Source: Pseudomonadota bacterium (lineage in GTDB: Bacteria; Bdellovibrionota_B; Oligoflexia; Oligoflexales; CAIYRB01). From it: a stretch of DNA of 52,552 nucleotides. A program made the position numbers and the translations under genes. This document shows, piece by piece, positions 1 through 52,552 of the stretch (its first letter is position 1; each line of letters opens with the position of its first letter). The notes below the pieces were generated by a model. That model was not told the DNA's origin, made no database searches, and saw nothing but the letters and a program-made list of their open reading frames with translations. The DNA is taken from contig JAPLFY010000031.1 in the NCBI GenBank assembly GCA_026390435.1, forward strand, positions 1 to 52,552. Reading direction: 5' to 3'.

Positions 1-1037
1 AGAGCTAACTTGACCCCATCATAAACATGCGCACCAATCACCTTGATAAAGCCATCCTCGGTGGGATGCACGTAGAAGAGATGCTCATCACCAAACAAGG
101 GAAGTACCGTCAGATCCATACTTTTGGATCTTTTCAGAATAGGCGGCAATAAAACGTCTAAGTAACTGCGCCTGGCTGATAACGCCACGTAGTCTTTACC
201 ATCGTTGACCGGCTGCTCGTGATAAATAGACGAGAAAATCGGAATATTGACCCGAAATTCGGTCTTAGCGCGCTCTGGAATCTCACTTTTTGTACGCAAA
301 TTCACCACGCCACCTGTGACATTTCCGCGCTCAGGGCCAAAGCCCCCAGTAGAAAAGGCCACGTCGTTGACGATTTGATCGGGAATTACCGAAATATTGC
401 CAAACGAGTGAAAAATGAAGGGCACCTGAAAGTCATCAATCACATAGAGCGAACCACTCGGCGGCGACCCCCGAATGACGATATCAGTCCGGAAATTGTT
501 TACCTGCACTCCAGGCAATAGCCGTGGGATTTGTGCAGGGTCACGCCCCGGTGCGACTCTCACAGCCTCCTCGGTAGTCACCGTTTTGCGCGAAGCTTCT
601 GTCGGTTTTTCCCCGCGAATGATGATCTCGTTACTGTCACTCGGAGCTGCGGGCAAAAGGTATATTGCATTTGGCTGGGACAAGGACAGATCCTTGACCT
701 GCACCGTCAGCGGCTCAAAGCCCGACCTATAAAGCTCAAAACGCTCTGCACCGCTTGGCACACGCACGTTCAAATTACCGTCCTTATCAGAGTACAACTT
801 ACTGCCATCTGATAATTTCGCCTCGACTCGACGCAGCGGGACCCCAGTACCCTTGGCCATTACCTTCAAGGTGACCGCCCCAGCCTCAGGATCTGCAACG
901 GCTGGACCTGCAACGGCTGGACCTGCAATGGCTGGATCCGCGCTCAGTGCCGCCGCCAGCAGCACGCTCCAGCTAAATATTAAGCTCAAAAGAAGGCGCA
1001 AACAAAGGGGACGAGTAGTCGTAAGACAACGCAGCAT
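1..1037 (-). CDS. TonB-dependent outer-membrane receptor, N-terminal part (runs off the left edge)
   Basis: I translated the minus strand from the ATG at 1037; the frame stays open to base 1, giving about 345 residues with the C-terminus outside the window. It begins with a basic, hydrophobic signal peptide (about residues 1-32). An Ala/Pro/Val repeat (about 35-48) follows, then a carboxypeptidase-regulatory-like beta domain (about 50-130) that includes GNLNVRVPSGAERFELYRSGF. Next comes a plug domain with RLLPGVQV, VIRGSPPS and YVIDDFQVPFIFHSFG, and the motif GGFGPERGNVTGGVVNLRTK. These match TonB-dependent receptors, in which an energised plug opens the barrel for siderophores, vitamins or polymers. 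The substrate cannot be read from this part. The gene is divergent from a TonB-family gene 89 bp away, which supports a functional pair. A candidate minus-strand promoter reads TTGCCA (1096-1091), a 16-bp gap, then TAGGAT (1074-1069). Confidence 0.9.
   Translation of the reverse strand, partial: MLRCLTTTRPLCLRLLLSLIFSWSVLLAAALSADPAIAGPAVAGPAVADPEAGAVTLKVMAKGTGVPLRRVEAKLSDGSKLYSDKDGNLNVRVPSGAERFELYRSGFEPLTVQVKDLSLSQPNAIYLLPAAPSDSNEIIIRGEKPTEASRKTVTTEEAVRVAPGRDPAQIPRLLPGVQVNNFRTDIVIRGSPPSGSLYVIDDFQVPFIFHSFGNISVIPDQIVNDVAFSTGGFGPERGNVTGGVVNLRTKSEIPERAKTEFRVNIPIFSSIYHEQPVNDGKDYVALSARRSYLDVLLPPILKRSKSMDLTVLPLFGDEHLFYVHPTEDGFIKVIGAHVYDGVKLA
893..937. repeat. three 15-bp tandem repeats inside the receptor gene
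   Basis: Units of CTGCAACGGCTGGAC start at 893, 908 and 923; the third differs at two bases. They keep the reading frame and encode an Ala-Gly-Pro-Ala-Val spacer between the signal peptide and the first folded domain. Such an in-frame array can change copy number without breaking the protein. Confidence 0.85.
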
Positions 1038-1126
1038 GGACCTAATACCCCGTCGGATGTTTGCTGCTATCCTACGCAATCTAAACGGATTGGCAAAGTA
1101 TCCATTGAATAAGTTAAGATGGAGAA

Positions 1127-1825
1127 ATGTTTAAACTGAAGTCTATTAATTGGACGTGGATTTGGCTTGCGAGCGCTGTATTCTCGCTCGTAGTGCATGT
1201 GGGCGGAGCTGAGTTCTCTCATCAGCCGGGGAAACTCAAGCCAGAGCCATTGCGGCCGGTAAAGGTAAAGATCGTGGAACAGAAGCCTGAGCTCAAGATA
1301 GAGCCAGCTCCGCCACCAACGCCGCCAAAATTGAAACCAAAGCCAAAGCCTAAAGCTCAGAAGGTCGCCAGCGAGCGCAAAGCTCCCCCGCCAAAGCCTA
1401 AGCAACCGCCACCAAAGCCAGTCCAAGGTCTAACGGCGGACGCGATGAGTCCCGGCGGAAAAGTCGCAGTGCCGCTTGGCAACACTCTGATGACGGCAGA
1501 CACGGGAGAGCGCCCCAAAGAGGCACCGCAAGCATTTGCTAGCGACCTCAGCTCTGAGCCTGAATTAATCCGAGACTCGATTATTAAGCCTGAGTACACC
1601 CAATCCGCTATAGAAGCTGGCCTCGAAGGGTCTGCCATAGTGGAAGTGTTGGTGGCAGAAACCGGTGGAGTCACCAGCGCCGAGATCAAACGCCGCATCG
1701 GTTTCGGCATGGATGAGCGCATTATGGAATCTGCCCGGGGCGCACGGTTCAAGCCACGTAAAAACCGCTACGGTCGCCCTGAAACTAGCTGGACAGAGAT
1801 TAAATTCACCCTCCAGCTACCCTAA
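1127..1825 (+). CDS. TonB-family energy transducer
   Basis: The 232-residue protein has the classic TonB layout. A short cytoplasmic start is followed by one membrane segment (about residues 10-28, with a His at the end of VFSLVVHVGG), and then a Pro/Lys-rich periplasmic spacer (about 35-105: PPPTPPKLKPKPKPK, PPPKPKQPPPKP). The C-terminal TonB domain (about 150-232) includes GLEGSAIVEVLVAETG and SARGARFKPRKNRYGRP. TonB proteins carry the energy of the ExbB/ExbD proton channel to outer-membrane receptors. No exbB or exbD is visible here, so it must use a complex encoded elsewhere. Start: GGAG lies 2 bases before the ATG at 1127, a short spacing. It is divergent from the receptor and convergent with the helicase gene downstream. 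Confidence 0.88.
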   Translation: MFKLKSINWTWIWLASAVFSLVVHVGGAEFSHQPGKLKPEPLRPVKVKIVEQKPELKIEPAPPPTPPKLKPKPKPKAQKVASERKAPPPKPKQPPPKPVQGLTADAMSPGGKVAVPLGNTLMTADTGERPKEAPQAFASDLSSEPELIRDSIIKPEYTQSAIEAGLEGSAIVEVLVAETGGVTSAEIKRRIGFGMDERIMESARGARFKPRKNRYGRPETSWTEIKFTLQLP

Positions 1826-1842
1826 ATCTAATTCATTGTCGG

Positions 1843-4146
1843 TTACAAAGATAAGCCCATCAGAATGTCGGATCTTTTACCCACTGAAATGACCCATAGT
1901 TGGTGGACCGCGCGGGTAATCGCGATGTGTAGTGCGCGTCGAGCCACGGCGGTATCTGGATAAACGCCCAGATTAACATCTGGCAGAATGACGTAATCGA
2001 ACTCCAGGCCCTTTACTTGGGCAATGTTGGTGATATCAATGCCTGGCTTAAAGGTGAATTCGCCATCAGTCACAAGTCTTACATCTAGATTGTTTACCAA
2101 TGCGTTATAGAAGTGGAGCGCGTTTTCTTCGTTCTCACAAATAATCGCCACCGAGGCTAGTGGCTCTTTACTCGTTAACTGACTTAAAGCATCCGTGATC
2201 TCGACGATAGCAAGCCCTTCATTTGGCACTGCTGTGAAAATGACTTCACGCCCATCACGAATCGAAGTCGGCAGGGCTGCCGGCGCCAGATTACCGAGCA
2301 CCTTATGGCCAAATTCTGCAACCGGTCTAGGACAACGGTAATTCGTAGTAAGCCTGGCCTCCGAGCTCTCGGCAACCGCCAACTGCGACAACACGTCATC
2401 CCAACTACGAAAGACTACTGTCGGGTCGGACTGCTGCGCAGCATCGCCAGCGATAGTTACTGTGGAATCAGGGCTCAGACTTTGACCCAAAACTTTAAGT
2501 TCAACAGGAGCAAGATCCTGCGCCTCGTCGATCACTAAGTGATGATACTCGGTGATGGATTTGGTCTTACGAGTGACGCGTCCATGAGTTACCAAAAGCC
2601 AGCCAAGAAGTACTGCATAGTCTTCGACATCGATGGTGCCTGCATAATCATCAAACTCGACTTCAGCACCTTCGACATCTCGATTATTATCGTCATCATC
2701 CCCGCCACCGCGAGACTGATTCTGCGGCTCCTCGAATTGCCGGCGTGTGTGACGAGCTAATTCCGCGATCATTCTGGGATTGATGTGACCCTCGCCATGG
2801 GTCACTAAGGCCTCGAGTGGCTCAGCATCGCCATAAAGCTCCGACCGGATCACATCGAGATCGAGGAGTTTTTCTTTCGATTCGTTGATAAAGCGGCCTA
2901 CTGTATCTAATTGCCACTTACTAAGCGTAGCGTTGCCCGCAGTGCCGCGAGCCTTGCAACCGTCCCATACTTCGTCAAGTCGAGGCACCAATGGCTTTTG
3001 CGAGGCTACAAAATTAGCGACTAAATCATCAGCCCAACCTTGCATGAGGGACTTTAATCCGTCAGCTACCTGTGTCGATTTTTTTGCAGCCAGAGCTTCT
3101 AGAGCTTTAACGATCGCCGGGTGCCGCTTGATATACACGACCGCCGGGGGCGTCCAGTCATAAATCTTCTTAGGCAAACGCTTAAGGATATGCCGACCTT
3201 GATCGCTGATCCATGCATCAAATGTATCGACTTTAACCGAAGGTAGCCCAAGACCGGCCAGCAGCCGTTGCGTTAACCGCACGATACCCTGCTCAGGAAC
3301 AACCACCTGCATAAAGCGTTGAGCATAAAATCCAGGTCTTTGGTAGGCCAACAGCGCCATTCTGTGCAGGGCGACTGTAGTTTTACCGCTACCTGCTCCA
3401 CCCAAAATAAGGAGTGCTCCGCGGTCCTCGCGTCGCAGTATTTCGTACTGATCTGGATCAAGCAGTGCCGACACATCTGGCAACTTCCGATTGGTGATAC
3501 CAATGCCAAATTGCTGCACGTTCACGGCCGTGCCTGCGCCGCCGCTAAGTTCAGGGTTAATTTGGCCACCATGGCGACGCCACGGCTGCCCTCTTTCACG
3601 CGTCAGCATGAAATCTGGAGAGGTAATGCCGGTAAGCTCACCACAGTCAAAGGTTATAACTCTGCGCATGGCCAAGATGCCGATAGCGATACGCCCCGGG
3701 AGCTCGAGTTCGTACTCGTCGCCCTGACGGTAGTTGAAAAAGACCCTGGCCATCGCGGCATGGCGCCAATCGATAATGGTGGCTCCTGATTTACTATCAA
3801 TAAAAGTCTGATAGCCGAGCAAGACATCCCTGACCTTGCCGTTTTCCAACAGTTGGACGTGGGCAAAATAGGGTGCCCGCATATCAGGCAGTTTCTTTGT
3901 GAAATCGCGCGCTGCTAGGCTATGGTGAGTATAAAGCTGCTGAAAAAGTGCAGGCAGATCATGCTCATTAGCGCTGATCGCCTCATCTCGCAGCTCTACT
4001 AAGCGCTTTTTAATTTCATTCATGTCCGGAACAGCGGCCAAAGCCTCAGCTCGCACTGCGTGCTTCACCTTCTCATGCAAAGCCAATTCCGAATCGATGA
4101 TGTTTTGATCTTCAGGCGTTAAAGCAGCACCTGCATCGTAAGTCAT
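1843..4146 (-). CDS. helD: HelD-like superfamily 1 helicase/ATPase (UvrD/Rep fold)
   Basis: The protein of about 767 residues has SF1 motifs in order: Walker A GGAGSGKTT (about residue 250), Walker B VIDEAQDL, motif III IAGDAAQQ, motif IV TTNYRCPRP, motif V VKGLEFDYVILPD and motif VI LHIAITRAVHQLW. Before the ATPase core lies a beta-rich region with PYFAHVQ, LLGYQTFIDS, IIDWRHA and FFNYRQGDEYELELPG. This matches the arm of HelD proteins, which release stalled RNA polymerase; helicase IV is a relative. The HelD signature DWRAP reads DWRHA here. A Gly/Asp-rich acidic stretch (GGGDDDDNN) interrupts the middle. I chose the ATG at 4146, because AGAGGTGG lies just before it and the in-frame GTG at 4152 falls inside that ribosome site. 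It is transcribed alone, after the lon terminator. Confidence 0.8.
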   Translation of the reverse strand: MTYDAGAALTPEDQNIIDSELALHEKVKHAVRAEALAAVPDMNEIKKRLVELRDEAISANEHDLPALFQQLYTHHSLAARDFTKKLPDMRAPYFAHVQLLENGKVRDVLLGYQTFIDSKSGATIIDWRHAAMARVFFNYRQGDEYELELPGRIAIGILAMRRVITFDCGELTGITSPDFMLTRERGQPWRRHGGQINPELSGGAGTAVNVQQFGIGITNRKLPDVSALLDPDQYEILRREDRGALLILGGAGSGKTTVALHRMALLAYQRPGFYAQRFMQVVVPEQGIVRLTQRLLAGLGLPSVKVDTFDAWISDQGRHILKRLPKKIYDWTPPAVVYIKRHPAIVKALEALAAKKSTQVADGLKSLMQGWADDLVANFVASQKPLVPRLDEVWDGCKARGTAGNATLSKWQLDTVGRFINESKEKLLDLDVIRSELYGDAEPLEALVTHGEGHINPRMIAELARHTRRQFEEPQNQSRGGGDDDDNNRDVEGAEVEFDDYAGTIDVEDYAVLLGWLLVTHGRVTRKTKSITEYHHLVIDEAQDLAPVELKVLGQSLSPDSTVTIAGDAAQQSDPTVVFRSWDDVLSQLAVAESSEARLTTNYRCPRPVAEFGHKVLGNLAPAALPTSIRDGREVIFTAVPNEGLAIVEITDALSQLTSKEPLASVAIICENEENALHFYNALVNNLDVRLVTDGEFTFKPGIDITNIAQVKGLEFDYVILPDVNLGVYPDTAVARRALHIAITRAVHQLWVISVGKRSDILMGLSL

Positions 4147-4231
4147 AGCCACCTCTAATTGACGGCAAAAAAGCTATTCACGGTATCATGGTTTCTACGA
4201 CGCGTCGATCTGGAGGTCGATGCGGCGCCAT

Positions 4232-4271
4232 AAGAAAAACTCCTGCTTGTCCGAGACGGAGCAAACAGGAG
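4232..4271 (-). terminator. intrinsic terminator between lon and the helD-like gene
   Basis: Read on the minus strand, GCTCCTGTTTGC pairs with GACAAGCAGGAG (about 10 bp with one mismatch, 9-base loop) and is followed directly by TTTTTCTT. It begins 22 bp after the lon stop codon, so it separates lon from the helD-like gene. Confidence 0.85.
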
Positions 4272-4293
4272 CAAGTGTTTGGGAAAGAAATAG

Positions 4294-6672
4294 TTATTGG
4301 GCTGGGTTTGAGGCCGCCGCCGGAGCCGCTAACGGCACCATTTGAAGCACCTCGCCAACGTCTAAATCTAGAGCAATCTTAAGAACTTCCTGGGCAGTAT
4401 CAGCAAATTCAAAGCGCAATTTTTCTTTCACCTCCTCGGGCACATCACGCAGGTCCTTTTGATTACGCTTCGGCAGAAGCACACGCTCGATACCAGCGCG
4501 GTGTGCCGCCATCACCTTCTCTTTGATGCCACCAACGGGCATCACAGAACCGCGCAAAGTAATCTCACCCGTCATTGCCAGCACAGGGCTGACGCGCCTA
4601 CCCGTGAACAGCGAAGCCAATGTCGTGAGCATGGCCACACCAGCTGATGGGCCGTCTTTGGGGATTGCTCCCGAGGGAACGTGAATGTGGATATCCTTTT
4701 TCTCATAATCAAACCCGGGAACGAACGCTGGCAAGTTTGACCGCACCAAACTAAGAGCAATCTGAGCCGACTCTTTCATCACGTCGCCTAGTTGGCCAGT
4801 GAGTGTAAGTTTACCCGATCCCGGCATCAGGCTGGCTTCGATAAATAAGATTTCCCCACCCACAGGGGTCCATGCCAAGCCAGTGACTACACCTGGTTGC
4901 ACCACACGCTCCGCCACCTCATGCACGAAACGCTCGGGGCCTAACACCTCTTCTAGGTCACTCAGCTCAACAACCAGTAATTCACCCCTCGCCTCTAGCA
5001 CCTTCTCGGTCATAAATCGCATGACTTCAGAGATCTTCCGCTCAAGATCACGGACGCCAGCCTCTCGCGTGTAGTGAGTAATGATGCGCATCAAAGCATC
5101 ATCTGCTAGGCGAACCTCTTCGGGCTTAATACCGTGCTCATCCAGCTGCTTTGGTATCAAGTGACTCTTTGCAATGTGCAACTTCTCTGCCGTCGTATAG
5201 CCGCTAAGCTCGATCACTTCCATGCGGTCAAGTAACGGTGCAGGAATGGACTCGAGGTTATTAGCCGTCGCGATAAAGAACACCTTCGAAAGATCAAATG
5301 GCACGTCTAGGTAATGATCAGAAAAGCTGGCATTCTGTTCTGGATCGAGCACTTCCAGCAAAGCGGCAGACGGATCACCAGCAAATCCACGGCCTAATTT
5401 ATCAATCTCATCGAGCATGAACACTGGATTATTCACTCCGGCTCGCTTTATGCCCTGAATGATACGACCGGGCATGGCGCCCACATAAGTGCGCCTATGG
5501 CCGCGAATTTCCGCATCGTCACGCACGCCACCAAGACTTACGCGTACAAACTTGCGCCCCAAAGCCTTAGCTACACTCTGACCAAGGCTTGTTTTACCGA
5601 CCCCAGGCGGGCCGACAAAAAGTAAAATGGAACCACGCCGATCCTGCTTCAGTTTCAAGACAGCAAGGTGCTGGATAATTCGCCTTTTGATTTTCTCAAG
5701 ACCATAGTGATCGCGGTCAAGCAGGGCGCGAGCTGCATCCAAATCTAAATTATCAACTGTCGATTCATCCCAAGGCATAGCCAGCAGTAAGTCGAGATAG
5801 TTCCGCACGACATGTGTCTCGGGCGATGAGCTCCCCAAATCGGATAAACGCTTAGCTTCATCGAGCGCAATCTTTTTCACGGACTCAGGCATAACCGCCT
5901 TATTAACTTTATCGACGTAATCATCGCGCGCTTTACCAGAATCCTCTTCACCTAGCTCTTCTTTGATAGCTCGCATTTGCTCACGCAGGATTGCTTCACG
6001 CTGCATTTTTCCCATCTTAGTCGAGAGCTTCTCACGAATCTCGCTCTGCAACTGCAGAGCCTCTTTCTGGCTCTGCATGAGCTCCAAGAGTTTCAGCGAT
6101 CGTTGCCGGATCGAGGTCATCTCAAGCAGCTCTTGCTTGGCCGCCAACGGCACTTCTAAGTACTCAGCGCATAGATTCATGAGCAAAACGGCATCATCCA
6201 AGCCAGCGATAAGCTCAACAACTTGCCTGGTATCTCCTGGTATCAATTGGAGAATCTCACGAGCGAGGCCTTTGACGTTAGCGACTAATGCTTCAAGTGT
6301 CTTGGCATCAGCATCGTTTAAATCCTCGAGAGCCTCACCTTTAGCTCCGACAAATCCGTCCTGTTCTTCAAATGCGGCGACATGAATACGGCTAAGTCCT
6401 CTCACAAGCACTTGGTAGCCATGCTCTGTCGAGCCGCGTAGCTTTTCAATCTTGCAGAGAGTTCCTATGGCGAACACATCCTCCGTAGTGGGATCTCCGC
6501 TAACTTCGTTCTTCTGAGCGACAGCTACTATAAAACCGTCATCAGCATTAGCCGCCTCAATAGCTGCCACGCTTTTTGGCCGACCAATGTTAAGGGGCAA
6601 GGTGGTACCAGGGAAGATCACCACGTTGCGCGTTGGAAGCACCGGATAAATCTTATCTTGAACCAAATCCAT
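4294..6672 (-). CDS. lon: ATP-dependent protease Lon
   Basis: The 792-residue protein is close to the usual LonA length. The N-terminal substrate domain (about 8-200) begins [15 protein letters not shown] coiled region follows, then the AAA+ module with Walker A GPPGVGKT (354-361) and Walker [11 protein letters not shown]. The C-terminal protease domain has catalytic Ser in [11 protein letters not shown] (about residue 676) and Lys in [14 protein letters not shown] (about 717), almost the positions in E. coli. Lon degrades misfolded and regulatory proteins in the cytoplasm. The C-terminal tail is Ala/Pro-rich ([13 protein letters not shown]). Start: ATG at 6672 with GTGAGG about 8 bases upstream. 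It is monocistronic, with its own terminator. Confidence 0.97.
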
Positions 6673-6943
6673 ATAAGTAACCTCACTAAAGCCTGAGAGC
6701 TTGAGACACTAATGAAAGTGTGGCGCCTTTGATTAATGTCAATGGCGTGAGGCCAATGTGAAAAAAATTCATAATTAACATTTGGACATTTAATTTGCAG
6801 AGTGCCGAACTGGCTGCTCATCGCCCCCCTGTGGGTGGGCAATACACCATAATTATTAACGTAATTGATGATTTTTAGGTAAAGCTAACTCGCGATGTCT
6901 AATTTAACTTGATCAAAACCTGTGCAAGACTTAACCTTATAAA
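6673..6943. other. AT-rich non-coding region upstream of lon
   Basis: I find no supported gene here. The minus strand carries a perfect TTGACA (6742-6737) that could be the lon -35 element, but no good -10 hexamer lies 16-18 bp further on. I see no CIRCE or clear sigma-32 site, so heat control of lon cannot be argued from this sequence. Confidence 0.5.
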
Positions 6944-7010
6944 AGATCAGACCTCTGTGACTCTAGCTCGGGGGGGCTAAAGAAACGGAGGAACCTGATC
7001 TATTTTTTTG
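6944..7010. terminator. bidirectional hairpin with U-tracts on both sides
   Basis: AGATCAG (6944-6950) pairs with CTGATCT (6995-7001). Further pairing of CCTCTG with CGGAGG is interrupted by bulges, and an inner stem forms around a run of seven G. The minus-strand tail is TTTTAT and the plus-strand tail ATTTTTTTG. On the minus strand it starts about 19 bases after the stop of the YkgJ-type gene and probably ends that operon. Confidence 0.65.
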
Positions 7011-7019
7011 TCTAATTTA

Positions 7020-7622
7020 TTAGTCGGCAGGGTCTATATCCTGCAGAGACAGTAATTCCAGCTTCTCGATCGCTTGCATCAATGCCCGATTAATCGGAAG
7101 GGTTTCGCTGTAGCTTGGTGTCGGAGCTATTGCGAACATCCGCATCCGGTAGTCTGCAAAAAGCGGAACATTGCCACCAGCATTGATGTCGCGTTGTGCA
7201 GCTTTGACCGCTTCAGGCATAAGCTGCTTATGCCACGAGCAGGAAGCCAGAGCAGGATGCTCACTCTCCTTCGTACTCACCGCGGCAAAGCCAAATAGAC
7301 GGCAGATACCGGGCCGCAGTGCATAATGTCGACATCGGCCTTTGGTGTGGTCCTGTGATTCCGGCGCATAAAATACGCAGACCCCATCTGGACTTGCCGC
7401 TGCCAAATCATAGCTACTCGACGCTTCGCCGTTTTTAATCAATTCTCGTGCCAGCGGCAGCATCTCCACCACTTGTACTTCCAAAGCAGGCTTTAGACAG
7501 CACTGACCACAGCCCTCGCGGCATTTGATTCCGGTCTGCTTAGCGAACACATCCGTCTCTGACTGAGCCTCTAATAAAAGGTTTAGAGCTTTTTCGGCGC
7601 AGTCATTGGCGAATGATGACAT
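7020..7622 (-). CDS. YkgJ-family cysteine-cluster protein
   Basis: This is a 200-residue soluble protein with the family signature C-x3-C-x2-CC at Cys34, Cys38, Cys41 and Cys42 (CREGCGQCC). Further cysteines lie in GVCVFY, GRCRHYALRPGICRLFG and SCSW. YkgJ/UPF0153 proteins are predicted to bind zinc or an iron-sulfur centre, and their reaction is unknown. The frame extends upstream to 7751, but that part overlaps the carboxypeptidase gene. The ATG at 7622 sits one base after that gene's TGA (TGAAATG) with GAGAAAGA upstream, so I take it as the start with translational coupling. It is the last gene of the hrpB operon. Confidence 0.82.
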   Translation of the reverse strand: MSSFANDCAEKALNLLLEAQSETDVFAKQTGIKCREGCGQCCLKPALEVQVVEMLPLARELIKNGEASSSYDLAAASPDGVCVFYAPESQDHTKGRCRHYALRPGICRLFGFAAVSTKESEHPALASCSWHKQLMPEAVKAAQRDINAGGNVPLFADYRMRMFAIAPTPSYSETLPINRALMQAIEKLELLSLQDIDPAD

Positions 7623-7623
7623 T

Positions 7624-8625
7624 TCATTCTTTCTCGTTTTCAGCCTCAACAGAGTTTGACGGAACTGCATGTCCTGCGGGTGTGACTGCAGGAGCAGATG
7701 GTCCACTTCTTTTTTCGTCGACTTTATTCGCCTCAGCAGCAATCGCCTCACTGCTGGTGAGCCATTTGATCACTCGAGCAAAATCAGCAAACCGCGTATG
7801 CCGACCCTCAGCACCTAAAAACACCATGCCTAGCTGACGCCCCTCAAAAGTGCGCGCCGCGACCGCTAAACAATAACGTGCAATATCAGTATAGCCAGTT
7901 TTACCACCAAGTATCTGAGCAATATTACGCGACAGCAGGCGATCGGTATTCTTTATTTTGATGTCCCGCGCGCGATCACCTTTTCGCGCCACAATGACGT
8001 AGTCCGGCTTCCCCATGATCTCAGTCAGCGCCTGATTCTTGATGACCTCTTTTAAAGCGACCATTACTTCACGTGCCGTCGATACATTTTCTGCCGATAG
8101 TCCATCAGGTTCTTTAAACGCGGTCTTTGTCAGACCCATTTTATGGGCTCTCTCCGTCATCTTTGCCGCGAGAGTCGCCGGATCCATACCGCACGCTTCT
8201 GCAAGTGCAGGCAAAGCCCTATTATCAGAGCGCATCAAAGCGGCATGCAAAAGATCTTTGTGCGAATAACTCCAACCAGTTGTGAGTTTAGTTTTGTCAC
8301 CACCTCGTGCTGCATCGCGATTAGCCGGAGACATTTCGTGCAGCGCTTCGGGATCGAGTTTACAATCCTCGGTCACAACCAGAGCACCAAATATCTTGGA
8401 GATGCTAGCAATTGGACGGACCACGTCCGCATCCCGCTCAAACAAAACTGAATTAGAGTCCAAGTCGATCACCAGGGCTGCTGATGATTTAATCTTCGGC
8501 TGCGACACTTTGCCAATATCAGGAACGTCACCAGCACTGCCCACCGCAAAAGCATGAACAGAAAGAGTGGCGACTGTGGTTGCCGCTAAAGCGCAAAGGA
8601 TAGCTCGTAGCTTTTTGCAAGCCAT
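7624..8625 (-). CDS. D-alanyl-D-alanine carboxypeptidase/endopeptidase (S11, low-mass PBP)
   Basis: The 333-residue protein has a signal peptide (about residues 1-27, MACKKLRAILCALAA) and the three penicillin-binding motifs: SISK with nucleophile Ser74, SDN (in ALMRSDNRALP) and KTG (in LGGKTGYTD). S11 enzymes trim or cut peptidoglycan peptides in the periplasm (DacA, PbpG type). It lacks the long C-terminal domain and amphipathic anchor of DacA and ends in a Glu/Asn-rich tail, so it resembles PbpG more in size. The frame continues upstream to 8790 inside hrpB. I place the start at 8625 because the signal peptide begins there and AGAGGT lies 9 bases upstream. It follows hrpB by 10 bp. Confidence 0.9.
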   Translation of the reverse strand: MACKKLRAILCALAATTVATLSVHAFAVGSAGDVPDIGKVSQPKIKSSAALVIDLDSNSVLFERDADVVRPIASISKIFGALVVTEDCKLDPEALHEMSPANRDAARGGDKTKLTTGWSYSHKDLLHAALMRSDNRALPALAEACGMDPATLAAKMTERAHKMGLTKTAFKEPDGLSAENVSTAREVMVALKEVIKNQALTEIMGKPDYVIVARKGDRARDIKIKNTDRLLSRNIAQILGGKTGYTDIARYCLAVAARTFEGRQLGMVFLGAEGRHTRFADFARVIKWLTSSEAIAAEANKVDEKRSGPSAPAVTPAGHAVPSNSVEAENEKE

Positions 8626-8635
8626 AAACAGACCT

Positions 8636-11251
8636 CTATGGTTTGGTGTCCGGGCGATGTCCCGCTCGCATTTGATTGTAGTATAAAAAGGGTTCCGCCG
8701 TCGCTGGTTCCTCTGGCCAATAATGCCTGGGGTACTTGCGTGCCAATTCAGACCTAATATCGGGATAGTGGCGTTGCCAAAATCCACCAAGATCGGCCGT
8801 AACTTGCAAAGGTCTCCGGTTAGGGCCGAGCAAATGCAGGGTTAGGCCTCCTCGCCCAGCCAGCAACGGAGTCGCGCCGAGCCCGAAGAAATCCTGAACA
8901 AACCCAGTGACGAAGGGAGGTCTGCCTGGCTCATATGTGACCTTGAGTCGCCGGCCATTGGCGATCCGCAATTCAATGGCAGCCTCCCTTCGCAGTAACT
9001 CTTGCTGCTCATAGGGAAGCTGATCTTCGATATACTCGACGAGCCGGCGCTCATTGATCTCGCGAAAGCTGCGCTTGCCGCTACAAATATCAGCCTGAAG
9101 CAGCTCTAGCATCTCCCCCTCAAAAATTGGAAAATGTATCTCTTTATGCACATTACCAATCCACTCGATACGAGCATGATAGCTGCGCAGGTCTTCGTCA
9201 TCAGCAAATGGTTTGGGCCAGGCCTCAATTAGCTTGCTATGCAACATGTTCTCAAGCTTGGCCGCAGCCTCCTGCTGTACAGGAAGTCGATTATCACTGA
9301 TAGTAAGCTCGCCGTAGCTAAGTCGCTGCATCAAATCAACACGTGCTGCATCTTCGTTCCATACTGTTGTGATTTCTGTTTTCATGAGCGTCGATTGTTG
9401 CTGGCGCAAAATTTCGGGGGTTAGAGCGGATGCTAAATAAATTGCAGTCCCTCGGTCTGCACTTCGACTTTGGACTTCGGATGCATCTATCGCCAAAATT
9501 AATTCGGCATTCCGCACCACCGATGTCTCGGCAAGATAACCACCCCGCCCAAGACAGAAGTTATAGAGCGTCGCAGCATGGCGCGAGCCTGCCGCAGGCA
9601 CGCCCCGTCGCTTAGCGACACGGTCGGGAAACCCAGCCAATAAGCAGATCGTTAGTCGCGATTCATCTTCGACACCCGGCCTAGGCCACGGCCCAAGTTT
9701 CAGTCGCTTCGACAGCTGCGCGTAGACGGCTAGTGCTTGCTTGACGCGGCCTCTGTCGATCGCCGCAGCCAGCGACTGAGGTGATATGTCCTGACCAAGA
9801 TTTATTCGTGCAATTAGCTCAAGTTGCACTTTAACATCACAGTCAGAGTGCATAAAAGCGCCGGCCGACCTCTTGATCACCATGCCTTCGCTGATTAAGC
9901 ATGCAGCAGCAAGGGCTGCTTCCGCACAGCCAAGGTCTTGGCCCTTTATAACTATCGCGCCTAAACGCGGATGAAATGGTAACTGAGCCAATCGCTCGCC
10001 TATAGCTGTCGGGCTATCGTCCTCCGTTACCGCTCCTAGTTGTATTAAAAGCTGACGAGTTGCAACCACTGCAGGGATGGCTGGGGATTCAAACCACGGT
10101 AGCGCTTGATCGAAGACGCGAACAGGTCGACCAGATCGTTGCTGCAGATCCTGTACGGTGAGAAAAATTTCAGCGAGATCGAGCCGCTGTATATCTGGCA
10201 CGGAAAAAGGCGCACGACTAAGAAAGTCAGCTTCACTAAACAGTCTGTATGCAACACCCGCCGCAGTGCGACCGGCGCGGCCACTACGCTGAATACTGGC
10301 CGCCTGACTGATTTTTTTGACATCAAGAGTCGAAATCCCACTCCATGCGGCATGCCCTGCAACCTTTGCCAAACCGCTATCGATCACACCCGTAACCCCC
10401 GGTATCGTCAAGGATGTCTCTGCAACGTTGGTTGCCAAAATAATTTTGCGGCGGGCATTAGGCTTGAAGACCAAAGCCTGCTCTGAAGGAGGCAAATCTG
10501 CAGTTAAAGGCAGTATCACTGCTTGCCCAGACGAGATGTCGCTACGTAATTTCTCGGCACAACGGCGAATGTCTTGGATCCCCGTTAGAAATACCAAGAT
10601 GTCGCCTGGTGAGCGAGCGTCCTCCAGCATTCGCATGGCTGCACGGGACACGCGGTCTTCCAGGGGGGAAGTGTCCGCGTCGGCAAGGTAATCAACGGCG
10701 ACTGGAAACGTCCGCCCCGGAACATCAAACACGCTCACGTTGGGAAGATAACGTTCTAAAGAAGCACTATCTAAAGTTGCCGACATAACCAACAGCTGGA
10801 GATCCGGCCGGCTAGATTGGCGGAGGGCGTTGACCATCGCAAGGGCTAGATCGGTATGAAGGTGCCGTTCGTGGAACTCGTCAATGACGACGGCCGAAAC
10901 TCCCGTGAGCAATGGACTCTCCTGGAGTAGCCGCAAAAAAACACCCTCCGTGACAAACAGTAAGCGGGTCGCTGCGGACTGGCGGGAGTTGAACCTAACT
11001 TGATATCCCACCGTCTGCCCACAGGTCTCGCCCAACTCTTCGGCCACCCGCTCAGCCGAAAGCTGCGCGGCCAGGCGACGTGGTTCCAGCACCAGGATGC
11101 GTCCGGGCAGCTCAGGCAACAGCGCCGCAGGCACCTGGGTCGTTTTCCCAGCACCCGGCTGCGCTTTCACGAGAACGCTGCCCTTCTCTCGCAATGCCGA
11201 GACAATAGCGGGCAAGAACGGGGCGATCGGTAACATTGGCAATGAGGTCAT
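8636..11251 (-). CDS. hrpB: ATP-dependent RNA helicase HrpB
   Basis: The 871-residue DEAH-box protein has motif I QPGAGKTTQVP (about residues 32-42), motif II VIDEFHERH, motif III VMSATLD, motif V ATNVAETSLTIPGV and motif VI QRSGRAGR. Winged-helix, ratchet and OB-like regions follow, and then the HrpB-specific C-terminal domain (GLTLHLLGPNRRPLQVTADLGGFW, YPDIRSELARKYPRHYWPEEP). DEFH instead of DEAH is normal for HrpB. It is slightly longer than the E. coli protein (about 810). The physiological substrate is not well established for the family. It leads an operon with the carboxypeptidase and YkgJ-type genes. Confidence 0.95.
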   Translation of the reverse strand: MTSLPMLPIAPFLPAIVSALREKGSVLVKAQPGAGKTTQVPAALLPELPGRILVLEPRRLAAQLSAERVAEELGETCGQTVGYQVRFNSRQSAATRLLFVTEGVFLRLLQESPLLTGVSAVVIDEFHERHLHTDLALAMVNALRQSSRPDLQLLVMSATLDSASLERYLPNVSVFDVPGRTFPVAVDYLADADTSPLEDRVSRAAMRMLEDARSPGDILVFLTGIQDIRRCAEKLRSDISSGQAVILPLTADLPPSEQALVFKPNARRKIILATNVAETSLTIPGVTGVIDSGLAKVAGHAAWSGISTLDVKKISQAASIQRSGRAGRTAAGVAYRLFSEADFLSRAPFSVPDIQRLDLAEIFLTVQDLQQRSGRPVRVFDQALPWFESPAIPAVVATRQLLIQLGAVTEDDSPTAIGERLAQLPFHPRLGAIVIKGQDLGCAEAALAAACLISEGMVIKRSAGAFMHSDCDVKVQLELIARINLGQDISPQSLAAAIDRGRVKQALAVYAQLSKRLKLGPWPRPGVEDESRLTICLLAGFPDRVAKRRGVPAAGSRHAATLYNFCLGRGGYLAETSVVRNAELILAIDASEVQSRSADRGTAIYLASALTPEILRQQQSTLMKTEITTVWNEDAARVDLMQRLSYGELTISDNRLPVQQEAAAKLENMLHSKLIEAWPKPFADDEDLRSYHARIEWIGNVHKEIHFPIFEGEMLELLQADICSGKRSFREINERRLVEYIEDQLPYEQQELLRREAAIELRIANGRRLKVTYEPGRPPFVTGFVQDFFGLGATPLLAGRGGLTLHLLGPNRRPLQVTADLGGFWQRHYPDIRSELARKYPRHYWPEEPATAEPFLYYNQMRAGHRPDTKP

Positions 11252-11474
11252 GATTTAGTCATCGTTTCAATAACAAGGCGTTTCAGTCGTCGGCAGCCTA
11301 GCATAATGCCCATCGAAATCGTCTGACATCCCAACCAGAGGACACCCCTTAACCGCCTGAGATTCTAACAATGACTGGCCGGCCAAGTCTAACACTGGGA
11401 TAAAAATTAGAGTTACTATGATGGAGAGGCTAGCAATTGGCGTCACATTGGCAGACCGCAACGGAGTAATCGTC

Positions 11475-11663
11475 ATGTTTCATAGCTACTTCGAGTTAGA
11501 AGCACGGATGCAAGAGGACAAGATGCGTCGTGAGCCGCGTCGTGAGCTGATGCCAATGATTAGTCGCAGCAAGACCATCGCCCGGCTCAGGGGCCTACGA
11601 CTGAAAAGCCAGTCGAATAAGGCAGTTGCTACCGCAACCTCAGCTAATCCAAAAAAGTTTTAA
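11475..11663 (+). CDS. small basic hypothetical protein
   Basis: A 62-codon frame starts at ATG 11475 with CGGAG 8 bases upstream. The product is very rich in Arg/Lys (EDKMRREPRRELMP, SRSKTIARLRGLRLKSQ), with no membrane segment and no cysteines. The frame extends back to an ATG at 11418 without a good ribosome site. I do not recognise it. It lies alone between hrpB (divergent) and uup. It may be real because of its ribosome site, but it could be chance coding in a 500-bp gap. Confidence 0.35.
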   Translation: MFHSYFELEARMQEDKMRREPRRELMPMISRSKTIARLRGLRLKSQSNKAVATATSANPKKF

Positions 11664-11753
11664 GCTTCGGCGCAAGGCCGCCCAGATGCCCTGCGCTAAA
11701 GAGATGTTGCCTCGCCTTGAGATTTAACGATGGCGGTGCCATAGTGTCGCCCG

Positions 11754-13568
11754 ATGTCGATATTAATAAGCTGCCAAAACTTAGCCAAAGCCTATCACGG
11801 GCGTCCCTTATTTAGGGGCCTAGCCCTTGCCGTTAATGGCGGCGATCGCATAGGCATTATCGGCCCTAACGGTGCCGGTAAATCGACCCTGCTGCGCCTG
11901 CTCGCCGACCGCGAAGACGCCGATGACGGCCAGATTTCGCGCCAACGCAATTTACGCCTGGCTTATATCGAGCAGACTGCAAGCTTTCCGCCCACGGCAA
12001 CGGTCGGGGCACTTATTAATCAAGCGGCCGAATCTGCCGCATTGAATAGTGAGGAGGCTATTGCCCGCGCCCAACGCCTTATCGGCCAGCTCGGCTTTGA
12101 TCCGGATGTGGCCGCAGGTAGCCTGTCAGGTGGCTGGAAAAAGCGCCTCAGCATTGCTGTGGCAATGGTACAAGCACCAGATCTAATGTTTCTTGACGAA
12201 CCAACCAATCACCTCGACCTCGAGGGTATCCTTTGGTTGGAAAAAGTGCTGATCAGCGCGCCATTCGCATGGGCAATGGTCAGTCATGATCGCTACCTAC
12301 TTGAACGGACCGTGTCTCGCATTGTCGAAGTCGCACCCATCTATCCCGAGGGTGTCTTTGTCAGCGATGGCAACTATGGATCCTTCCTGACTAAACGCAG
12401 TGAGTACCTCGCGCGGGAACAGAGATTATCAGAAACACTCGCCAACAAGGCGCGGCGTGAAGTCGAGTGGCTCCGTCGCGGGCCACAAGCGCGAGCCACT
12501 AAAGCACAATATCGGATCAATGAAGCCCATTCGTTGCTTCAGGATCTGTCCGATGTGCGTTCGCGGCTGGTACAGCGCGATACTCGCATCGATTTCAGCG
12601 CGACTGGTCGTAAGACCAAACGCCTCATCGAGCTCGAACACGTCAGTAAATCATTAGGCGGGCGCTGCATCCTAGACGACATCAACTTCGTCGTTATGCC
12701 CGGGATGAGCATTGGCTTGATGGGTGCCAACGGTACGGGCAAAACGACACTGCTTCGCCTCCTGTCGGACGAATCCAAGCCAGACAGCGGCAGCATAGTT
12801 ACCGCTGACGGCCTTCGCATCGTTTACTTCGATCAAGAGCGCCAACGCTTGAATCCATCGGAAAAGCTCAGCAACTTCCTTGCTGACGGCAGCGACTCTG
12901 TGGTCTTCAGGGGCAAGTCAGTCCATGTGGCTAGCTGGGCACGACGCTTTCAATTCAGCCCTGAACAGCTACAAATTACTCTCGGTGATCTTTCCGGTGG
13001 CGAACAAGCTCGTGCACTCGTCGCTAAACTGATGCTCGAACCGGCCGATTTACTCCTCTTAGATGAACCAACAAACGACCTCGATATTCCAACTCTCGAG
13101 GCGCTAGAAGACAGCCTGCAGGACTTTCCTGGAGCGATCGTGCTAGTTTCGCACGACCGCTACTTCCTCGGCCAAGTCACCAACATGCTGATCGGCCTCG
13201 ATGGCACGGGTAAAGCCGGGTTATTCGCCGACTACGAGCAATGGGAACAGGCACTTAAGTCAGATCGTGACGCAGCCAAAAACTCGACAAGACAAGCCGC
13301 CCCCAGCGGTGATAATGAGTCTCGCGCTAAACCCAAGGCCTCGGGTAAACGACTGTCCTATAACGAACAGCGCGAATACGACGGCATGGAATCGGCGATT
13401 GCAGCGGCGGAAGAACAACTTGCTGCCAAGCAAGCGACCGCAGAGGATTCTGCAATCAGTACCCAGTCCAGCAAAGTCGCCGCCGCCTATGCTGACCTGG
13501 AACAGGCGCAGGACCTAGTGGACAAACTTTACGCCCGCTGGGCAGAGCTCGAGAGCAAGTTAAAATGA
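11754..13568 (+). CDS. uup: ABC-F family ATPase Uup
   Basis: The 604-residue protein has two ATP-binding cassettes and no membrane segments. Cassette 1 has GPNGAGKST, LSGGWKKR and LMFLDEPTNHLDLEG. Cassette 2 has GANGTGKTT, LSGGEQAR and LLLLDEPTNDLDIPT. The linker between them is Arg-rich (EVEWLRRGPQARATKAQYRI). A C-terminal coiled coil (about 535-604, YADLEQAQDLVDKLYARWAEL) is the Uup-specific DNA-binding-type domain. ABC-F proteins act on the ribosome; Uup is also tied to the precise excision of transposons and to replication-intermediate stability. Its last codon overlaps the tgt start by 4 bp, so the two are coupled. Confidence 0.93.
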   Translation: MSILISCQNLAKAYHGRPLFRGLALAVNGGDRIGIIGPNGAGKSTLLRLLADREDADDGQISRQRNLRLAYIEQTASFPPTATVGALINQAAESAALNSEEAIARAQRLIGQLGFDPDVAAGSLSGGWKKRLSIAVAMVQAPDLMFLDEPTNHLDLEGILWLEKVLISAPFAWAMVSHDRYLLERTVSRIVEVAPIYPEGVFVSDGNYGSFLTKRSEYLAREQRLSETLANKARREVEWLRRGPQARATKAQYRINEAHSLLQDLSDVRSRLVQRDTRIDFSATGRKTKRLIELEHVSKSLGGRCILDDINFVVMPGMSIGLMGANGTGKTTLLRLLSDESKPDSGSIVTADGLRIVYFDQERQRLNPSEKLSNFLADGSDSVVFRGKSVHVASWARRFQFSPEQLQITLGDLSGGEQARALVAKLMLEPADLLLLDEPTNDLDIPTLEALEDSLQDFPGAIVLVSHDRYFLGQVTNMLIGLDGTGKAGLFADYEQWEQALKSDRDAAKNSTRQAAPSGDNESRAKPKASGKRLSYNEQREYDGMESAIAAAEEQLAAKQATAEDSAISTQSSKVAAAYADLEQAQDLVDKLYARWAELESKLK

Positions 13569-14728
13569 GCCGGTTATCTTTCCAGTTGTTGGCCTCGGCA
13601 AGTTCGTCGCAGGCCCGCGCGGGCACGATGCAGACTTTGCATGGCCAAGTAAATACTCCCGTATTCATGCCAGTTGGCACCCAAGCGACCGTCAAAGGCA
13701 TGCGGGTTGAGGAATTACAGGCCGTCGGTGCGCAAGTTCTACTCGCTAACACCTACCATTTGTTACTAAGGCCAGGCCCTGAAGTGTTCCAGCATTTTGG
13801 TGGAATCCATCGCTTCATGAACTGGCATGGGCCCGTACTGACTGACTCAGGTGGTTTTCAAATCTTCTCGTTACCTAAAGAGAGACGCATTACTGAGGCG
13901 GGCGCCGGCTTTCGCAGTTATGTTGATGGCAAAGCAATTTTACTTAGCCCCGAAGTCAGCATTGCCACGCAAAGAGCCATCGGTAGCGACATTATGATGG
14001 TCCTAGATGAATGCGTACCATCGACAAGCTCCCGCGATATTGCTGCACGCGCTATGGAGCGCACACACAGGTGGGCACTCCGCAGCCTGGCAGCGAGGGA
14101 AGATAGCCCGCAGTCACTCTTCGCCATCGTGCAGGGTGCCTGTGATGAAGGCCTACGGAAAGAGAGCGCCGATTTTCTTCGGACGCAGCCCTTCGACGGA
14201 TTCGCCGTCGGAGGCCTGGCCGTGGGCGAAACTAAAGATGAACGCGAGCACTTCTGCGGTCTAGTGACGGCGATGCTACCGGAGCATTTGCCGCGCTACT
14301 TAATGGGGGTAGGTACTCCGATTGACCTGCTTGAAGCCGTGCATCGCGGTGTAGATATGTTTGACTGCATCTTACCGTCTGCCCTGGCACAGCAAGGAAC
14401 GGCCTTCAGCCATAAGGGCATAGTGCGCCTTAGACGCAGCCCGTATAAATTTAATGATGTACCTATTGATGAAGATTGCAGCTGCTATACATGTAAAAAT
14501 TACACTCGCGCATATCTACATCATTTAACCAAAGCCACCGAGGGCCTCGGATGGCACATGATTACGCAACATAATTTGCACTTTTACGGCGAACTTATGG
14601 CCGAGATGCGCCAGCATATCATTAACGATACGTTCGCTGATTATCGTTTAGATAAACGGCGTGAGATCACCGTCGTTGATCGCGATTTCCCGACAAAAGA
14701 ATCACTAATCGCACTCACACTTTCCTGA
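13565..14728 (+). CDS. tgt: tRNA-guanine transglycosylase
   Basis: The 387-residue enzyme swaps guanine 34 for preQ1 in GUN-anticodon tRNAs, the key step of queuosine formation. Visible family features are the substrate-pocket Asp in VLTDSGGFQ (Asp94), FAVGGLAVGE, the catalytic region MGVGTPIDLLEAVHRGVDMFDC, and the zinc site CSCYTCKNYTRAYLHHL near residue 310. The length is usual. It starts in the stop codon of uup. No queA, queC, queD or yajC is next to it, which is a difference from the common tgt neighbourhood. Confidence 0.96.
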   Translation: MSRLSFQLLASASSSQARAGTMQTLHGQVNTPVFMPVGTQATVKGMRVEELQAVGAQVLLANTYHLLLRPGPEVFQHFGGIHRFMNWHGPVLTDSGGFQIFSLPKERRITEAGAGFRSYVDGKAILLSPEVSIATQRAIGSDIMMVLDECVPSTSSRDIAARAMERTHRWALRSLAAREDSPQSLFAIVQGACDEGLRKESADFLRTQPFDGFAVGGLAVGETKDEREHFCGLVTAMLPEHLPRYLMGVGTPIDLLEAVHRGVDMFDCILPSALAQQGTAFSHKGIVRLRRSPYKFNDVPIDEDCSCYTCKNYTRAYLHHLTKATEGLGWHMITQHNLHFYGELMAEMRQHIINDTFADYRLDKRREITVVDRDFPTKESLIALTLS

Positions 14729-14791
14729 TTCATGAAAGTCAGGAGAAACTGCCAGCCCCCAATGCATCATTCTTTGGGGCCAACTGGACAA

Positions 14792-16408
14792 TTAGTGTAA
14801 ACGCTGTGCCAGCGCGCTGCTTATGGCATCATCCAGAACCGCCCGACCAACGCGAACGCCGTCCAGCGATGCGCTCACGATACCACCGGCAAAGCCCGCG
14901 CATTCACCGCACGGAAATAGTCCTGGGTGACTAATAGACTGTAAGCCTTTATCGCGCATCATGACGATAGGCGAAGATGTCTTAGTCTCGACCCCGACGA
15001 CCAAGGCTTGCGGGGAAATGTAGCCATGCATTTTCTTATTATAATCGACTACAGCGCGCTTCAATGCAGTGACAATAAAATCTGGCAGCACTTTATCTAG
15101 GCGAGCGCTATTGACCCCAGGTTGATAGGTTGATTTCATCTCACCTCGACTCAGGCGACCTGCCATAAAATCTTCCATGCGCTGCGCCGGTGAATGGTAA
15201 CCACCACCACCCGCCGCAAATGCTGCCTTCTCAATCGCCTGCTGGAACCGAACTCCGTCAAGTGGATGCCCACGATAGAAGTCTTCTCTAAGCACGTTTA
15301 CCACTACCGCTGCGTTAGCAAAGCCGCTATTACGCGCATGGTAACTCATGCCATTGATAGCCAGATGCCCCTCTTGTGCATTCGTCGGCATCAAATGGCC
15401 ACCTGGGCACATACAGAAGGTCCAGATGCCCCTCTCCTCAGTATGGGCCGCCAATTTATATTCGGCCGCAGTAGGGATCGCGCAGCTCCCAAACTGAATT
15501 TTGTTGATCACCTCTTGCGGGTGTTCAAATCGCGCACCCATAGCAAACGGCTTAGGTGCGATCGCCAATCCGCGGTCAAGCAAAAGCTCGTAAGTATCGC
15601 GTGCAGAATGACCGATAGCCAATATGAGGTGATCGGTTTTATGGGTCGTCCCATCATCGAGCGTCACGCGGTAACGCGCTTCGCTGCCACCGGCTTGCAC
15701 ATCGACAAATCGGCGCTTGAATAAAAACTCACATCCCGCTGCCTGCAGTCCGAGGCGCTGATTTTTTGCAATCCGCAGGAGAAAGTCCGTACCAATGTGG
15801 GGATGGGCATCGTAAAGAATTTCGGCTGGAGCACCGAATTCTACCCATTGCTGGAAGAGGAATTTGATTAAAGGATGGTTACGTCCGCACGTCAGCTTAC
15901 CGTCGGAGAAAGTGCCTGCTCCGCCTTCGCCAAAACAGTAATTGCTTTCAGGATCGAAGGAACCGTCGCGACGTAATTTACCAACAGTGCGAAGACGCTG
16001 TTCGACAGCCTCGCCACGCTCCACAATTAAGCTCGGCTGACCGGCTCTTGCTAAAGCCAACGCGGCAAAGGTGCCGGCTGGACCGCTACCAATGATGATA
16101 GGCATATGACGAAAACGGTAAGGACCTGGAGATAAACCCTCGAGCGGATCACTCTCAGCCTCGGGCTCAACTGACTCAGCAAGGGATCCCGCAGTTGCAA
16201 GGATGCCGGCCTCATCATCGACCTCAATATCTACCTGGTAATGATAAACGATCCGAGCTTTACGCCGGGCATCGAGAGACTTCTTGCGGATCACTAGCGA
16301 CCGTATGTCATCCGGCTGCAACTCCAGCCGAGCGGCTACCGCATCGCGTATTTGATCATCGCCAGCTAGTGAGGCTGGTACTTCTACGTCCTTGAGGCGT
16401 AGTGTCAT
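14792..16408 (-). CDS. FAD-dependent dehydrogenase of the COG2509 type
   Basis: The protein of about 538 residues begins with an N-terminal domain ending near residue 100. A dinucleotide-binding Rossmann motif IIIGSGPAGTFAALALARAG and VERGEAVEQR follow, then CFGEGGAGTFSDGKLTCG, LAIGHSARDTYELL, and the C-terminal FAD contact PCGECAGFAGGIVSASLDG. This arrangement matches the widespread, poorly characterised FAD-dependent dehydrogenases of COG2509. I cannot name the substrate. The frame is open to 16519, but the family-like N-terminus begins at the ATG at 16408 (MTLRLKDVEVP); its ribosome site is weak. It lies convergent with tgt. Confidence 0.82.
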   Translation of the reverse strand: MTLRLKDVEVPASLAGDDQIRDAVAARLELQPDDIRSLVIRKKSLDARRKARIVYHYQVDIEVDDEAGILATAGSLAESVEPEAESDPLEGLSPGPYRFRHMPIIIGSGPAGTFAALALARAGQPSLIVERGEAVEQRLRTVGKLRRDGSFDPESNYCFGEGGAGTFSDGKLTCGRNHPLIKFLFQQWVEFGAPAEILYDAHPHIGTDFLLRIAKNQRLGLQAAGCEFLFKRRFVDVQAGGSEARYRVTLDDGTTHKTDHLILAIGHSARDTYELLLDRGLAIAPKPFAMGARFEHPQEVINKIQFGSCAIPTAAEYKLAAHTEERGIWTFCMCPGGHLMPTNAQEGHLAINGMSYHARNSGFANAAVVVNVLREDFYRGHPLDGVRFQQAIEKAAFAAGGGGYHSPAQRMEDFMAGRLSRGEMKSTYQPGVNSARLDKVLPDFIVTALKRAVVDYNKKMHGYISPQALVVGVETKTSSPIVMMRDKGLQSISHPGLFPCGECAGFAGGIVSASLDGVRVGRAVLDDAISSALAQRLH

Positions 16409-16590
16409 AGTCTTTGCTGTCCCGAGCTTGGTGGTAAGAATCCATCGGAGCGAAAATCTGCAGTCAAGGCGGCAAGGACATAGCACAAATCCAGCGAAAT
16501 TGCGCCACCGCTGGTGCAACTTACTGGATTGGTTAGGGATCTATCTATGGCTCGCCCTAAGGTTTGCAGCTAGATAGAGGCAATTATGCA

Positions 16591-16625
16591 AATCCCCAGT
16601 CCTAGCTACGCCAGGACTGGGGATT
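16591..16625 (-). terminator. strong hairpin downstream of the DsbA-like gene
   Basis: AATCCCCAGTCCT (16591-16603) and AGGACTGGGGATT (16613-16625) form a perfect 13-bp stem with a 9-base loop. It lies 24 bp after the stop of the DsbA-like gene. On the minus strand the tail is TTGCATAATTG, so the U-tract is weak. It is a terminator by position and stem strength, or an RNA-stabilising 3' hairpin. Confidence 0.65.
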
Positions 16626-16649
16626 GCTTGTTCAAGACTCGACTCTTAC

Positions 16650-17711
16650 TCAGTGACTGGTCGGCTGAACGCTAGACTTGATGAGGTCCTTAAAGGACTT
16701 GTTCACCAGCGACAGGCGACGATTATTGAGGAAGAACGTCGGTGTACCAGTAACACCCGACTTACGCATGCCATCCGTGGTGTTTTTCACGAAAGCTTGC
16801 GCCTCAGGTGACCCCAAGCAAGCATCCATCTTCGCTTGGTCTAAACCAACTTCAGTCGAGAGTTGCAGAACGGCGTCCTTAGCGTCTGGATCAGACAGTT
16901 TCCAGCCTTTTTCCTTAGCTACGGCAAATGTCTTTTCGTGATATTTCCAGAAATTCTCATCGCCTTGCTGACGCGCGCAGAATGCGCCGCGTGCCAGAGT
17001 TCCGCTCAAACCAGCTGGCTGCAGGCTGTACGGCACATGAACAAAGCGGATTTTATCGGTAAGTTCTTTGTAGGTGGCCTCTACTTCCGGTGCCACTGTC
17101 TGGCAATTCGGGCAGAGATAGTCAGCCACTTCAACTACTACGTTAGGCGAACCAGCTGGGCCGCGAGCTGGATAACCTTCCAGGGCCAGAGTGACTTTGG
17201 GCGCAGTTGGCTCTGGGCTTAAGAGAACAACGCGCTTTTTCGCCAAGAACTCTTGGTTCTTGAGGCGTAGCGCTTCCGTCAACTTTTGATTCCGAAGATA
17301 ACGCTCGATGTCTGGCTTAACCTGGTCGATCGCCACATTCTCAGGCAAACGAGCCTTGTTCTGCTCAAATACAGCCTGGATCTCTTGGTCTGTCGGAGCT
17401 GGAGCCTCAACTAGAACGTCGAAGGCCGGTAGAGCATCGGGCTTGGCATTTTTATCTTTATCTTTCGCCAGGCCAAACTGTAAAGCGAACTGACTTAAGA
17501 TAGCATTTTGACGTTCGAAAGCCTCAGACCGGATGTCATATAGATTCGAGCGAACATCAGCGGGAAAATCTGCCTCTTTGTACTTAGAGCCATCGAGCTC
17601 AAGGACCGTGATGTCCTCAAAACGATTCGAGCCCTTTGATAGCGTCGCCGCCCCGTAACCAATCACGGCGCCTACTACTAAGCCGCCCAGAATTCCTGCA
17701 CCTGTGTTCAT
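16650..17711 (-). CDS. membrane-anchored DsbA-like thioredoxin-fold protein
   Basis: The 353-residue protein has an N-terminal glycine-rich hydrophobic segment (about residues 7-25) acting as signal or anchor. A charged helical region (about 50-165) follows, whose sequence TDQEIQAVFEQNKARLPENVAIDQVKPDIERYL resembles the SurA/PpiD-type chaperone helices. The C-terminal DsbA fold has the active site CPNC (200-203) and the cis-Pro loop GVTGTPTFF. Such proteins make or isomerise disulfide bonds in the periplasm. I chose ATG 17711, with GAGGG 5 bases upstream, over the ATG at 17726, which has none. A tiny frame with a perfect ribosome site lies upstream on the same strand. Confidence 0.85.
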   Translation of the reverse strand: MNTGAGILGGLVVGAVIGYGAATLSKGSNRFEDITVLELDGSKYKEADFPADVRSNLYDIRSEAFERQNAILSQFALQFGLAKDKDKNAKPDALPAFDVLVEAPAPTDQEIQAVFEQNKARLPENVAIDQVKPDIERYLRNQKLTEALRLKNQEFLAKKRVVLLSPEPTAPKVTLALEGYPARGPAGSPNVVVEVADYLCPNCQTVAPEVEATYKELTDKIRFVHVPYSLQPAGLSGTLARGAFCARQQGDENFWKYHEKTFAVAKEKGWKLSDPDAKDAVLQLSTEVGLDQAKMDACLGSPEAQAFVKNTTDGMRKSGVTGTPTFFLNNRRLSLVNKSFKDLIKSSVQPTSH

Positions 17712-17857
17712 GCGTCCCTCGTCCATGAAAGTATTGCTACAGCCAACTTAGCTAAACCTAGTCGGATAGAACTAATCTAAACATCATCCCACCATTAAGT
17801 TCGGAATGCAATCCCCGGCGGGGCTGATAACTATTCAAATTCAATATGATTATTGAG

Positions 17858-17920
17858 CTAAGCAAAAACACGGGCCACATTTGCCGGCGGTGTTTCCGAT
17901 GGCTTTAACGCTTCCGCCAT
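17858..17920 (-). CDS. putative 20-residue leader peptide with attenuator-like 3' end
   Basis: On the minus strand, AGGAGGT (17930-17924) precedes ATG (17920) by 3 bases. The frame encodes 20 residues, starting MAEALKPSE and ending ARVFA, then TAG. The last third of the frame can fold: AAACACCG...GCCGGC pairs with GGCC...CGTGTTT, followed by TTTTGCTT, which looks like a terminator overlapping the stop region. It lies 147 bp upstream of the DsbA-like start on the same strand, so it could be an attenuating leader. The ribosome site is perfect in sequence but closely spaced. The frame is very short, so chance cannot be excluded. Confidence 0.3.
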   Translation of the reverse strand: MAEALKPSETPPANVARVFA

Positions 17921-18008
17921 GGTACCTCCTCCCCTTAGCCCTACCGATCGTGGTAGTGCTCAGGAGCTCAAGACCTAATTGGTCCAGAGCCTCTGTTGAG
18001 AGATCAGA

Positions 18009-18024
18009 GCACAGGTAACTGTGC
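18009..18024 (+). promoter_or_regulatory. GNRA-type hairpin in the RRM mRNA leader
   Basis: GCACAG, loop GTAA, CTGTGC form a perfect 6-bp stem closed by a GNRA-class tetraloop, 23 bases before the RRM start codon. It is well placed for control of translation or mRNA stability, perhaps by the encoded RNA-binding protein itself. Confidence 0.4.
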
Positions 18025-18047
18025 CAGTTTGCAAGGAAAAAGTGAGT

Positions 18048-18365
18048 ATGACCAGGAAGTTATTTGTGGGCGGACTGAGCTGGAACACCAACGATGACGG
18101 TTTGCGTCAGGCGTTTTCAAGTTTCGGCGACATCGACGAAGCCAAGGTGATCTTGGATCGTGAAACAGGCCGTTCACGTGGTTTCGGCTTCGTGACGTTC
18201 CTTGATGCAACGTCCGCTCGCAGCGCCATTGAAGAGATGAACGGTGCGACAGTTGATGGCCGAAACATCAAAGTAAACGAAGCAGAAGAGCGCCAGCGCA
18301 CGGGCGGCGGCGGTGGTGACCGTGACGGTTCCAGCCGTAGTAGCTTTGATGGCAACCGCTGGTAA
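18048..18365 (+). CDS. RRM-domain RNA-binding protein
   Basis: The 105-residue protein is a single RNA-recognition motif: RNP2 KLFVGGLSW (residues 4-12) and RNP1 RGFGFVTF (about 45-52). A short Gly/Ser/Arg tail (GGGGGDRDGSSRSS) follows. This is the compact bacterial Rbp type known from cyanobacteria and many proteobacteria, which binds RNA and is often cold-induced. An upstream in-frame ATG at 18021 exists, but the RRM fold begins at the ATG at 18048, preceded by AAGGAAAAAGTGAG. It is monocistronic, with its own strong terminator. Confidence 0.93.
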   Translation: MTRKLFVGGLSWNTNDDGLRQAFSSFGDIDEAKVILDRETGRSRGFGFVTFLDATSARSAIEEMNGATVDGRNIKVNEAEERQRTGGGGGDRDGSSRSSFDGNRW

Positions 18366-18398
18366 TCGTCAGCCAATGCTAGATTGCTAAAGCAACGA

Positions 18399-18430
18399 AG
18401 CCACTCAGGAGAGACTGGGTGGCTTTTTCA
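18399..18430 (+). terminator. intrinsic terminator of the RRM gene
   Basis: AGCCACTCAG and CTGGGTGGCT form a 10-bp stem (one G-U pair) with a 6-base loop, followed by TTTTTC. It lies 33 bp after the RRM stop codon. Confidence 0.92.
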
Positions 18431-18479
18431 TTTTAAAGTTCAGCCTGTCAGAGCGCCACAGCAATACTGAGAGTTTTTT

Positions 18480-18914
18480 ATGCCGACATTGATCCATCGC
18501 CGTGTCGTGGCAGCTCGCTGCGGCAAGCACCCAAGCTTCGTGGCTCGTCTACCCTCGGGATGGGCGGTACTAGGCGACAAGCAAGTACTCAAAGGTTACT
18601 GCCTGTTGCTCCCCGATCCGGTCGTGCCACATTTGAACGCCCTCTCGGGAGCTGATAGGCTGCAGTTCCTTGGGGACATGGCAAAACTAGGCGACGCGAT
18701 CCTGCGCGTGACAGGAGCCGTGCGCATCAACTATGAAATGTTAGGCAATTTAGAGCCAGCACTGCACGCGCACGTTGTGCCGCGCCACTTTAACGAGCCT
18801 GCGGAGTTGGCTACGCGACCGTTTTGGTTTTATGACTGGGATCAGGCTCGAGACTTTGATCCAAAATCCGACGCTGCATTAATCGAGAGTCTACGACAGG
18901 AGTTAGCCCGATGA
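18480..18914 (+). CDS. HIT-like (histidine triad) family protein
   Basis: In this 144-residue protein, NYEMLGNLEPALHAHVVPRHFNEP carries the HIT-type H-x-H-x-x-P-R active-site strand; the triad reads HAHVVPRH. The N-terminal half (WAVLGDKQVLKGYCLLLPDP) matches the beta sheet that precedes it. HIT proteins hydrolyse or transfer nucleotides (Hint, Ap4A hydrolase, GalT-like). This one has no extra domain, and I cannot assign a substrate. It overlaps the rhomboid gene by 4 bp (ATGA), so they share a message. Confidence 0.78.
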   Translation: MPTLIHRRVVAARCGKHPSFVARLPSGWAVLGDKQVLKGYCLLLPDPVVPHLNALSGADRLQFLGDMAKLGDAILRVTGAVRINYEMLGNLEPALHAHVVPRHFNEPAELATRPFWFYDWDQARDFDPKSDAALIESLRQELAR

Positions 18915-19837
18915 GACAGGTTGGCGACATCTTTGGTAAAAGGCGAGCAGATAGGTTCATCAAGTTTCTCGTAGCGCAAGGTGTCGATGCTGAGTCGCGG
19001 GAAGATGGAGAGGACCACTATAGCCTTTGGGTCATCAATGAAGATCAGATGCCTTTAGCAGACGAGCACTACCGAGCATTTAAAGCGGCACCAGATGCGC
19101 CAGCATTTGATACTAAAGACACATCATCAATCAGTCCAAACTCAAAAAACAGCAAACTGCACGGAGCTACACGCGCCCCACGAGGCCTAGAGCGAGGTCG
19201 TTACATTGATGTGCGTAATGAGATTTTCGCGCGCAAGCAATACAGGAAAAATCCAGCCACTATAACGATCATTGCGTTATCCGTAATCGCAACTTTGGCC
19301 AGCGGCATTCCCAGTCTTGCCAGCTTCGTACGCTCACTCTATTTTTCCGAATATTTAGGGCATGATTTTCCCGAAATTTTACACGGACAATTATGGCGCT
19401 TATTTACGCCTATATTCATACACGGTGGCGTGTGGCACCTACTTTTTAACATGATGTGGATTTATCAGCTCGGTGGAGCCATGGAAACCGAAGAAGGCTC
19501 CCTTTATCTTGCCCTATTTACCGCTACGATTGCAGCTGCAGTAAATTGCGCCGAATACCTGGTAAGTGGACCATTGTTCATCGGGATGTCAGGGGTGGTC
19601 TATGCCATGCTAGGCTATATTTGGATCATGAGCCGACACCAGATCGGTTCACGTTACGAACTTGGGCAGGGAACAGCTCTAATCATGGTGGGTTGGTTGG
19701 TTCTTTGTTTAGTCGGAATCATACCCGGCGTAGCTAACACCCAGCACGTCGGAGGCTTACTCCTAGGTGGGCTGTGGGGCCTTTACCGCTCCCGATATTT
19801 TTCAACTTGGTTGCGTCAGCGGAGGCAGCGTCGATAA
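18911..19837 (+). CDS. rhomboid intramembrane serine protease (GlpG-like)
   Basis: The 308-residue protein has an N-terminal cytosolic domain (about 1-60) like that of GlpG, a linker, and a six-helix rhomboid core. Diagnostic residues are HGGVWHLLFN (His171, His176, Asn180), catalytic Ser227 in GMSGVVYAMLGY, and His279 in NTQHVGG. All active-site residues are intact. Rhomboids cut membrane proteins near their transmembrane segments. It is translationally coupled to the HIT-family gene; no shared substrate is apparent. Confidence 0.92.
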   Translation: MRQVGDIFGKRRADRFIKFLVAQGVDAESREDGEDHYSLWVINEDQMPLADEHYRAFKAAPDAPAFDTKDTSSISPNSKNSKLHGATRAPRGLERGRYIDVRNEIFARKQYRKNPATITIIALSVIATLASGIPSLASFVRSLYFSEYLGHDFPEILHGQLWRLFTPIFIHGGVWHLLFNMMWIYQLGGAMETEEGSLYLALFTATIAAAVNCAEYLVSGPLFIGMSGVVYAMLGYIWIMSRHQIGSRYELGQGTALIMVGWLVLCLVGIIPGVANTQHVGGLLLGGLWGLYRSRYFSTWLRQRRQRR

Positions 19838-19868
19838 AAGTGAACCATGCTTTCGTACCCAATATCAA

Positions 19869-20744
19869 TTAGACTAGGCGCCGACCTCGTGCCTGATAAG
19901 TCAAATGGTAGCTCAACCAACCGAGGTACGGCTCTTTCGCTAAACCAAACTTGTGCGGCATCATAAATGCCTCTCGATTAGTTTGCCTACCATGCTCCTT
20001 GGTACAACTACTCAGCGTTGAAGCGATGCATTCACGCCCCAGAATTGAAGCGACATACCGATCAGTTTGCGCCTGCGCCGAGCGACTAAACCAGCGATTT
20101 AGCAATGCAGTGAGTGGTATCAAAGCAAATTCAAGTCCCGCGATCACCAAATGTTCAACTCCGTCAGTTGGAGTGTCCTCATCTGCTGTCCTCAGAGAGG
20201 TTCCTAAAATCAATGCGAACACACGCGCAGGGAACAGAGTGAATGCAGCAACCATCCCCTGCAGCAGTAACTGCGTTAACGTATAGCTATTAGTAAGTTT
20301 TGCCAGGCAGTAGGCTAAAACCACCTCGGCTTGCTCGGGGGTAGCATGTTCCAAAAGTCCATCCGTGACAGCTAGAGTAACAACTTTCTGGTTGCGCCCT
20401 ACTATGAATGCATTGATATCTGTGCCCGGAAATACCCCTAACTCCGGCATAGAACTCAGGCCGAAACGCGGACTCAAATTCGCCACTATAGCAGCTACGT
20501 CAATCCTAGCTTGGGCTGACGTTGGCAATGCCTGTACGTTTACAGACCAACCAGCAATATCTTTGCCCAAGTACCAGGTCGAGGCGGCTCCGCAGAGCGC
20601 GACGATGACGCCCCCAATAAGCACGGCGTAAGGCCGAATCTGGAGAATCTGACTGATGCCATATTCCCTCAGCAGGAGGTCGAACAAGGCAAAGGAAGTA
20701 GCTATCCCCAAGATTCCCAGACAAAGCACTAAGAAGGATCGCAT
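19869..20744 (-). CDS. HtpX-like M48 homologue lacking the zinc-binding motif (pseudoprotease)
   Basis: The 291-residue protein has the HtpX layout. Two N-terminal membrane helices (about 4-22 and 38-58) precede FGLSSMPELGVFPGTDINAFIVGRNQKVVTLAVTDGLLEHATPEQAEVVLA, followed by two further helices and SR...TD...LGRE. Where HtpX has HEISH, this protein has YCLAK (145-149). The third zinc ligand Glu (HREFHAD in E. coli HtpX) aligns with Gln224 in SAQAQTD. I checked both changes in the nucleotide sequence; there is no frameshift. It is probably a catalytically inactive membrane protein. It is the third gene of the sulfite-dehydrogenase-like operon, 15 bp after the cytochrome gene, with AGGAG upstream. 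Confidence 0.8.
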   Translation of the reverse strand: MRSFLVLCLGILGIATSFALFDLLLREYGISQILQIRPYAVLIGGVIVALCGAASTWYLGKDIAGWSVNVQALPTSAQARIDVAAIVANLSPRFGLSSMPELGVFPGTDINAFIVGRNQKVVTLAVTDGLLEHATPEQAEVVLAYCLAKLTNSYTLTQLLLQGMVAAFTLFPARVFALILGTSLRTADEDTPTDGVEHLVIAGLEFALIPLTALLNRWFSRSAQAQTDRYVASILGRECIASTLSSCTKEHGRQTNREAFMMPHKFGLAKEPYLGWLSYHLTYQARGRRLV

Positions 20745-20759
20745 AGTGAATTTCTGCTC

Positions 20760-21068
20760 CTAATGAACACTGTAAGTGCGTACCAAATAGTCGGCAAGCG
20801 GAGTGACTTGATCATCTGGCAGCGGAGCTCCGAAGACCTTCTTCATTTTATTGACTTCAGCCTCCCAAAAAGAACGTGGCATTCCCGGTGGCTGCGTCAA
20901 CACATAGTCTGCCGAATGACAGCCCATACAATAAGACCTAGCCAGATCGACTCCCGGACCGATCCTATACTCCGCCGTCTCTTCGGGCAGCGTAATAGTC
21001 AGAGCAAAAGCAACATGGGACAGAAGGGTAGATAAAATTAACGTCGGAACTGCTAGCTGTAGCCTCAT
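20760..21068 (-). CDS. sorB: monohaem cytochrome c subunit of sulfite dehydrogenase (SorB-like)
   Basis: The 102-residue protein has a signal peptide (about 1-22) and one haem c site CMGCH (around residue 47). A Met-containing stretch (PPGMPRSFWEAEVNKMKKVFGAPLP) offers the sixth ligand. The ATG lies in the stop of the molybdoprotein gene (ATGA). SorB takes electrons from the Mo centre of SorA and passes them to soluble cytochrome c in the periplasm. Assignment rests on size, CxxCH and its tight pairing with a SorA-like gene. Confidence 0.83.
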   Translation of the reverse strand: MRLQLAVPTLILSTLLSHVAFALTITLPEETAEYRIGPGVDLARSYCMGCHSADYVLTQPPGMPRSFWEAEVNKMKKVFGAPLPDDQVTPLADYLVRTYSVH

Positions 21069-22297
21069 AATGCCACCACTCTGACACTTTCTACGACATT
21101 ACGGCGGTAGCCAGAGGGATTCCAAGTTTCATTTAGCGGCTGAATCTCACCACTGCGTGACGTTGCGCGTACTTTCAATTCGTGAGGTCCTGCTTTAGTG
21201 AATCGCAGCTTTATATTCCAAGGCCTAAAAGAATAATTACCCAGATCCTCGCCCAGGTTTGCCTGCACCCACGAACTACCGCCATCTTGCGAGAACTGCA
21301 CCTCACGAATACCAGCTCCACTGTCAAAAGCTATGCCTTGCACCAGAGTGGCCTCGCCGACGCGAATCGCCGCTCCATCATCTAGGCTGGTCATAAATGA
21401 GCGGATTACCATCTTACCGATAGGCTTGGTAGTTTTAGCAGCAGTACCTGGCTCTACACAGCCACAGTCATTATCGGGAATACGGTAGCCTTTGCTCATG
21501 AAAAAGCCGTCAAATTCATGATCGATCACGTTAATCTCACTAAGATGCTTCACCCAGTAAGTCCCGTAATATCCTGGCACGACCAATCTCAATGGATAGC
21601 CGTTTAGCATAGGCAAATCGGTACTGTTCATGGCAAATGCTAGCATCACCTCTCCATCAAAGGCCTGGTCGACAGTAAGTGCTTTGACGAATTCTGGGGT
21701 TGAAGGTAACAGTGGCGCATCCAGGCCCTTGAAGGTGATTTGCTTAGCCCCAGGTAAAACACCTGCTTTGGCCAAAACAGCCTTGAGCGATACGCCTCGC
21801 CAGCGGGCATTACCCATAGCTCCGTTACCGCTTTGTCCACCACCGACACGCGGGACGACAAACCCCCGACTATTACCCGAGCACTGATTGACAGCAACCA
21901 ATTCGACCGTAGGGAAGCCAGTCCGCAGCTCTTCCATCGATAGGCTTAGTGGCTTTGACACTAAACCTTTGACGGTGAGGCGATAGCTGGTCAGATCAAT
22001 TGACAGTGGAATATTTGCCAAGTGATAACGCACAAAAAATGCATCATTCGGAGTTAATAGACCTTCGCGAAACACGGCGAACGGTGTCTCCAGCTGGGGC
22101 GGACGGGTCGTCAATCTCATCAGTGGCCGCTTCTGCGGATATGCAACCAATGGACGCTCACCATTGGCAAAGGGAAGTGCGATCTTGGCGGCAGCCTGTG
22201 CTTTCGACCACGCCAGATCAGCGACACTGCCTGCTAAGAGTAAACCAGCTGATTGGATAAACCCCCGTCGGCCTAAACTTGTCTGACTGTCATCCAT
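21065..22297 (-). CDS. sorA: sulfite-oxidase-family molybdopterin protein (SorA-like)
   Basis: The protein of about 410 residues has a Tat signal (GRRGFIQSAGLLLAGS, residues 9-24). The Mo domain has the cofactor Cys139 in VNQCSGNSRG, and GYPLRLVVPGYYGTYWVKHL and FFMSKGYRIPDNDC follow. The C-terminal Mo-co dimerisation domain is about 300-405 (VGEATLVQGIAFDSGAGIREVQFSQDGGSSW). Sulfite dehydrogenases oxidise sulfite to sulfate in the periplasm. The linked cytochrome supports this, although some family members act on other substrates. The frame continues to 22351, but the Tat motif and the GGGGCGAG ribosome site support 22297. No cofactor-synthesis genes are nearby. Confidence 0.87.
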   Translation of the reverse strand: MDDSQTSLGRRGFIQSAGLLLAGSVADLAWSKAQAAAKIALPFANGERPLVAYPQKRPLMRLTTRPPQLETPFAVFREGLLTPNDAFFVRYHLANIPLSIDLTSYRLTVKGLVSKPLSLSMEELRTGFPTVELVAVNQCSGNSRGFVVPRVGGGQSGNGAMGNARWRGVSLKAVLAKAGVLPGAKQITFKGLDAPLLPSTPEFVKALTVDQAFDGEVMLAFAMNSTDLPMLNGYPLRLVVPGYYGTYWVKHLSEINVIDHEFDGFFMSKGYRIPDNDCGCVEPGTAAKTTKPIGKMVIRSFMTSLDDGAAIRVGEATLVQGIAFDSGAGIREVQFSQDGGSSWVQANLGEDLGNYSFRPWNIKLRFTKAGPHELKVRATSRSGEIQPLNETWNPSGYRRNVVESVRVVAL

Positions 22298-22382
22298 AGA
22301 TCTCGCCCCCCCTTGCAACCTATCAAGGAAGGTAAAGGTAAGCCAGTTCAAGACCTATCCGCAACCTTCGAACTGAGGTAAC

Positions 22383-22408
22383 AAAAAAGCCCTCGTTACC
22401 GAGGGCTT
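22383..22408 (-). terminator. intrinsic terminator of the minus-strand desaturase gene
   Basis: On the minus strand AAGCCCTCG, loop GTAA, CGAGGGCTT is followed by TTTTGTT. The perfect 9-bp stem is 21 bp after the desaturase stop and separates it from the sulfite-dehydrogenase operon. Confidence 0.93.
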
Positions 22409-22429
22409 GCTGCATTAGGAGCAATAAAG

Positions 22430-23221
22430 TCAGGCCTTTTTGGCCTCAGCAAAGCCTACGGGAATACCTATTTCGGCTGTGGCGGTCAGTCTCTTGGAGG
22501 GTAACTCCACGATGCGCAGAGCCGACAAACAACGGATAATGACGTAGGTCGGATCAATTTCAAACCACCGCTGGGCAAAGTTAGGATCTGTGCCAAAGCG
22601 GTGGTGATTGTTTTGAAACAACTCTCCGAATGTGACGAAGTCAAAAATCAGAGTGTTCCGGGATTCATCACTTACTTTAAAGTTACGGTAGCCGTACTTG
22701 TGGCCACACCAGTTGACTATCGCGCCATGCACCGGGCCCATCAAAATTTGTACTGGCAGAAAGAGCCATTGCCACGGTGCAGTAGCAAAAACCGCGTAAA
22801 AAACGACATAGAACACGACCCAGGCAATATTGGACATACGGTTTAAGCCGATTTTGTCGAGAAGTGGCCATTCCGGAAAATGCTCTTTAGTCATCGAGCT
22901 ATCAACTTCCGCCGTGCGTTCGCAAATGGCCTCATAGCGCTTCTTAGTCGCCCACATCATGGTGAAGACGTTACCGTACAACGTCGGAGTATGGGGATCC
23001 CGAGGGGTGTCGCTATATGCATGATGTTGACGATGTAGCAAAGCGTAAGCGCGAGGGTTTAAATAGGATGACCCTTGCGCGACATAGGTAAGGAGGTGGA
23101 AAAAGCGCTCCCAAAACTTGTTCATCTTGAACATATGATGGGCGCCATACCTATGCAGAAAGAAGGTCTGGCAGAAAATCGACAAAAAGTAATGAGCGAT
23201 AAAGAAGTAAACGATAACCAT
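22430..23221 (-). CDS. membrane fatty-acid (acyl-CoA type) desaturase
   Basis: The 263-residue di-iron membrane enzyme has His boxes HRYGAHH, HRQHHAYSD and QNNHHRFG, plus the extra NWCGHKYGYRNF. Hydrophobic stretches (MVIVYFFIAHYFLSIF and NIAWVVFYVVFYAVFA) span the membrane. Such enzymes insert cis double bonds into acyl chains, usually at position 9. The frame extends to 23287, but I take the ATG at 23221: GGGAG lies 6 bases upstream and homologues start at this membrane helix. It is divergent from a second desaturase across a 300-bp region carrying phased repeats. A possible -10, TATAGT, lies at 23284-23279 on the minus strand. Confidence 0.88.
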   Translation of the reverse strand: MVIVYFFIAHYFLSIFCQTFFLHRYGAHHMFKMNKFWERFFHLLTYVAQGSSYLNPRAYALLHRQHHAYSDTPRDPHTPTLYGNVFTMMWATKKRYEAICERTAEVDSSMTKEHFPEWPLLDKIGLNRMSNIAWVVFYVVFYAVFATAPWQWLFLPVQILMGPVHGAIVNWCGHKYGYRNFKVSDESRNTLIFDFVTFGELFQNNHHRFGTDPNFAQRWFEIDPTYVIIRCLSALRIVELPSKRLTATAEIGIPVGFAEAKKA

Positions 23222-23316
23222 AGGGATCTCCCTTTGTTTAGTCTGTTTCACAAGCCTTGCGTGGCGTGGCGTTGCGTCACTATACATCTATCATCGGCAT
23301 CCCTTAGCTCTGGGCG

Positions 23317-23343
23317 TGTAAAAACAATGTAACAGGTATGTAA
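23317..23343. promoter_or_regulatory. three TGTAA elements in 11-bp phase, proximal to the minus-strand desaturase
   Basis: TGTAA begins at 23317, 23328 and 23339, exactly 11 bp apart; two of the three extend to TGTAAAA. The array lies about 45-70 bp upstream of the expected start of minus-strand transcription. That is a typical activator position, and the promoter lacks a good -35. Head-to-tail 11-bp half-sites are the usual pattern for OmpR/PhoB-type winged-helix regulators. Confidence 0.55.
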
Positions 23344-23418
23344 AAGCTCAATTTTTTGCCACAAACCAACGCTGGGCCAATGGGACACCCAGCATACCAG
23401 TGCCTTAATCAAGCAGAT

Positions 23419-23456
23419 TTACACTATTTTTACATAAGGCTGACTGGGAGATTACA
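23419..23456. promoter_or_regulatory. TTACA elements in 11-bp phase, proximal to the plus-strand desaturase
   Basis: TTACA begins at 23419, 23430 and 23452; the slot at 23441 holds the partial match TGACT. The spacing is 11, then 22 bp. It is the inverse orientation of the array at 23317-23343, so each divergent desaturase has its own array in the same orientation relative to the gene. Confidence 0.55.
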
Positions 23457-23521
23457 GCAACGAGCCGATAAGGGGTCTACGCTTGCTGTTAAAGGCGCAT
23501 TTCCGATAACTGGAGCAGCTG

Positions 23522-24433
23522 ATGACTAATTTAAAAGTGGCACGAGAAGAACTTGCACCTAAGCCACGCCTGGATTGGTTTATCGTTGCTTGGTTTGTAG
23601 TACTGCACGTGGTCGCAATCATCGGACCTTTCTACTTCTTCTCTTGGGGCGCCCTCTTGACTGCGGTTGCGCTGTACTTCATCACGGGCATGCTCGGAAT
23701 CACCCTTGGTTACCATCGTCTCCTGACACATAGGTCCTTCAAGGCTCCTCGCTGGGTGGAGCGCACGCTCGGGACGATGGGAGTCCTGGCATTACAGCGT
23801 GGCCCGATCGAATGGGTCGCCACGCATAGGATGCATCACTCCTTTGTCGACGACGCGAGAGATCCACATAACGCCAGGCAAGGTTTTTGGTGGTCGCACC
23901 TAGCCTGGATGTGTGTTCCTAATCCAGATTTAAGGGACATCGTGCACCAGCGTAAATTTGCCCGCGATATCGTCGCGGATCCTTATTTAAACTGGTTAAG
24001 CGGCGATCTGCCTCAAATCCTTGTGCAAGTGTCTTTAGGTTTAATTTTGTTGGCAATTGGCGGTTGGAACTATGTAATTTGGGGAATTTTTATACGTTGT
24101 GCTTTTGTCTATCACGTGACCTGGTTCGTCAATAGTGCCACGCATCAATACGGCTATCGTAATTTTGAAACTAAAGACCTCTCTACAAATAACTGGTGGG
24201 TGGCTCTCCTTGCCTTTGGCGAGGGCTGGCATAACAATCACCACGCCTATCCCGATGTAGCGCAGGCTGGTATTAAATGGTGGGAATTCGACCTAACATT
24301 CTTAGTCATACGATTAATGTCCAAACTAGGTCTGGCCTACGAGATAAAACTCCCCCCAAACAACTCAGACTTTCAGCCAACTGAACTACTTGCAAAAAAC
24401 GTCGTATCACTCCCCGCAGGCTTGATGCCATAA
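23522..24433 (+). CDS. delta-9 type fatty-acid desaturase
   Basis: The 303-residue protein has the three His boxes of the stearoyl-CoA/DesC family: GYHRLLTHRSF, ATHRMHHSFVDDARDPH and GWHNNHHAYPDVAQAG. NSATHQYGYRNFETKD lies before the last box. Four membrane segments are visible (for example FIVAWFVVLHVVAIIGPFYFF and ILVQVSLGLILLAIG). It introduces a cis double bond in membrane acyl chains, which increases fluidity. It is only distantly similar to the divergent neighbour, so the two probably differ in substrate or position. The start ATG 23522 has GGAGCAG about 7 bases upstream. Confidence 0.92.
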   Translation: MTNLKVAREELAPKPRLDWFIVAWFVVLHVVAIIGPFYFFSWGALLTAVALYFITGMLGITLGYHRLLTHRSFKAPRWVERTLGTMGVLALQRGPIEWVATHRMHHSFVDDARDPHNARQGFWWSHLAWMCVPNPDLRDIVHQRKFARDIVADPYLNWLSGDLPQILVQVSLGLILLAIGGWNYVIWGIFIRCAFVYHVTWFVNSATHQYGYRNFETKDLSTNNWWVALLAFGEGWHNNHHAYPDVAQAGIKWWEFDLTFLVIRLMSKLGLAYEIKLPPNNSDFQPTELLAKNVVSLPAGLMP

Positions 24434-24492
24434 GGGCATTATTAGGTCCTGGCGCTGCTACTTCAGGCACTGTTTAATCTCGCCATGAACTC

Positions 24493-24527
24493 AAAACAAA
24501 AGCCACTGAGCATTGAGCTCAGTGGCT
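24493..24527 (-). terminator. intrinsic terminator of the small Ala-rich protein gene
   Basis: AGCCACTGAG (24501-24510) and CTCAGTGGCT (24518-24527) form a perfect 10-bp stem with a 7-base loop. The minus-strand tail is TTTGTTTT. It lies 26 bp after the stop of the small secreted protein. Confidence 0.9.
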
Positions 24528-24553
24528 ATGTCATCCCAAAGGGATGCTGCAGA

Positions 24554-24823
24554 TTACTTGTGGTCTGCTGGATGGCCTTCGGCTGGATGGGCTTCGCCCG
24601 CAGCAGCTGGAGCTTCTGCAGCAGCGGCAGGAGCAGCAGCTGCTGGCTCAGCTGCTGGGGTAACCCAGGTGCCGTGCTTTTTCGTACAAGCAGCTTCGTC
24701 TTTTACATGGACTTTTTTGCCAGCGACGTCGCAGTTTGGCTCTTTTTTCGCGGCTTTTGCCATAGCAACGGAGCTGGTGAGAGCGGCAAGGGAAACGCCA
24801 ACGAGGATGTTACGGAATTGCAT
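24554..24823 (-). CDS. small secreted Ala-rich protein of unknown function
   Basis: The 89-residue product has a clear signal peptide (MQFRNILVGVSLAALTSSVAMA). The mature part has two cysteines about 16 residues apart (EPNCDVAG and EAACTKKHG) and a low-complexity Ala/Pro/Glu tail ending His-rich (GEAHPAEGHPADHK). I do not recognise a family. The cysteine pair could form a disulfide and the His-rich end could bind metal. The ribosome site AAGGAG, 8 bases before the ATG at 24823, is excellent, and the gene has its own terminator, so it is likely well expressed. Confidence 0.8.
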   Translation of the reverse strand: MQFRNILVGVSLAALTSSVAMAKAAKKEPNCDVAGKKVHVKDEAACTKKHGTWVTPAAEPAAAAPAAAAEAPAAAGEAHPAEGHPADHK

Positions 24824-24911
24824 AGTAATTCTCCTTAGGGTGATTGATCGTTGCCGATTCAATACCGGCCACAACACTATCTCCTATGCAGGATTACGGC
24901 CAACCCAAACC

Positions 24912-24958
24912 AAACCCAGAAATCATACAACAATCTGTTTTTACTGGGTTTTGTTTTT
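24912..24958. terminator. hairpin between the histidine-kinase operon and the small secreted gene
   Basis: AAACCCAG (24912-24919) pairs with CTGGGTTT (24944-24951) around a 24-base loop. The plus-strand tail TTTTGTTTTT is good, but no plus-strand gene ends here. On the minus strand it follows the kinase stop by 56 bp with only a GT-rich tail. It may be a weak operon terminator. Confidence 0.4.
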
Positions 24959-25014
24959 ACCAACTCGCTCAGGATATCCCAAGATTGGGAAAATTTAGCC
25001 CCAGATTCCCAAAT

Positions 25015-26820
25015 TTAAGAATAAAGAGGGAAGCTCAACACCACCTCCGAGCCCTGCGGCTTTATCCCGGCTCGCCCATCACTACGCGCCCCTATCGTTA
25101 CCTCGCCTCGGTGTGCATCCATGATCTTCTTCACGGTACTGAGCCCAAGACCGGTACCTTTCTCTTTAGTAGTAAAAAACAAATCAAAAAGTCGGCCCGT
25201 AGGCTGCGACGGTAGACCAACACCATCATCCCGCAGGATTGCTTGCGCCCACGAATCCTTACTTTCAATTGTAACTATAAATGTCCCATTTTGAGACATG
25301 GCATCAACGGCATTTTGAATTAGGTTAACTAAGGCTTGTTTTACCCTGTCAACATCGAGTCGCAGTCGAACCGAAGCTACTGGCAATTTTAACTCACAGC
25401 GTATTTGCTTGCCGTCGAAGACACCGCGATAAAGCTCCAATGTATTTTGTACCAGCCCACCCAAATCTGTGTCCTGACACTGCAAGTTCAATGGTCGAGC
25501 GTAATCCAAAATATCGGAAACTAAGCGATCAAGTCGGCCAATTTCTCCACGCAAATCACGCGTCACATGCGTTCGCACCTCTTCGCTACTTTTCGACAAC
25601 TCAAGACGAGCAAGGAGGAGCGACATTGCATTCAGGGGATTACGAATTTCGTGCGCTAAACTTGAAGCCAAAGTACCGATAGCGGCCAAACGTTCACTCT
25701 CAAGTCGTTTGCGTTCGCTCTCTTCGAGACGCTCGATCATTCGCTCTTGGAACGCCGCTACTTTCCCCCGCATTTTATCAAATTCAGACGCTAAAAATGC
25801 GACTTCATCAATCCCCTGCGGGATTGTAAAGGGTTGCTTGAAGTCACCCGTTGCGACTCTCTGTGCACCCTCAACCAAAGTCATGAGGGGTCGAGTGATA
25901 GAGCGCGTTAGGAGGTAGGTTAAAAGAATTAAGACACCGATTAGAAGTAAAGAGACAGCGACAATAACTTTGGCCGCAGACTTGATCGGCTTCACCACCT
26001 CTACCAAATCTCGCTCCACCACCACATACCAGCGCCTATTAGGAATCTTAGACACGGTGCCAAGCACCTGACTGCCATTAAAATTCGGATACTGCCCAAC
26101 CCAAAACTCCTGATTTAAGTGCTTAATCAGAGGTGTTGCGATCAAATGACTTTCGAGCAGGCGATCGATCCCTGTCTTGCCAGGAGTGATGAAGCGAAGC
26201 GCCGAATCGATTAAGAAGGCATCCGTATTGGGCAAGACTCCCAGTTGTTGGTCCATAACATCATAAATCCAGGACATATTTACCTGCCCGACAAGTACTC
26301 CTCTGGTCATCGTGCCATTATTAATCGGAGTCGAAACTAACTGGATTTTGCCTTCATCGGAGGTATAGATGTCAGAAAAATTGAACTGCCGTAGACCAGT
26401 AATGAAAAATGCCTGCTGCTTACCGGGAATGTCATACCAACTGGGATCAGTTGCACCAACGCAGACACCGTTACGATTATAGATTGCTAGCTCCTCGAAT
26501 AGTGCGAGGGATGTCAGCCTATTTTGTAAAAATTCCTCAATTTCAGTGCGATTAGGCTCCGCTTTACGCAATTCCTCAACTAAGAATCCATGATGTTCGA
26601 GAGAGTTTAGCGTCTCTTCTATGTGATTGAGCTGCCTCTGCACCTGCCGCGACAAGTTGATGGACATAATGCGAAGTTCATTTTCAGCATTTGACCTGAT
26701 AGTCTCATCCGCAAACTTTAAACCAGTGATGCTAAATAATAGCGATACCGATACAAGCAGCAAAGCAAAGAAGGTAAAGATACGCCAGCCTATGCGACGC
26801 AATGGGCGTGGCCATTTCAC
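25015..26820 (-). CDS. membrane sensor histidine kinase with extracytoplasmic sensor (NtrB/AtoS type)
   Basis: In this 601-residue protein, transmembrane segments at about 12-34 and 283-305 flank a large periplasmic sensor of the Cache kind (ELAIYNRNGVCVGATDPSWY, VGQVNMSWIYDVMD). A HAMP domain follows (about 305-360), then HisKA with phospho-acceptor His390 in SLAHEIRNPLNAMS, and the ATPase domain with NLIQNAVDAM, DDGVGLPSQPTGRLFDLFFTTKEKGTGLGLSTVKKIM. The signal is unknown; Cache sensors often bind small organic acids or amino acids. It overlaps the regulator gene by 4 bp and pairs with it. Confidence 0.92.
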   Translation of the reverse strand: MKWPRPLRRIGWRIFTFFALLLVSVSLLFSITGLKFADETIRSNAENELRIMSINLSRQVQRQLNHIEETLNSLEHHGFLVEELRKAEPNRTEIEEFLQNRLTSLALFEELAIYNRNGVCVGATDPSWYDIPGKQQAFFITGLRQFNFSDIYTSDEGKIQLVSTPINNGTMTRGVLVGQVNMSWIYDVMDQQLGVLPNTDAFLIDSALRFITPGKTGIDRLLESHLIATPLIKHLNQEFWVGQYPNFNGSQVLGTVSKIPNRRWYVVVERDLVEVVKPIKSAAKVIVAVSLLLIGVLILLTYLLTRSITRPLMTLVEGAQRVATGDFKQPFTIPQGIDEVAFLASEFDKMRGKVAAFQERMIERLEESERKRLESERLAAIGTLASSLAHEIRNPLNAMSLLLARLELSKSSEEVRTHVTRDLRGEIGRLDRLVSDILDYARPLNLQCQDTDLGGLVQNTLELYRGVFDGKQIRCELKLPVASVRLRLDVDRVKQALVNLIQNAVDAMSQNGTFIVTIESKDSWAQAILRDDGVGLPSQPTGRLFDLFFTTKEKGTGLGLSTVKKIMDAHRGEVTIGARSDGRAGIKPQGSEVVLSFPLYS

Positions 26821-28193
26821 TTCGGTTCATCCGTTCTTTTAAATGAAATATCGAGCTCCTCCAGCTTACGGTACAAACTAGACAAGCTCATGCCGAGTAA
26901 TTTTGCCGCATCTTTTTTATCGCCCGAGACCGAGGAGAGCACTTGCAATATGTGCTCTCTGGCGAAGACTTTCATCGCCTCATCCAACTTTTGTGGCACG
27001 GCATTCGGCAGCGCTGACTCGCTTAGAGTTGCTGGGAAATCATCAACATCGATACGTTCAGGATTTTTACTTAAAATAATGGCACGCTCGATAATATTCT
27101 CTAGCTCACGCACATTACCTGGCCAAGGATATGAGACGAGCTGCCGGATCGCATCGCTGGAAAGGGGTCGCATAGGACGCCCGAGTTCTTTAGTATACTT
27201 CTCGACAAAATGACGAGCCAGCATCGGAATATCGTCGCGCCTATCGCGCAGGGGCGGCATCTTGATCTCTACAACGTTCAATCGATAAAAAAGATCCTGC
27301 CGGAAATTCCCGGTCGCCACTTCCGCTGTCAAGTCTCGGTTAGTCGCCGCGATAACCCGCAAATTAACTTTGATAGGTTTCGTGTCGCCGATTGGCGTGA
27401 TCTCACGCTCCTGGAGAGCTCGCAGCAATTTGACCTGTAAGCTTCTTGGCATGTCGCCGATTTCGTCAAGAAAAAGTGTACCCTCGTTTGCAACTGCAAA
27501 TAGGCCCTGCTTATCTGCAAGAGCACCGGTGAAGGCACCGCGTTTATGGCCGAATAGTTCGCTCTCCAATAAATTTTCTGGCAAAGCACCACAGTTAATG
27601 CCGACAAATTTGTTACCAGACTGCGCACTCAAACGGTGAACAGAACGAGCTACGACCTCTTTTCCTGTACCACTCTCGCCTGTAATCAGAACGGTTCCAC
27701 GCGTCGCGGCGACCTGCTCAATAATTTTCGAGATATCAGTCATCGCGGACGATTCGCCCAGTAGAGTACCGGCATCACTCTGGCGATTCATCTCAGCGCG
27801 AAGGAAATTAACTTCGAGCTGCAAAGCCCTACGGTCTCGAATAATTTCCAGACGCCGCAGCAACGATTCCACATTAAGCGGTTTTAATAAGTAATCGACA
27901 ACACCGAGCCTCATCGCATCAATGACGCCTTGGACATCGGCATACGCAGTCATAATGAGAATCGCAGCCTCTGGACAGACTTCATTAGCTTTGCGCGCGA
28001 TGTCGAGCCCAGATCCTCCTGGCATCCGGAAATCCGTCAGCACTACATCATAATTGGACTCGGTAAGAGCTGCAGTTGCTGACTGGACATCCTGCGCCAC
28101 TGTAACTTGATACCCGTCTTCAGCGAGGATGGAAGCGAGCGTATCACGCTGCACTTTTTCATCATCAACTACTAGCACGCTTAAAGAACGCAT
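26817..28193 (-). CDS. sigma-54-dependent NtrC-family response regulator
   Basis: The 458-residue protein has a receiver domain (1-120, phospho-acceptor Asp54 in VLTDFRMPGG). An AAA+ domain (about 140-380) has Walker A GESGTGKE, the sigma-54-contacting loop GAFTGA, and Walker B GTLFLDEIGDMP. A C-terminal Fis-type helix-turn-helix is AAKLLGMSLSSLYRKLEEL. It should drive sigma-54 promoters after phosphorylation by the partner kinase, whose gene it overlaps (ATGA). I found no convincing -24/-12 promoter in this window, so its targets are probably elsewhere. Confidence 0.95.
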   Translation of the reverse strand: MRSLSVLVVDDEKVQRDTLASILAEDGYQVTVAQDVQSATAALTESNYDVVLTDFRMPGGSGLDIARKANEVCPEAAILIMTAYADVQGVIDAMRLGVVDYLLKPLNVESLLRRLEIIRDRRALQLEVNFLRAEMNRQSDAGTLLGESSAMTDISKIIEQVAATRGTVLITGESGTGKEVVARSVHRLSAQSGNKFVGINCGALPENLLESELFGHKRGAFTGALADKQGLFAVANEGTLFLDEIGDMPRSLQVKLLRALQEREITPIGDTKPIKVNLRVIAATNRDLTAEVATGNFRQDLFYRLNVVEIKMPPLRDRRDDIPMLARHFVEKYTKELGRPMRPLSSDAIRQLVSYPWPGNVRELENIIERAIILSKNPERIDVDDFPATLSESALPNAVPQKLDEAMKVFAREHILQVLSSVSGDKKDAAKLLGMSLSSLYRKLEELDISFKRTDEPK

Positions 28194-28256
28194 GGACCAC
28201 TCGGACGTGAGATTAAATTGGGACCCAAACGATAGGTAGCATCGCAGCTTAAGTTT

Positions 28257-28310
28257 ATGCCTGCTAAACCCCTAGTAGGCATCTTGCTAGGTAATACTTG
28301 CAGTTGCAAG
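28257..28310. promoter_or_regulatory. two inverted repeats in the divergent region before the NtrC-type operon
   Basis: ATGCCTGCTA (28257-28266) pairs with TAGTAGGCAT (28273-28282), a 10-bp stem with one G-U and a 6-base loop. Fifteen bases on, CTTGCA-GT-TGCAAG (28297-28310) is a perfect dyad. Both lie in the 300-bp gap between the regulator (minus) and the lipoprotein (plus), which holds no gene. They may be an operator and a leader hairpin. Confidence 0.4.
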
Positions 28311-28493
28311 GCACAGTGCTATCGGTTTCAGTTGAGTATCAAAAGTAAACACTGCTGGCACCTGCTGACGCTGGTTTTGAAGCCATCTCCCAGCAATTTT
28401 TTATCAATAAATTCAATATCTTAACGGTGCCCTCAAGTCGCCCTGCTAAGTCGCCGATGAGCGAATTGGTAATGCCCCATAGAGGATCGCTAA

Positions 28494-29894
28494 ATGACTC
28501 GTCTGTCGACCCTGCTCTTGCCCGCCACTTTCACTCTGCTACCCCTAGCAGCATGTGGGCCGGGCAATCCTTTTAGCCGTGCTGGCATGGATGTGCGGAC
28601 TGTGGGTGGTACACCGACCCAAGCAACTGCTGATGCACGGCCTATGTCCGAGCCACAGCCTGCCGCGGCACCTACTACACCTGCAACTGGTGGCAGCCCA
28701 GCAGTGGTTCCTATTTCGCCCACACCTACACCCAATCCAGAGCAGACAGAACCCAAAGTGGCCGGTCCCAAGTTACTGGCACTGACTGGATTTATAGTCG
28801 CAAGCAATCAAGTTAGTTTAGCATTTGGAGCGCGAACAGATTGGACACGCATGCAAGTCCGTCGCCTACTAGGCGAGACTGCACCAGAATGCAGCTCCGG
28901 CACGATCGTGAAAGATGTAAGTGGTCCGTTCAATACGCCAATCGCTTTTACTGATGAGACAGGTATCGCCGCCCAGAGCTACACCTATCGCGCGTGTTTT
29001 TATGACGAAAAAGCACAAGTCACGGCGAGTGAAGATAAACCAACAGCGATTACTAAACCACAAATTATGTTTATCACTTCGCCAACGGTTAAGGGTGATA
29101 TGGGCGGCTCAGCCACAGCGGCTGATCGGTTATGCGCGCCGTATGCCTCAGGAAGTCCTCGGGCTATGCTTCGTCGGGAAGAGTCATGGCAGGCCGTGCT
29201 TTCAGATAGTCATCTAGATGCAAGTGTTCGCATCAGAGTTCTGGGGCCGATAGTGGGCTCAGATTACAGTAGCGTTAATTCGTACCATACGCTGTTTCCC
29301 TCCCTCACAGAAATGTGGAGTACAGGGCTCAGTCCAGCCAGCGGAGCTGTGCTCGATACAACTGGTAACGCAACTCAATCACCTGTTTGGACGGGTACTG
29401 ATCAGACCGGAGCTTATATTGCCGACCGCGCTTGCGCAGACTGGAGTTCTGCTAGCAGCAGCATATTCGGCCACACCGGTGATGCCTCAACCCTGAGTGG
29501 CCAAGGTTGGTTGAATGGTGGCGGAGTAGAAACATGTGATCAGCAACACGCAATATATTGTATCGCTCAACCCAAGCCAATGCTGGAGGCAGTGACGTCT
29601 GTCAGTGCAGCGAACAGCATCGATATCACAATAACCCCCCCGGCACAGTGGTCTGCTGATGGTTACATTTTAGTGCGCAGAAGGGCCGCAGCAGCCGGGC
29701 TGCCCAGTGCTACATGTGACTCACCGCTCGACACACCAATGTACACCGCACACCCATTATCAGCGGACAAAATCGAATTCACAGATACTATGGCTGCGCC
29801 GAACACGGCCTATCATTATAGTGCTTGTCTACTTGATCAAGACGGCAACCTGATCTTCTCAACTCCAGCACTCTATATCGTATCCAGCCCATGA
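28494..29894 (+). CDS. lipoprotein with a DUF1554-like (lectin/endostatin-type) central domain
   Basis: In this 466-residue protein the signal peptide ends in the lipobox LAAC (Cys21). A Pro/Thr/Ala linker (about 35-90) is followed by three parts. A beta domain (95-185) comes first. A central domain (190-362) begins MFITSPTVKGDMGGSATAADRLCAPYA and has ESWQAVLSDSHLDASVR, VWTGTDQTGAYIADRACADWSS, FGHTGDAS, QGWLNGGG and QHAIYCIAQ. A fibronectin-like C-terminal domain (365-466) has about the same theme as the first. The central pattern is that of DUF1554/collagen-associated C-type-lectin-like domains common in spirochaetes and Bdellovibrio relatives. It is probably surface-exposed or periplasmic, and its ligand is unknown. 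The long linker suggests it extends from the membrane. Confidence 0.75.
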   Translation: MTRLSTLLLPATFTLLPLAACGPGNPFSRAGMDVRTVGGTPTQATADARPMSEPQPAAAPTTPATGGSPAVVPISPTPTPNPEQTEPKVAGPKLLALTGFIVASNQVSLAFGARTDWTRMQVRRLLGETAPECSSGTIVKDVSGPFNTPIAFTDETGIAAQSYTYRACFYDEKAQVTASEDKPTAITKPQIMFITSPTVKGDMGGSATAADRLCAPYASGSPRAMLRREESWQAVLSDSHLDASVRIRVLGPIVGSDYSSVNSYHTLFPSLTEMWSTGLSPASGAVLDTTGNATQSPVWTGTDQTGAYIADRACADWSSASSSIFGHTGDASTLSGQGWLNGGGVETCDQQHAIYCIAQPKPMLEAVTSVSAANSIDITITPPAQWSADGYILVRRRAAAAGLPSATCDSPLDTPMYTAHPLSADKIEFTDTMAAPNTAYHYSACLLDQDGNLIFSTPALYIVSSP

Positions 29895-29923
29895 ATCTAT
29901 TCTTGACGCACTGATTAATAATG

Positions 29924-31606
29924 CTAACGCAGCATCAAATCATAGAGCCATGAGACTTCACGCCAGACCGCGTCTAAGCTAGGTATTCGCTTTTTGAATA
30001 AGCGTCTAATTTTTACCGTCGACACCTTATCCGCAATCACCTTTTTATAAAGGTTAAAACCAAGCATCTGCCCGATGACTCGACTCAAATGGTAGTCTGT
30101 ATCAGCGTCAAGCTGTAGCAAAGCACGCGGAAGCGCTTCTATTCTGCCCCCTTCTTTAGCAAGAGCTAACTCCATCCAACGATCAAATCTGAGCACTGCA
30201 TGGTTCATCCGCGATCTTTGATCACCAGCAGATGTGCGACGAATGCCGCGCTGTCTGCGGACCACTTGGCGGAAGTGATGAAGCTCCATACACTTGCGGC
30301 GCGGATTTAAAATCTTCGACGCAATCATACCAACCGCAGCTTTGAGTACTCGGCGATAAAAGTCTTCTGTTTTATTTTCACTGCTGTCTTCAAAACTACT
30401 CAACAAAGCGTGAAGATACTGGCCCGCCGCTTCGGCCAAGTTATTGATCGAGATATCCGTTAGTAATACCGTATTGGTTCGGGCTAGGTAGTACACTCCG
30501 TCTACACTTGCGCGGCCGATAATCCTCTTGGCCTCTACCGAGGAGGCAGTGCCTTCCTGAGTCAAGTACTGAAAAAAATCACCTCGGGCTGAAAAATGCA
30601 CATGAAAGCTTTCCATGTCGCTGGCATCGATATCAATTTGTATGAATCCCGCCAGTTCTTTCACAAAACTTAGGAACTGGAAGTCAATATCGTAGGTTTC
30701 TTCTTGATGAATATCGAAGTCTTGATCAAAATCAGCCTCGTGATTGCTTGTATGCCAAGCGCCCATGTGGCGCATTTCTTCCCAAAGAGCGAATGATTGC
30801 CACTTCATCCATGGCGGGGTGTTCATGATGCAAAAAAAATCTTTACGTAGTCTCAGATATTCGGTTGATGCATGAGTGCTTGGACGTTTCCTACTAAAAT
30901 AGTAGGAATCGATATTGTTCAGCACGCGCATAACTTTGCCCTTGCTGCCGCGTCTACGGTGCTCGACAGCTAAGGCTTTAGGAAGGTGGTCGTCAGCTAA
31001 GTGATACTCTCCGATGAGGCAGATGATCTTGAACCCTGGGTAAGTTTCTGCGGCATCAATGAGACACTTGGCTGCGTAACGATCCCGCACGAACAACATA
31101 TCCCGACCGGCGTTGTCAGTATTAATGCCTATCACGGGTAGCTTCTTAGCTTTGGCAAAGTCGAGGATCATTTTAAAATTCTGCCAAGGAAATCCCCACT
31201 CAACTGCGTAATTAATGCTATCGAGGAAGGCCTCTTCAGATAATTTGCCTGCCAAGTAGCCGTCGATGAAGTCCTGATCAACGTGCTTAAACATTTCCAG
31301 AGCAATCACGACCTTATCAGTCCGCTGACGATCCACATAACTACGCAATAGACGCAGTAAGCCGCGCTGCGACTGTCTTAAGGTGTGAAAGTCGCCATAG
31401 AGAATGAACTGATGCTGACGTAACGCATCGAGAAGGTCCGCTTGGGTGGTGAATACAAACCGACTGGGCAGACTCCGTTCAAACTTAGCGGAATATGCCA
31501 TAATTCGGCGAGAGCTACCCCCCACTATGGCACGAGCCTCTTTGAAGGCCTTATCATAGAGAGATTGCTGCAATTGCCTAAGTTGTGCCAGGGTTGTGGT
31601 TGGCAC
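29924..31606 (-). CDS. ChaN-domain (Tiki-like fold) protein with long C-terminal extension
   Basis: The N-terminal part of this 560-residue protein (about 55-250) matches the ChaN/DUF399 haem-binding fold: FILYGDFHTLRQSQRGLLRLL, KVVIALEMFKHVDQDFIDGYLAGKLSEEAFL, WGFPWQNFKMILDFAKAKKLPVIGINTDN and KIICLIGEYHLADDHLPKAL. In Campylobacter, ChaN is a membrane lipoprotein linked to haem uptake; here no signal peptide or lipobox is visible, so it is probably cytoplasmic. The C-terminal 300 residues, with many Arg/Tyr/Phe, are not recognised. It is convergent with the lipoprotein gene and divergent from fmt. Confidence 0.7.
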   Translation of the reverse strand: MPTTTLAQLRQLQQSLYDKAFKEARAIVGGSSRRIMAYSAKFERSLPSRFVFTTQADLLDALRQHQFILYGDFHTLRQSQRGLLRLLRSYVDRQRTDKVVIALEMFKHVDQDFIDGYLAGKLSEEAFLDSINYAVEWGFPWQNFKMILDFAKAKKLPVIGINTDNAGRDMLFVRDRYAAKCLIDAAETYPGFKIICLIGEYHLADDHLPKALAVEHRRRGSKGKVMRVLNNIDSYYFSRKRPSTHASTEYLRLRKDFFCIMNTPPWMKWQSFALWEEMRHMGAWHTSNHEADFDQDFDIHQEETYDIDFQFLSFVKELAGFIQIDIDASDMESFHVHFSARGDFFQYLTQEGTASSVEAKRIIGRASVDGVYYLARTNTVLLTDISINNLAEAAGQYLHALLSSFEDSSENKTEDFYRRVLKAAVGMIASKILNPRRKCMELHHFRQVVRRQRGIRRTSAGDQRSRMNHAVLRFDRWMELALAKEGGRIEALPRALLQLDADTDYHLSRVIGQMLGFNLYKKVIADKVSTVKIRRLFKKRIPSLDAVWREVSWLYDLMLR

Positions 31607-31691
31607 CTGAGATCTTTCGAAAAGTGGGATTTGAATATAGGGCTGGAGTCTTTATTTTAGCAGTAGTCCGGCACTTTTGCGACCCAAGCAC

Positions 31692-31716
31692 TGCCTGGGC
31701 AATCGCTGCCCAGGCA
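31692..31716. promoter_or_regulatory. perfect 10-bp palindromic hairpin upstream of fmt
   Basis: TGCCTGGGCA, loop ATCGC, TGCCCAGGCA. It lies in the divergent gap between the ChaN-domain gene and fmt, 72 bp before the fmt start. No U-tract follows on either strand, so it is not a standard terminator. A leader structure or operator is possible. Confidence 0.4.
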
Positions 31717-31787
31717 TTGAATGGACTAGACCGCACAAGTTGACTATAAATCGGACGGGTATCCGTCTCCTTTTGCCAGGGTCCACT

Positions 31788-32747
31788 ATGCGTCTGATCT
31801 TTCTAGGTTCTCCGGAGCCAGTTATAGCTCCCCTCAAAGCCCTGTTGGCCGCTGCTGCCGATCGCGGTGACGAAGTGGTAGGAGTAGTCAGCCAGCCGGC
31901 ACGCCCCGTTGGCCGCAGCGGCACGCTGAGCGATCCGCCAGTTGCCGCCTTCGCCAAAGCGCATGGCATACCCACTCTGCAACCAACAAAATCAAGCGAC
32001 CCAGAGTTTCTCCAGGCATTTTCGGCACTTCGCCCAGACATCGCGATCACTGCTGCCTTTGGGCAAATATTGCCGCCCGACTTCCTACAAATTCCTAAGC
32101 GGGCGACTATAAATATTCATCCCTCACTGCTCCCTAAGTACCGTGGGGCCACGCCGGTGCCTGCCTCGCTGCTAGCTGGCGACGAGGCTAGTGGTGTCTC
32201 TGTGCTCTTTACCGTGCAAAAGCTGGATGCAGGCGCGCTGATCGTACAAGAGCGGCTGCCCATCCACCCGGACGAGACAACCGGCCAACTGACCGATCGC
32301 TACTTCGGTGCCAGCGGCCCTCTTCTGCTTACAGCGATCGATAAATTGAGAGATCCACACTTCGTCGGCGACCTGCAGGACGAATCCGCGGTGACGCACT
32401 GCCGAAAGATCGAAAAAACCGATGGCGAAGTCGATTGGGAGCAGCCATCGACGGTGATTTACCGGCGCTTTCGCGCCTATGAACCATGGCCCGGCAGCTA
32501 CACACACCTTGGTGATAAGCGATTGAATCTCCTAGAGATTAAATCGGATTCAGAACAGGATTCGCAGCAGCCTCCAGGGACTGTTTCCTACGACAAAAAG
32601 CAAAGGCTACTGCGCGTAACCACGGCCGAAGGGGATCTCCTGATCGCCAAGCTGAAACCCGCTGGCGGCAAGGCTCTAACTGCAGAATCCTTCTGGAACG
32701 GCCTCAAGGAACGCACGCAAGTTAAGTTTATAAGGTTACCCGTATGA
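31788..32747 (+). CDS. fmt: methionyl-tRNA formyltransferase
   Basis: The 319-residue enzyme formylates Met-tRNAfMet using 10-formyl-tetrahydrofolate. The formyltransferase fold begins MRLIFLGSPEPVIAPL. The active-site block NIHPSLLPKYRGATPVPASLLAGDEASGVSVLF has the catalytic Asn/His and the later Asp in KLDAGALIVQ. A C-terminal tRNA-binding domain (about 205-315) follows. The frame extends to 31677, but family members start at the ATG at 31788. No def gene is adjacent, unlike the usual def-fmt order; instead fmt overlaps purN by 4 bp, linking two folate-dependent formyl transfers. Confidence 0.95.
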   Translation: MRLIFLGSPEPVIAPLKALLAAAADRGDEVVGVVSQPARPVGRSGTLSDPPVAAFAKAHGIPTLQPTKSSDPEFLQAFSALRPDIAITAAFGQILPPDFLQIPKRATINIHPSLLPKYRGATPVPASLLAGDEASGVSVLFTVQKLDAGALIVQERLPIHPDETTGQLTDRYFGASGPLLLTAIDKLRDPHFVGDLQDESAVTHCRKIEKTDGEVDWEQPSTVIYRRFRAYEPWPGSYTHLGDKRLNLLEIKSDSEQDSQQPPGTVSYDKKQRLLRVTTAEGDLLIAKLKPAGGKALTAESFWNGLKERTQVKFIRLPV

Positions 32748-33388
32748 GTAAGAGAGTCAGCCCAAGTGCTCCCGCTCGCATAGCTGTTGCTGTATCCGGC
32801 AGCGGCCGCAGTTTAATTAATTTTCTCGAGACACATACAACAGACCGAAACTTCAAAGTGGCCGGCGTCATCGCATCAAGGCCAGACTGCCGCGCCGTCG
32901 AGATCGCCAGCACTAGGGAAATCGCTCTGTTTATCGGAGATTTTAGCGCTAAAGCACCCTCCACGGCAGCCGCCGTCAAAGCTTGGCTGCAATTACAAGC
33001 GATCGAGTGGATTGTGTTGGCGGGCTTTTTGAAGCCTTTTCCTGTACTCCCTGAATATGCAGGTCGCATCGTTAATATTCATCCGGCGCTTCTTCCGGAA
33101 TTCGGTGGTAAGGGCATGTATGGTGATCGAGTGCATGCGGCTGTTCTGGCTGCCGGCGCTGCGTTTAGTGGCGCGACTGTTCATTATGTCAATGAACGCT
33201 ACGACGAAGGTGCAATCCTTGCACAAGTAACAGTTCCAGTTTTACCTACCGATGACACTCACACGCTGGCAGATCGAGTATTTGCCGCTGAATGTAAACT
33301 TTATCCCGAGGTTCTCCAGCGCTTAGTCACTGGGGAACTACCACGGAACGATGGAGATTTTGAGAGGTTTAAACATGACGAATTTTGA
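32744..33388 (+). CDS. purN: phosphoribosylglycinamide formyltransferase
   Basis: The 214-residue enzyme transfers the formyl group of 10-formyl-tetrahydrofolate to glycinamide ribotide in purine synthesis. Key features are IAVAVSGSGRSLINFLE, ILAGFLKPF-like WIVLAGFLKPFPVLPEYAGRIVNIHPALLPEFGGKGMYGDRVHAAVL, and GATVHYVNERYDEGAILAQ with catalytic Asn, His and Asp. The GKGMYG insertion is like that of the Bacteroidetes-type PurN rather than E. coli PurN. It is coupled to fmt by ATGA. Confidence 0.93.
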   Translation: MSKRVSPSAPARIAVAVSGSGRSLINFLETHTTDRNFKVAGVIASRPDCRAVEIASTREIALFIGDFSAKAPSTAAAVKAWLQLQAIEWIVLAGFLKPFPVLPEYAGRIVNIHPALLPEFGGKGMYGDRVHAAVLAAGAAFSGATVHYVNERYDEGAILAQVTVPVLPTDDTHTLADRVFAAECKLYPEVLQRLVTGELPRNDGDFERFKHDEF

Positions 33389-34262
33389 AACTCGCCTTTC
33401 AAACTGGCGCGAGATATTTAGCGATGCTCTAGCAAGCCATGTTCAAGAGTGCTACCGAGGTGAGGATCTAGTAACGCAGGCCACGCGTTACGCACTGCTG
33501 GCAGGCGGCAAAAGGGTGCGTCCACTTCTCTGCCTACTTACGAATGAAGCCTTGGGCGGTAAGTTGCCCCAAGCGATGACAGCCGCTTTAGCCGTCGAAT
33601 TCATTCATACTTACAGCTTAGTGCATGATGATTTGCCAAGCATGGACAACGACGATCTGAGACGCGGGAAGCCGACTGCGCATAAAGTATACGGTGAAGC
33701 GCAAGCGCTGCTGGCTGGCGATGCTTTACTTACGGACGCCTTTGGACTTGTTGCTGGTTCCGGAGCGGACTCATCCATAGATGCGCAGGCTAAGGTTGAC
33801 ATGGTCCGAGAATTGGCGGCAGCCTCTGGTAGCCAAGGTATGGTCCTCGGCCAAAGCTTAGACCTGTACTGGACTGCTAGAACCGGTGCTGAACGCCAGC
33901 ATTTAGACCAGATTCATGAGCGCAAGACGGGCCGACTACTCGGCTGCAGCGCGGCTCTTGGTGCCATCGCTGCTGGGGCGTCATCGGCCGTGGTTCAGCG
34001 TTTCCGGTCATTTGGCGCAGGGCTAGGTCTCGCCTTTCAAATCATGGACGATCTCCTGGATGAATCCACCGCAACCGGCAAAAGCGTTGGCAAAGATAAA
34101 GATGCCGGCAAGCTGACATACCTTGCTATGATGACGCCCAATGCCGCACGCGCTGCCGCCGAAAATCAATCTAAATTGGCATTAGCAGAGCTATCCGGGA
34201 TCGTGCCCAAGAATAGTGACCTAGAGCTATTTGCGCACTGGTTACTCAAACGCACTTTTTAA
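33375..34262 (+). CDS. ispA: polyprenyl (farnesyl/geranylgeranyl) diphosphate synthase
   Basis: The 295-residue enzyme condenses isopentenyl diphosphate onto allylic diphosphates. The first Asp motif is DDLPSMDNDD (residues 85-94), with GGKRVRP upstream; the second is DDLLDE in FQIMDDLLDESTATGKSVGKD. Spacing and residues before the first motif (HTYSLVHDDLPSMDNDDLRRGKPT) are those of IspA. The start is the ATG at 33375, with GAGAGG 8 bases upstream, and overlaps purN by 14 bp. No dxs or xseB is adjacent, although those are the usual ispA neighbours. Confidence 0.93.
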   Translation: MTNFETRLSNWREIFSDALASHVQECYRGEDLVTQATRYALLAGGKRVRPLLCLLTNEALGGKLPQAMTAALAVEFIHTYSLVHDDLPSMDNDDLRRGKPTAHKVYGEAQALLAGDALLTDAFGLVAGSGADSSIDAQAKVDMVRELAAASGSQGMVLGQSLDLYWTARTGAERQHLDQIHERKTGRLLGCSAALGAIAAGASSAVVQRFRSFGAGLGLAFQIMDDLLDESTATGKSVGKDKDAGKLTYLAMMTPNAARAAAENQSKLALAELSGIVPKNSDLELFAHWLLKRTF

Positions 34263-34275
34263 GACGAGATCGCAC

Positions 34276-34542
34276 ATGAATAAACTCACAGAATTGAACT
34301 ACGACAGCAACGTATTGGTCTTCCGCGACAGACAAGCCGGGATCAGCGAAATCTACGACCCAGAGTCCGCCACTTTCAGCTATAATGCATATTGTCTGGA
34401 AAAGAAGGTGATGAAGGAACTCTTTACCTGTGAGTATGATTTTCTCACGGACGCCATTGAGGTGATCAATGCAGAATTTGGATCGTGGGAACTTGAAAGC
34501 TTTGACAAAAAAGGATGCGGTAGCTGCGTGGCGAAGAAATAA
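34276..34542 (+). CDS. small conserved-looking protein with a C-terminal CxxC
   Basis: The 88-residue soluble product has no signal peptide and ends KKGCGSCVAKK. Around it are Asp/Glu/Tyr-rich stretches (YDPESATFSYNAYCLEKKVMKELFTCEYDFLTDAIEVINAEFGSWEL). The CGSC pair might bind metal or act in redox. I do not recognise the family. It follows ispA by 13 bp and its last 74 bp overlap the next gene, so it is part of the fmt operon. Confidence 0.65.
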   Translation: MNKLTELNYDSNVLVFRDRQAGISEIYDPESATFSYNAYCLEKKVMKELFTCEYDFLTDAIEVINAEFGSWELESFDKKGCGSCVAKK

Positions 34543-35593
34543 GCCACTTAAAGCGCTGTATCTCGTTTCGATTGTTGCTTTTAGCATGCGTGCACTGCCA
34601 GTAAAGGCCGCCAATCCAGCAAAGGCGGCTTCGGAATCACCCCCGACTGAGCAGGTCCGCTCTAAGATATTTCAGGGTAGTGAAGGCACACCAGCCTGCC
34701 GGACTATAAAAACTGATCCGCGAGGGCAAATTGGACTGGATCCACGTATCGATCAGTTCATCGCTGATTTAATCCGCGCGATACGAACCAAAGATGCGCT
34801 GCTTCTGCAGCCAATGTTCCATCCTCGGCTCAATACCGGACTTTTTGCACTCAAAGAAGCACTGGCCAAAATTGACGCCACCTTTGGCGGACCCTTGGAT
34901 GTCTCTATTTATCGTCTCTGGGCACTAAACACGGTCGATGGATCGGCCAAAGGCCTTGAGTGTGTAGACGACAAAGTCACCGTTTATCCGCATTACGGAT
35001 ATTCACTTGAATTTGGCCTATGGCTACAGGTCATGGGTCAAAAAGAAATCGGACGGATTTTTACCACGATCGTGCCGGTAGAAGATAAGTGGTACCTCGG
35101 ATCGTTTCAGTCACAACAGTGGACTCACGCTGGCAAAGATCCTAGTGCTTGGATCGAAGATGCAGTTAAAGACATAAGCAAAGGCCATAAAGAGTCCGCA
35201 TATGTGAAATTCGATATCGCATCTAAGTTATTAGAGAGTGGCACAAATCTCAAAGCTGCAATAGCAGATGACGTCGCAAAAGACCGCGACGCCTTGTTCA
35301 CCAAAAAAAGCTTTGGCGAATTAATCCACAAATTACTGCCAAATGAGGACGTCGCTTACGCCGCAACAATGCTAGTCACGGACGGTGCCGGCGTATTCGT
35401 GCGCATGCATTCACCAGGTGAAATTTCCCTGGTTGATATGAAAGTCCGCTGCCGGAAAATTGCCAACACATTAGCTAAACAACCATGGACTTCATCCCTT
35501 GTCGGCGTCAGATGTGCATACCTAATGCCAGGGGAAAAAGGCGAATTTGACGGCGGCATGGGTAGCCTATTTGTTCCGTTTAAAGACTCATAG
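34469..35593 (+). CDS. exported protein of unknown function
   Basis: The 374-residue protein has a long basic N-region followed by a hydrophobic segment (about 28-46, ALYLVSIVAFSMRALPVKAAN), typical of a signal peptide with an extended start. The start ATG 34469 is strongly supported by GAGGTGA 5 bases upstream, inside the preceding gene, giving a 74-bp overlap. The mature part (IDQFIADLIRAIRTKDALLLQPMFHPRLN, LYRLWALNTVDGSAKGLECVDDKVTVYPHYGYSLEFGLWLQVMGQ) looks like a soluble alpha/beta protein. I recognise no motif. It is probably periplasmic. Confidence 0.75.
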   Translation: MQNLDRGNLKALTKKDAVAAWRRNKPLKALYLVSIVAFSMRALPVKAANPAKAASESPPTEQVRSKIFQGSEGTPACRTIKTDPRGQIGLDPRIDQFIADLIRAIRTKDALLLQPMFHPRLNTGLFALKEALAKIDATFGGPLDVSIYRLWALNTVDGSAKGLECVDDKVTVYPHYGYSLEFGLWLQVMGQKEIGRIFTTIVPVEDKWYLGSFQSQQWTHAGKDPSAWIEDAVKDISKGHKESAYVKFDIASKLLESGTNLKAAIADDVAKDRDALFTKKSFGELIHKLLPNEDVAYAATMLVTDGAGVFVRMHSPGEISLVDMKVRCRKIANTLAKQPWTSSLVGVRCAYLMPGEKGEFDGGMGSLFVPFKDS

Positions 35594-35607
35594 GTTGGGC
35601 TAAACAC

Positions 35608-35847
35608 TTGGCGAAACTGCGGCGCTTGCCATCCAAATCATTTGAAATTAACGCCGCCTGGACCGCGGAGACGCCAGTCCAAGGCTGGCGCCACTACCGC
35701 ATCAGCGGCAATAAACCTGCGAAAAAGGCCGAAAATCTGCCTCAGCGGCTGGAGATGATGGCCGTCTGTGACCGAGCTGTGCGCTTCTGGCTGTCGCGAG
35801 ATGAACTGATTAACGATCTAAATTGGATCCCCGGCTGGAAAGATTAG
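35608..35847 (+). CDS. short Trp-rich protein (TIGR02450/DUF2389-like)
   Basis: The 79-residue protein has a TTG start. The pattern AWTAETPVQGWRHYRI, LEMMAVCDRAVRFWLSRDELINDLNWIPGW matches the TIGR02450 theme (W-T-A-x-x-P near the start, W-x-x-G-W at the end). Its function is unknown. It follows the exported protein by 14 bp and could share its transcript. The lack of ATG and a weak ribosome site (TAGGTTGGG) lower certainty about the exact start. Confidence 0.65.
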   Translation: MAKLRRLPSKSFEINAAWTAETPVQGWRHYRISGNKPAKKAENLPQRLEMMAVCDRAVRFWLSRDELINDLNWIPGWKD

Positions 35848-35851
35848 CCAG

Positions 35852-35898
35852 AGACACCGTCGCTACGAATCACTGATTGCTCAATCATTCTGGTGTCT
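35852..35898. other. nested inverted repeats downstream of the Trp-rich gene
   Basis: AGACACC (35852-35858) and GGTGTCT (35892-35898) enclose TGATTG-CT-CAATCA (35874-35887). The RNA could fold into a two-part hairpin, 5 bp after the stop codon. There is no U-tract, so it is a weak terminator at best. Confidence 0.35.
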
Positions 35899-35971
35899 GA
35901 TGGGAAATTATTTACTCTCACCTGATCAAAGGTCGCCTTGATAACGGTCACATAGGAACGCTGGAGGTCAC

Positions 35972-36502
35972 TTGAAAGCACGTTGGCAACCATTTTTCTG
36001 GGTCTTAACACCGATTGTTCTGAGTCTTGGCATTGCGCCTAGAATTTTGCCAGAGAGATTACAGATGTATGGTGACGTGCAAGTGGGGAAACTGTTGCCC
36101 GAACGAGTACGATCTGAACATGAGCAAAGTTCTTCGAACACATCTAACAAATTCATTTCGTATTACTTCCCACGATCTGCGGATACTGAGTGCGACTGCA
36201 CCAGAGTCAAAGAATCCGTGGCTAGTCGTGGCGGCCGACTCGAGATCATGGACAGCAAAATTAGCAAATATTTTGGTGTGCCTTTGATACATGATGGCGT
36301 CGGTTACCAACACGCTGACTCATTATTGATCACAGTGTCGGCCACGGGAAAAGTGATATCCATACATCGCGGCATAAGCACTGCCCACCTTGTGTTGGGT
36401 CTTGCTACGCCAGGCTGGATCGGCCGAGGATCGGACACTATGGTGTACGGCTGGAATAAAGCTGTCGCTAAAATTGCGGCGGTTGTTGGGTACGCTGGCT
36501 AG
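35972..36502 (+). CDS. secreted or membrane-anchored protein of unknown function
   Basis: The 176-residue product starts at TTG 35972 with an excellent GGAGGT 5 bases upstream. A signal or anchor segment (residues 5-23, WQPFFWVLTPIVLSLGIAP) is followed by a soluble domain with a close cysteine pair (TECDCTRVKES) and a mixed alpha/beta end (LLITVSATGKVISIHRGISTAHLVLGL). The TLR-like turns VTVSATGKVISIHRG resemble parts of redoxin or thiol-binding folds, but I cannot assign one. It is flanked by non-coding DNA on both sides. Confidence 0.62.
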   Translation: MKARWQPFFWVLTPIVLSLGIAPRILPERLQMYGDVQVGKLLPERVRSEHEQSSSNTSNKFISYYFPRSADTECDCTRVKESVASRGGRLEIMDSKISKYFGVPLIHDGVGYQHADSLLITVSATGKVISIHRGISTAHLVLGLATPGWIGRGSDTMVYGWNKAVAKIAAVVGYAG

Positions 36503-36597
36503 TAATACTGTTTGACACCCTTATCCCCAAAGCAAACTACGCTGAGGTGTAAACTCGGCGTTTAGCGATAGCCGGTTAGGGAAGATGAGTTGATGAC

Positions 36598-36722
36598 GGA
36601 ATTAAAGCAAAGCTGCGCTCAGTCGAGTCTGAAATAAAAACACTAAGCTCCGCACTGCAAAGCTCCATTCAAGAGTCGCAGTCATTCGTGAGCACCCTAG
36701 ATACAGATGGACCCTCAGGCTA
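36598..36722 (+). pseudogene. possible coiled-coil gene remnant without a start codon
   Basis: A frame beginning GAT GAC GGA ATT and ending TAG at 36720-36722 encodes about 41 residues with a heptad-like pattern (KAKLRSVESEIKTLSSALQSSIQESQSF). There is no ATG, GTG or TTG in frame; the upstream ATG (36586) is closed by TGA after two codons. A perfect TTGACA lies at 36512-36517. It may be a decayed gene or chance. Confidence 0.25.
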
Positions 36723-36738
36723 GCGTGGTAGATCTGAA

Positions 36739-37410
36739 TTAAACTAATGAGCGCTGGAGAGCTACCACTTCACCGATCAACTCAAAGGGCTCATCAGAGG
36801 CGTAGATATTATTAAAGCGTGGATTCTCGGGCTGAAGATACCAACCCGCTTCCGCCTCAAACATTAGTCTTTTAACCGTAACGTCTCCGTCTAATCGCGC
36901 GACAACAATGCTACCCTTCTTGGGATCATTATTTAGCCGCACCACCAAGAAGTCGCCGTCGAGAATACCGGCGCCCATCATGCTGTCACCGGTCGCTTGC
37001 AGTGCGAATAAGTTTTTCGACTTCAGCGACTGGGTAGAGGACGCAGCAACTAACGATAAAGACACGCGAAGATTACCAATGCGCTCCTCTATCGCTAATG
37101 CTGGATTACCAGCCGGGACTTTTCCTAAAAGCGGAACGCTTAGTGAATCATCGTCTAGCTGGACCACCTCATCGCCACCGGGCTGCTGCCGCGCCATAGG
37201 TGTCAAAATAAGGGCGCGCGCCGATTGCCTTGAATTCTCGGTCAAAAACCCCTTGCGGCGCAAGGCCGTGACTAAATCTTGCGCTGACCCAATAGCTTTA
37301 TAGCCCATATGCGCACAAATCTCGCGCAAAGTGGGAGCAACCCCGGTCTTGGCGCTCGAGTTGCGGATATATTCTAAGGCTTTTGCTTGGGTCGTGGTTA
37401 GCTTAGTCAT
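36739..37410 (-). CDS. lexA: LexA SOS repressor
   Basis: The 223-residue protein has an N-terminal winged helix-turn-helix (MTKLTTTQAKALEYI, APTLREICAHMGYKAIGSAQDLVTALRRKGFL). The autocleavage site is Ala100-Gly101 in VPAGNP, and the catalytic pair is Ser143 (GDSMMGAGI) and Lys180 (DVTVKRL). The Ser-Lys spacing of 37 is that of E. coli. The stretch between cleavage site and Ser is about 8 residues longer (SLVAASSTQSLKS). LexA represses DNA-damage genes until RecA triggers its cleavage. An in-frame TTG at 37422 is possible, but 37410 is the family-like start. It lies 42 bp after the Ste24-type gene. Confidence 0.95.
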   Translation of the reverse strand: MTKLTTTQAKALEYIRNSSAKTGVAPTLREICAHMGYKAIGSAQDLVTALRRKGFLTENSRQSARALILTPMARQQPGGDEVVQLDDDSLSVPLLGKVPAGNPALAIEERIGNLRVSLSLVAASSTQSLKSKNLFALQATGDSMMGAGILDGDFLVVRLNNDPKKGSIVVARLDGDVTVKRLMFEAEAGWYLQPENPRFNNIYASDEPFELIGEVVALQRSLV

Positions 37411-37433
37411 GGTCCCTACCAACCTCTAAATTA

Positions 37434-37444
37434 ACCTTCAAGGT
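37434..37444. promoter_or_regulatory. ACCTT-C-AAGGT dyad upstream of lexA
   Basis: A perfect 5-1-5 inverted repeat in the 42-bp gap before lexA, 24 bp from its start. It does not match the E. coli CTG-N10-CAG or Bacillus GAAC-N4-GTTC boxes. It could be an autoregulatory operator for this lineage, but the site is short. Confidence 0.3.
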
Positions 37445-37452
37445 CGTAATTT

Positions 37453-38763
37453 TCAAGGGAGCGTTGGCGCTGCCTCCGACTTGGTATAACCGAGAGCAAC
37501 TAATCTCTCAAGTAAAGGCGGGTGTGAGTGATAGACCGCTGAGAATAGCGGGTGGCTCACCGGCATACCGGCGCTGGTCTCCCGTAGCTTTAACAAAGCT
37601 GTTCCTAGCTCCTGTGGGTTACCGATTTGCTCAGTCGCAAAGCGGTCGGCGGCAAATTCGTTATGCCGAGACAGCGCATTGCTGAGTGGCTGAAGGGCGA
37701 AGTCGAGCAGACCAAACCAAAGTGAAAAGACAACGAGCGCACCGTAATTAGAGACTCCGCCGAAGCCAAAGGCACGGTAAAACTCACTTAGATGCAAGCA
37801 CAGACTAAGCACATAAAACACCACCCCAGTCATAAGCACGCCACGAATCAGTCCCCAACGCACATGGTGCAGCTTAAAATGACCCAGCTCATGCGCCAGC
37901 ACAGCGATCACCTGCGAAGCTGACATTGCGTTAACCAAGGTATCGAATAAGACGATGCGCTTCTTACCCAGCACACCTGTAAAATAGGCATTGCCGTGAC
38001 TCGACCTCTTGGAAGCGTCCATGATTGAGATACCCGCAGTGCGGAAGCCAATCTTCGTCGCTAGAGCCTCGATCCCACGGCGCAGCGTCTCATCCGTGAC
38101 CGGAGAAAACTTATTAAATAACGGCGCAAGAAACGTCGGATACAGCCATGCTGTTAGGATGCTGAAACCACTCATTGCAGCCCAAGCATAAACCCACCAA
38201 TACTGGCCTGCCACCTGCATAAGCCAGAGTATTAGCGATAAAAGTGGCGCGCCCAAGACTAGAGCGATGCCAAGCCCCTTCACCCGATCCAGCCAAAAAC
38301 CCTTTAGAGTCTGGCGGTTAAAGCCGTGCTTTTGCTCCAATACAAAAGTTCGGTAGTAGTCAAACGGCAGCCCAAAAAGGCTACTCACCAGCCCGAGCGA
38401 GGCGAAAAAACACAGCCCCGCAATCAACTCACCACCATTCAAGGCAAGACTGAGACTCTGCGCGCCGCGCTCAAGCCAGCCAAAACCGCCACCGCCGAGA
38501 AAGAGCAGAGTTCCGGCAAGGGACAAGGTTCCTGCAATGCGCGCAAAAAAGTACTTATCGTTACTATAGGCACGGGTGCGCTGCATCTCATCAGAGCCAA
38601 TGCCCAGCAGATCGAGCGCAGCCTGCTGCCTAGACGCGTTGCTATAGTACTGACGATTTAGCGTCGCGAGGATGCGCTCTATGGCTAACTGAGCCAATCG
38701 TAAACTAATGAAGATCCACAAGATCATCTTCGTATCGAACTGAGGATTTATTACTGCTTCCAC
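37453..38763 (-). CDS. Ste24-type M48 membrane metallopeptidase
   Basis: The 436-residue protein has seven or so membrane segments. The zinc motif HELGH (291-295, VLAHELGHFKLHH) and the third ligand Glu in SRHNEFAADRFA are intact. The N-terminal part matches the CAAX-protease-1 N domain (QQAALDLLGIGSDEMQRTRAYSNDKYF, EQKHGFNRQTLKGFWLDRVKG), which places it with eukaryotic Ste24 rather than HtpX. In bacteria such enzymes are thought to clear damaged membrane proteins, since prenylated substrates are not expected. It is followed by lexA and divergent from the deacetylase gene. Confidence 0.9.
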   Translation of the reverse strand: MEAVINPQFDTKMILWIFISLRLAQLAIERILATLNRQYYSNASRQQAALDLLGIGSDEMQRTRAYSNDKYFFARIAGTLSLAGTLLFLGGGGFGWLERGAQSLSLALNGGELIAGLCFFASLGLVSSLFGLPFDYYRTFVLEQKHGFNRQTLKGFWLDRVKGLGIALVLGAPLLSLILWLMQVAGQYWWVYAWAAMSGFSILTAWLYPTFLAPLFNKFSPVTDETLRRGIEALATKIGFRTAGISIMDASKRSSHGNAYFTGVLGKKRIVLFDTLVNAMSASQVIAVLAHELGHFKLHHVRWGLIRGVLMTGVVFYVLSLCLHLSEFYRAFGFGGVSNYGALVVFSLWFGLLDFALQPLSNALSRHNEFAADRFATEQIGNPQELGTALLKLRETSAGMPVSHPLFSAVYHSHPPLLERLVALGYTKSEAAPTLP

Positions 38764-38795
38764 AGCCTCGGCCTCCTGGCAAATGGCTAATTTGG

Positions 38796-38818
38796 TGAGA
38801 CATTAACACGTTGTCTCA
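38796..38818. promoter_or_regulatory. TGAGACA-N9-TGTCTCA dyad between the Ste24-type and deacetylase genes
   Basis: A perfect 7-bp inverted repeat with a 9-base spacer sits 33 bp upstream of the Ste24-type start and 118 bp before the deacetylase start. The 23-bp size and central gap are those of a dimeric repressor site; no T-tract follows. It is not the CIRCE sequence. Confidence 0.5.
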
Positions 38819-38936
38819 TCAGGGTCCTATCAGATATGGTTCGAACTAATGGCTTAGATGCAAAGGATCGACTTCGTCTGCACCAGCGCGACCAATCTCA
38901 GAGCAAGTAAATAGTCATATAAGTAAAATTTCAACT

Positions 38937-39875
38937 ATGACCACTATCTTCTCCCATCAGCATTTTTTGGACCACTTGACCGGCGCTCATCCCGAATCAC
39001 CGGAAAGATTAACGAGCGTCCACAATACCCTTAACTCTGCAGGCTGGTTAAAATCCTGCCGCCAAGGCGAAGTCGCCAAAGTGACGCTAGACGAACTAGC
39101 TGTCGTCCATACAGCCAAACAAATAACTGATGCTCGTGATCTGGCAGCAGCAGGCGGCGGTTATCTTGACCCCGATACCGTCATGAGCCCGGCATCATAT
39201 GATGTCGCCTTGACTGCAGCCGGCACAGCAATTGCTGCCGTTGACACAGTAATGAGCGGCGCCGACGCTAATGCTCTATGCCTGATTCGTCCGCCTGGCC
39301 ACCATGCCACGGCGGACCGCAGCATGGGCTTTTGCGTCTTCAATAATGTCGCAGTCGCTGCACGGCATGCACAAAAAAAACATGGTGCAAACCGACTCCT
39401 AATCGTGGACTGGGATGTTCATCACGGCAACGGGACTCAAGATATCTTCTATGAAGATCCTTCGGTATTTTTCTACAGCATTCATCGCTTTCCCTTTTAT
39501 CCGGGAACTGGCGACGAAGGTGAGCAGGGCACTGGCAAAGGACGCGGCACGACCTTGAATGTACCTGTGCAATTTGGCGTGAAACGCGAACAATATCTTG
39601 ATTTGTTCCAATCGGGACTAGAGCGCGCAGTTACGGCGGCGCGACCAGACCTAATTCTAATCAGTGCAGGCTTTGATGCGCACGTTGATGATCCGGTCGG
39701 TAACCTTGGTTTAAATACGATCGACTTTGCAACGATGACAAAATCAGTCAAAGAGGTTGCCAACACTTATTGTAACGGTCGCATCGTAAGTTGCCTCGAG
39801 GGTGGCTACCATCTGAAAGCTCTGGCCGACTCAGTCGCAGCTCATATTGGAGTCTTGGCTGAGCCACGACCATAA
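38937..39875 (+). CDS. histone-deacetylase-family (class II, HdaH/AphA-like) amidohydrolase
   Basis: The 312-residue protein has the HDAC fold: HPESPERL near the start, the His dyad PGHHA (His122, His123), zinc ligands Asp160 and His162 in VDWDVHHGNGTQ, Asp in SAGFDAHVDDP and Tyr in LEGGYHL. All catalytic residues are intact. Bacterial relatives remove acetyl groups from polyamines (AphA) or other small molecules, or deacetylate proteins (AcuC, HdaH). The SAGFDAHVDDPVG stretch suits the class II/AphA group. The ribosome site is weak. It is preceded by a dyad likely to control the divergent pair. Confidence 0.9.
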   Translation: MTTIFSHQHFLDHLTGAHPESPERLTSVHNTLNSAGWLKSCRQGEVAKVTLDELAVVHTAKQITDARDLAAAGGGYLDPDTVMSPASYDVALTAAGTAIAAVDTVMSGADANALCLIRPPGHHATADRSMGFCVFNNVAVAARHAQKKHGANRLLIVDWDVHHGNGTQDIFYEDPSVFFYSIHRFPFYPGTGDEGEQGTGKGRGTTLNVPVQFGVKREQYLDLFQSGLERAVTAARPDLILISAGFDAHVDDPVGNLGLNTIDFATMTKSVKEVANTYCNGRIVSCLEGGYHLKALADSVAAHIGVLAEPRP

Positions 39876-39919
39876 GATTGTCCTAGCGCCGAAATTCCGC
39901 TAGAGCAGTGCTGCTACTA

Positions 39920-40510
39920 TCAGGTGATACGCGCAGCCACTCTATTTAACTTCTCGACTAGCTCACTCAGACGATCATTGTGCCGGATCTTGATCGGATT
40001 TGGATGCTTACCCTCAGAAAGCTCATCTAAAAAGCGATAGACCGCAATCATAGTTCCAGCGCGCTGGTCCACAGCGAGACGTTCAGCGACACTATTTAGC
40101 TTATTCGCCAGGTCCTGAAGCTGGTCTGATTCTCTCAGCTGGATTCGCTGCGGTACGGTTCCGGCCAACACTTCATCGAGGTAGCGGTGGATCGACACCA
40201 AAGGTCCGTATATTTCGTGGGTGTACCGAACTGAAACTAAAATCGTTGTGAGAACAAATAAAACGATCAAACTAGCACAGGCGATGATCGGCACAGAAAA
40301 CTTCTGCATAGTCACGAGATTTTCACCCTCGGACAGCTTAAAGTATACCGAAACTGCCTCGTACATATCCCAGGCGTAGTAGCCAAATACTCCGAAGATC
40401 AAAAACGCAAACAGGAAGTTGACGAGTACAATCACCAAGCCAAGCCGAACCTGTTTATATGGCTCCACAAACCACGAGGCAAATCCCCGGCGCCGTCCCT
40501 TGTTGCCCAT
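39920..40510 (-). CDS. small membrane protein with two HAMP-like repeats
   Basis: The 196-residue protein has two membrane segments (about 22-46 and 73-94) enclosing a short periplasmic loop, then a cytoplasmic tail. The tail holds two related 40-residue units, 106-145 and 156-195, offset by exactly 50: SIHRYLDEVLAGTVPQRIQL...ANKLNSVAERL and AVYRFLDELSEGKHPNPIKI...VEKLNRVAARI. They resemble HAMP signal-relay helices. No kinase, methyl-accepting or cyclase domain follows, so it may be a stand-alone relay or scaffold. It is transcribed after rsmE on the same strand, 58 bp apart, so it may belong to that operon. Confidence 0.72.
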   Translation of the reverse strand: MGNKGRRRGFASWFVEPYKQVRLGLVIVLVNFLFAFLIFGVFGYYAWDMYEAVSVYFKLSEGENLVTMQKFSVPIIACASLIVLFVLTTILVSVRYTHEIYGPLVSIHRYLDEVLAGTVPQRIQLRESDQLQDLANKLNSVAERLAVDQRAGTMIAVYRFLDELSEGKHPNPIKIRHNDRLSELVEKLNRVAARIT

Positions 40511-40568
40511 ACGCGTCTCGCTCCCAGCTACGATCCATAGAATAAAGGATATCTAGGGAGCTATATTA

Positions 40569-41294
40569 TCACAGTTGGTCGCGATGTAACGACAGTGCCG
40601 CAGCCGCCGCTACTGCCGCCGTGACCGCACGCAAAATCCACTGAGTAAGGCTTGAAGGGACAAATCCAGCGGCAATCAAGGCCAGCTCCTCAGACGGATC
40701 AAACCCTTTTTCACCACCAATGACAGCCAGGATTCTGCCAGAGCGGACCCTAGTGATTGTACTGGTTAGGGGTGCATCGGTACCAGCTCGCAGGAAAACA
40801 CGAACCCCCTCATCGCCAGTAGTCGCCCTCACAAGGTCGGCTACCGAGTCATGTTCAAGCACCTGCGGCAACCAGGACCGCTTACATTGCTTGACCGACT
40901 GCGCCACAATACGCTGCCAGCGGTCATGAACCTTTTGCCCTAACCTGGCCTTGGAAACACCCACCTGGCCAAACACATGGACCCTATCAACCCCCAACTC
41001 ACAGAGCATAGGCAAGATCTCATCGACAAATCCCGGTTTTAACGCGCCAACGGCAATTTCAACAAGGACCTTAGGCTGATCCTGACGCTGCACCTGAGCA
41101 GCCGAGATGACCACCTCTTTTGCCGAGGCTGACAAGATTTGACCGCTACCCCAGTTGCCACGACCGTCGGTCACCTCAACATTAGTACCGACCTCTAAGC
41201 GCAAGACTTTAGCTAAGTGGTGCGCCTCTTCACCCGCCAAACACCAAGTCTGATCTGAGCGCAACTCTCCTAAAAAGCGAAACGTATGGGACAT
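40569..41294 (-). CDS. rsmE: 16S rRNA (uracil-1498-N3) methyltransferase
   Basis: The 241-residue SPOUT-class enzyme has an N-terminal PUA-like part (FLGELRSDQTWCLAGEEAHHLAKVLRLEVG, TDGRGNWGSGQIL) and a C-terminal knot (VEIAVGALKPGFVDEILPMLCELGVDRVHVF, QSVKQCKRSWLPQVLE). The SAM-binding end reads ILAVIGGEKGFDPSEELALIAAGFVPSSLTQWILRAVTAAVAA. The usual IGPEGGF is IGGEKGF here, and the usual LG-x-RILRxETA is LTQWILRAVTA. It is therefore a divergent member, possibly weaker or altered. It lies 12 bp after prmA in the same operon. Confidence 0.86.
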   Translation of the reverse strand: MSHTFRFLGELRSDQTWCLAGEEAHHLAKVLRLEVGTNVEVTDGRGNWGSGQILSASAKEVVISAAQVQRQDQPKVLVEIAVGALKPGFVDEILPMLCELGVDRVHVFGQVGVSKARLGQKVHDRWQRIVAQSVKQCKRSWLPQVLEHDSVADLVRATTGDEGVRVFLRAGTDAPLTSTITRVRSGRILAVIGGEKGFDPSEELALIAAGFVPSSLTQWILRAVTAAVAAAAALSLHRDQL

Positions 41295-41306
41295 CGCTCT
41301 TTAACC

Positions 41307-42242
41307 TCAAACTGGCTTGGCTAAAAGTAGACAGCCCCAACCCGTGAGATCCGTCTGCCTGACTGCTGTAAGGCCTGCCCGCACGCCAGCCGCCTTGACC
41401 TCCTCGGCCTCTTCGGTCAAGAGGCCGCTAAGAACGATGCGCCCACCGGGACTCATCACCGCAGCCAAATCAGGCATCAGACGGATGAGCACAACCGCTA
41501 AAATATTGGCGAGCACTAAGTCGAAAGTCTCACCTTGTGGCAAGCTACCCAGCACAAATTTGGTGGCGACGCCATTAACACGAGCGTTGGTGTTTGCCGC
41601 CAAGATAGCATCGTCTTCAATATCGGTGCCTAGGCACTCGCCGTAACCCAGCTTCTTCGCGCCAATGAGAAGAATGCCTGTGCCGGTGCCCACGTCCAAG
41701 ACCGAACGATTGGCCACATTTCGCCGTTGTTCGAGAAAATCAGCGCCTACCTGATCCAGACACAGCCTAGTGGTAGCATGCTGACCTGTGCCAAATGCCA
41801 TGCCTGGCTCGATTACCAAATCAATTAGACCGCTCGTTGGCGCTGGAGTCTGCTCCCAAGGTGGGCAGACATAAAAGACATCGGTTGCAAAAGGCTTAAA
41901 GCTCTCCTTCCACCCTTCCATCCAAACTTCCGTTTCCATCGTCAATATCTCAGTCGAAACTTGGCCACTAAATGCATGTTCAAGTTTGGCGCGCAAGTCA
42001 TCTAACGACTCACGACTGTAGCGGTAGATCGATAGCGGCGTTTGGTCGCCACCAAGCTCCGTGTAGTAATCTCTTGGCGGCTCGTCTTGATTCTGGTTGA
42101 TATCAACCGTCAACTCACCCTCAACAAAAGATTCGACGCCACTAAGCAGCAGCCAGTCGATCATCCGTTCCTTGCACTTAATGGCAGCCGCTGCTTCCCC
42201 GTCAAAGGTGACGCGGAGTTCATAGGTATGTTGTGGATGCAT
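41307..42242 (-). CDS. prmA: ribosomal protein L11 methyltransferase
   Basis: The 311-residue protein has an N-terminal substrate-recognition domain and a Rossmann methyltransferase. SAM-binding and active residues include GMAFGTGQHATTRLCLDQV, SVLDVGTGTGILLIGAKKLG, DIEDDAILAANTNARVNG and DLVLANILAVVLIRL. It methylates lysines and the N-terminus of L11. The frame extends to 42329; I prefer the ATG at 42242, where the family-like N-terminus (MHPQHTYELRVTF) begins and AAGGATT lies 10 bases upstream. It is followed by rsmE, a common prmA-rsmE pairing. Confidence 0.93.
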   Translation of the reverse strand: MHPQHTYELRVTFDGEAAAAIKCKERMIDWLLLSGVESFVEGELTVDINQNQDEPPRDYYTELGGDQTPLSIYRYSRESLDDLRAKLEHAFSGQVSTEILTMETEVWMEGWKESFKPFATDVFYVCPPWEQTPAPTSGLIDLVIEPGMAFGTGQHATTRLCLDQVGADFLEQRRNVANRSVLDVGTGTGILLIGAKKLGYGECLGTDIEDDAILAANTNARVNGVATKFVLGSLPQGETFDLVLANILAVVLIRLMPDLAAVMSPGGRIVLSGLLTEEAEEVKAAGVRAGLTAVRQTDLTGWGCLLLAKPV

Positions 42243-42400
42243 AAGCGGTAATCCTTGCGTCAAGGGGGAGTAGCTTTCGGCGTCGTGCTCGAGCCGCCGG
42301 GTTTTCCCAGTTTTTCGTGGAAGTTGCAAGAGCTGCCATATAAGGCGTGGCTTTTGGCCTTAGGACGGGCACCAGAAAATCCGGGCGTCAGGATATATTA

Positions 42401-42910
42401 TCAACGATTACTTATTGTTACATTGAAGTGGCCGCGCCAAGGAATGCCGCCTAAAGCAACCTCTGCCGGCGATGCGTCGATACTGACGATGACCGGACCG
42501 TAGCGATGGCAAACATATTTATAAATTTCAGTCACCAAGATGCCGCCGCCTGGCCCACTGTGCAGCCCTTTTCCTGTCACGATCTTGAGAGTAACGGGTC
42601 CGCCGTTGGTATTAGCTGCCAGGCTGATTTCGCGGTCCAGGTGATTTATAGCCTCCGTAACAGTCATGCCATGCAGGTCAATGAGCTTGCTACGGTCCTT
42701 CTTAGCTGGTCTAGACTTATTCAGCGGCGTCTTTTCGCTTTCACGCGGTTCCTTGGGGCGCTTTGGCAAGAATTCGCCGTTCTCTATGTGAGCACGAAAA
42801 ATTTCATCGGCTTTATCAAAATCTTCGAACTGAATCGACGGCAGCTTACGAACGCTGGACTGCTGGCGCCGCTCATTCTCCTTTTTGCCGTGGATCTTTT
42901 TTTTACTCAC
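42401..42910 (-). CDS. Smr-domain protein
   Basis: The 169-residue protein has a basic N-terminus (MSKKKIHGKKENERRQQ) followed by a Smr domain (about 85-169): LIDLHGMTVTEAINHLDREI, VTLKIVTGKGLHSGPGGGILVTEIYKYV. Smr domains (from MutS2) act as nicking nucleases or on RNA and ribosomes. Key residues LDLHG and TGKG-x-HS are present. It lies upstream of prmA on the same strand, 158 bp apart, and probably begins that gene cluster. Confidence 0.88.
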   Translation of the reverse strand: MSKKKIHGKKENERRQQSSVRKLPSIQFEDFDKADEIFRAHIENGEFLPKRPKEPRESEKTPLNKSRPAKKDRSKLIDLHGMTVTEAINHLDREISLAANTNGGPVTLKIVTGKGLHSGPGGGILVTEIYKYVCHRYGPVIVSIDASPAEVALGGIPWRGHFNVTISNR

Positions 42911-43094
42911 AAACGCAAGCTCCTGAATTCAATCCGAATGCCAGTCGCTACCAAACATGCGCCATAGATCGAAAGCATGTACTCATCTAATGAAGCCGTC
43001 AACCGAAGGTCCACCTATTTACAGTGTCTAAGGTTTCCTATGTAATACAGCCATTAAAAGCTCGTCATCCGATGGGCAGGGAGCAGGAATCCAC

Positions 43095-43580
43095 ATGGCG
43101 AGACTTGAATATCGCGGCGAGACGATCTCTGATGTCCACACAATTAAGACGCTGCTTGATGCAAACGCAATACCCTACGAACGCTGGGCCCTTCGCGAGC
43201 AAGTCACGACCGATGAGGAAGTTCTGCAGCTTTATCGGCCAGATATCGAACGACTGCAACGCGAGCGAGGATACCAATCCATAGATCTGGTGGCACTCAA
43301 GCCCACCACGCCCAATCTAGACGGGATACTCGCCAAGTTCACTAAAGAGCATCACCATACCGATGATGAGGTTCGCTTTACTGTTGCGGGAGAGGGCGTA
43401 TTTGAAATTGCCACGGTTCCCGATGATTTCCTGAAATTCACAGCCGAGCCAGGAGATCTCATAGTGATCCCCGCATATCGCCGTCATTCTTTTTATCTGA
43501 CAGCTGCCCGCGCAATCAGATGTATTCGGCTTTTCGAGACCTCCGCGGGCTGGGAAGCGATTTATGAAAAAAATTTTTAG
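43095..43580 (+). CDS. mtnD: acireductone dioxygenase
   Basis: The 161-residue cupin has metal ligands His86, His88, Glu92 and His131, in KEHHHTDDEVRF and AYRRHSFYL. It matches the ARD family length and the block KF-x2-EH-x-H-x-DDEVRF. ARD oxidises the acireductone of the methionine salvage pathway to the keto acid that is transaminated to methionine. No other mtn gene lies in the window. It has a good ribosome site (AGGA, 7 bases before ATG) and is divergent from the Smr gene. Confidence 0.93.
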   Translation: MARLEYRGETISDVHTIKTLLDANAIPYERWALREQVTTDEEVLQLYRPDIERLQRERGYQSIDLVALKPTTPNLDGILAKFTKEHHHTDDEVRFTVAGEGVFEIATVPDDFLKFTAEPGDLIVIPAYRRHSFYLTAARAIRCIRLFETSAGWEAIYEKNF

Positions 43581-43711
43581 CGGGCGTTGACAAATCAAAA
43601 CCGGAAGTCCAGACTGACTGACTCAGCCTTTGACACGTACCGTTTTAGGGTCCGTTTCATGGGGATTAGCGATATATGGTTAGAACATGGATCTGGCTCC
43701 GCCGCTCCCAT

Positions 43712-43753
43712 CTATCCACTGCTTATCCTCATGTTATCAACATATTGTCCACA
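43712..43753 (+). promoter_or_regulatory. four 11-bp-phased DnaA-box-like elements
   Basis: CTATCCACT (43712), TTATCCTCA (43723), TTATCAACA (43734) and TTGTCCACA (43745) all have the same orientation with starts exactly 11 bp apart. Each differs from the DnaA box TTATCCACA at one or two positions, and the majority base at every position is that box. A GCTGGT-A-ACCAGC dyad (43764-43776) follows. It lies in the 221-bp gap upstream of the RdgC-like gene. The array may bind DnaA, or another factor with a similar site. Confidence 0.5.
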
Positions 43754-43801
43754 TGCCTAAACCGCTGGTAACCAGCTAGATTTATTGAGCAAAATAGAGC
43801 C

Positions 43802-44407
43802 ATGTCCACTTCCTATGACCATATCGATCAGTTAACCACTTTAGGGCGAGCCAAAGGCTTCCTTGGACGCGAATTTCTAACGTGGCTCTGGTACATCGCA
43901 GAGACCTCGCGCGAGCGTCTTAAGCTGCCAGTAGACAGTCGGGAACTAGAAGTCGATTTGTGGGTCGATGACCGCCTGGTACTAGAAGGCACAGCAGCGA
44001 TGAGCCATCAAAATGTAATGAAGGGTGGCGATCCCAGCCACAGTCGGGAAGCGGCCGCGTCTTTATCTACGGGCAAGACGGTGCGGGAACTAAAGTTGGG
44101 ACTCAGAGTGAAAGATGGCGGCGAATACTCGGCCATTCTTGGCTGTGACGATCTGAACCCAAGATCACTTAAGTTGCCTTCACCAGAGCCGCAAGAGGGC
44201 CAGGATGGCGAAAAGAAATCAGCTGCAAGCCTCCCGCTGGCGGAACGGCTGCAAGCTACTGCGACTTTCGCTGGAATTCTTGATGCATTATTCGCCCGCT
44301 TTCTTGATACGAGGGTAGCTCCCGATTGGGAAAAAACCGTACTCATCGACATGCGGGAATGGATAAAGCAGCGGCAGAACAAACAGGATTCTGGTGCGCT
44401 TCACTAA
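43802..44407 (+). CDS. RdgC-C-terminal-like conserved protein
   Basis: The 201-residue protein shows a pattern known from RdgC, the ring-forming recombination-associated DNA-binding protein: FLGREFLTWLWYIAETSRE, LEVDLWVDDRLVLEG, SREAAASLSTGKTVRELKLGLRVKDGGEYSAILGCDDLNPRSLKLP, and a final AGILDALFARFLDTRVAPDWEKTVLIDMREWI. It is shorter than E. coli RdgC (about 303) and lacks the N-terminal part. The similarity is from recalled motif shape, so the function is tentative. It is followed directly by the YihY gene (TAATG overlap). Confidence 0.55.
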   Translation: MSTSYDHIDQLTTLGRAKGFLGREFLTWLWYIAETSRERLKLPVDSRELEVDLWVDDRLVLEGTAAMSHQNVMKGGDPSHSREAAASLSTGKTVRELKLGLRVKDGGEYSAILGCDDLNPRSLKLPSPEPQEGQDGEKKSAASLPLAERLQATATFAGILDALFARFLDTRVAPDWEKTVLIDMREWIKQRQNKQDSGALH

Positions 44408-45759
44408 TGCAAAACCCCCTGTCAGTTGCATTTCGACAGCTACCTGAACGCCTCAGCATGCCGGCTCATCACGCCCGGACCCTGGTGCAGGATACAGTCC
44501 GCTGTGATTTGACCAAACAAGCCAGCGCCATGGCTTATGTGACTCTTTTGTCTTTAGTGCCGTCGCTCGTGGCGATATTCTGCGTACTCTCCCTATTTGC
44601 TCCACTGCTTGGCAAGGGATCGGACCTAATCGACACAGTCCGCGAATTTATTCTCGAAAACCTTGCTGCGGAAAGTGGCGAGGCCGTCGTCAAATATCTC
44701 GATAAAATGATCGGTAAGATCAGCCTAGCAACCATCGGCTGGTCAAGCTTCGCCAGTGTATTGGTGACTTTAGTCCTACTGCTTAGGCAGATAGAAGAAG
44801 CTCTAAATCGGATTTGGCTTGTGCGCAAAGGCCGCAACGTCTTCATCAGATTCATGTACTTCTGGACCTTTTTAACTCTAGGCATGGTCGTAGTGGCTGT
44901 GGTCGTAGGCTTCACCGCTGGGCTTAGCTTTCCAGCTTTATTCTCAACAACGACATCTGTACCAGCGAGCAGCATTGCCTGGTTATTCGCGGCTATCACG
45001 GAACTACTTGGCAGCTTCATCTTTTTCTTTTTCCTCTACAAGATCGTCCCCAATTGCGCCGTTGGCACAAAGAACGCCGCTATTGGCGCGGCCGTGGCAA
45101 CTTCGGCACTACAACTAGGCGGCCGGTTGTACGGGCTCTATATTCGCGACGCAAAAAACTACGAAAACCTTTACGGCGCCTTGGCGCAGGTACCAATATT
45201 TCTCCTGTGGCTTTATATCGGCTGGGTCATCATCTTGATCGGCGCGCTAGTATCTTGGCGGCTTCAAGAAGGCTTCCCGCAGCCAAATGAAGAAGAGGCC
45301 CTCGACCAAAGCAAGACACCTTTAGAGCAATTGCGGAACACACAGGTTAAGGCCTCGCTACCGTGGGTCTCGCTCTTAGCCATATATAAACAATTTGAAT
45401 CCGGTGACGGTAAGGGACTTAGCGGCCAAGATCTTGCACATGCTCTACGTATGCCCGTGACTTGGGTGAACGAAGCACTGGACGCCCTACAATCACTTGG
45501 CTATGTGATCGCAGGCAAACAGCAGGCCGCCGTCGGCAGTGCCTCCCCACTCGTCACAGACCCATACTTCCCCACGTCGCCTGCCACCCATCTGGCCGTG
45601 GCAAAGGTCAATCAAGATTTAGCCAGCCCCATGGAGCAGTGGCTCGAACACTGGCACTACGACCTGCCGCTAAATCTGCGTAAGGCGTTAGGATTGGTCA
45701 GCATGTTAAGGCACGATCACGGGCAGACGACGATCAGCGACGTATTGCAGAGCCTCTAA
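44407..45759 (+). CDS. YihY/BrkB-family inner-membrane protein with C-terminal winged helix
   Basis: The 450-residue protein has a six-helix membrane core: ASAMAYVTLLSLVPSLVAIFCVLSLF, the AIGAAVATSALQLGGRLYGLYI segment and GALAQVPIFLLWLYIGWVIILIGALVSW, all typical of YihY (once misnamed RNase BN). A cytoplasmic C-terminal part (about 315-450) resembles a winged helix (SGQDLAHALRMPVTWVNEALDALQSLGYVIAG). The biochemical role is unclear. Start: ATG 44407, sharing its A with the stop of the preceding gene; the frame extends to 44326 but within that gene. Confidence 0.88.
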   Translation: MQNPLSVAFRQLPERLSMPAHHARTLVQDTVRCDLTKQASAMAYVTLLSLVPSLVAIFCVLSLFAPLLGKGSDLIDTVREFILENLAAESGEAVVKYLDKMIGKISLATIGWSSFASVLVTLVLLLRQIEEALNRIWLVRKGRNVFIRFMYFWTFLTLGMVVVAVVVGFTAGLSFPALFSTTTSVPASSIAWLFAAITELLGSFIFFFFLYKIVPNCAVGTKNAAIGAAVATSALQLGGRLYGLYIRDAKNYENLYGALAQVPIFLLWLYIGWVIILIGALVSWRLQEGFPQPNEEEALDQSKTPLEQLRNTQVKASLPWVSLLAIYKQFESGDGKGLSGQDLAHALRMPVTWVNEALDALQSLGYVIAGKQQAAVGSASPLVTDPYFPTSPATHLAVAKVNQDLASPMEQWLEHWHYDLPLNLRKALGLVSMLRHDHGQTTISDVLQSL

Positions 45760-45795
45760 AAATATTTAGCTGGTTCCATGTACGCACCGTGATCG

Positions 45796-47937
45796 TTACA
45801 GCCGCGCCAGAACCACCACTCGAACTGTCGACTGGGGATTCGTCTCGCTTTTCGGCACTCGCACGGTCTGTCCATCGACTTGAAAGTTAAAGTTGGCAGC
45901 ACCATCAACATACACCTGAATGATGCCATTTTGAGGAATCTGCTTCGCCATACTAAATGTTTCGTAATGCTGTTCGATATATTTATAGTCAATCGAAACA
46001 TTACCTAAGGACTGAGCCTCGCAGTAGTAACTCACTTGCTTACCGGTAACGACTATGTTTTTGAAACAGTCGCTCCCTCCAGATTCATCTTTTAGCTGCA
46101 CACTATTCAGCAAGGGCTCATATGCCAAATCATGTGTCAGCAGAGTTGTCCCATCACCATAGTTATAACTTACAATGACATGGCGATCATGTTTCACATC
46201 TGACTCGTCAAATACAATTTCAGCACCGCTGACTGTCGTAGCTAGAGGCTCATTGGTGTCCTTATCTACAACATTGACCGCATATGGCTTGGCACCAGCT
46301 GGACCCTCAATTGCTGCATACCTGAGGATCTTTGCATCGCTGCGCACATAGGAGAATGTAATCTCCGCGTCATCTGGTGGGGGCGAGGAAAACTCTAGAG
46401 AATGCTTCGAAGGATCCAAGACGAAGTCATCGGTAGCCTGTCCGTTGATTGTCACTTTGACGGGAACCGGACCCATGCTAATGGCACCAACGTCAAAAGA
46501 ACGTTTCAAAATTCCTTCGCGACGATACTCAACGGCAATGTGAGCATAGTTGGCCGGAGCTTCCGCAAACTGAATGCTGCCAGTGGCACTGTCGTAACTG
46601 AACTCAGTTCCATTCAACACGGAACCGTTAACCACAACTTCGAGTGACTTCGGATCCGCCTTCTCATTGAGAGCAATAGAAGAGAAAATCGGGACTGGGT
46701 CGTGCCTATAGGATAAATGGAGTGTAGTTTGGGCTGCCGTTACCCGCGTCAACGTGATTACTGATCCCTCAATAGTAAAATCACTACTGGGCACTCCATC
46801 AATAGTCACATGAACCGAATCCAAAATTGGGATATTGGGCAACTGAAACTGACGTCTAACCACTCGCGATGCATCCGTAGCGATCGCTTGCAACGTTGCT
46901 GAGTAATTTTCTTGGCAAATACTATTATCAAAACCACCGACAGCATTTATCACTTCTAGCACCCGGTTAGCCGGCCGTTGCGCGTTGCTATAACACTGCA
47001 AGTCGTCGGAGCGCCAAGTTAAAGAGTAAACTCGCGCCATGGATTCCGAACGTTGCGGCGGGGTTAACAGTCGAATTAGATCAGACGGCCTCTGACCCTG
47101 AGTACAAAGTTCGCTGTCAAAATCTTTCGGCCGCGTCGGTAGACGCGTCACCGGATCAATCGGTTCCGGACAATAACTGTCTTCGTCCGTAACAAAAACG
47201 ACCCCTAGCAGCGCGTTTGGCCGCAACCACTGGTTGTTACCGTAAGCGCAGGTACCGGTGAGGTGCTTGTATGCGTTGAGGATACTTTCCTCGTTGTCTG
47301 AACCCCGCGCACCTATATTTATCACGGTGCTGAGAAACTTGCTGGCAGCATCAGGATCCCCCTTACGTATCGGTTGACCACCCGGCCTACCGTTAGTTCC
47401 GTAAAGCTGACAGCCATCAGCATGCAGGAGGTTCGGGTTACTTGGATTATCAGAGGTAATGATGCCAATCTGCCAATCCACTGACTGCAAGTTACTTATG
47501 AACTCACGCATTCCAACAGCCAACATCGCTTGTACGGCCGCCATTGAGCTTGAATTATCGACTACGACCAGTAAATCAAGTTCAGCAGAAGAGCTAATAG
47601 CATAATCTTTAATGGTCACTGACCCGGGATGCCCCTGAGTAAATGACTCGGACACTGGCATTCTACCGGCCTGCTTGAAGGTCAATTTAATCGGAGGATG
47701 TTCCTTCAGGGTGAGCTCATCCTGTATCAGTCCAAATGCTGGCTTGTAATTTGTAATCGCTTGATTGATTAGTCCTGCCTTAAACGACTCGTCATCAACC
47801 ACCATGGCCGCTTTGGCCTCGATTGAGTTACCCGCAAATTGCGCCTGACGTTGGTTACATGAAGACCCAGCAATCACGAGCACTGCAATTGCAGCGCAGC
47901 AAAACGTAAATGCCAAAGATTTAAAGTTAGGTACCAA
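45796..47937 (-). CDS. VWA-domain lipoprotein with six C-terminal beta repeats
   Basis: The 713-residue protein starts at TTG, with GAGG 8 bases upstream. A signal peptide with a lipoprotein-like end (VIAGSSC, Cys27) is followed by a von Willebrand A domain (about 118-360) with MIDAS motif DNSSSM (127-132) and several cysteines (CQLYG, TGTCAYG, DEDSYC, ELCTQ, LQCYS, SICQE). Residues 375-713 consist of six related units starting at 375, 431, 491, 551, 611 and 671. Each has V-x-V/I-x-[DN]-G...F...[IL]-x-F...[AT]-x-[IV]-x-[VF]-x-Y. Metal-dependent VWA domains usually bind ligands. The repeats could be a stalk or adhesion modules. Surface location is inferred. Confidence 0.78.
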   Translation of the reverse strand: MVPNFKSLAFTFCCAAIAVLVIAGSSCNQRQAQFAGNSIEAKAAMVVDDESFKAGLINQAITNYKPAFGLIQDELTLKEHPPIKLTFKQAGRMPVSESFTQGHPGSVTIKDYAISSSAELDLLVVVDNSSSMAAVQAMLAVGMREFISNLQSVDWQIGIITSDNPSNPNLLHADGCQLYGTNGRPGGQPIRKGDPDAASKFLSTVINIGARGSDNEESILNAYKHLTGTCAYGNNQWLRPNALLGVVFVTDEDSYCPEPIDPVTRLPTRPKDFDSELCTQGQRPSDLIRLLTPPQRSESMARVYSLTWRSDDLQCYSNAQRPANRVLEVINAVGGFDNSICQENYSATLQAIATDASRVVRRQFQLPNIPILDSVHVTIDGVPSSDFTIEGSVITLTRVTAAQTTLHLSYRHDPVPIFSSIALNEKADPKSLEVVVNGSVLNGTEFSYDSATGSIQFAEAPANYAHIAVEYRREGILKRSFDVGAISMGPVPVKVTINGQATDDFVLDPSKHSLEFSSPPPDDAEITFSYVRSDAKILRYAAIEGPAGAKPYAVNVVDKDTNEPLATTVSGAEIVFDESDVKHDRHVIVSYNYGDGTTLLTHDLAYEPLLNSVQLKDESGGSDCFKNIVVTGKQVSYYCEAQSLGNVSIDYKYIEQHYETFSMAKQIPQNGIIQVYVDGAANFNFQVDGQTVRVPKSETNPQSTVRVVVLARL

Positions 47938-48047
47938 ACACCGCCTCTAATGCTAAGAATTCGAATGTGGATGCCGCTTCCTGAGGGCATCTACAAGGCC
48001 TTGCATGGGAGTAATCGGGTATTTAAGCCTAAAACTTTAATTTAAAA

Positions 48048-49535
48048 TCATGCCAACGACGGGTTGCCGGCCGCAATCGGAAGTAACTGTATTGGCTCGG
48101 ATTTTACAATTTTCACGGGATTCGAAAGTAATGGCTGGGGGATCCGCACGTTGAAGACGGCACCCTCGCCTGGGCGAGACTTAACCGCAATACTTCCATT
48201 ATGGAGCTTAACTAAGGCCATCGCCAGACTTAGCCCGATCCCCGTACCACCCGCAGCACGATTACGCGCAGTATCCGCGCGGTAGAAGGGATCGAATATA
48301 TAAGGCACGGAATCTTCCGGGATTCCCTCACCAAAATCGGCGATCACAAAGATGATGTCCGTGCCATCCTCTGCCATGGAAAACTCCACAGTACTCTGAG
48401 CGGCAGAGTGCTTGGCAGCATTCAGCATTATATTTTTAAGCGCCAAAGTTAAGTAGCCTGGATTAGCCAGGAAATGGTCGTTCACCGCAACAGATGTACG
48501 CAGATTAACACCACGCGCTTGATAAACCGGCTGCACAGCATGAGCGAGCTCTTCTACGAAATCTGATACTGAAAGTTCCATCCAACTCATCGCCACGGCT
48601 TTACTCTCAGCCCTGGCAAGCAGTAGCAAATCTTCGATAATTCCCGTCATGTGGTTTGCTTCACACATGATCGTGCCTAGTGAAGTCCGATAATCTTCAG
48701 CCGAACGTTCGCGACGCAATGCCAGCTCAGCTTCACCCTTGAGCACTGCCAACGGAGTCCTCAGCTCATGAGACACATCGCCAGTAAAGCGGCGTAGACG
48801 CATAAAAGCGTCCTCTAAACGGTCCAACATCTCATTAAATGTTTGGGCGAGTTGACGTAATTCATCTTTAGCTGGTGGCAGTGGCAACCGAACACTTAAA
48901 TCATCACTGCCGAGTTTTTTAGCTGCTTCGCTCATTTGAATCACTGGACTTAGAGAGCGCTTGGTCAACAGGTAACCGAATACTACGGAAAGAACGACGC
49001 CAAACGGTAGCGACGTCCAAAGTACCCAGACGATCTCTCGCAGGGTATGGAAGGTAGAATCAAGCGTAGCCCCAACCTGGATAAATTCGCCTGTGAACCG
49101 GCCAAATCTCATCACCGGCAACGTCACTTGGCGTAGTGGCGCTCCCGTTTCTCGACGTGGTACAAACGTTTCTAAAGTCTCTAGACCCCGCTCAGCCCTC
49201 GCGAGCGCCTTGGGAGTGACTGGTAAGCTAACTCGCAAGTCGGTCTTAATGCTGATCTTGCCAGAGAGATCAACCAGCTGCGCATACGGCTGGATGTATT
49301 TTTCACCGAAAAACTGATTAAGGAAGCGCTCCATGAGCGGCGGACTAAATCCGCGGACAAAGCGAGCGTCTCGAATCGACTGTGCCGACACCAATAGCGA
49401 AGCATCGACAGATCGCAATAAATTGTGCTCAACTACCCGGTAGAGACCGAAACCTACGCAAAGAAATAAAAGGGCCATCCAAATGGCATGGCCCAGCGAT
49501 AGGCGCAGTCGAACCGGAATGCGGTCAAGAAACAT
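48048..49535 (-). CDS. membrane histidine kinase (CusS/QseC-like)
   Basis: In this 495-residue protein two membrane segments (about 14-32 and 170-190) flank a periplasmic sensor of about 135 residues. HAMP (about 192-245) precedes HisKA with phospho-acceptor His256 in GDVSHELRTPLAVLKGEAELAL. The ATPase has NIMLNAAKHS, DFGEGIPEDSVPYIFDPFYR and GGTGIGLSLAMALVKLHNG. The layout is that of metal or envelope-stress sensors of the OmpR-partner group. It overlaps the response regulator gene by 11 bp. Confidence 0.93.
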   Translation of the reverse strand: MFLDRIPVRLRLSLGHAIWMALLFLCVGFGLYRVVEHNLLRSVDASLLVSAQSIRDARFVRGFSPPLMERFLNQFFGEKYIQPYAQLVDLSGKISIKTDLRVSLPVTPKALARAERGLETLETFVPRRETGAPLRQVTLPVMRFGRFTGEFIQVGATLDSTFHTLREIVWVLWTSLPFGVVLSVVFGYLLTKRSLSPVIQMSEAAKKLGSDDLSVRLPLPPAKDELRQLAQTFNEMLDRLEDAFMRLRRFTGDVSHELRTPLAVLKGEAELALRRERSAEDYRTSLGTIMCEANHMTGIIEDLLLLARAESKAVAMSWMELSVSDFVEELAHAVQPVYQARGVNLRTSVAVNDHFLANPGYLTLALKNIMLNAAKHSAAQSTVEFSMAEDGTDIIFVIADFGEGIPEDSVPYIFDPFYRADTARNRAAGGTGIGLSLAMALVKLHNGSIAVKSRPGEGAVFNVRIPQPLLSNPVKIVKSEPIQLLPIAAGNPSLA

Positions 49536-50301
49536 GAGTCGTGTGTTCCCTAGTTTGATTAACAGCTGCCGCAGGAGGAATCACAGACCCTGCGTTCGCT
49601 TCAACTCCGGGCTGCGCACCTACCTGAACATGCGGTAAATCTAACATATACCCATGACCACGTACGGTTTTGATAAGAGGCAAGTCAAACGGCCGATCCA
49701 CTTTATTTCTTAAGTAGCCAATGTAGACATCTACAACGTTGGACGTTGGCTCGAAATTCATATCCCAGACATGCTCGCTTAGCTGCGTGCGGCTGAGCAC
49801 TGTGCCAGCGTGCCTCGCCATGTATTCGAGCAAAGCATACTCCTTGGCTGTCAGATGGATAATCTGACCATCCCGAGTAACTTCTTTCCGGCTGGGATCG
49901 ATGCGTACTGCTCCGACCTCGATCACCGTCGCCATCTCGCCCGTCTGGCGACGTAGCAGAGCCCTAACGCGCGCTAACAATTCATCAAGGTTAAATGGTT
50001 TGGTAAGATAATCATCTGCCCCTCGGTCGAGACCTTTGACGACATCTTCCTTAGCGTCACGCGCAGTCAAAATCAGTACCGGTGTTGCTAAGCCCCCATC
50101 GCGCAGGGTCTTGAGCACTTCCATACCATTTTTCCTTGGCAACATCAGATCTAGGATAATGAGATCATAGGGATTCTCGAAGGCCAACCATTCAGCCTCC
50201 TGGCCATCGGGCGCATGATCGACAGCGTACGATTCCTCACGTAATGTGCGAAGAAGGATACTAGCTAAGGGAGCATCGTCTTCAACCACGAGGATTCTCA
50301 T
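49525..50301 (-). CDS. OmpR/PhoB-family response regulator
   Basis: The 258-residue protein has a receiver domain (phospho-acceptor Asp51 in LIILDLMLPRKNG, Lys in DDYLTKPF) and a C-terminal winged helix (EYALLEYMARHAGTVLSRTQLSEHVWDMNFEPTSNVVDVYIGYLRNKVD, IKTVRGHGYML). It ends with a 35-residue Ala/Val-rich tail not usual for the family. The ATG at 50301 is chosen, with GGGGGGA before it, over the one at 50343, because the receiver fold begins MRILVVEDD. An inverted repeat lies 43 bp upstream (50344-50363). Confidence 0.94.
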   Translation of the reverse strand: MRILVVEDDAPLASILLRTLREESYAVDHAPDGQEAEWLAFENPYDLIILDLMLPRKNGMEVLKTLRDGGLATPVLILTARDAKEDVVKGLDRGADDYLTKPFNLDELLARVRALLRRQTGEMATVIEVGAVRIDPSRKEVTRDGQIIHLTAKEYALLEYMARHAGTVLSRTQLSEHVWDMNFEPTSNVVDVYIGYLRNKVDRPFDLPLIKTVRGHGYMLDLPHVQVGAQPGVEANAGSVIPPAAAVNQTREHTTHVS

Positions 50302-50343
50302 ATCGTCCCCCCAATTTTCTTTAGCATTCAATGCCGTTAACAT

Positions 50344-50363
50344 GACTATCTATATTGATAGTC
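50344..50363. promoter_or_regulatory. GACTATC-N6-GATAGTC dyad upstream of the response-regulator operon
   Basis: A perfect 7-bp inverted repeat with spacer TATATT, 42 bp before the regulator start on the minus strand. It could be an operator or overlap the promoter. A second hairpin GGTGAG-GAA-CTCACC lies at 50402-50416, nearer the rRNA methyltransferase gene. Confidence 0.4.
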
Positions 50364-50496
50364 GCCTGAAAACTAATATAAATCAGATTAAATTAGAAGA
50401 GGGTGAGGAACTCACCACCAATCTCATTTTCTCGAACCAGAGATATAACCCACTAATTTCAAAGAACTAGATACTACAACAGGGAGCCAGGATTAG

Positions 50497-51675
50497 ATGA
50501 AAAGCCTTTGCAGTTATGCTCGCACTTGCTCGGGCTGTTCCAGTCTCCAGGTAGCTTACCCAAAACAGCTGCGCGACAAAGCCCTCAAAGTTCGTAAAGC
50601 ACTTAGCTCTTTAGTGCCAAACAATCCCGATTCAGATGTATTTGCAGACATCGCCGCCAGCCCAGCTCCGCTCGGGTACCGAGCCTCGACTAAACTATGC
50701 TTAGATGAAGACAAATTTGGCCAAAGACGAATTGGACTTTACCAACAACAGTCTAAGACAGTCGTCGACATACCCGAATGCCCGGTCCACCATCCCGCGA
50801 TCAATAAACTAATTGCCAAGCTTTTCTCCAGCAGAGCACCAGAGCTGCCGGCTCCGTTTTATCAACATGGCAAACGCGGCTTTCAAAGCGAACGTTTGAA
50901 GTTTCTTACCGTCCGCTATAGTCCCAGCAATCAAGCTGCAGCGATCATATTGTCCCACACCGGTGTCGACATGACGGCACTGAAAAAATGGGCGGCAGCA
51001 CACAGCGACAAAAAGCTAAGTATTTATGCCAGCCAACTTAACAAAGCCGATGACACCCGCATCATTAGTGCGGATGTGCAATACCTAGGTGGTCCTGCAC
51101 GCGTGCCATTCGCCATAGGTGAGCGCTACTTCGACCTAAGCCCGCTGGCTTTTTTCCAGGCCAATTACAGCCTCAATGGCGCCTTCATTAAACACATCGC
51201 TGGTGATCTTGCTGGCGATGTGCTCGTTGATCTTTATGGCGGATTCGGCGCCTATAGTTTCGAGGCAGCACCCGGATTTAGCCGGACTTATCTGGTCGAT
51301 GGTAATCAAGATGCGATTGCCGCAGCAAAAACCCAGCCGCACTCGCCAGATAATCTCGTCGCGGTGCACGCATCGGTTGAGGATTTTCTGATGCGTCACC
51401 CAGGATTTAATAAAGATACGCCAAAAGTCACTCACATCATCGTAAACCCACCGCGCACCGGGATATCACCCAAAGTAAGCGGTTTTCTGGCGAATCCCAC
51501 AAAATTGCCGCGTCTACGACATCTAACCTATGTCTCCTGCAACATAGATACCCTGGCTCGTGATCTTAAAGTCCTGACCAAGTCGGGACGATGGAGATTA
51601 GAACAAGTAAAAGCATTCGACATGTTTCCTCAGACGGAACATGTCGAAGTAGTGGTCAAATTAAAAATGGGCTAG
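50497..51675 (+). CDS. TrmA-family RNA (uracil-5) methyltransferase, iron-sulfur type
   Basis: The 392-residue protein has an N-terminal cluster of cysteines (Cys5, Cys11, Cys14, and one in VVDIPECPVHHP near residue 92) matching the 4Fe-4S ligands of RlmC/RlmD. The methyltransferase core has FFQANYSLNGAFIKHI, VLVDLYGGFGAYSFEAA, VNPPRTGISPK and the catalytic Cys in LTYVSCNIDTLARDL. It has no TRAM domain, and its length is like RlmC. It methylates uridine in 23S rRNA. I cannot choose between RlmC, RlmD or RlmCD. It is convergent with the HAD gene. Confidence 0.88.
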   Translation: MKSLCSYARTCSGCSSLQVAYPKQLRDKALKVRKALSSLVPNNPDSDVFADIAASPAPLGYRASTKLCLDEDKFGQRRIGLYQQQSKTVVDIPECPVHHPAINKLIAKLFSSRAPELPAPFYQHGKRGFQSERLKFLTVRYSPSNQAAAIILSHTGVDMTALKKWAAAHSDKKLSIYASQLNKADDTRIISADVQYLGGPARVPFAIGERYFDLSPLAFFQANYSLNGAFIKHIAGDLAGDVLVDLYGGFGAYSFEAAPGFSRTYLVDGNQDAIAAAKTQPHSPDNLVAVHASVEDFLMRHPGFNKDTPKVTHIIVNPPRTGISPKVSGFLANPTKLPRLRHLTYVSCNIDTLARDLKVLTKSGRWRLEQVKAFDMFPQTEHVEVVVKLKMG

Positions 51676-51689
51676 CTTCCGCGAGGAGC

Positions 51690-52538
51690 TCAAGTAAAAG
51701 CGCTACTTTCTTTGGTCTTTAAATCTGCGGTAGCGCCGACATCGCCACCATTTTGATTAAAAAACTTAGACAGCGCCTCGGTCTCGAGCAGATCGGCGAC
51801 CGAACTGACTACAAGATCTGGACGATAAGAGAAGTTACTTAGCTCATCCTTACGAGTGCCACCGGAAAGCACTAGCACTGAGAAGTACCCCATTTGGGTG
51901 GCGCCGAGAATATCAGTTTCCATGGTGTCACCGATCATAATCGTCTCGGCAGTACGTAAACCCAGCTCTTTACGCGCGGCTCGAAACATCACTGGACTTG
52001 GCTTACCAAGGCTAAATGCTTTTTTGCCGGTGGCGGCTTCCAGCATGGCGACAATAGCACCACAACCAGGCCTAACACCGCCCTCGGTAGGACAGCTTGG
52101 GTCCATATTAGTAGCGATTAACTTAGCACCGCGACCGACCAGCTTCACAGCCTTCTCGATCAACTCAAGAGTCATGGTGCGGCCTTCGCCAACAACGACA
52201 TAGTCCGGGTCGTTATCAACGATAGAGAAATCGCATTCATGGAGAGCGTTAGTTAATCCGCCCTCGCCAATCACGAATGCTGTCCCGCGCGGAGTTTGAG
52301 AAGCGAGGTATTGCGCTGTAGCAATAGCGCTGGTAAAGACGTGCTTCTCCGTGACAGGGATTCCCATCCGGTGGAGCTTGGCCACCACATCACGCTTTGT
52401 TCTTTGACTGTTATTGGTCAGAAATAGGAAGGGAATCTGGTCATCTAGGAGACGGCGCACAAATTCTATAGCACCAGGAATAGGCTGATTGCCCCGGTAC
52501 ATCACGCCGTCCATATCAATGAGAAATCCATGAGCCAT
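51690..52538 (-). CDS. HAD-superfamily IIA phosphatase (NagD/PGP-like)
   Basis: The 282-residue protein has motif I DMDGVMYRG (nucleophile Asp8, Asp10), motif II in FLTNNSQRTKRD, and motif III with IV in GKPSPVMFRAARKELGL and MIGDTMETDILGATQMG. The capped NagD layout fits a phosphatase for nucleotides or sugar/glycerol phosphates. The substrate is unknown. The ATG at 52538 has GAGGGGAAG upstream, so the gene is complete; 14 bases of window remain beyond it. Confidence 0.9.
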   Translation of the reverse strand: MAHGFLIDMDGVMYRGNQPIPGAIEFVRRLLDDQIPFLFLTNNSQRTKRDVVAKLHRMGIPVTEKHVFTSAIATAQYLASQTPRGTAFVIGEGGLTNALHECDFSIVDNDPDYVVVGEGRTMTLELIEKAVKLVGRGAKLIATNMDPSCPTEGGVRPGCGAIVAMLEAATGKKAFSLGKPSPVMFRAARKELGLRTAETIMIGDTMETDILGATQMGYFSVLVLSGGTRKDELSNFSYRPDLVVSSVADLLETEALSKFFNQNGGDVGATADLKTKESSAFT

Positions 52539-52552
52539 TGTTACTTCCCCTC

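Follow-up and report, generated by a model that had tools for sequence, protein, structure and literature searches.

Four DnaA-box-like 9-mers lie head to tail on the + strand at positions 43712–43753 of the 52,552-nucleotide stretch of DNA analysed here (the ‘window’), in exact 11-bp steps with 2-bp gaps, ahead of a gene for the C-terminal half of RdgC (rdgC-C). The four-box observation is real, and far beyond chance. Judging from the box sequences, DnaA very likely binds the array, which is probably a DnaA operator lying outside oriC, within the leader of the rdgC-C/yihY operon; its main role, on balance, would be cis-regulation. If DnaA does bind, the poorly understood regulation of RdgC is linked to the protein that initiates replication, in an order that has received little study, the Oligoflexales, to which named matches assign the clade. 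The conserved array offers a natural four-box test of cooperative DnaA binding against box quality, and it also points to a split of RdgC.

The phased array and its distribution

The first box (43712–43720, + strand, CTATCCACT) has two mismatches; it is weaker and less conserved than the other three, and is degenerate in genomes G004 and G005. The second (43723–43731, TTATCCTCA), third (43734–43742, TTATCAACA) and fourth (43745–43753, TTGTCCACA), all on the same strand, have one mismatch each. Bases 1–6 of the second box, TTATCC, are invariant in the six genomes of the genus; most relatives show an AACA ending at one box; and the fourth box is a perfect TTATCCACA in the genus's five other genomes. 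The majority base of the four boxes is that of TTATCCACA at all nine positions. The coordinates, the steps and the one or two mismatches per box given in the initial annotation, and its statement that the majority bases equal the DnaA box, were all reproduced. Near-boxes on their own are frequent in the window (142 matches with up to two mismatches, versus 120 expected), so the evidence resides in the phasing. When the 260 bp upstream of the gene were shuffled 1000 times with dinucleotides preserved, the four-box score was never reached. A three-box, 11-bp-phased pattern with up to three mismatches matched the 4.28-Mb source genome only at the array, where two matches overlap, and the reversed pattern used as a control matched nowhere; similar phased arrays at unrelated loci, which had been named as evidence against the idea, are thus missing from this genome. 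Pairs barely exceed background (114 matches for the two-box pattern versus 90 for the control). The 6-1-6 dyad described after the array, GCTGGT-A-ACCAGC, is present at 43764–43776 (+ strand), but it is common only to the source genome and its close relative G002, and does not belong to the conserved element.

When 56 genomes were searched at the protein level, 40 proved to have the downstream gene. Twenty-three orthologous upstream regions, 22 of them usable, were scored against 1000 shuffles each; for that of G007 the start used in scoring is uncertain. In 18 of the 23, no shuffle reached the observed score. Three or four phased boxes occur at the orthologous place in 17 of the 22 usable Oligoflexales orthologues, from three families, and two boxes occur in the eighteenth, from a fourth. 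These 18 comprise six genomes of the source genus (f1), whose possession of the array answers the earlier concern that it might be absent from close relatives, ten of family f8 (two genera), G023 (f11) and G022 (f6). The array of G023 consists of four exact TTTTCCACAGT units, while in G022 only the last two boxes remain. A single perfect box is left in G006, and none of the boxes is found in G011 or in two genomes of f6 genus g20, among the 23 regions scored. Both strands were scanned, and the clusters lie on the gene's own strand in all 18 loci. Invariant alignment columns are concentrated in the array, in the source genus (23/42 versus 38/217 in the flanks; Fisher p 1.4e-6) and in f8 genus g9 (18/42 versus 20/193; p 3.1e-6), p-values that serve as guides because the genomes are related and the columns therefore not independent. 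The spacer columns between boxes are little conserved. Outside the order, none of the loci scored for more remote homologues (in Silvanigrellaceae, Desulfomonile, Myxococcota and others) has the array. The upstream neighbour in the window is an ARD/cupin-family (mtnD-like) gene (43095–43580, + strand; Pfam PF03079). The array does not depend on this neighbour, being kept in f8 genus g15 and in G022, where a different gene lies upstream; synteny is largely conserved, however, so the linkage of array and gene is not fully independent evidence.

Across 14 genomes, triple arrays occur mostly at the rdgC-C locus or at oriC, and the reversed control gives none. Of 20 further genomes, most of them lacking the gene or the array, seven have triple arrays: at oriC in G009, G019 and G037, and at single other places in G006, G016, G021 and G030. 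The smr, mtnD, rdgC-C and yihY genes are absent from the checked triple-array loci of these further genomes (1.5 kb on each side). This survey is consistent with a link between array and gene, although the same picture would result if the entire locus had been lost. Further phased arrays of DnaA boxes occur in family f6 at L228 1501–1531 (G011:C68:102307), L230 1501–1531 (G022:C1:474576) and L250 (G030:C251:2329), downstream of a gene for a protein of ~190 aa. Those of G011 and G022 lie 34–41 kb from dnaA, where this gene and an htpX-like gene face each other with their 3' ends, and so are not at a promoter. DnaA-like boxes also occur near an FAD-oxidoreductase-like gene at L243 1590–1613 (G000:C31, about 68.6 kb; about 12 kb from dnaA in this, the source genome) and at L241 1367–1397 (G023:C170). 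Finally, a box pair, TTATCCACAAGTTATAAACA, is present at L139 (G000:C31:8025–8044), ahead of an 82-aa frame that by eye resembles a Fis-type HTH protein.

The RdgC half-gene and its leader

The gene at 43802–44407 (+ strand) encodes a 201-aa homologue of the RdgC C-terminal half. Alone, the protein matches no Pfam or NCBIfam model, and no RdgC chain was found when the family profile was compared with the sequences of solved structures. Compared with an RdgC protein set by hhalign, it aligns to RdgC 192–298 (E 1.9e-5, probability 78%). Its predicted structure (pLDDT 83.5) has 2owl_B, 2owy_A and 2owl_A as the top three PDB matches in Foldseek (probability 1.00, the next match 0.11; E 2e-3 to 7e-3), with E-values that are modest and a full-length superposition that is poor. 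In a Phycisphaerales bin (L108) the rdgC-C domain is fused behind the RdgC N half (PF04381, E 1.5e-4, a match that falls short of the curated cut-off); L109 looks, on reading, like the same fusion. In the source genome the N half is encoded apart from rdgC-C, by an unlinked gene matching PF04381 (L116; G000:C116:21708–21986), and in relatives, too, PF04381 matches a separate gene, mostly at model positions 16–160. The gene ahead of which the array stands had been taken to look like RdgC. Fold and profile bear this out for the C-terminal half only; a full-length RdgC with both halves in one chain is not what this gene encodes. No DnaA box (up to one mismatch) occurs within 200 bp upstream of the N-half gene in the 20 loci read, and the candidate of an array shared with that gene was dropped. 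From the separate PF04381 gene and the absence of boxes upstream of it, we conclude that RdgC is split in Oligoflexales, and that the array stands before the C half only.

The stop codon of rdgC-C is overlapped (TAATG) by the start of a yihY/BrkB-family membrane protein gene (44407–45759, + strand, with a longer frame from 44326; Pfam PF03631, E 6.7e-44), its probable operon partner. Upstream of the array lies a candidate sigma-70 promoter (43587–43615, + strand; TTGACA-17-CAGACT, with a weak -10); a strict promoter scan makes no call in the window. TTGACA with a 17-bp spacer recurs in 12 of the 18 loci, with the -10 end 86–122 bp upstream of the array, and G022 has a TTGACT candidate 60 bp upstream. 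In G041 and the f8 g15 loci (five of the 18), the candidate promoter is more distant, or there is none. The -10 elements of these candidates match the consensus at only 3–4 of six positions. If the TTGACA candidate is used, the array lies in the leader.

Origin, sink or operator

Phased boxes resemble those of oriC, and the initial annotation had allowed that the array might be an origin element. The dnaA–dnaN gaps of Oligoflexales contain the boxes TTATCCACA, TTATCCCCA, TTACCCACA and TTTTCCACA, spaced 11–12 bp apart in several genomes, and the boxes of the array are of the same kind, as judged from box sequences without a statistical test. The gap boxes, however, adjoin trio-like repeats of the CTACTACGACTACT type (by eye), and no trio repeat stands beside the array in the 43712 region. 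Nor were dnaA, dnaN or gidA recognised by eye among the ORFs of the window, as had been stated; dnaA is on another contig, C31, and the cumulative GC-skew minimum of the source genome is there, at about 78–84 kb. Along 292 kb of the array's own contig (C14), cumulative skew, the check that had been proposed, falls with no turn at 43.7 kb. In G013, where dnaA and the array share contig C2, the minimum is at dnaA, at about 310–320 kb, far from the array at 113 kb. With the minimum at dnaA in both genomes and no inflection at the array, the array is not the origin: oriC lies in the dnaA–dnaN gap, in the source genome on another contig, and a role for the array as origin or origin element is extremely improbable. 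In f8 genus g9, the dnaA–dnaN gaps (L159, L163, L169), the presumed oriCs, have few good boxes, in contrast with the well-kept rdgC-C array. The DnaA of the source genome retains the HTH region (...LPRQVAMYL...GGKDHTTVMH).

The main rival to an operator is a DnaA titration or conversion site of the datA/DARS kind, which would mainly sequester DnaA or alter its nucleotide state, and would precede rdgC-C by chance. Some 200 kb separate the array of G013 from oriC, and about 300 kb the two-box remnant of G022, close enough for early replication; in E. coli, DnaA boxes are likewise more frequent around oriC (PMC12371093). Furthermore, two f6 genomes in which the rdgC-C array is reduced or absent have another array 34–41 kb from dnaA, away from a promoter. 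We nevertheless consider such a site unlikely: in each of the 18 loci the boxes keep the same strand and the same place ahead of rdgC-C, and four weak boxes make a small sink. It is less likely still that the array is the operator of some other DNA-binding protein, an autoregulator for example, whose site happens to resemble a DnaA box. DnaA binding is predicted from sequence, none of the boxes is perfect and one of the box positions tends to AACA, all of which leaves some room for this reading, but the 9-mers of the array and of oriC in the same genomes overlap in their spectrum, and triple arrays are found mainly at the rdgC-C locus and oriC. An element acting in the RNA leader, rather than as a DNA site, is very improbable: the array is probably within the 5' untranslated region, but the leader has no match in Rfam and is predicted to fold no better than shuffles (z -0.32), results on which a riboswitch or structured leader was rejected.

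Control of the operon by DnaA is the best reading, given the probable leader position, the behavior of DnaA in E. coli and the box of a Bdellovibrio. In vivo, E. coli DnaA favours paired boxes with 2 or 3 bp between them, genes of replication and repair are among those it regulates, and it can block elongating RNA polymerase (PMC11317965); the DnaA box of B. bacteriovorus is NN(A/T)TCCACA (PMC5124646). The suggestion, made at the outset, of a secondary DnaA-binding array is strengthened by conservation across the order and by boxes of the kind found in oriC, from which binding is predicted. DnaA, probably as ATP-DnaA, would assemble cooperatively on the head-to-tail boxes across their 2-bp gaps, and occupancy of the array would make transcription of the RdgC C half follow either the replication cycle or the level of free DnaA. 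Since the array lies between the candidate promoter and the start codon, partial repression by roadblock is the likeliest mode, a tentative proposal in which DnaA would impede transcription through the leader until free DnaA falls. Against an operator, every box in the source genome departs from the consensus, and the f8 g15 loci are without a comparable promoter at that distance. DnaA control would also be dispensable, as the array is absent at the orthologous gene in G011, in f6 genus g20 and in the Silvanigrellaceae loci examined. More speculative is the wider proposal that, with RdgC split and only the C half under a multi-box DnaA leader operator, DnaA sets the supply of the two-part RdgC over the replication cycle. 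If true, this would be a direct control of recombination by replication, previously undescribed.

Comparison with known systems

A search of open-access literature, covering titles and abstract openings, found no paper that connects RdgC with DnaA control and none on DnaA in Oligoflexales; the text of the ChIP-seq study of E. coli DnaA (PMC11317965) makes no mention of rdgC. Compared with RdgC itself (PF04381; PDB 2OWL, 2OWY), the Oligoflexales protein matches the C-terminal part in predicted fold and profile, but in this order an unlinked gene of its own encodes the N half. Like datA, DARS1 and DARS2 of E. coli, the array is an extra-oriC cluster of DnaA boxes; unlike them, it is a phased run of single orientation, fixed to one gene. 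With the oriCs of Oligoflexales and Bdellovibrio bacteriovorus (PMC5124646) it shares the kind of box and, for several Oligoflexales oriCs, the 11–12-bp spacing, but it is without the trio repeat, the GC-skew minimum, and dnaA and dnaN. At asnC, a DnaA roadblock for which PMC11317965 cites Schaefer and Messer (1988), boxes are likewise inside the transcribed region, as is predicted here; the Oligoflexales array differs in having four phased boxes before the coding sequence. The closest parallels are the E. coli double boxes upstream of polA, purH, nrdA, nrdD and rpoH (PMC11317965). Both they and the array are TTATCCACA-like, head to tail, with 2–3-bp gaps, and precede genes of replication, repair or nucleotide metabolism, but the Oligoflexales arrays have four boxes in most loci, lie downstream of the candidate promoter, and have half of RdgC as their target. 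The array is thus an element of known kind, an extra-oriC DnaA site, and its target is new.
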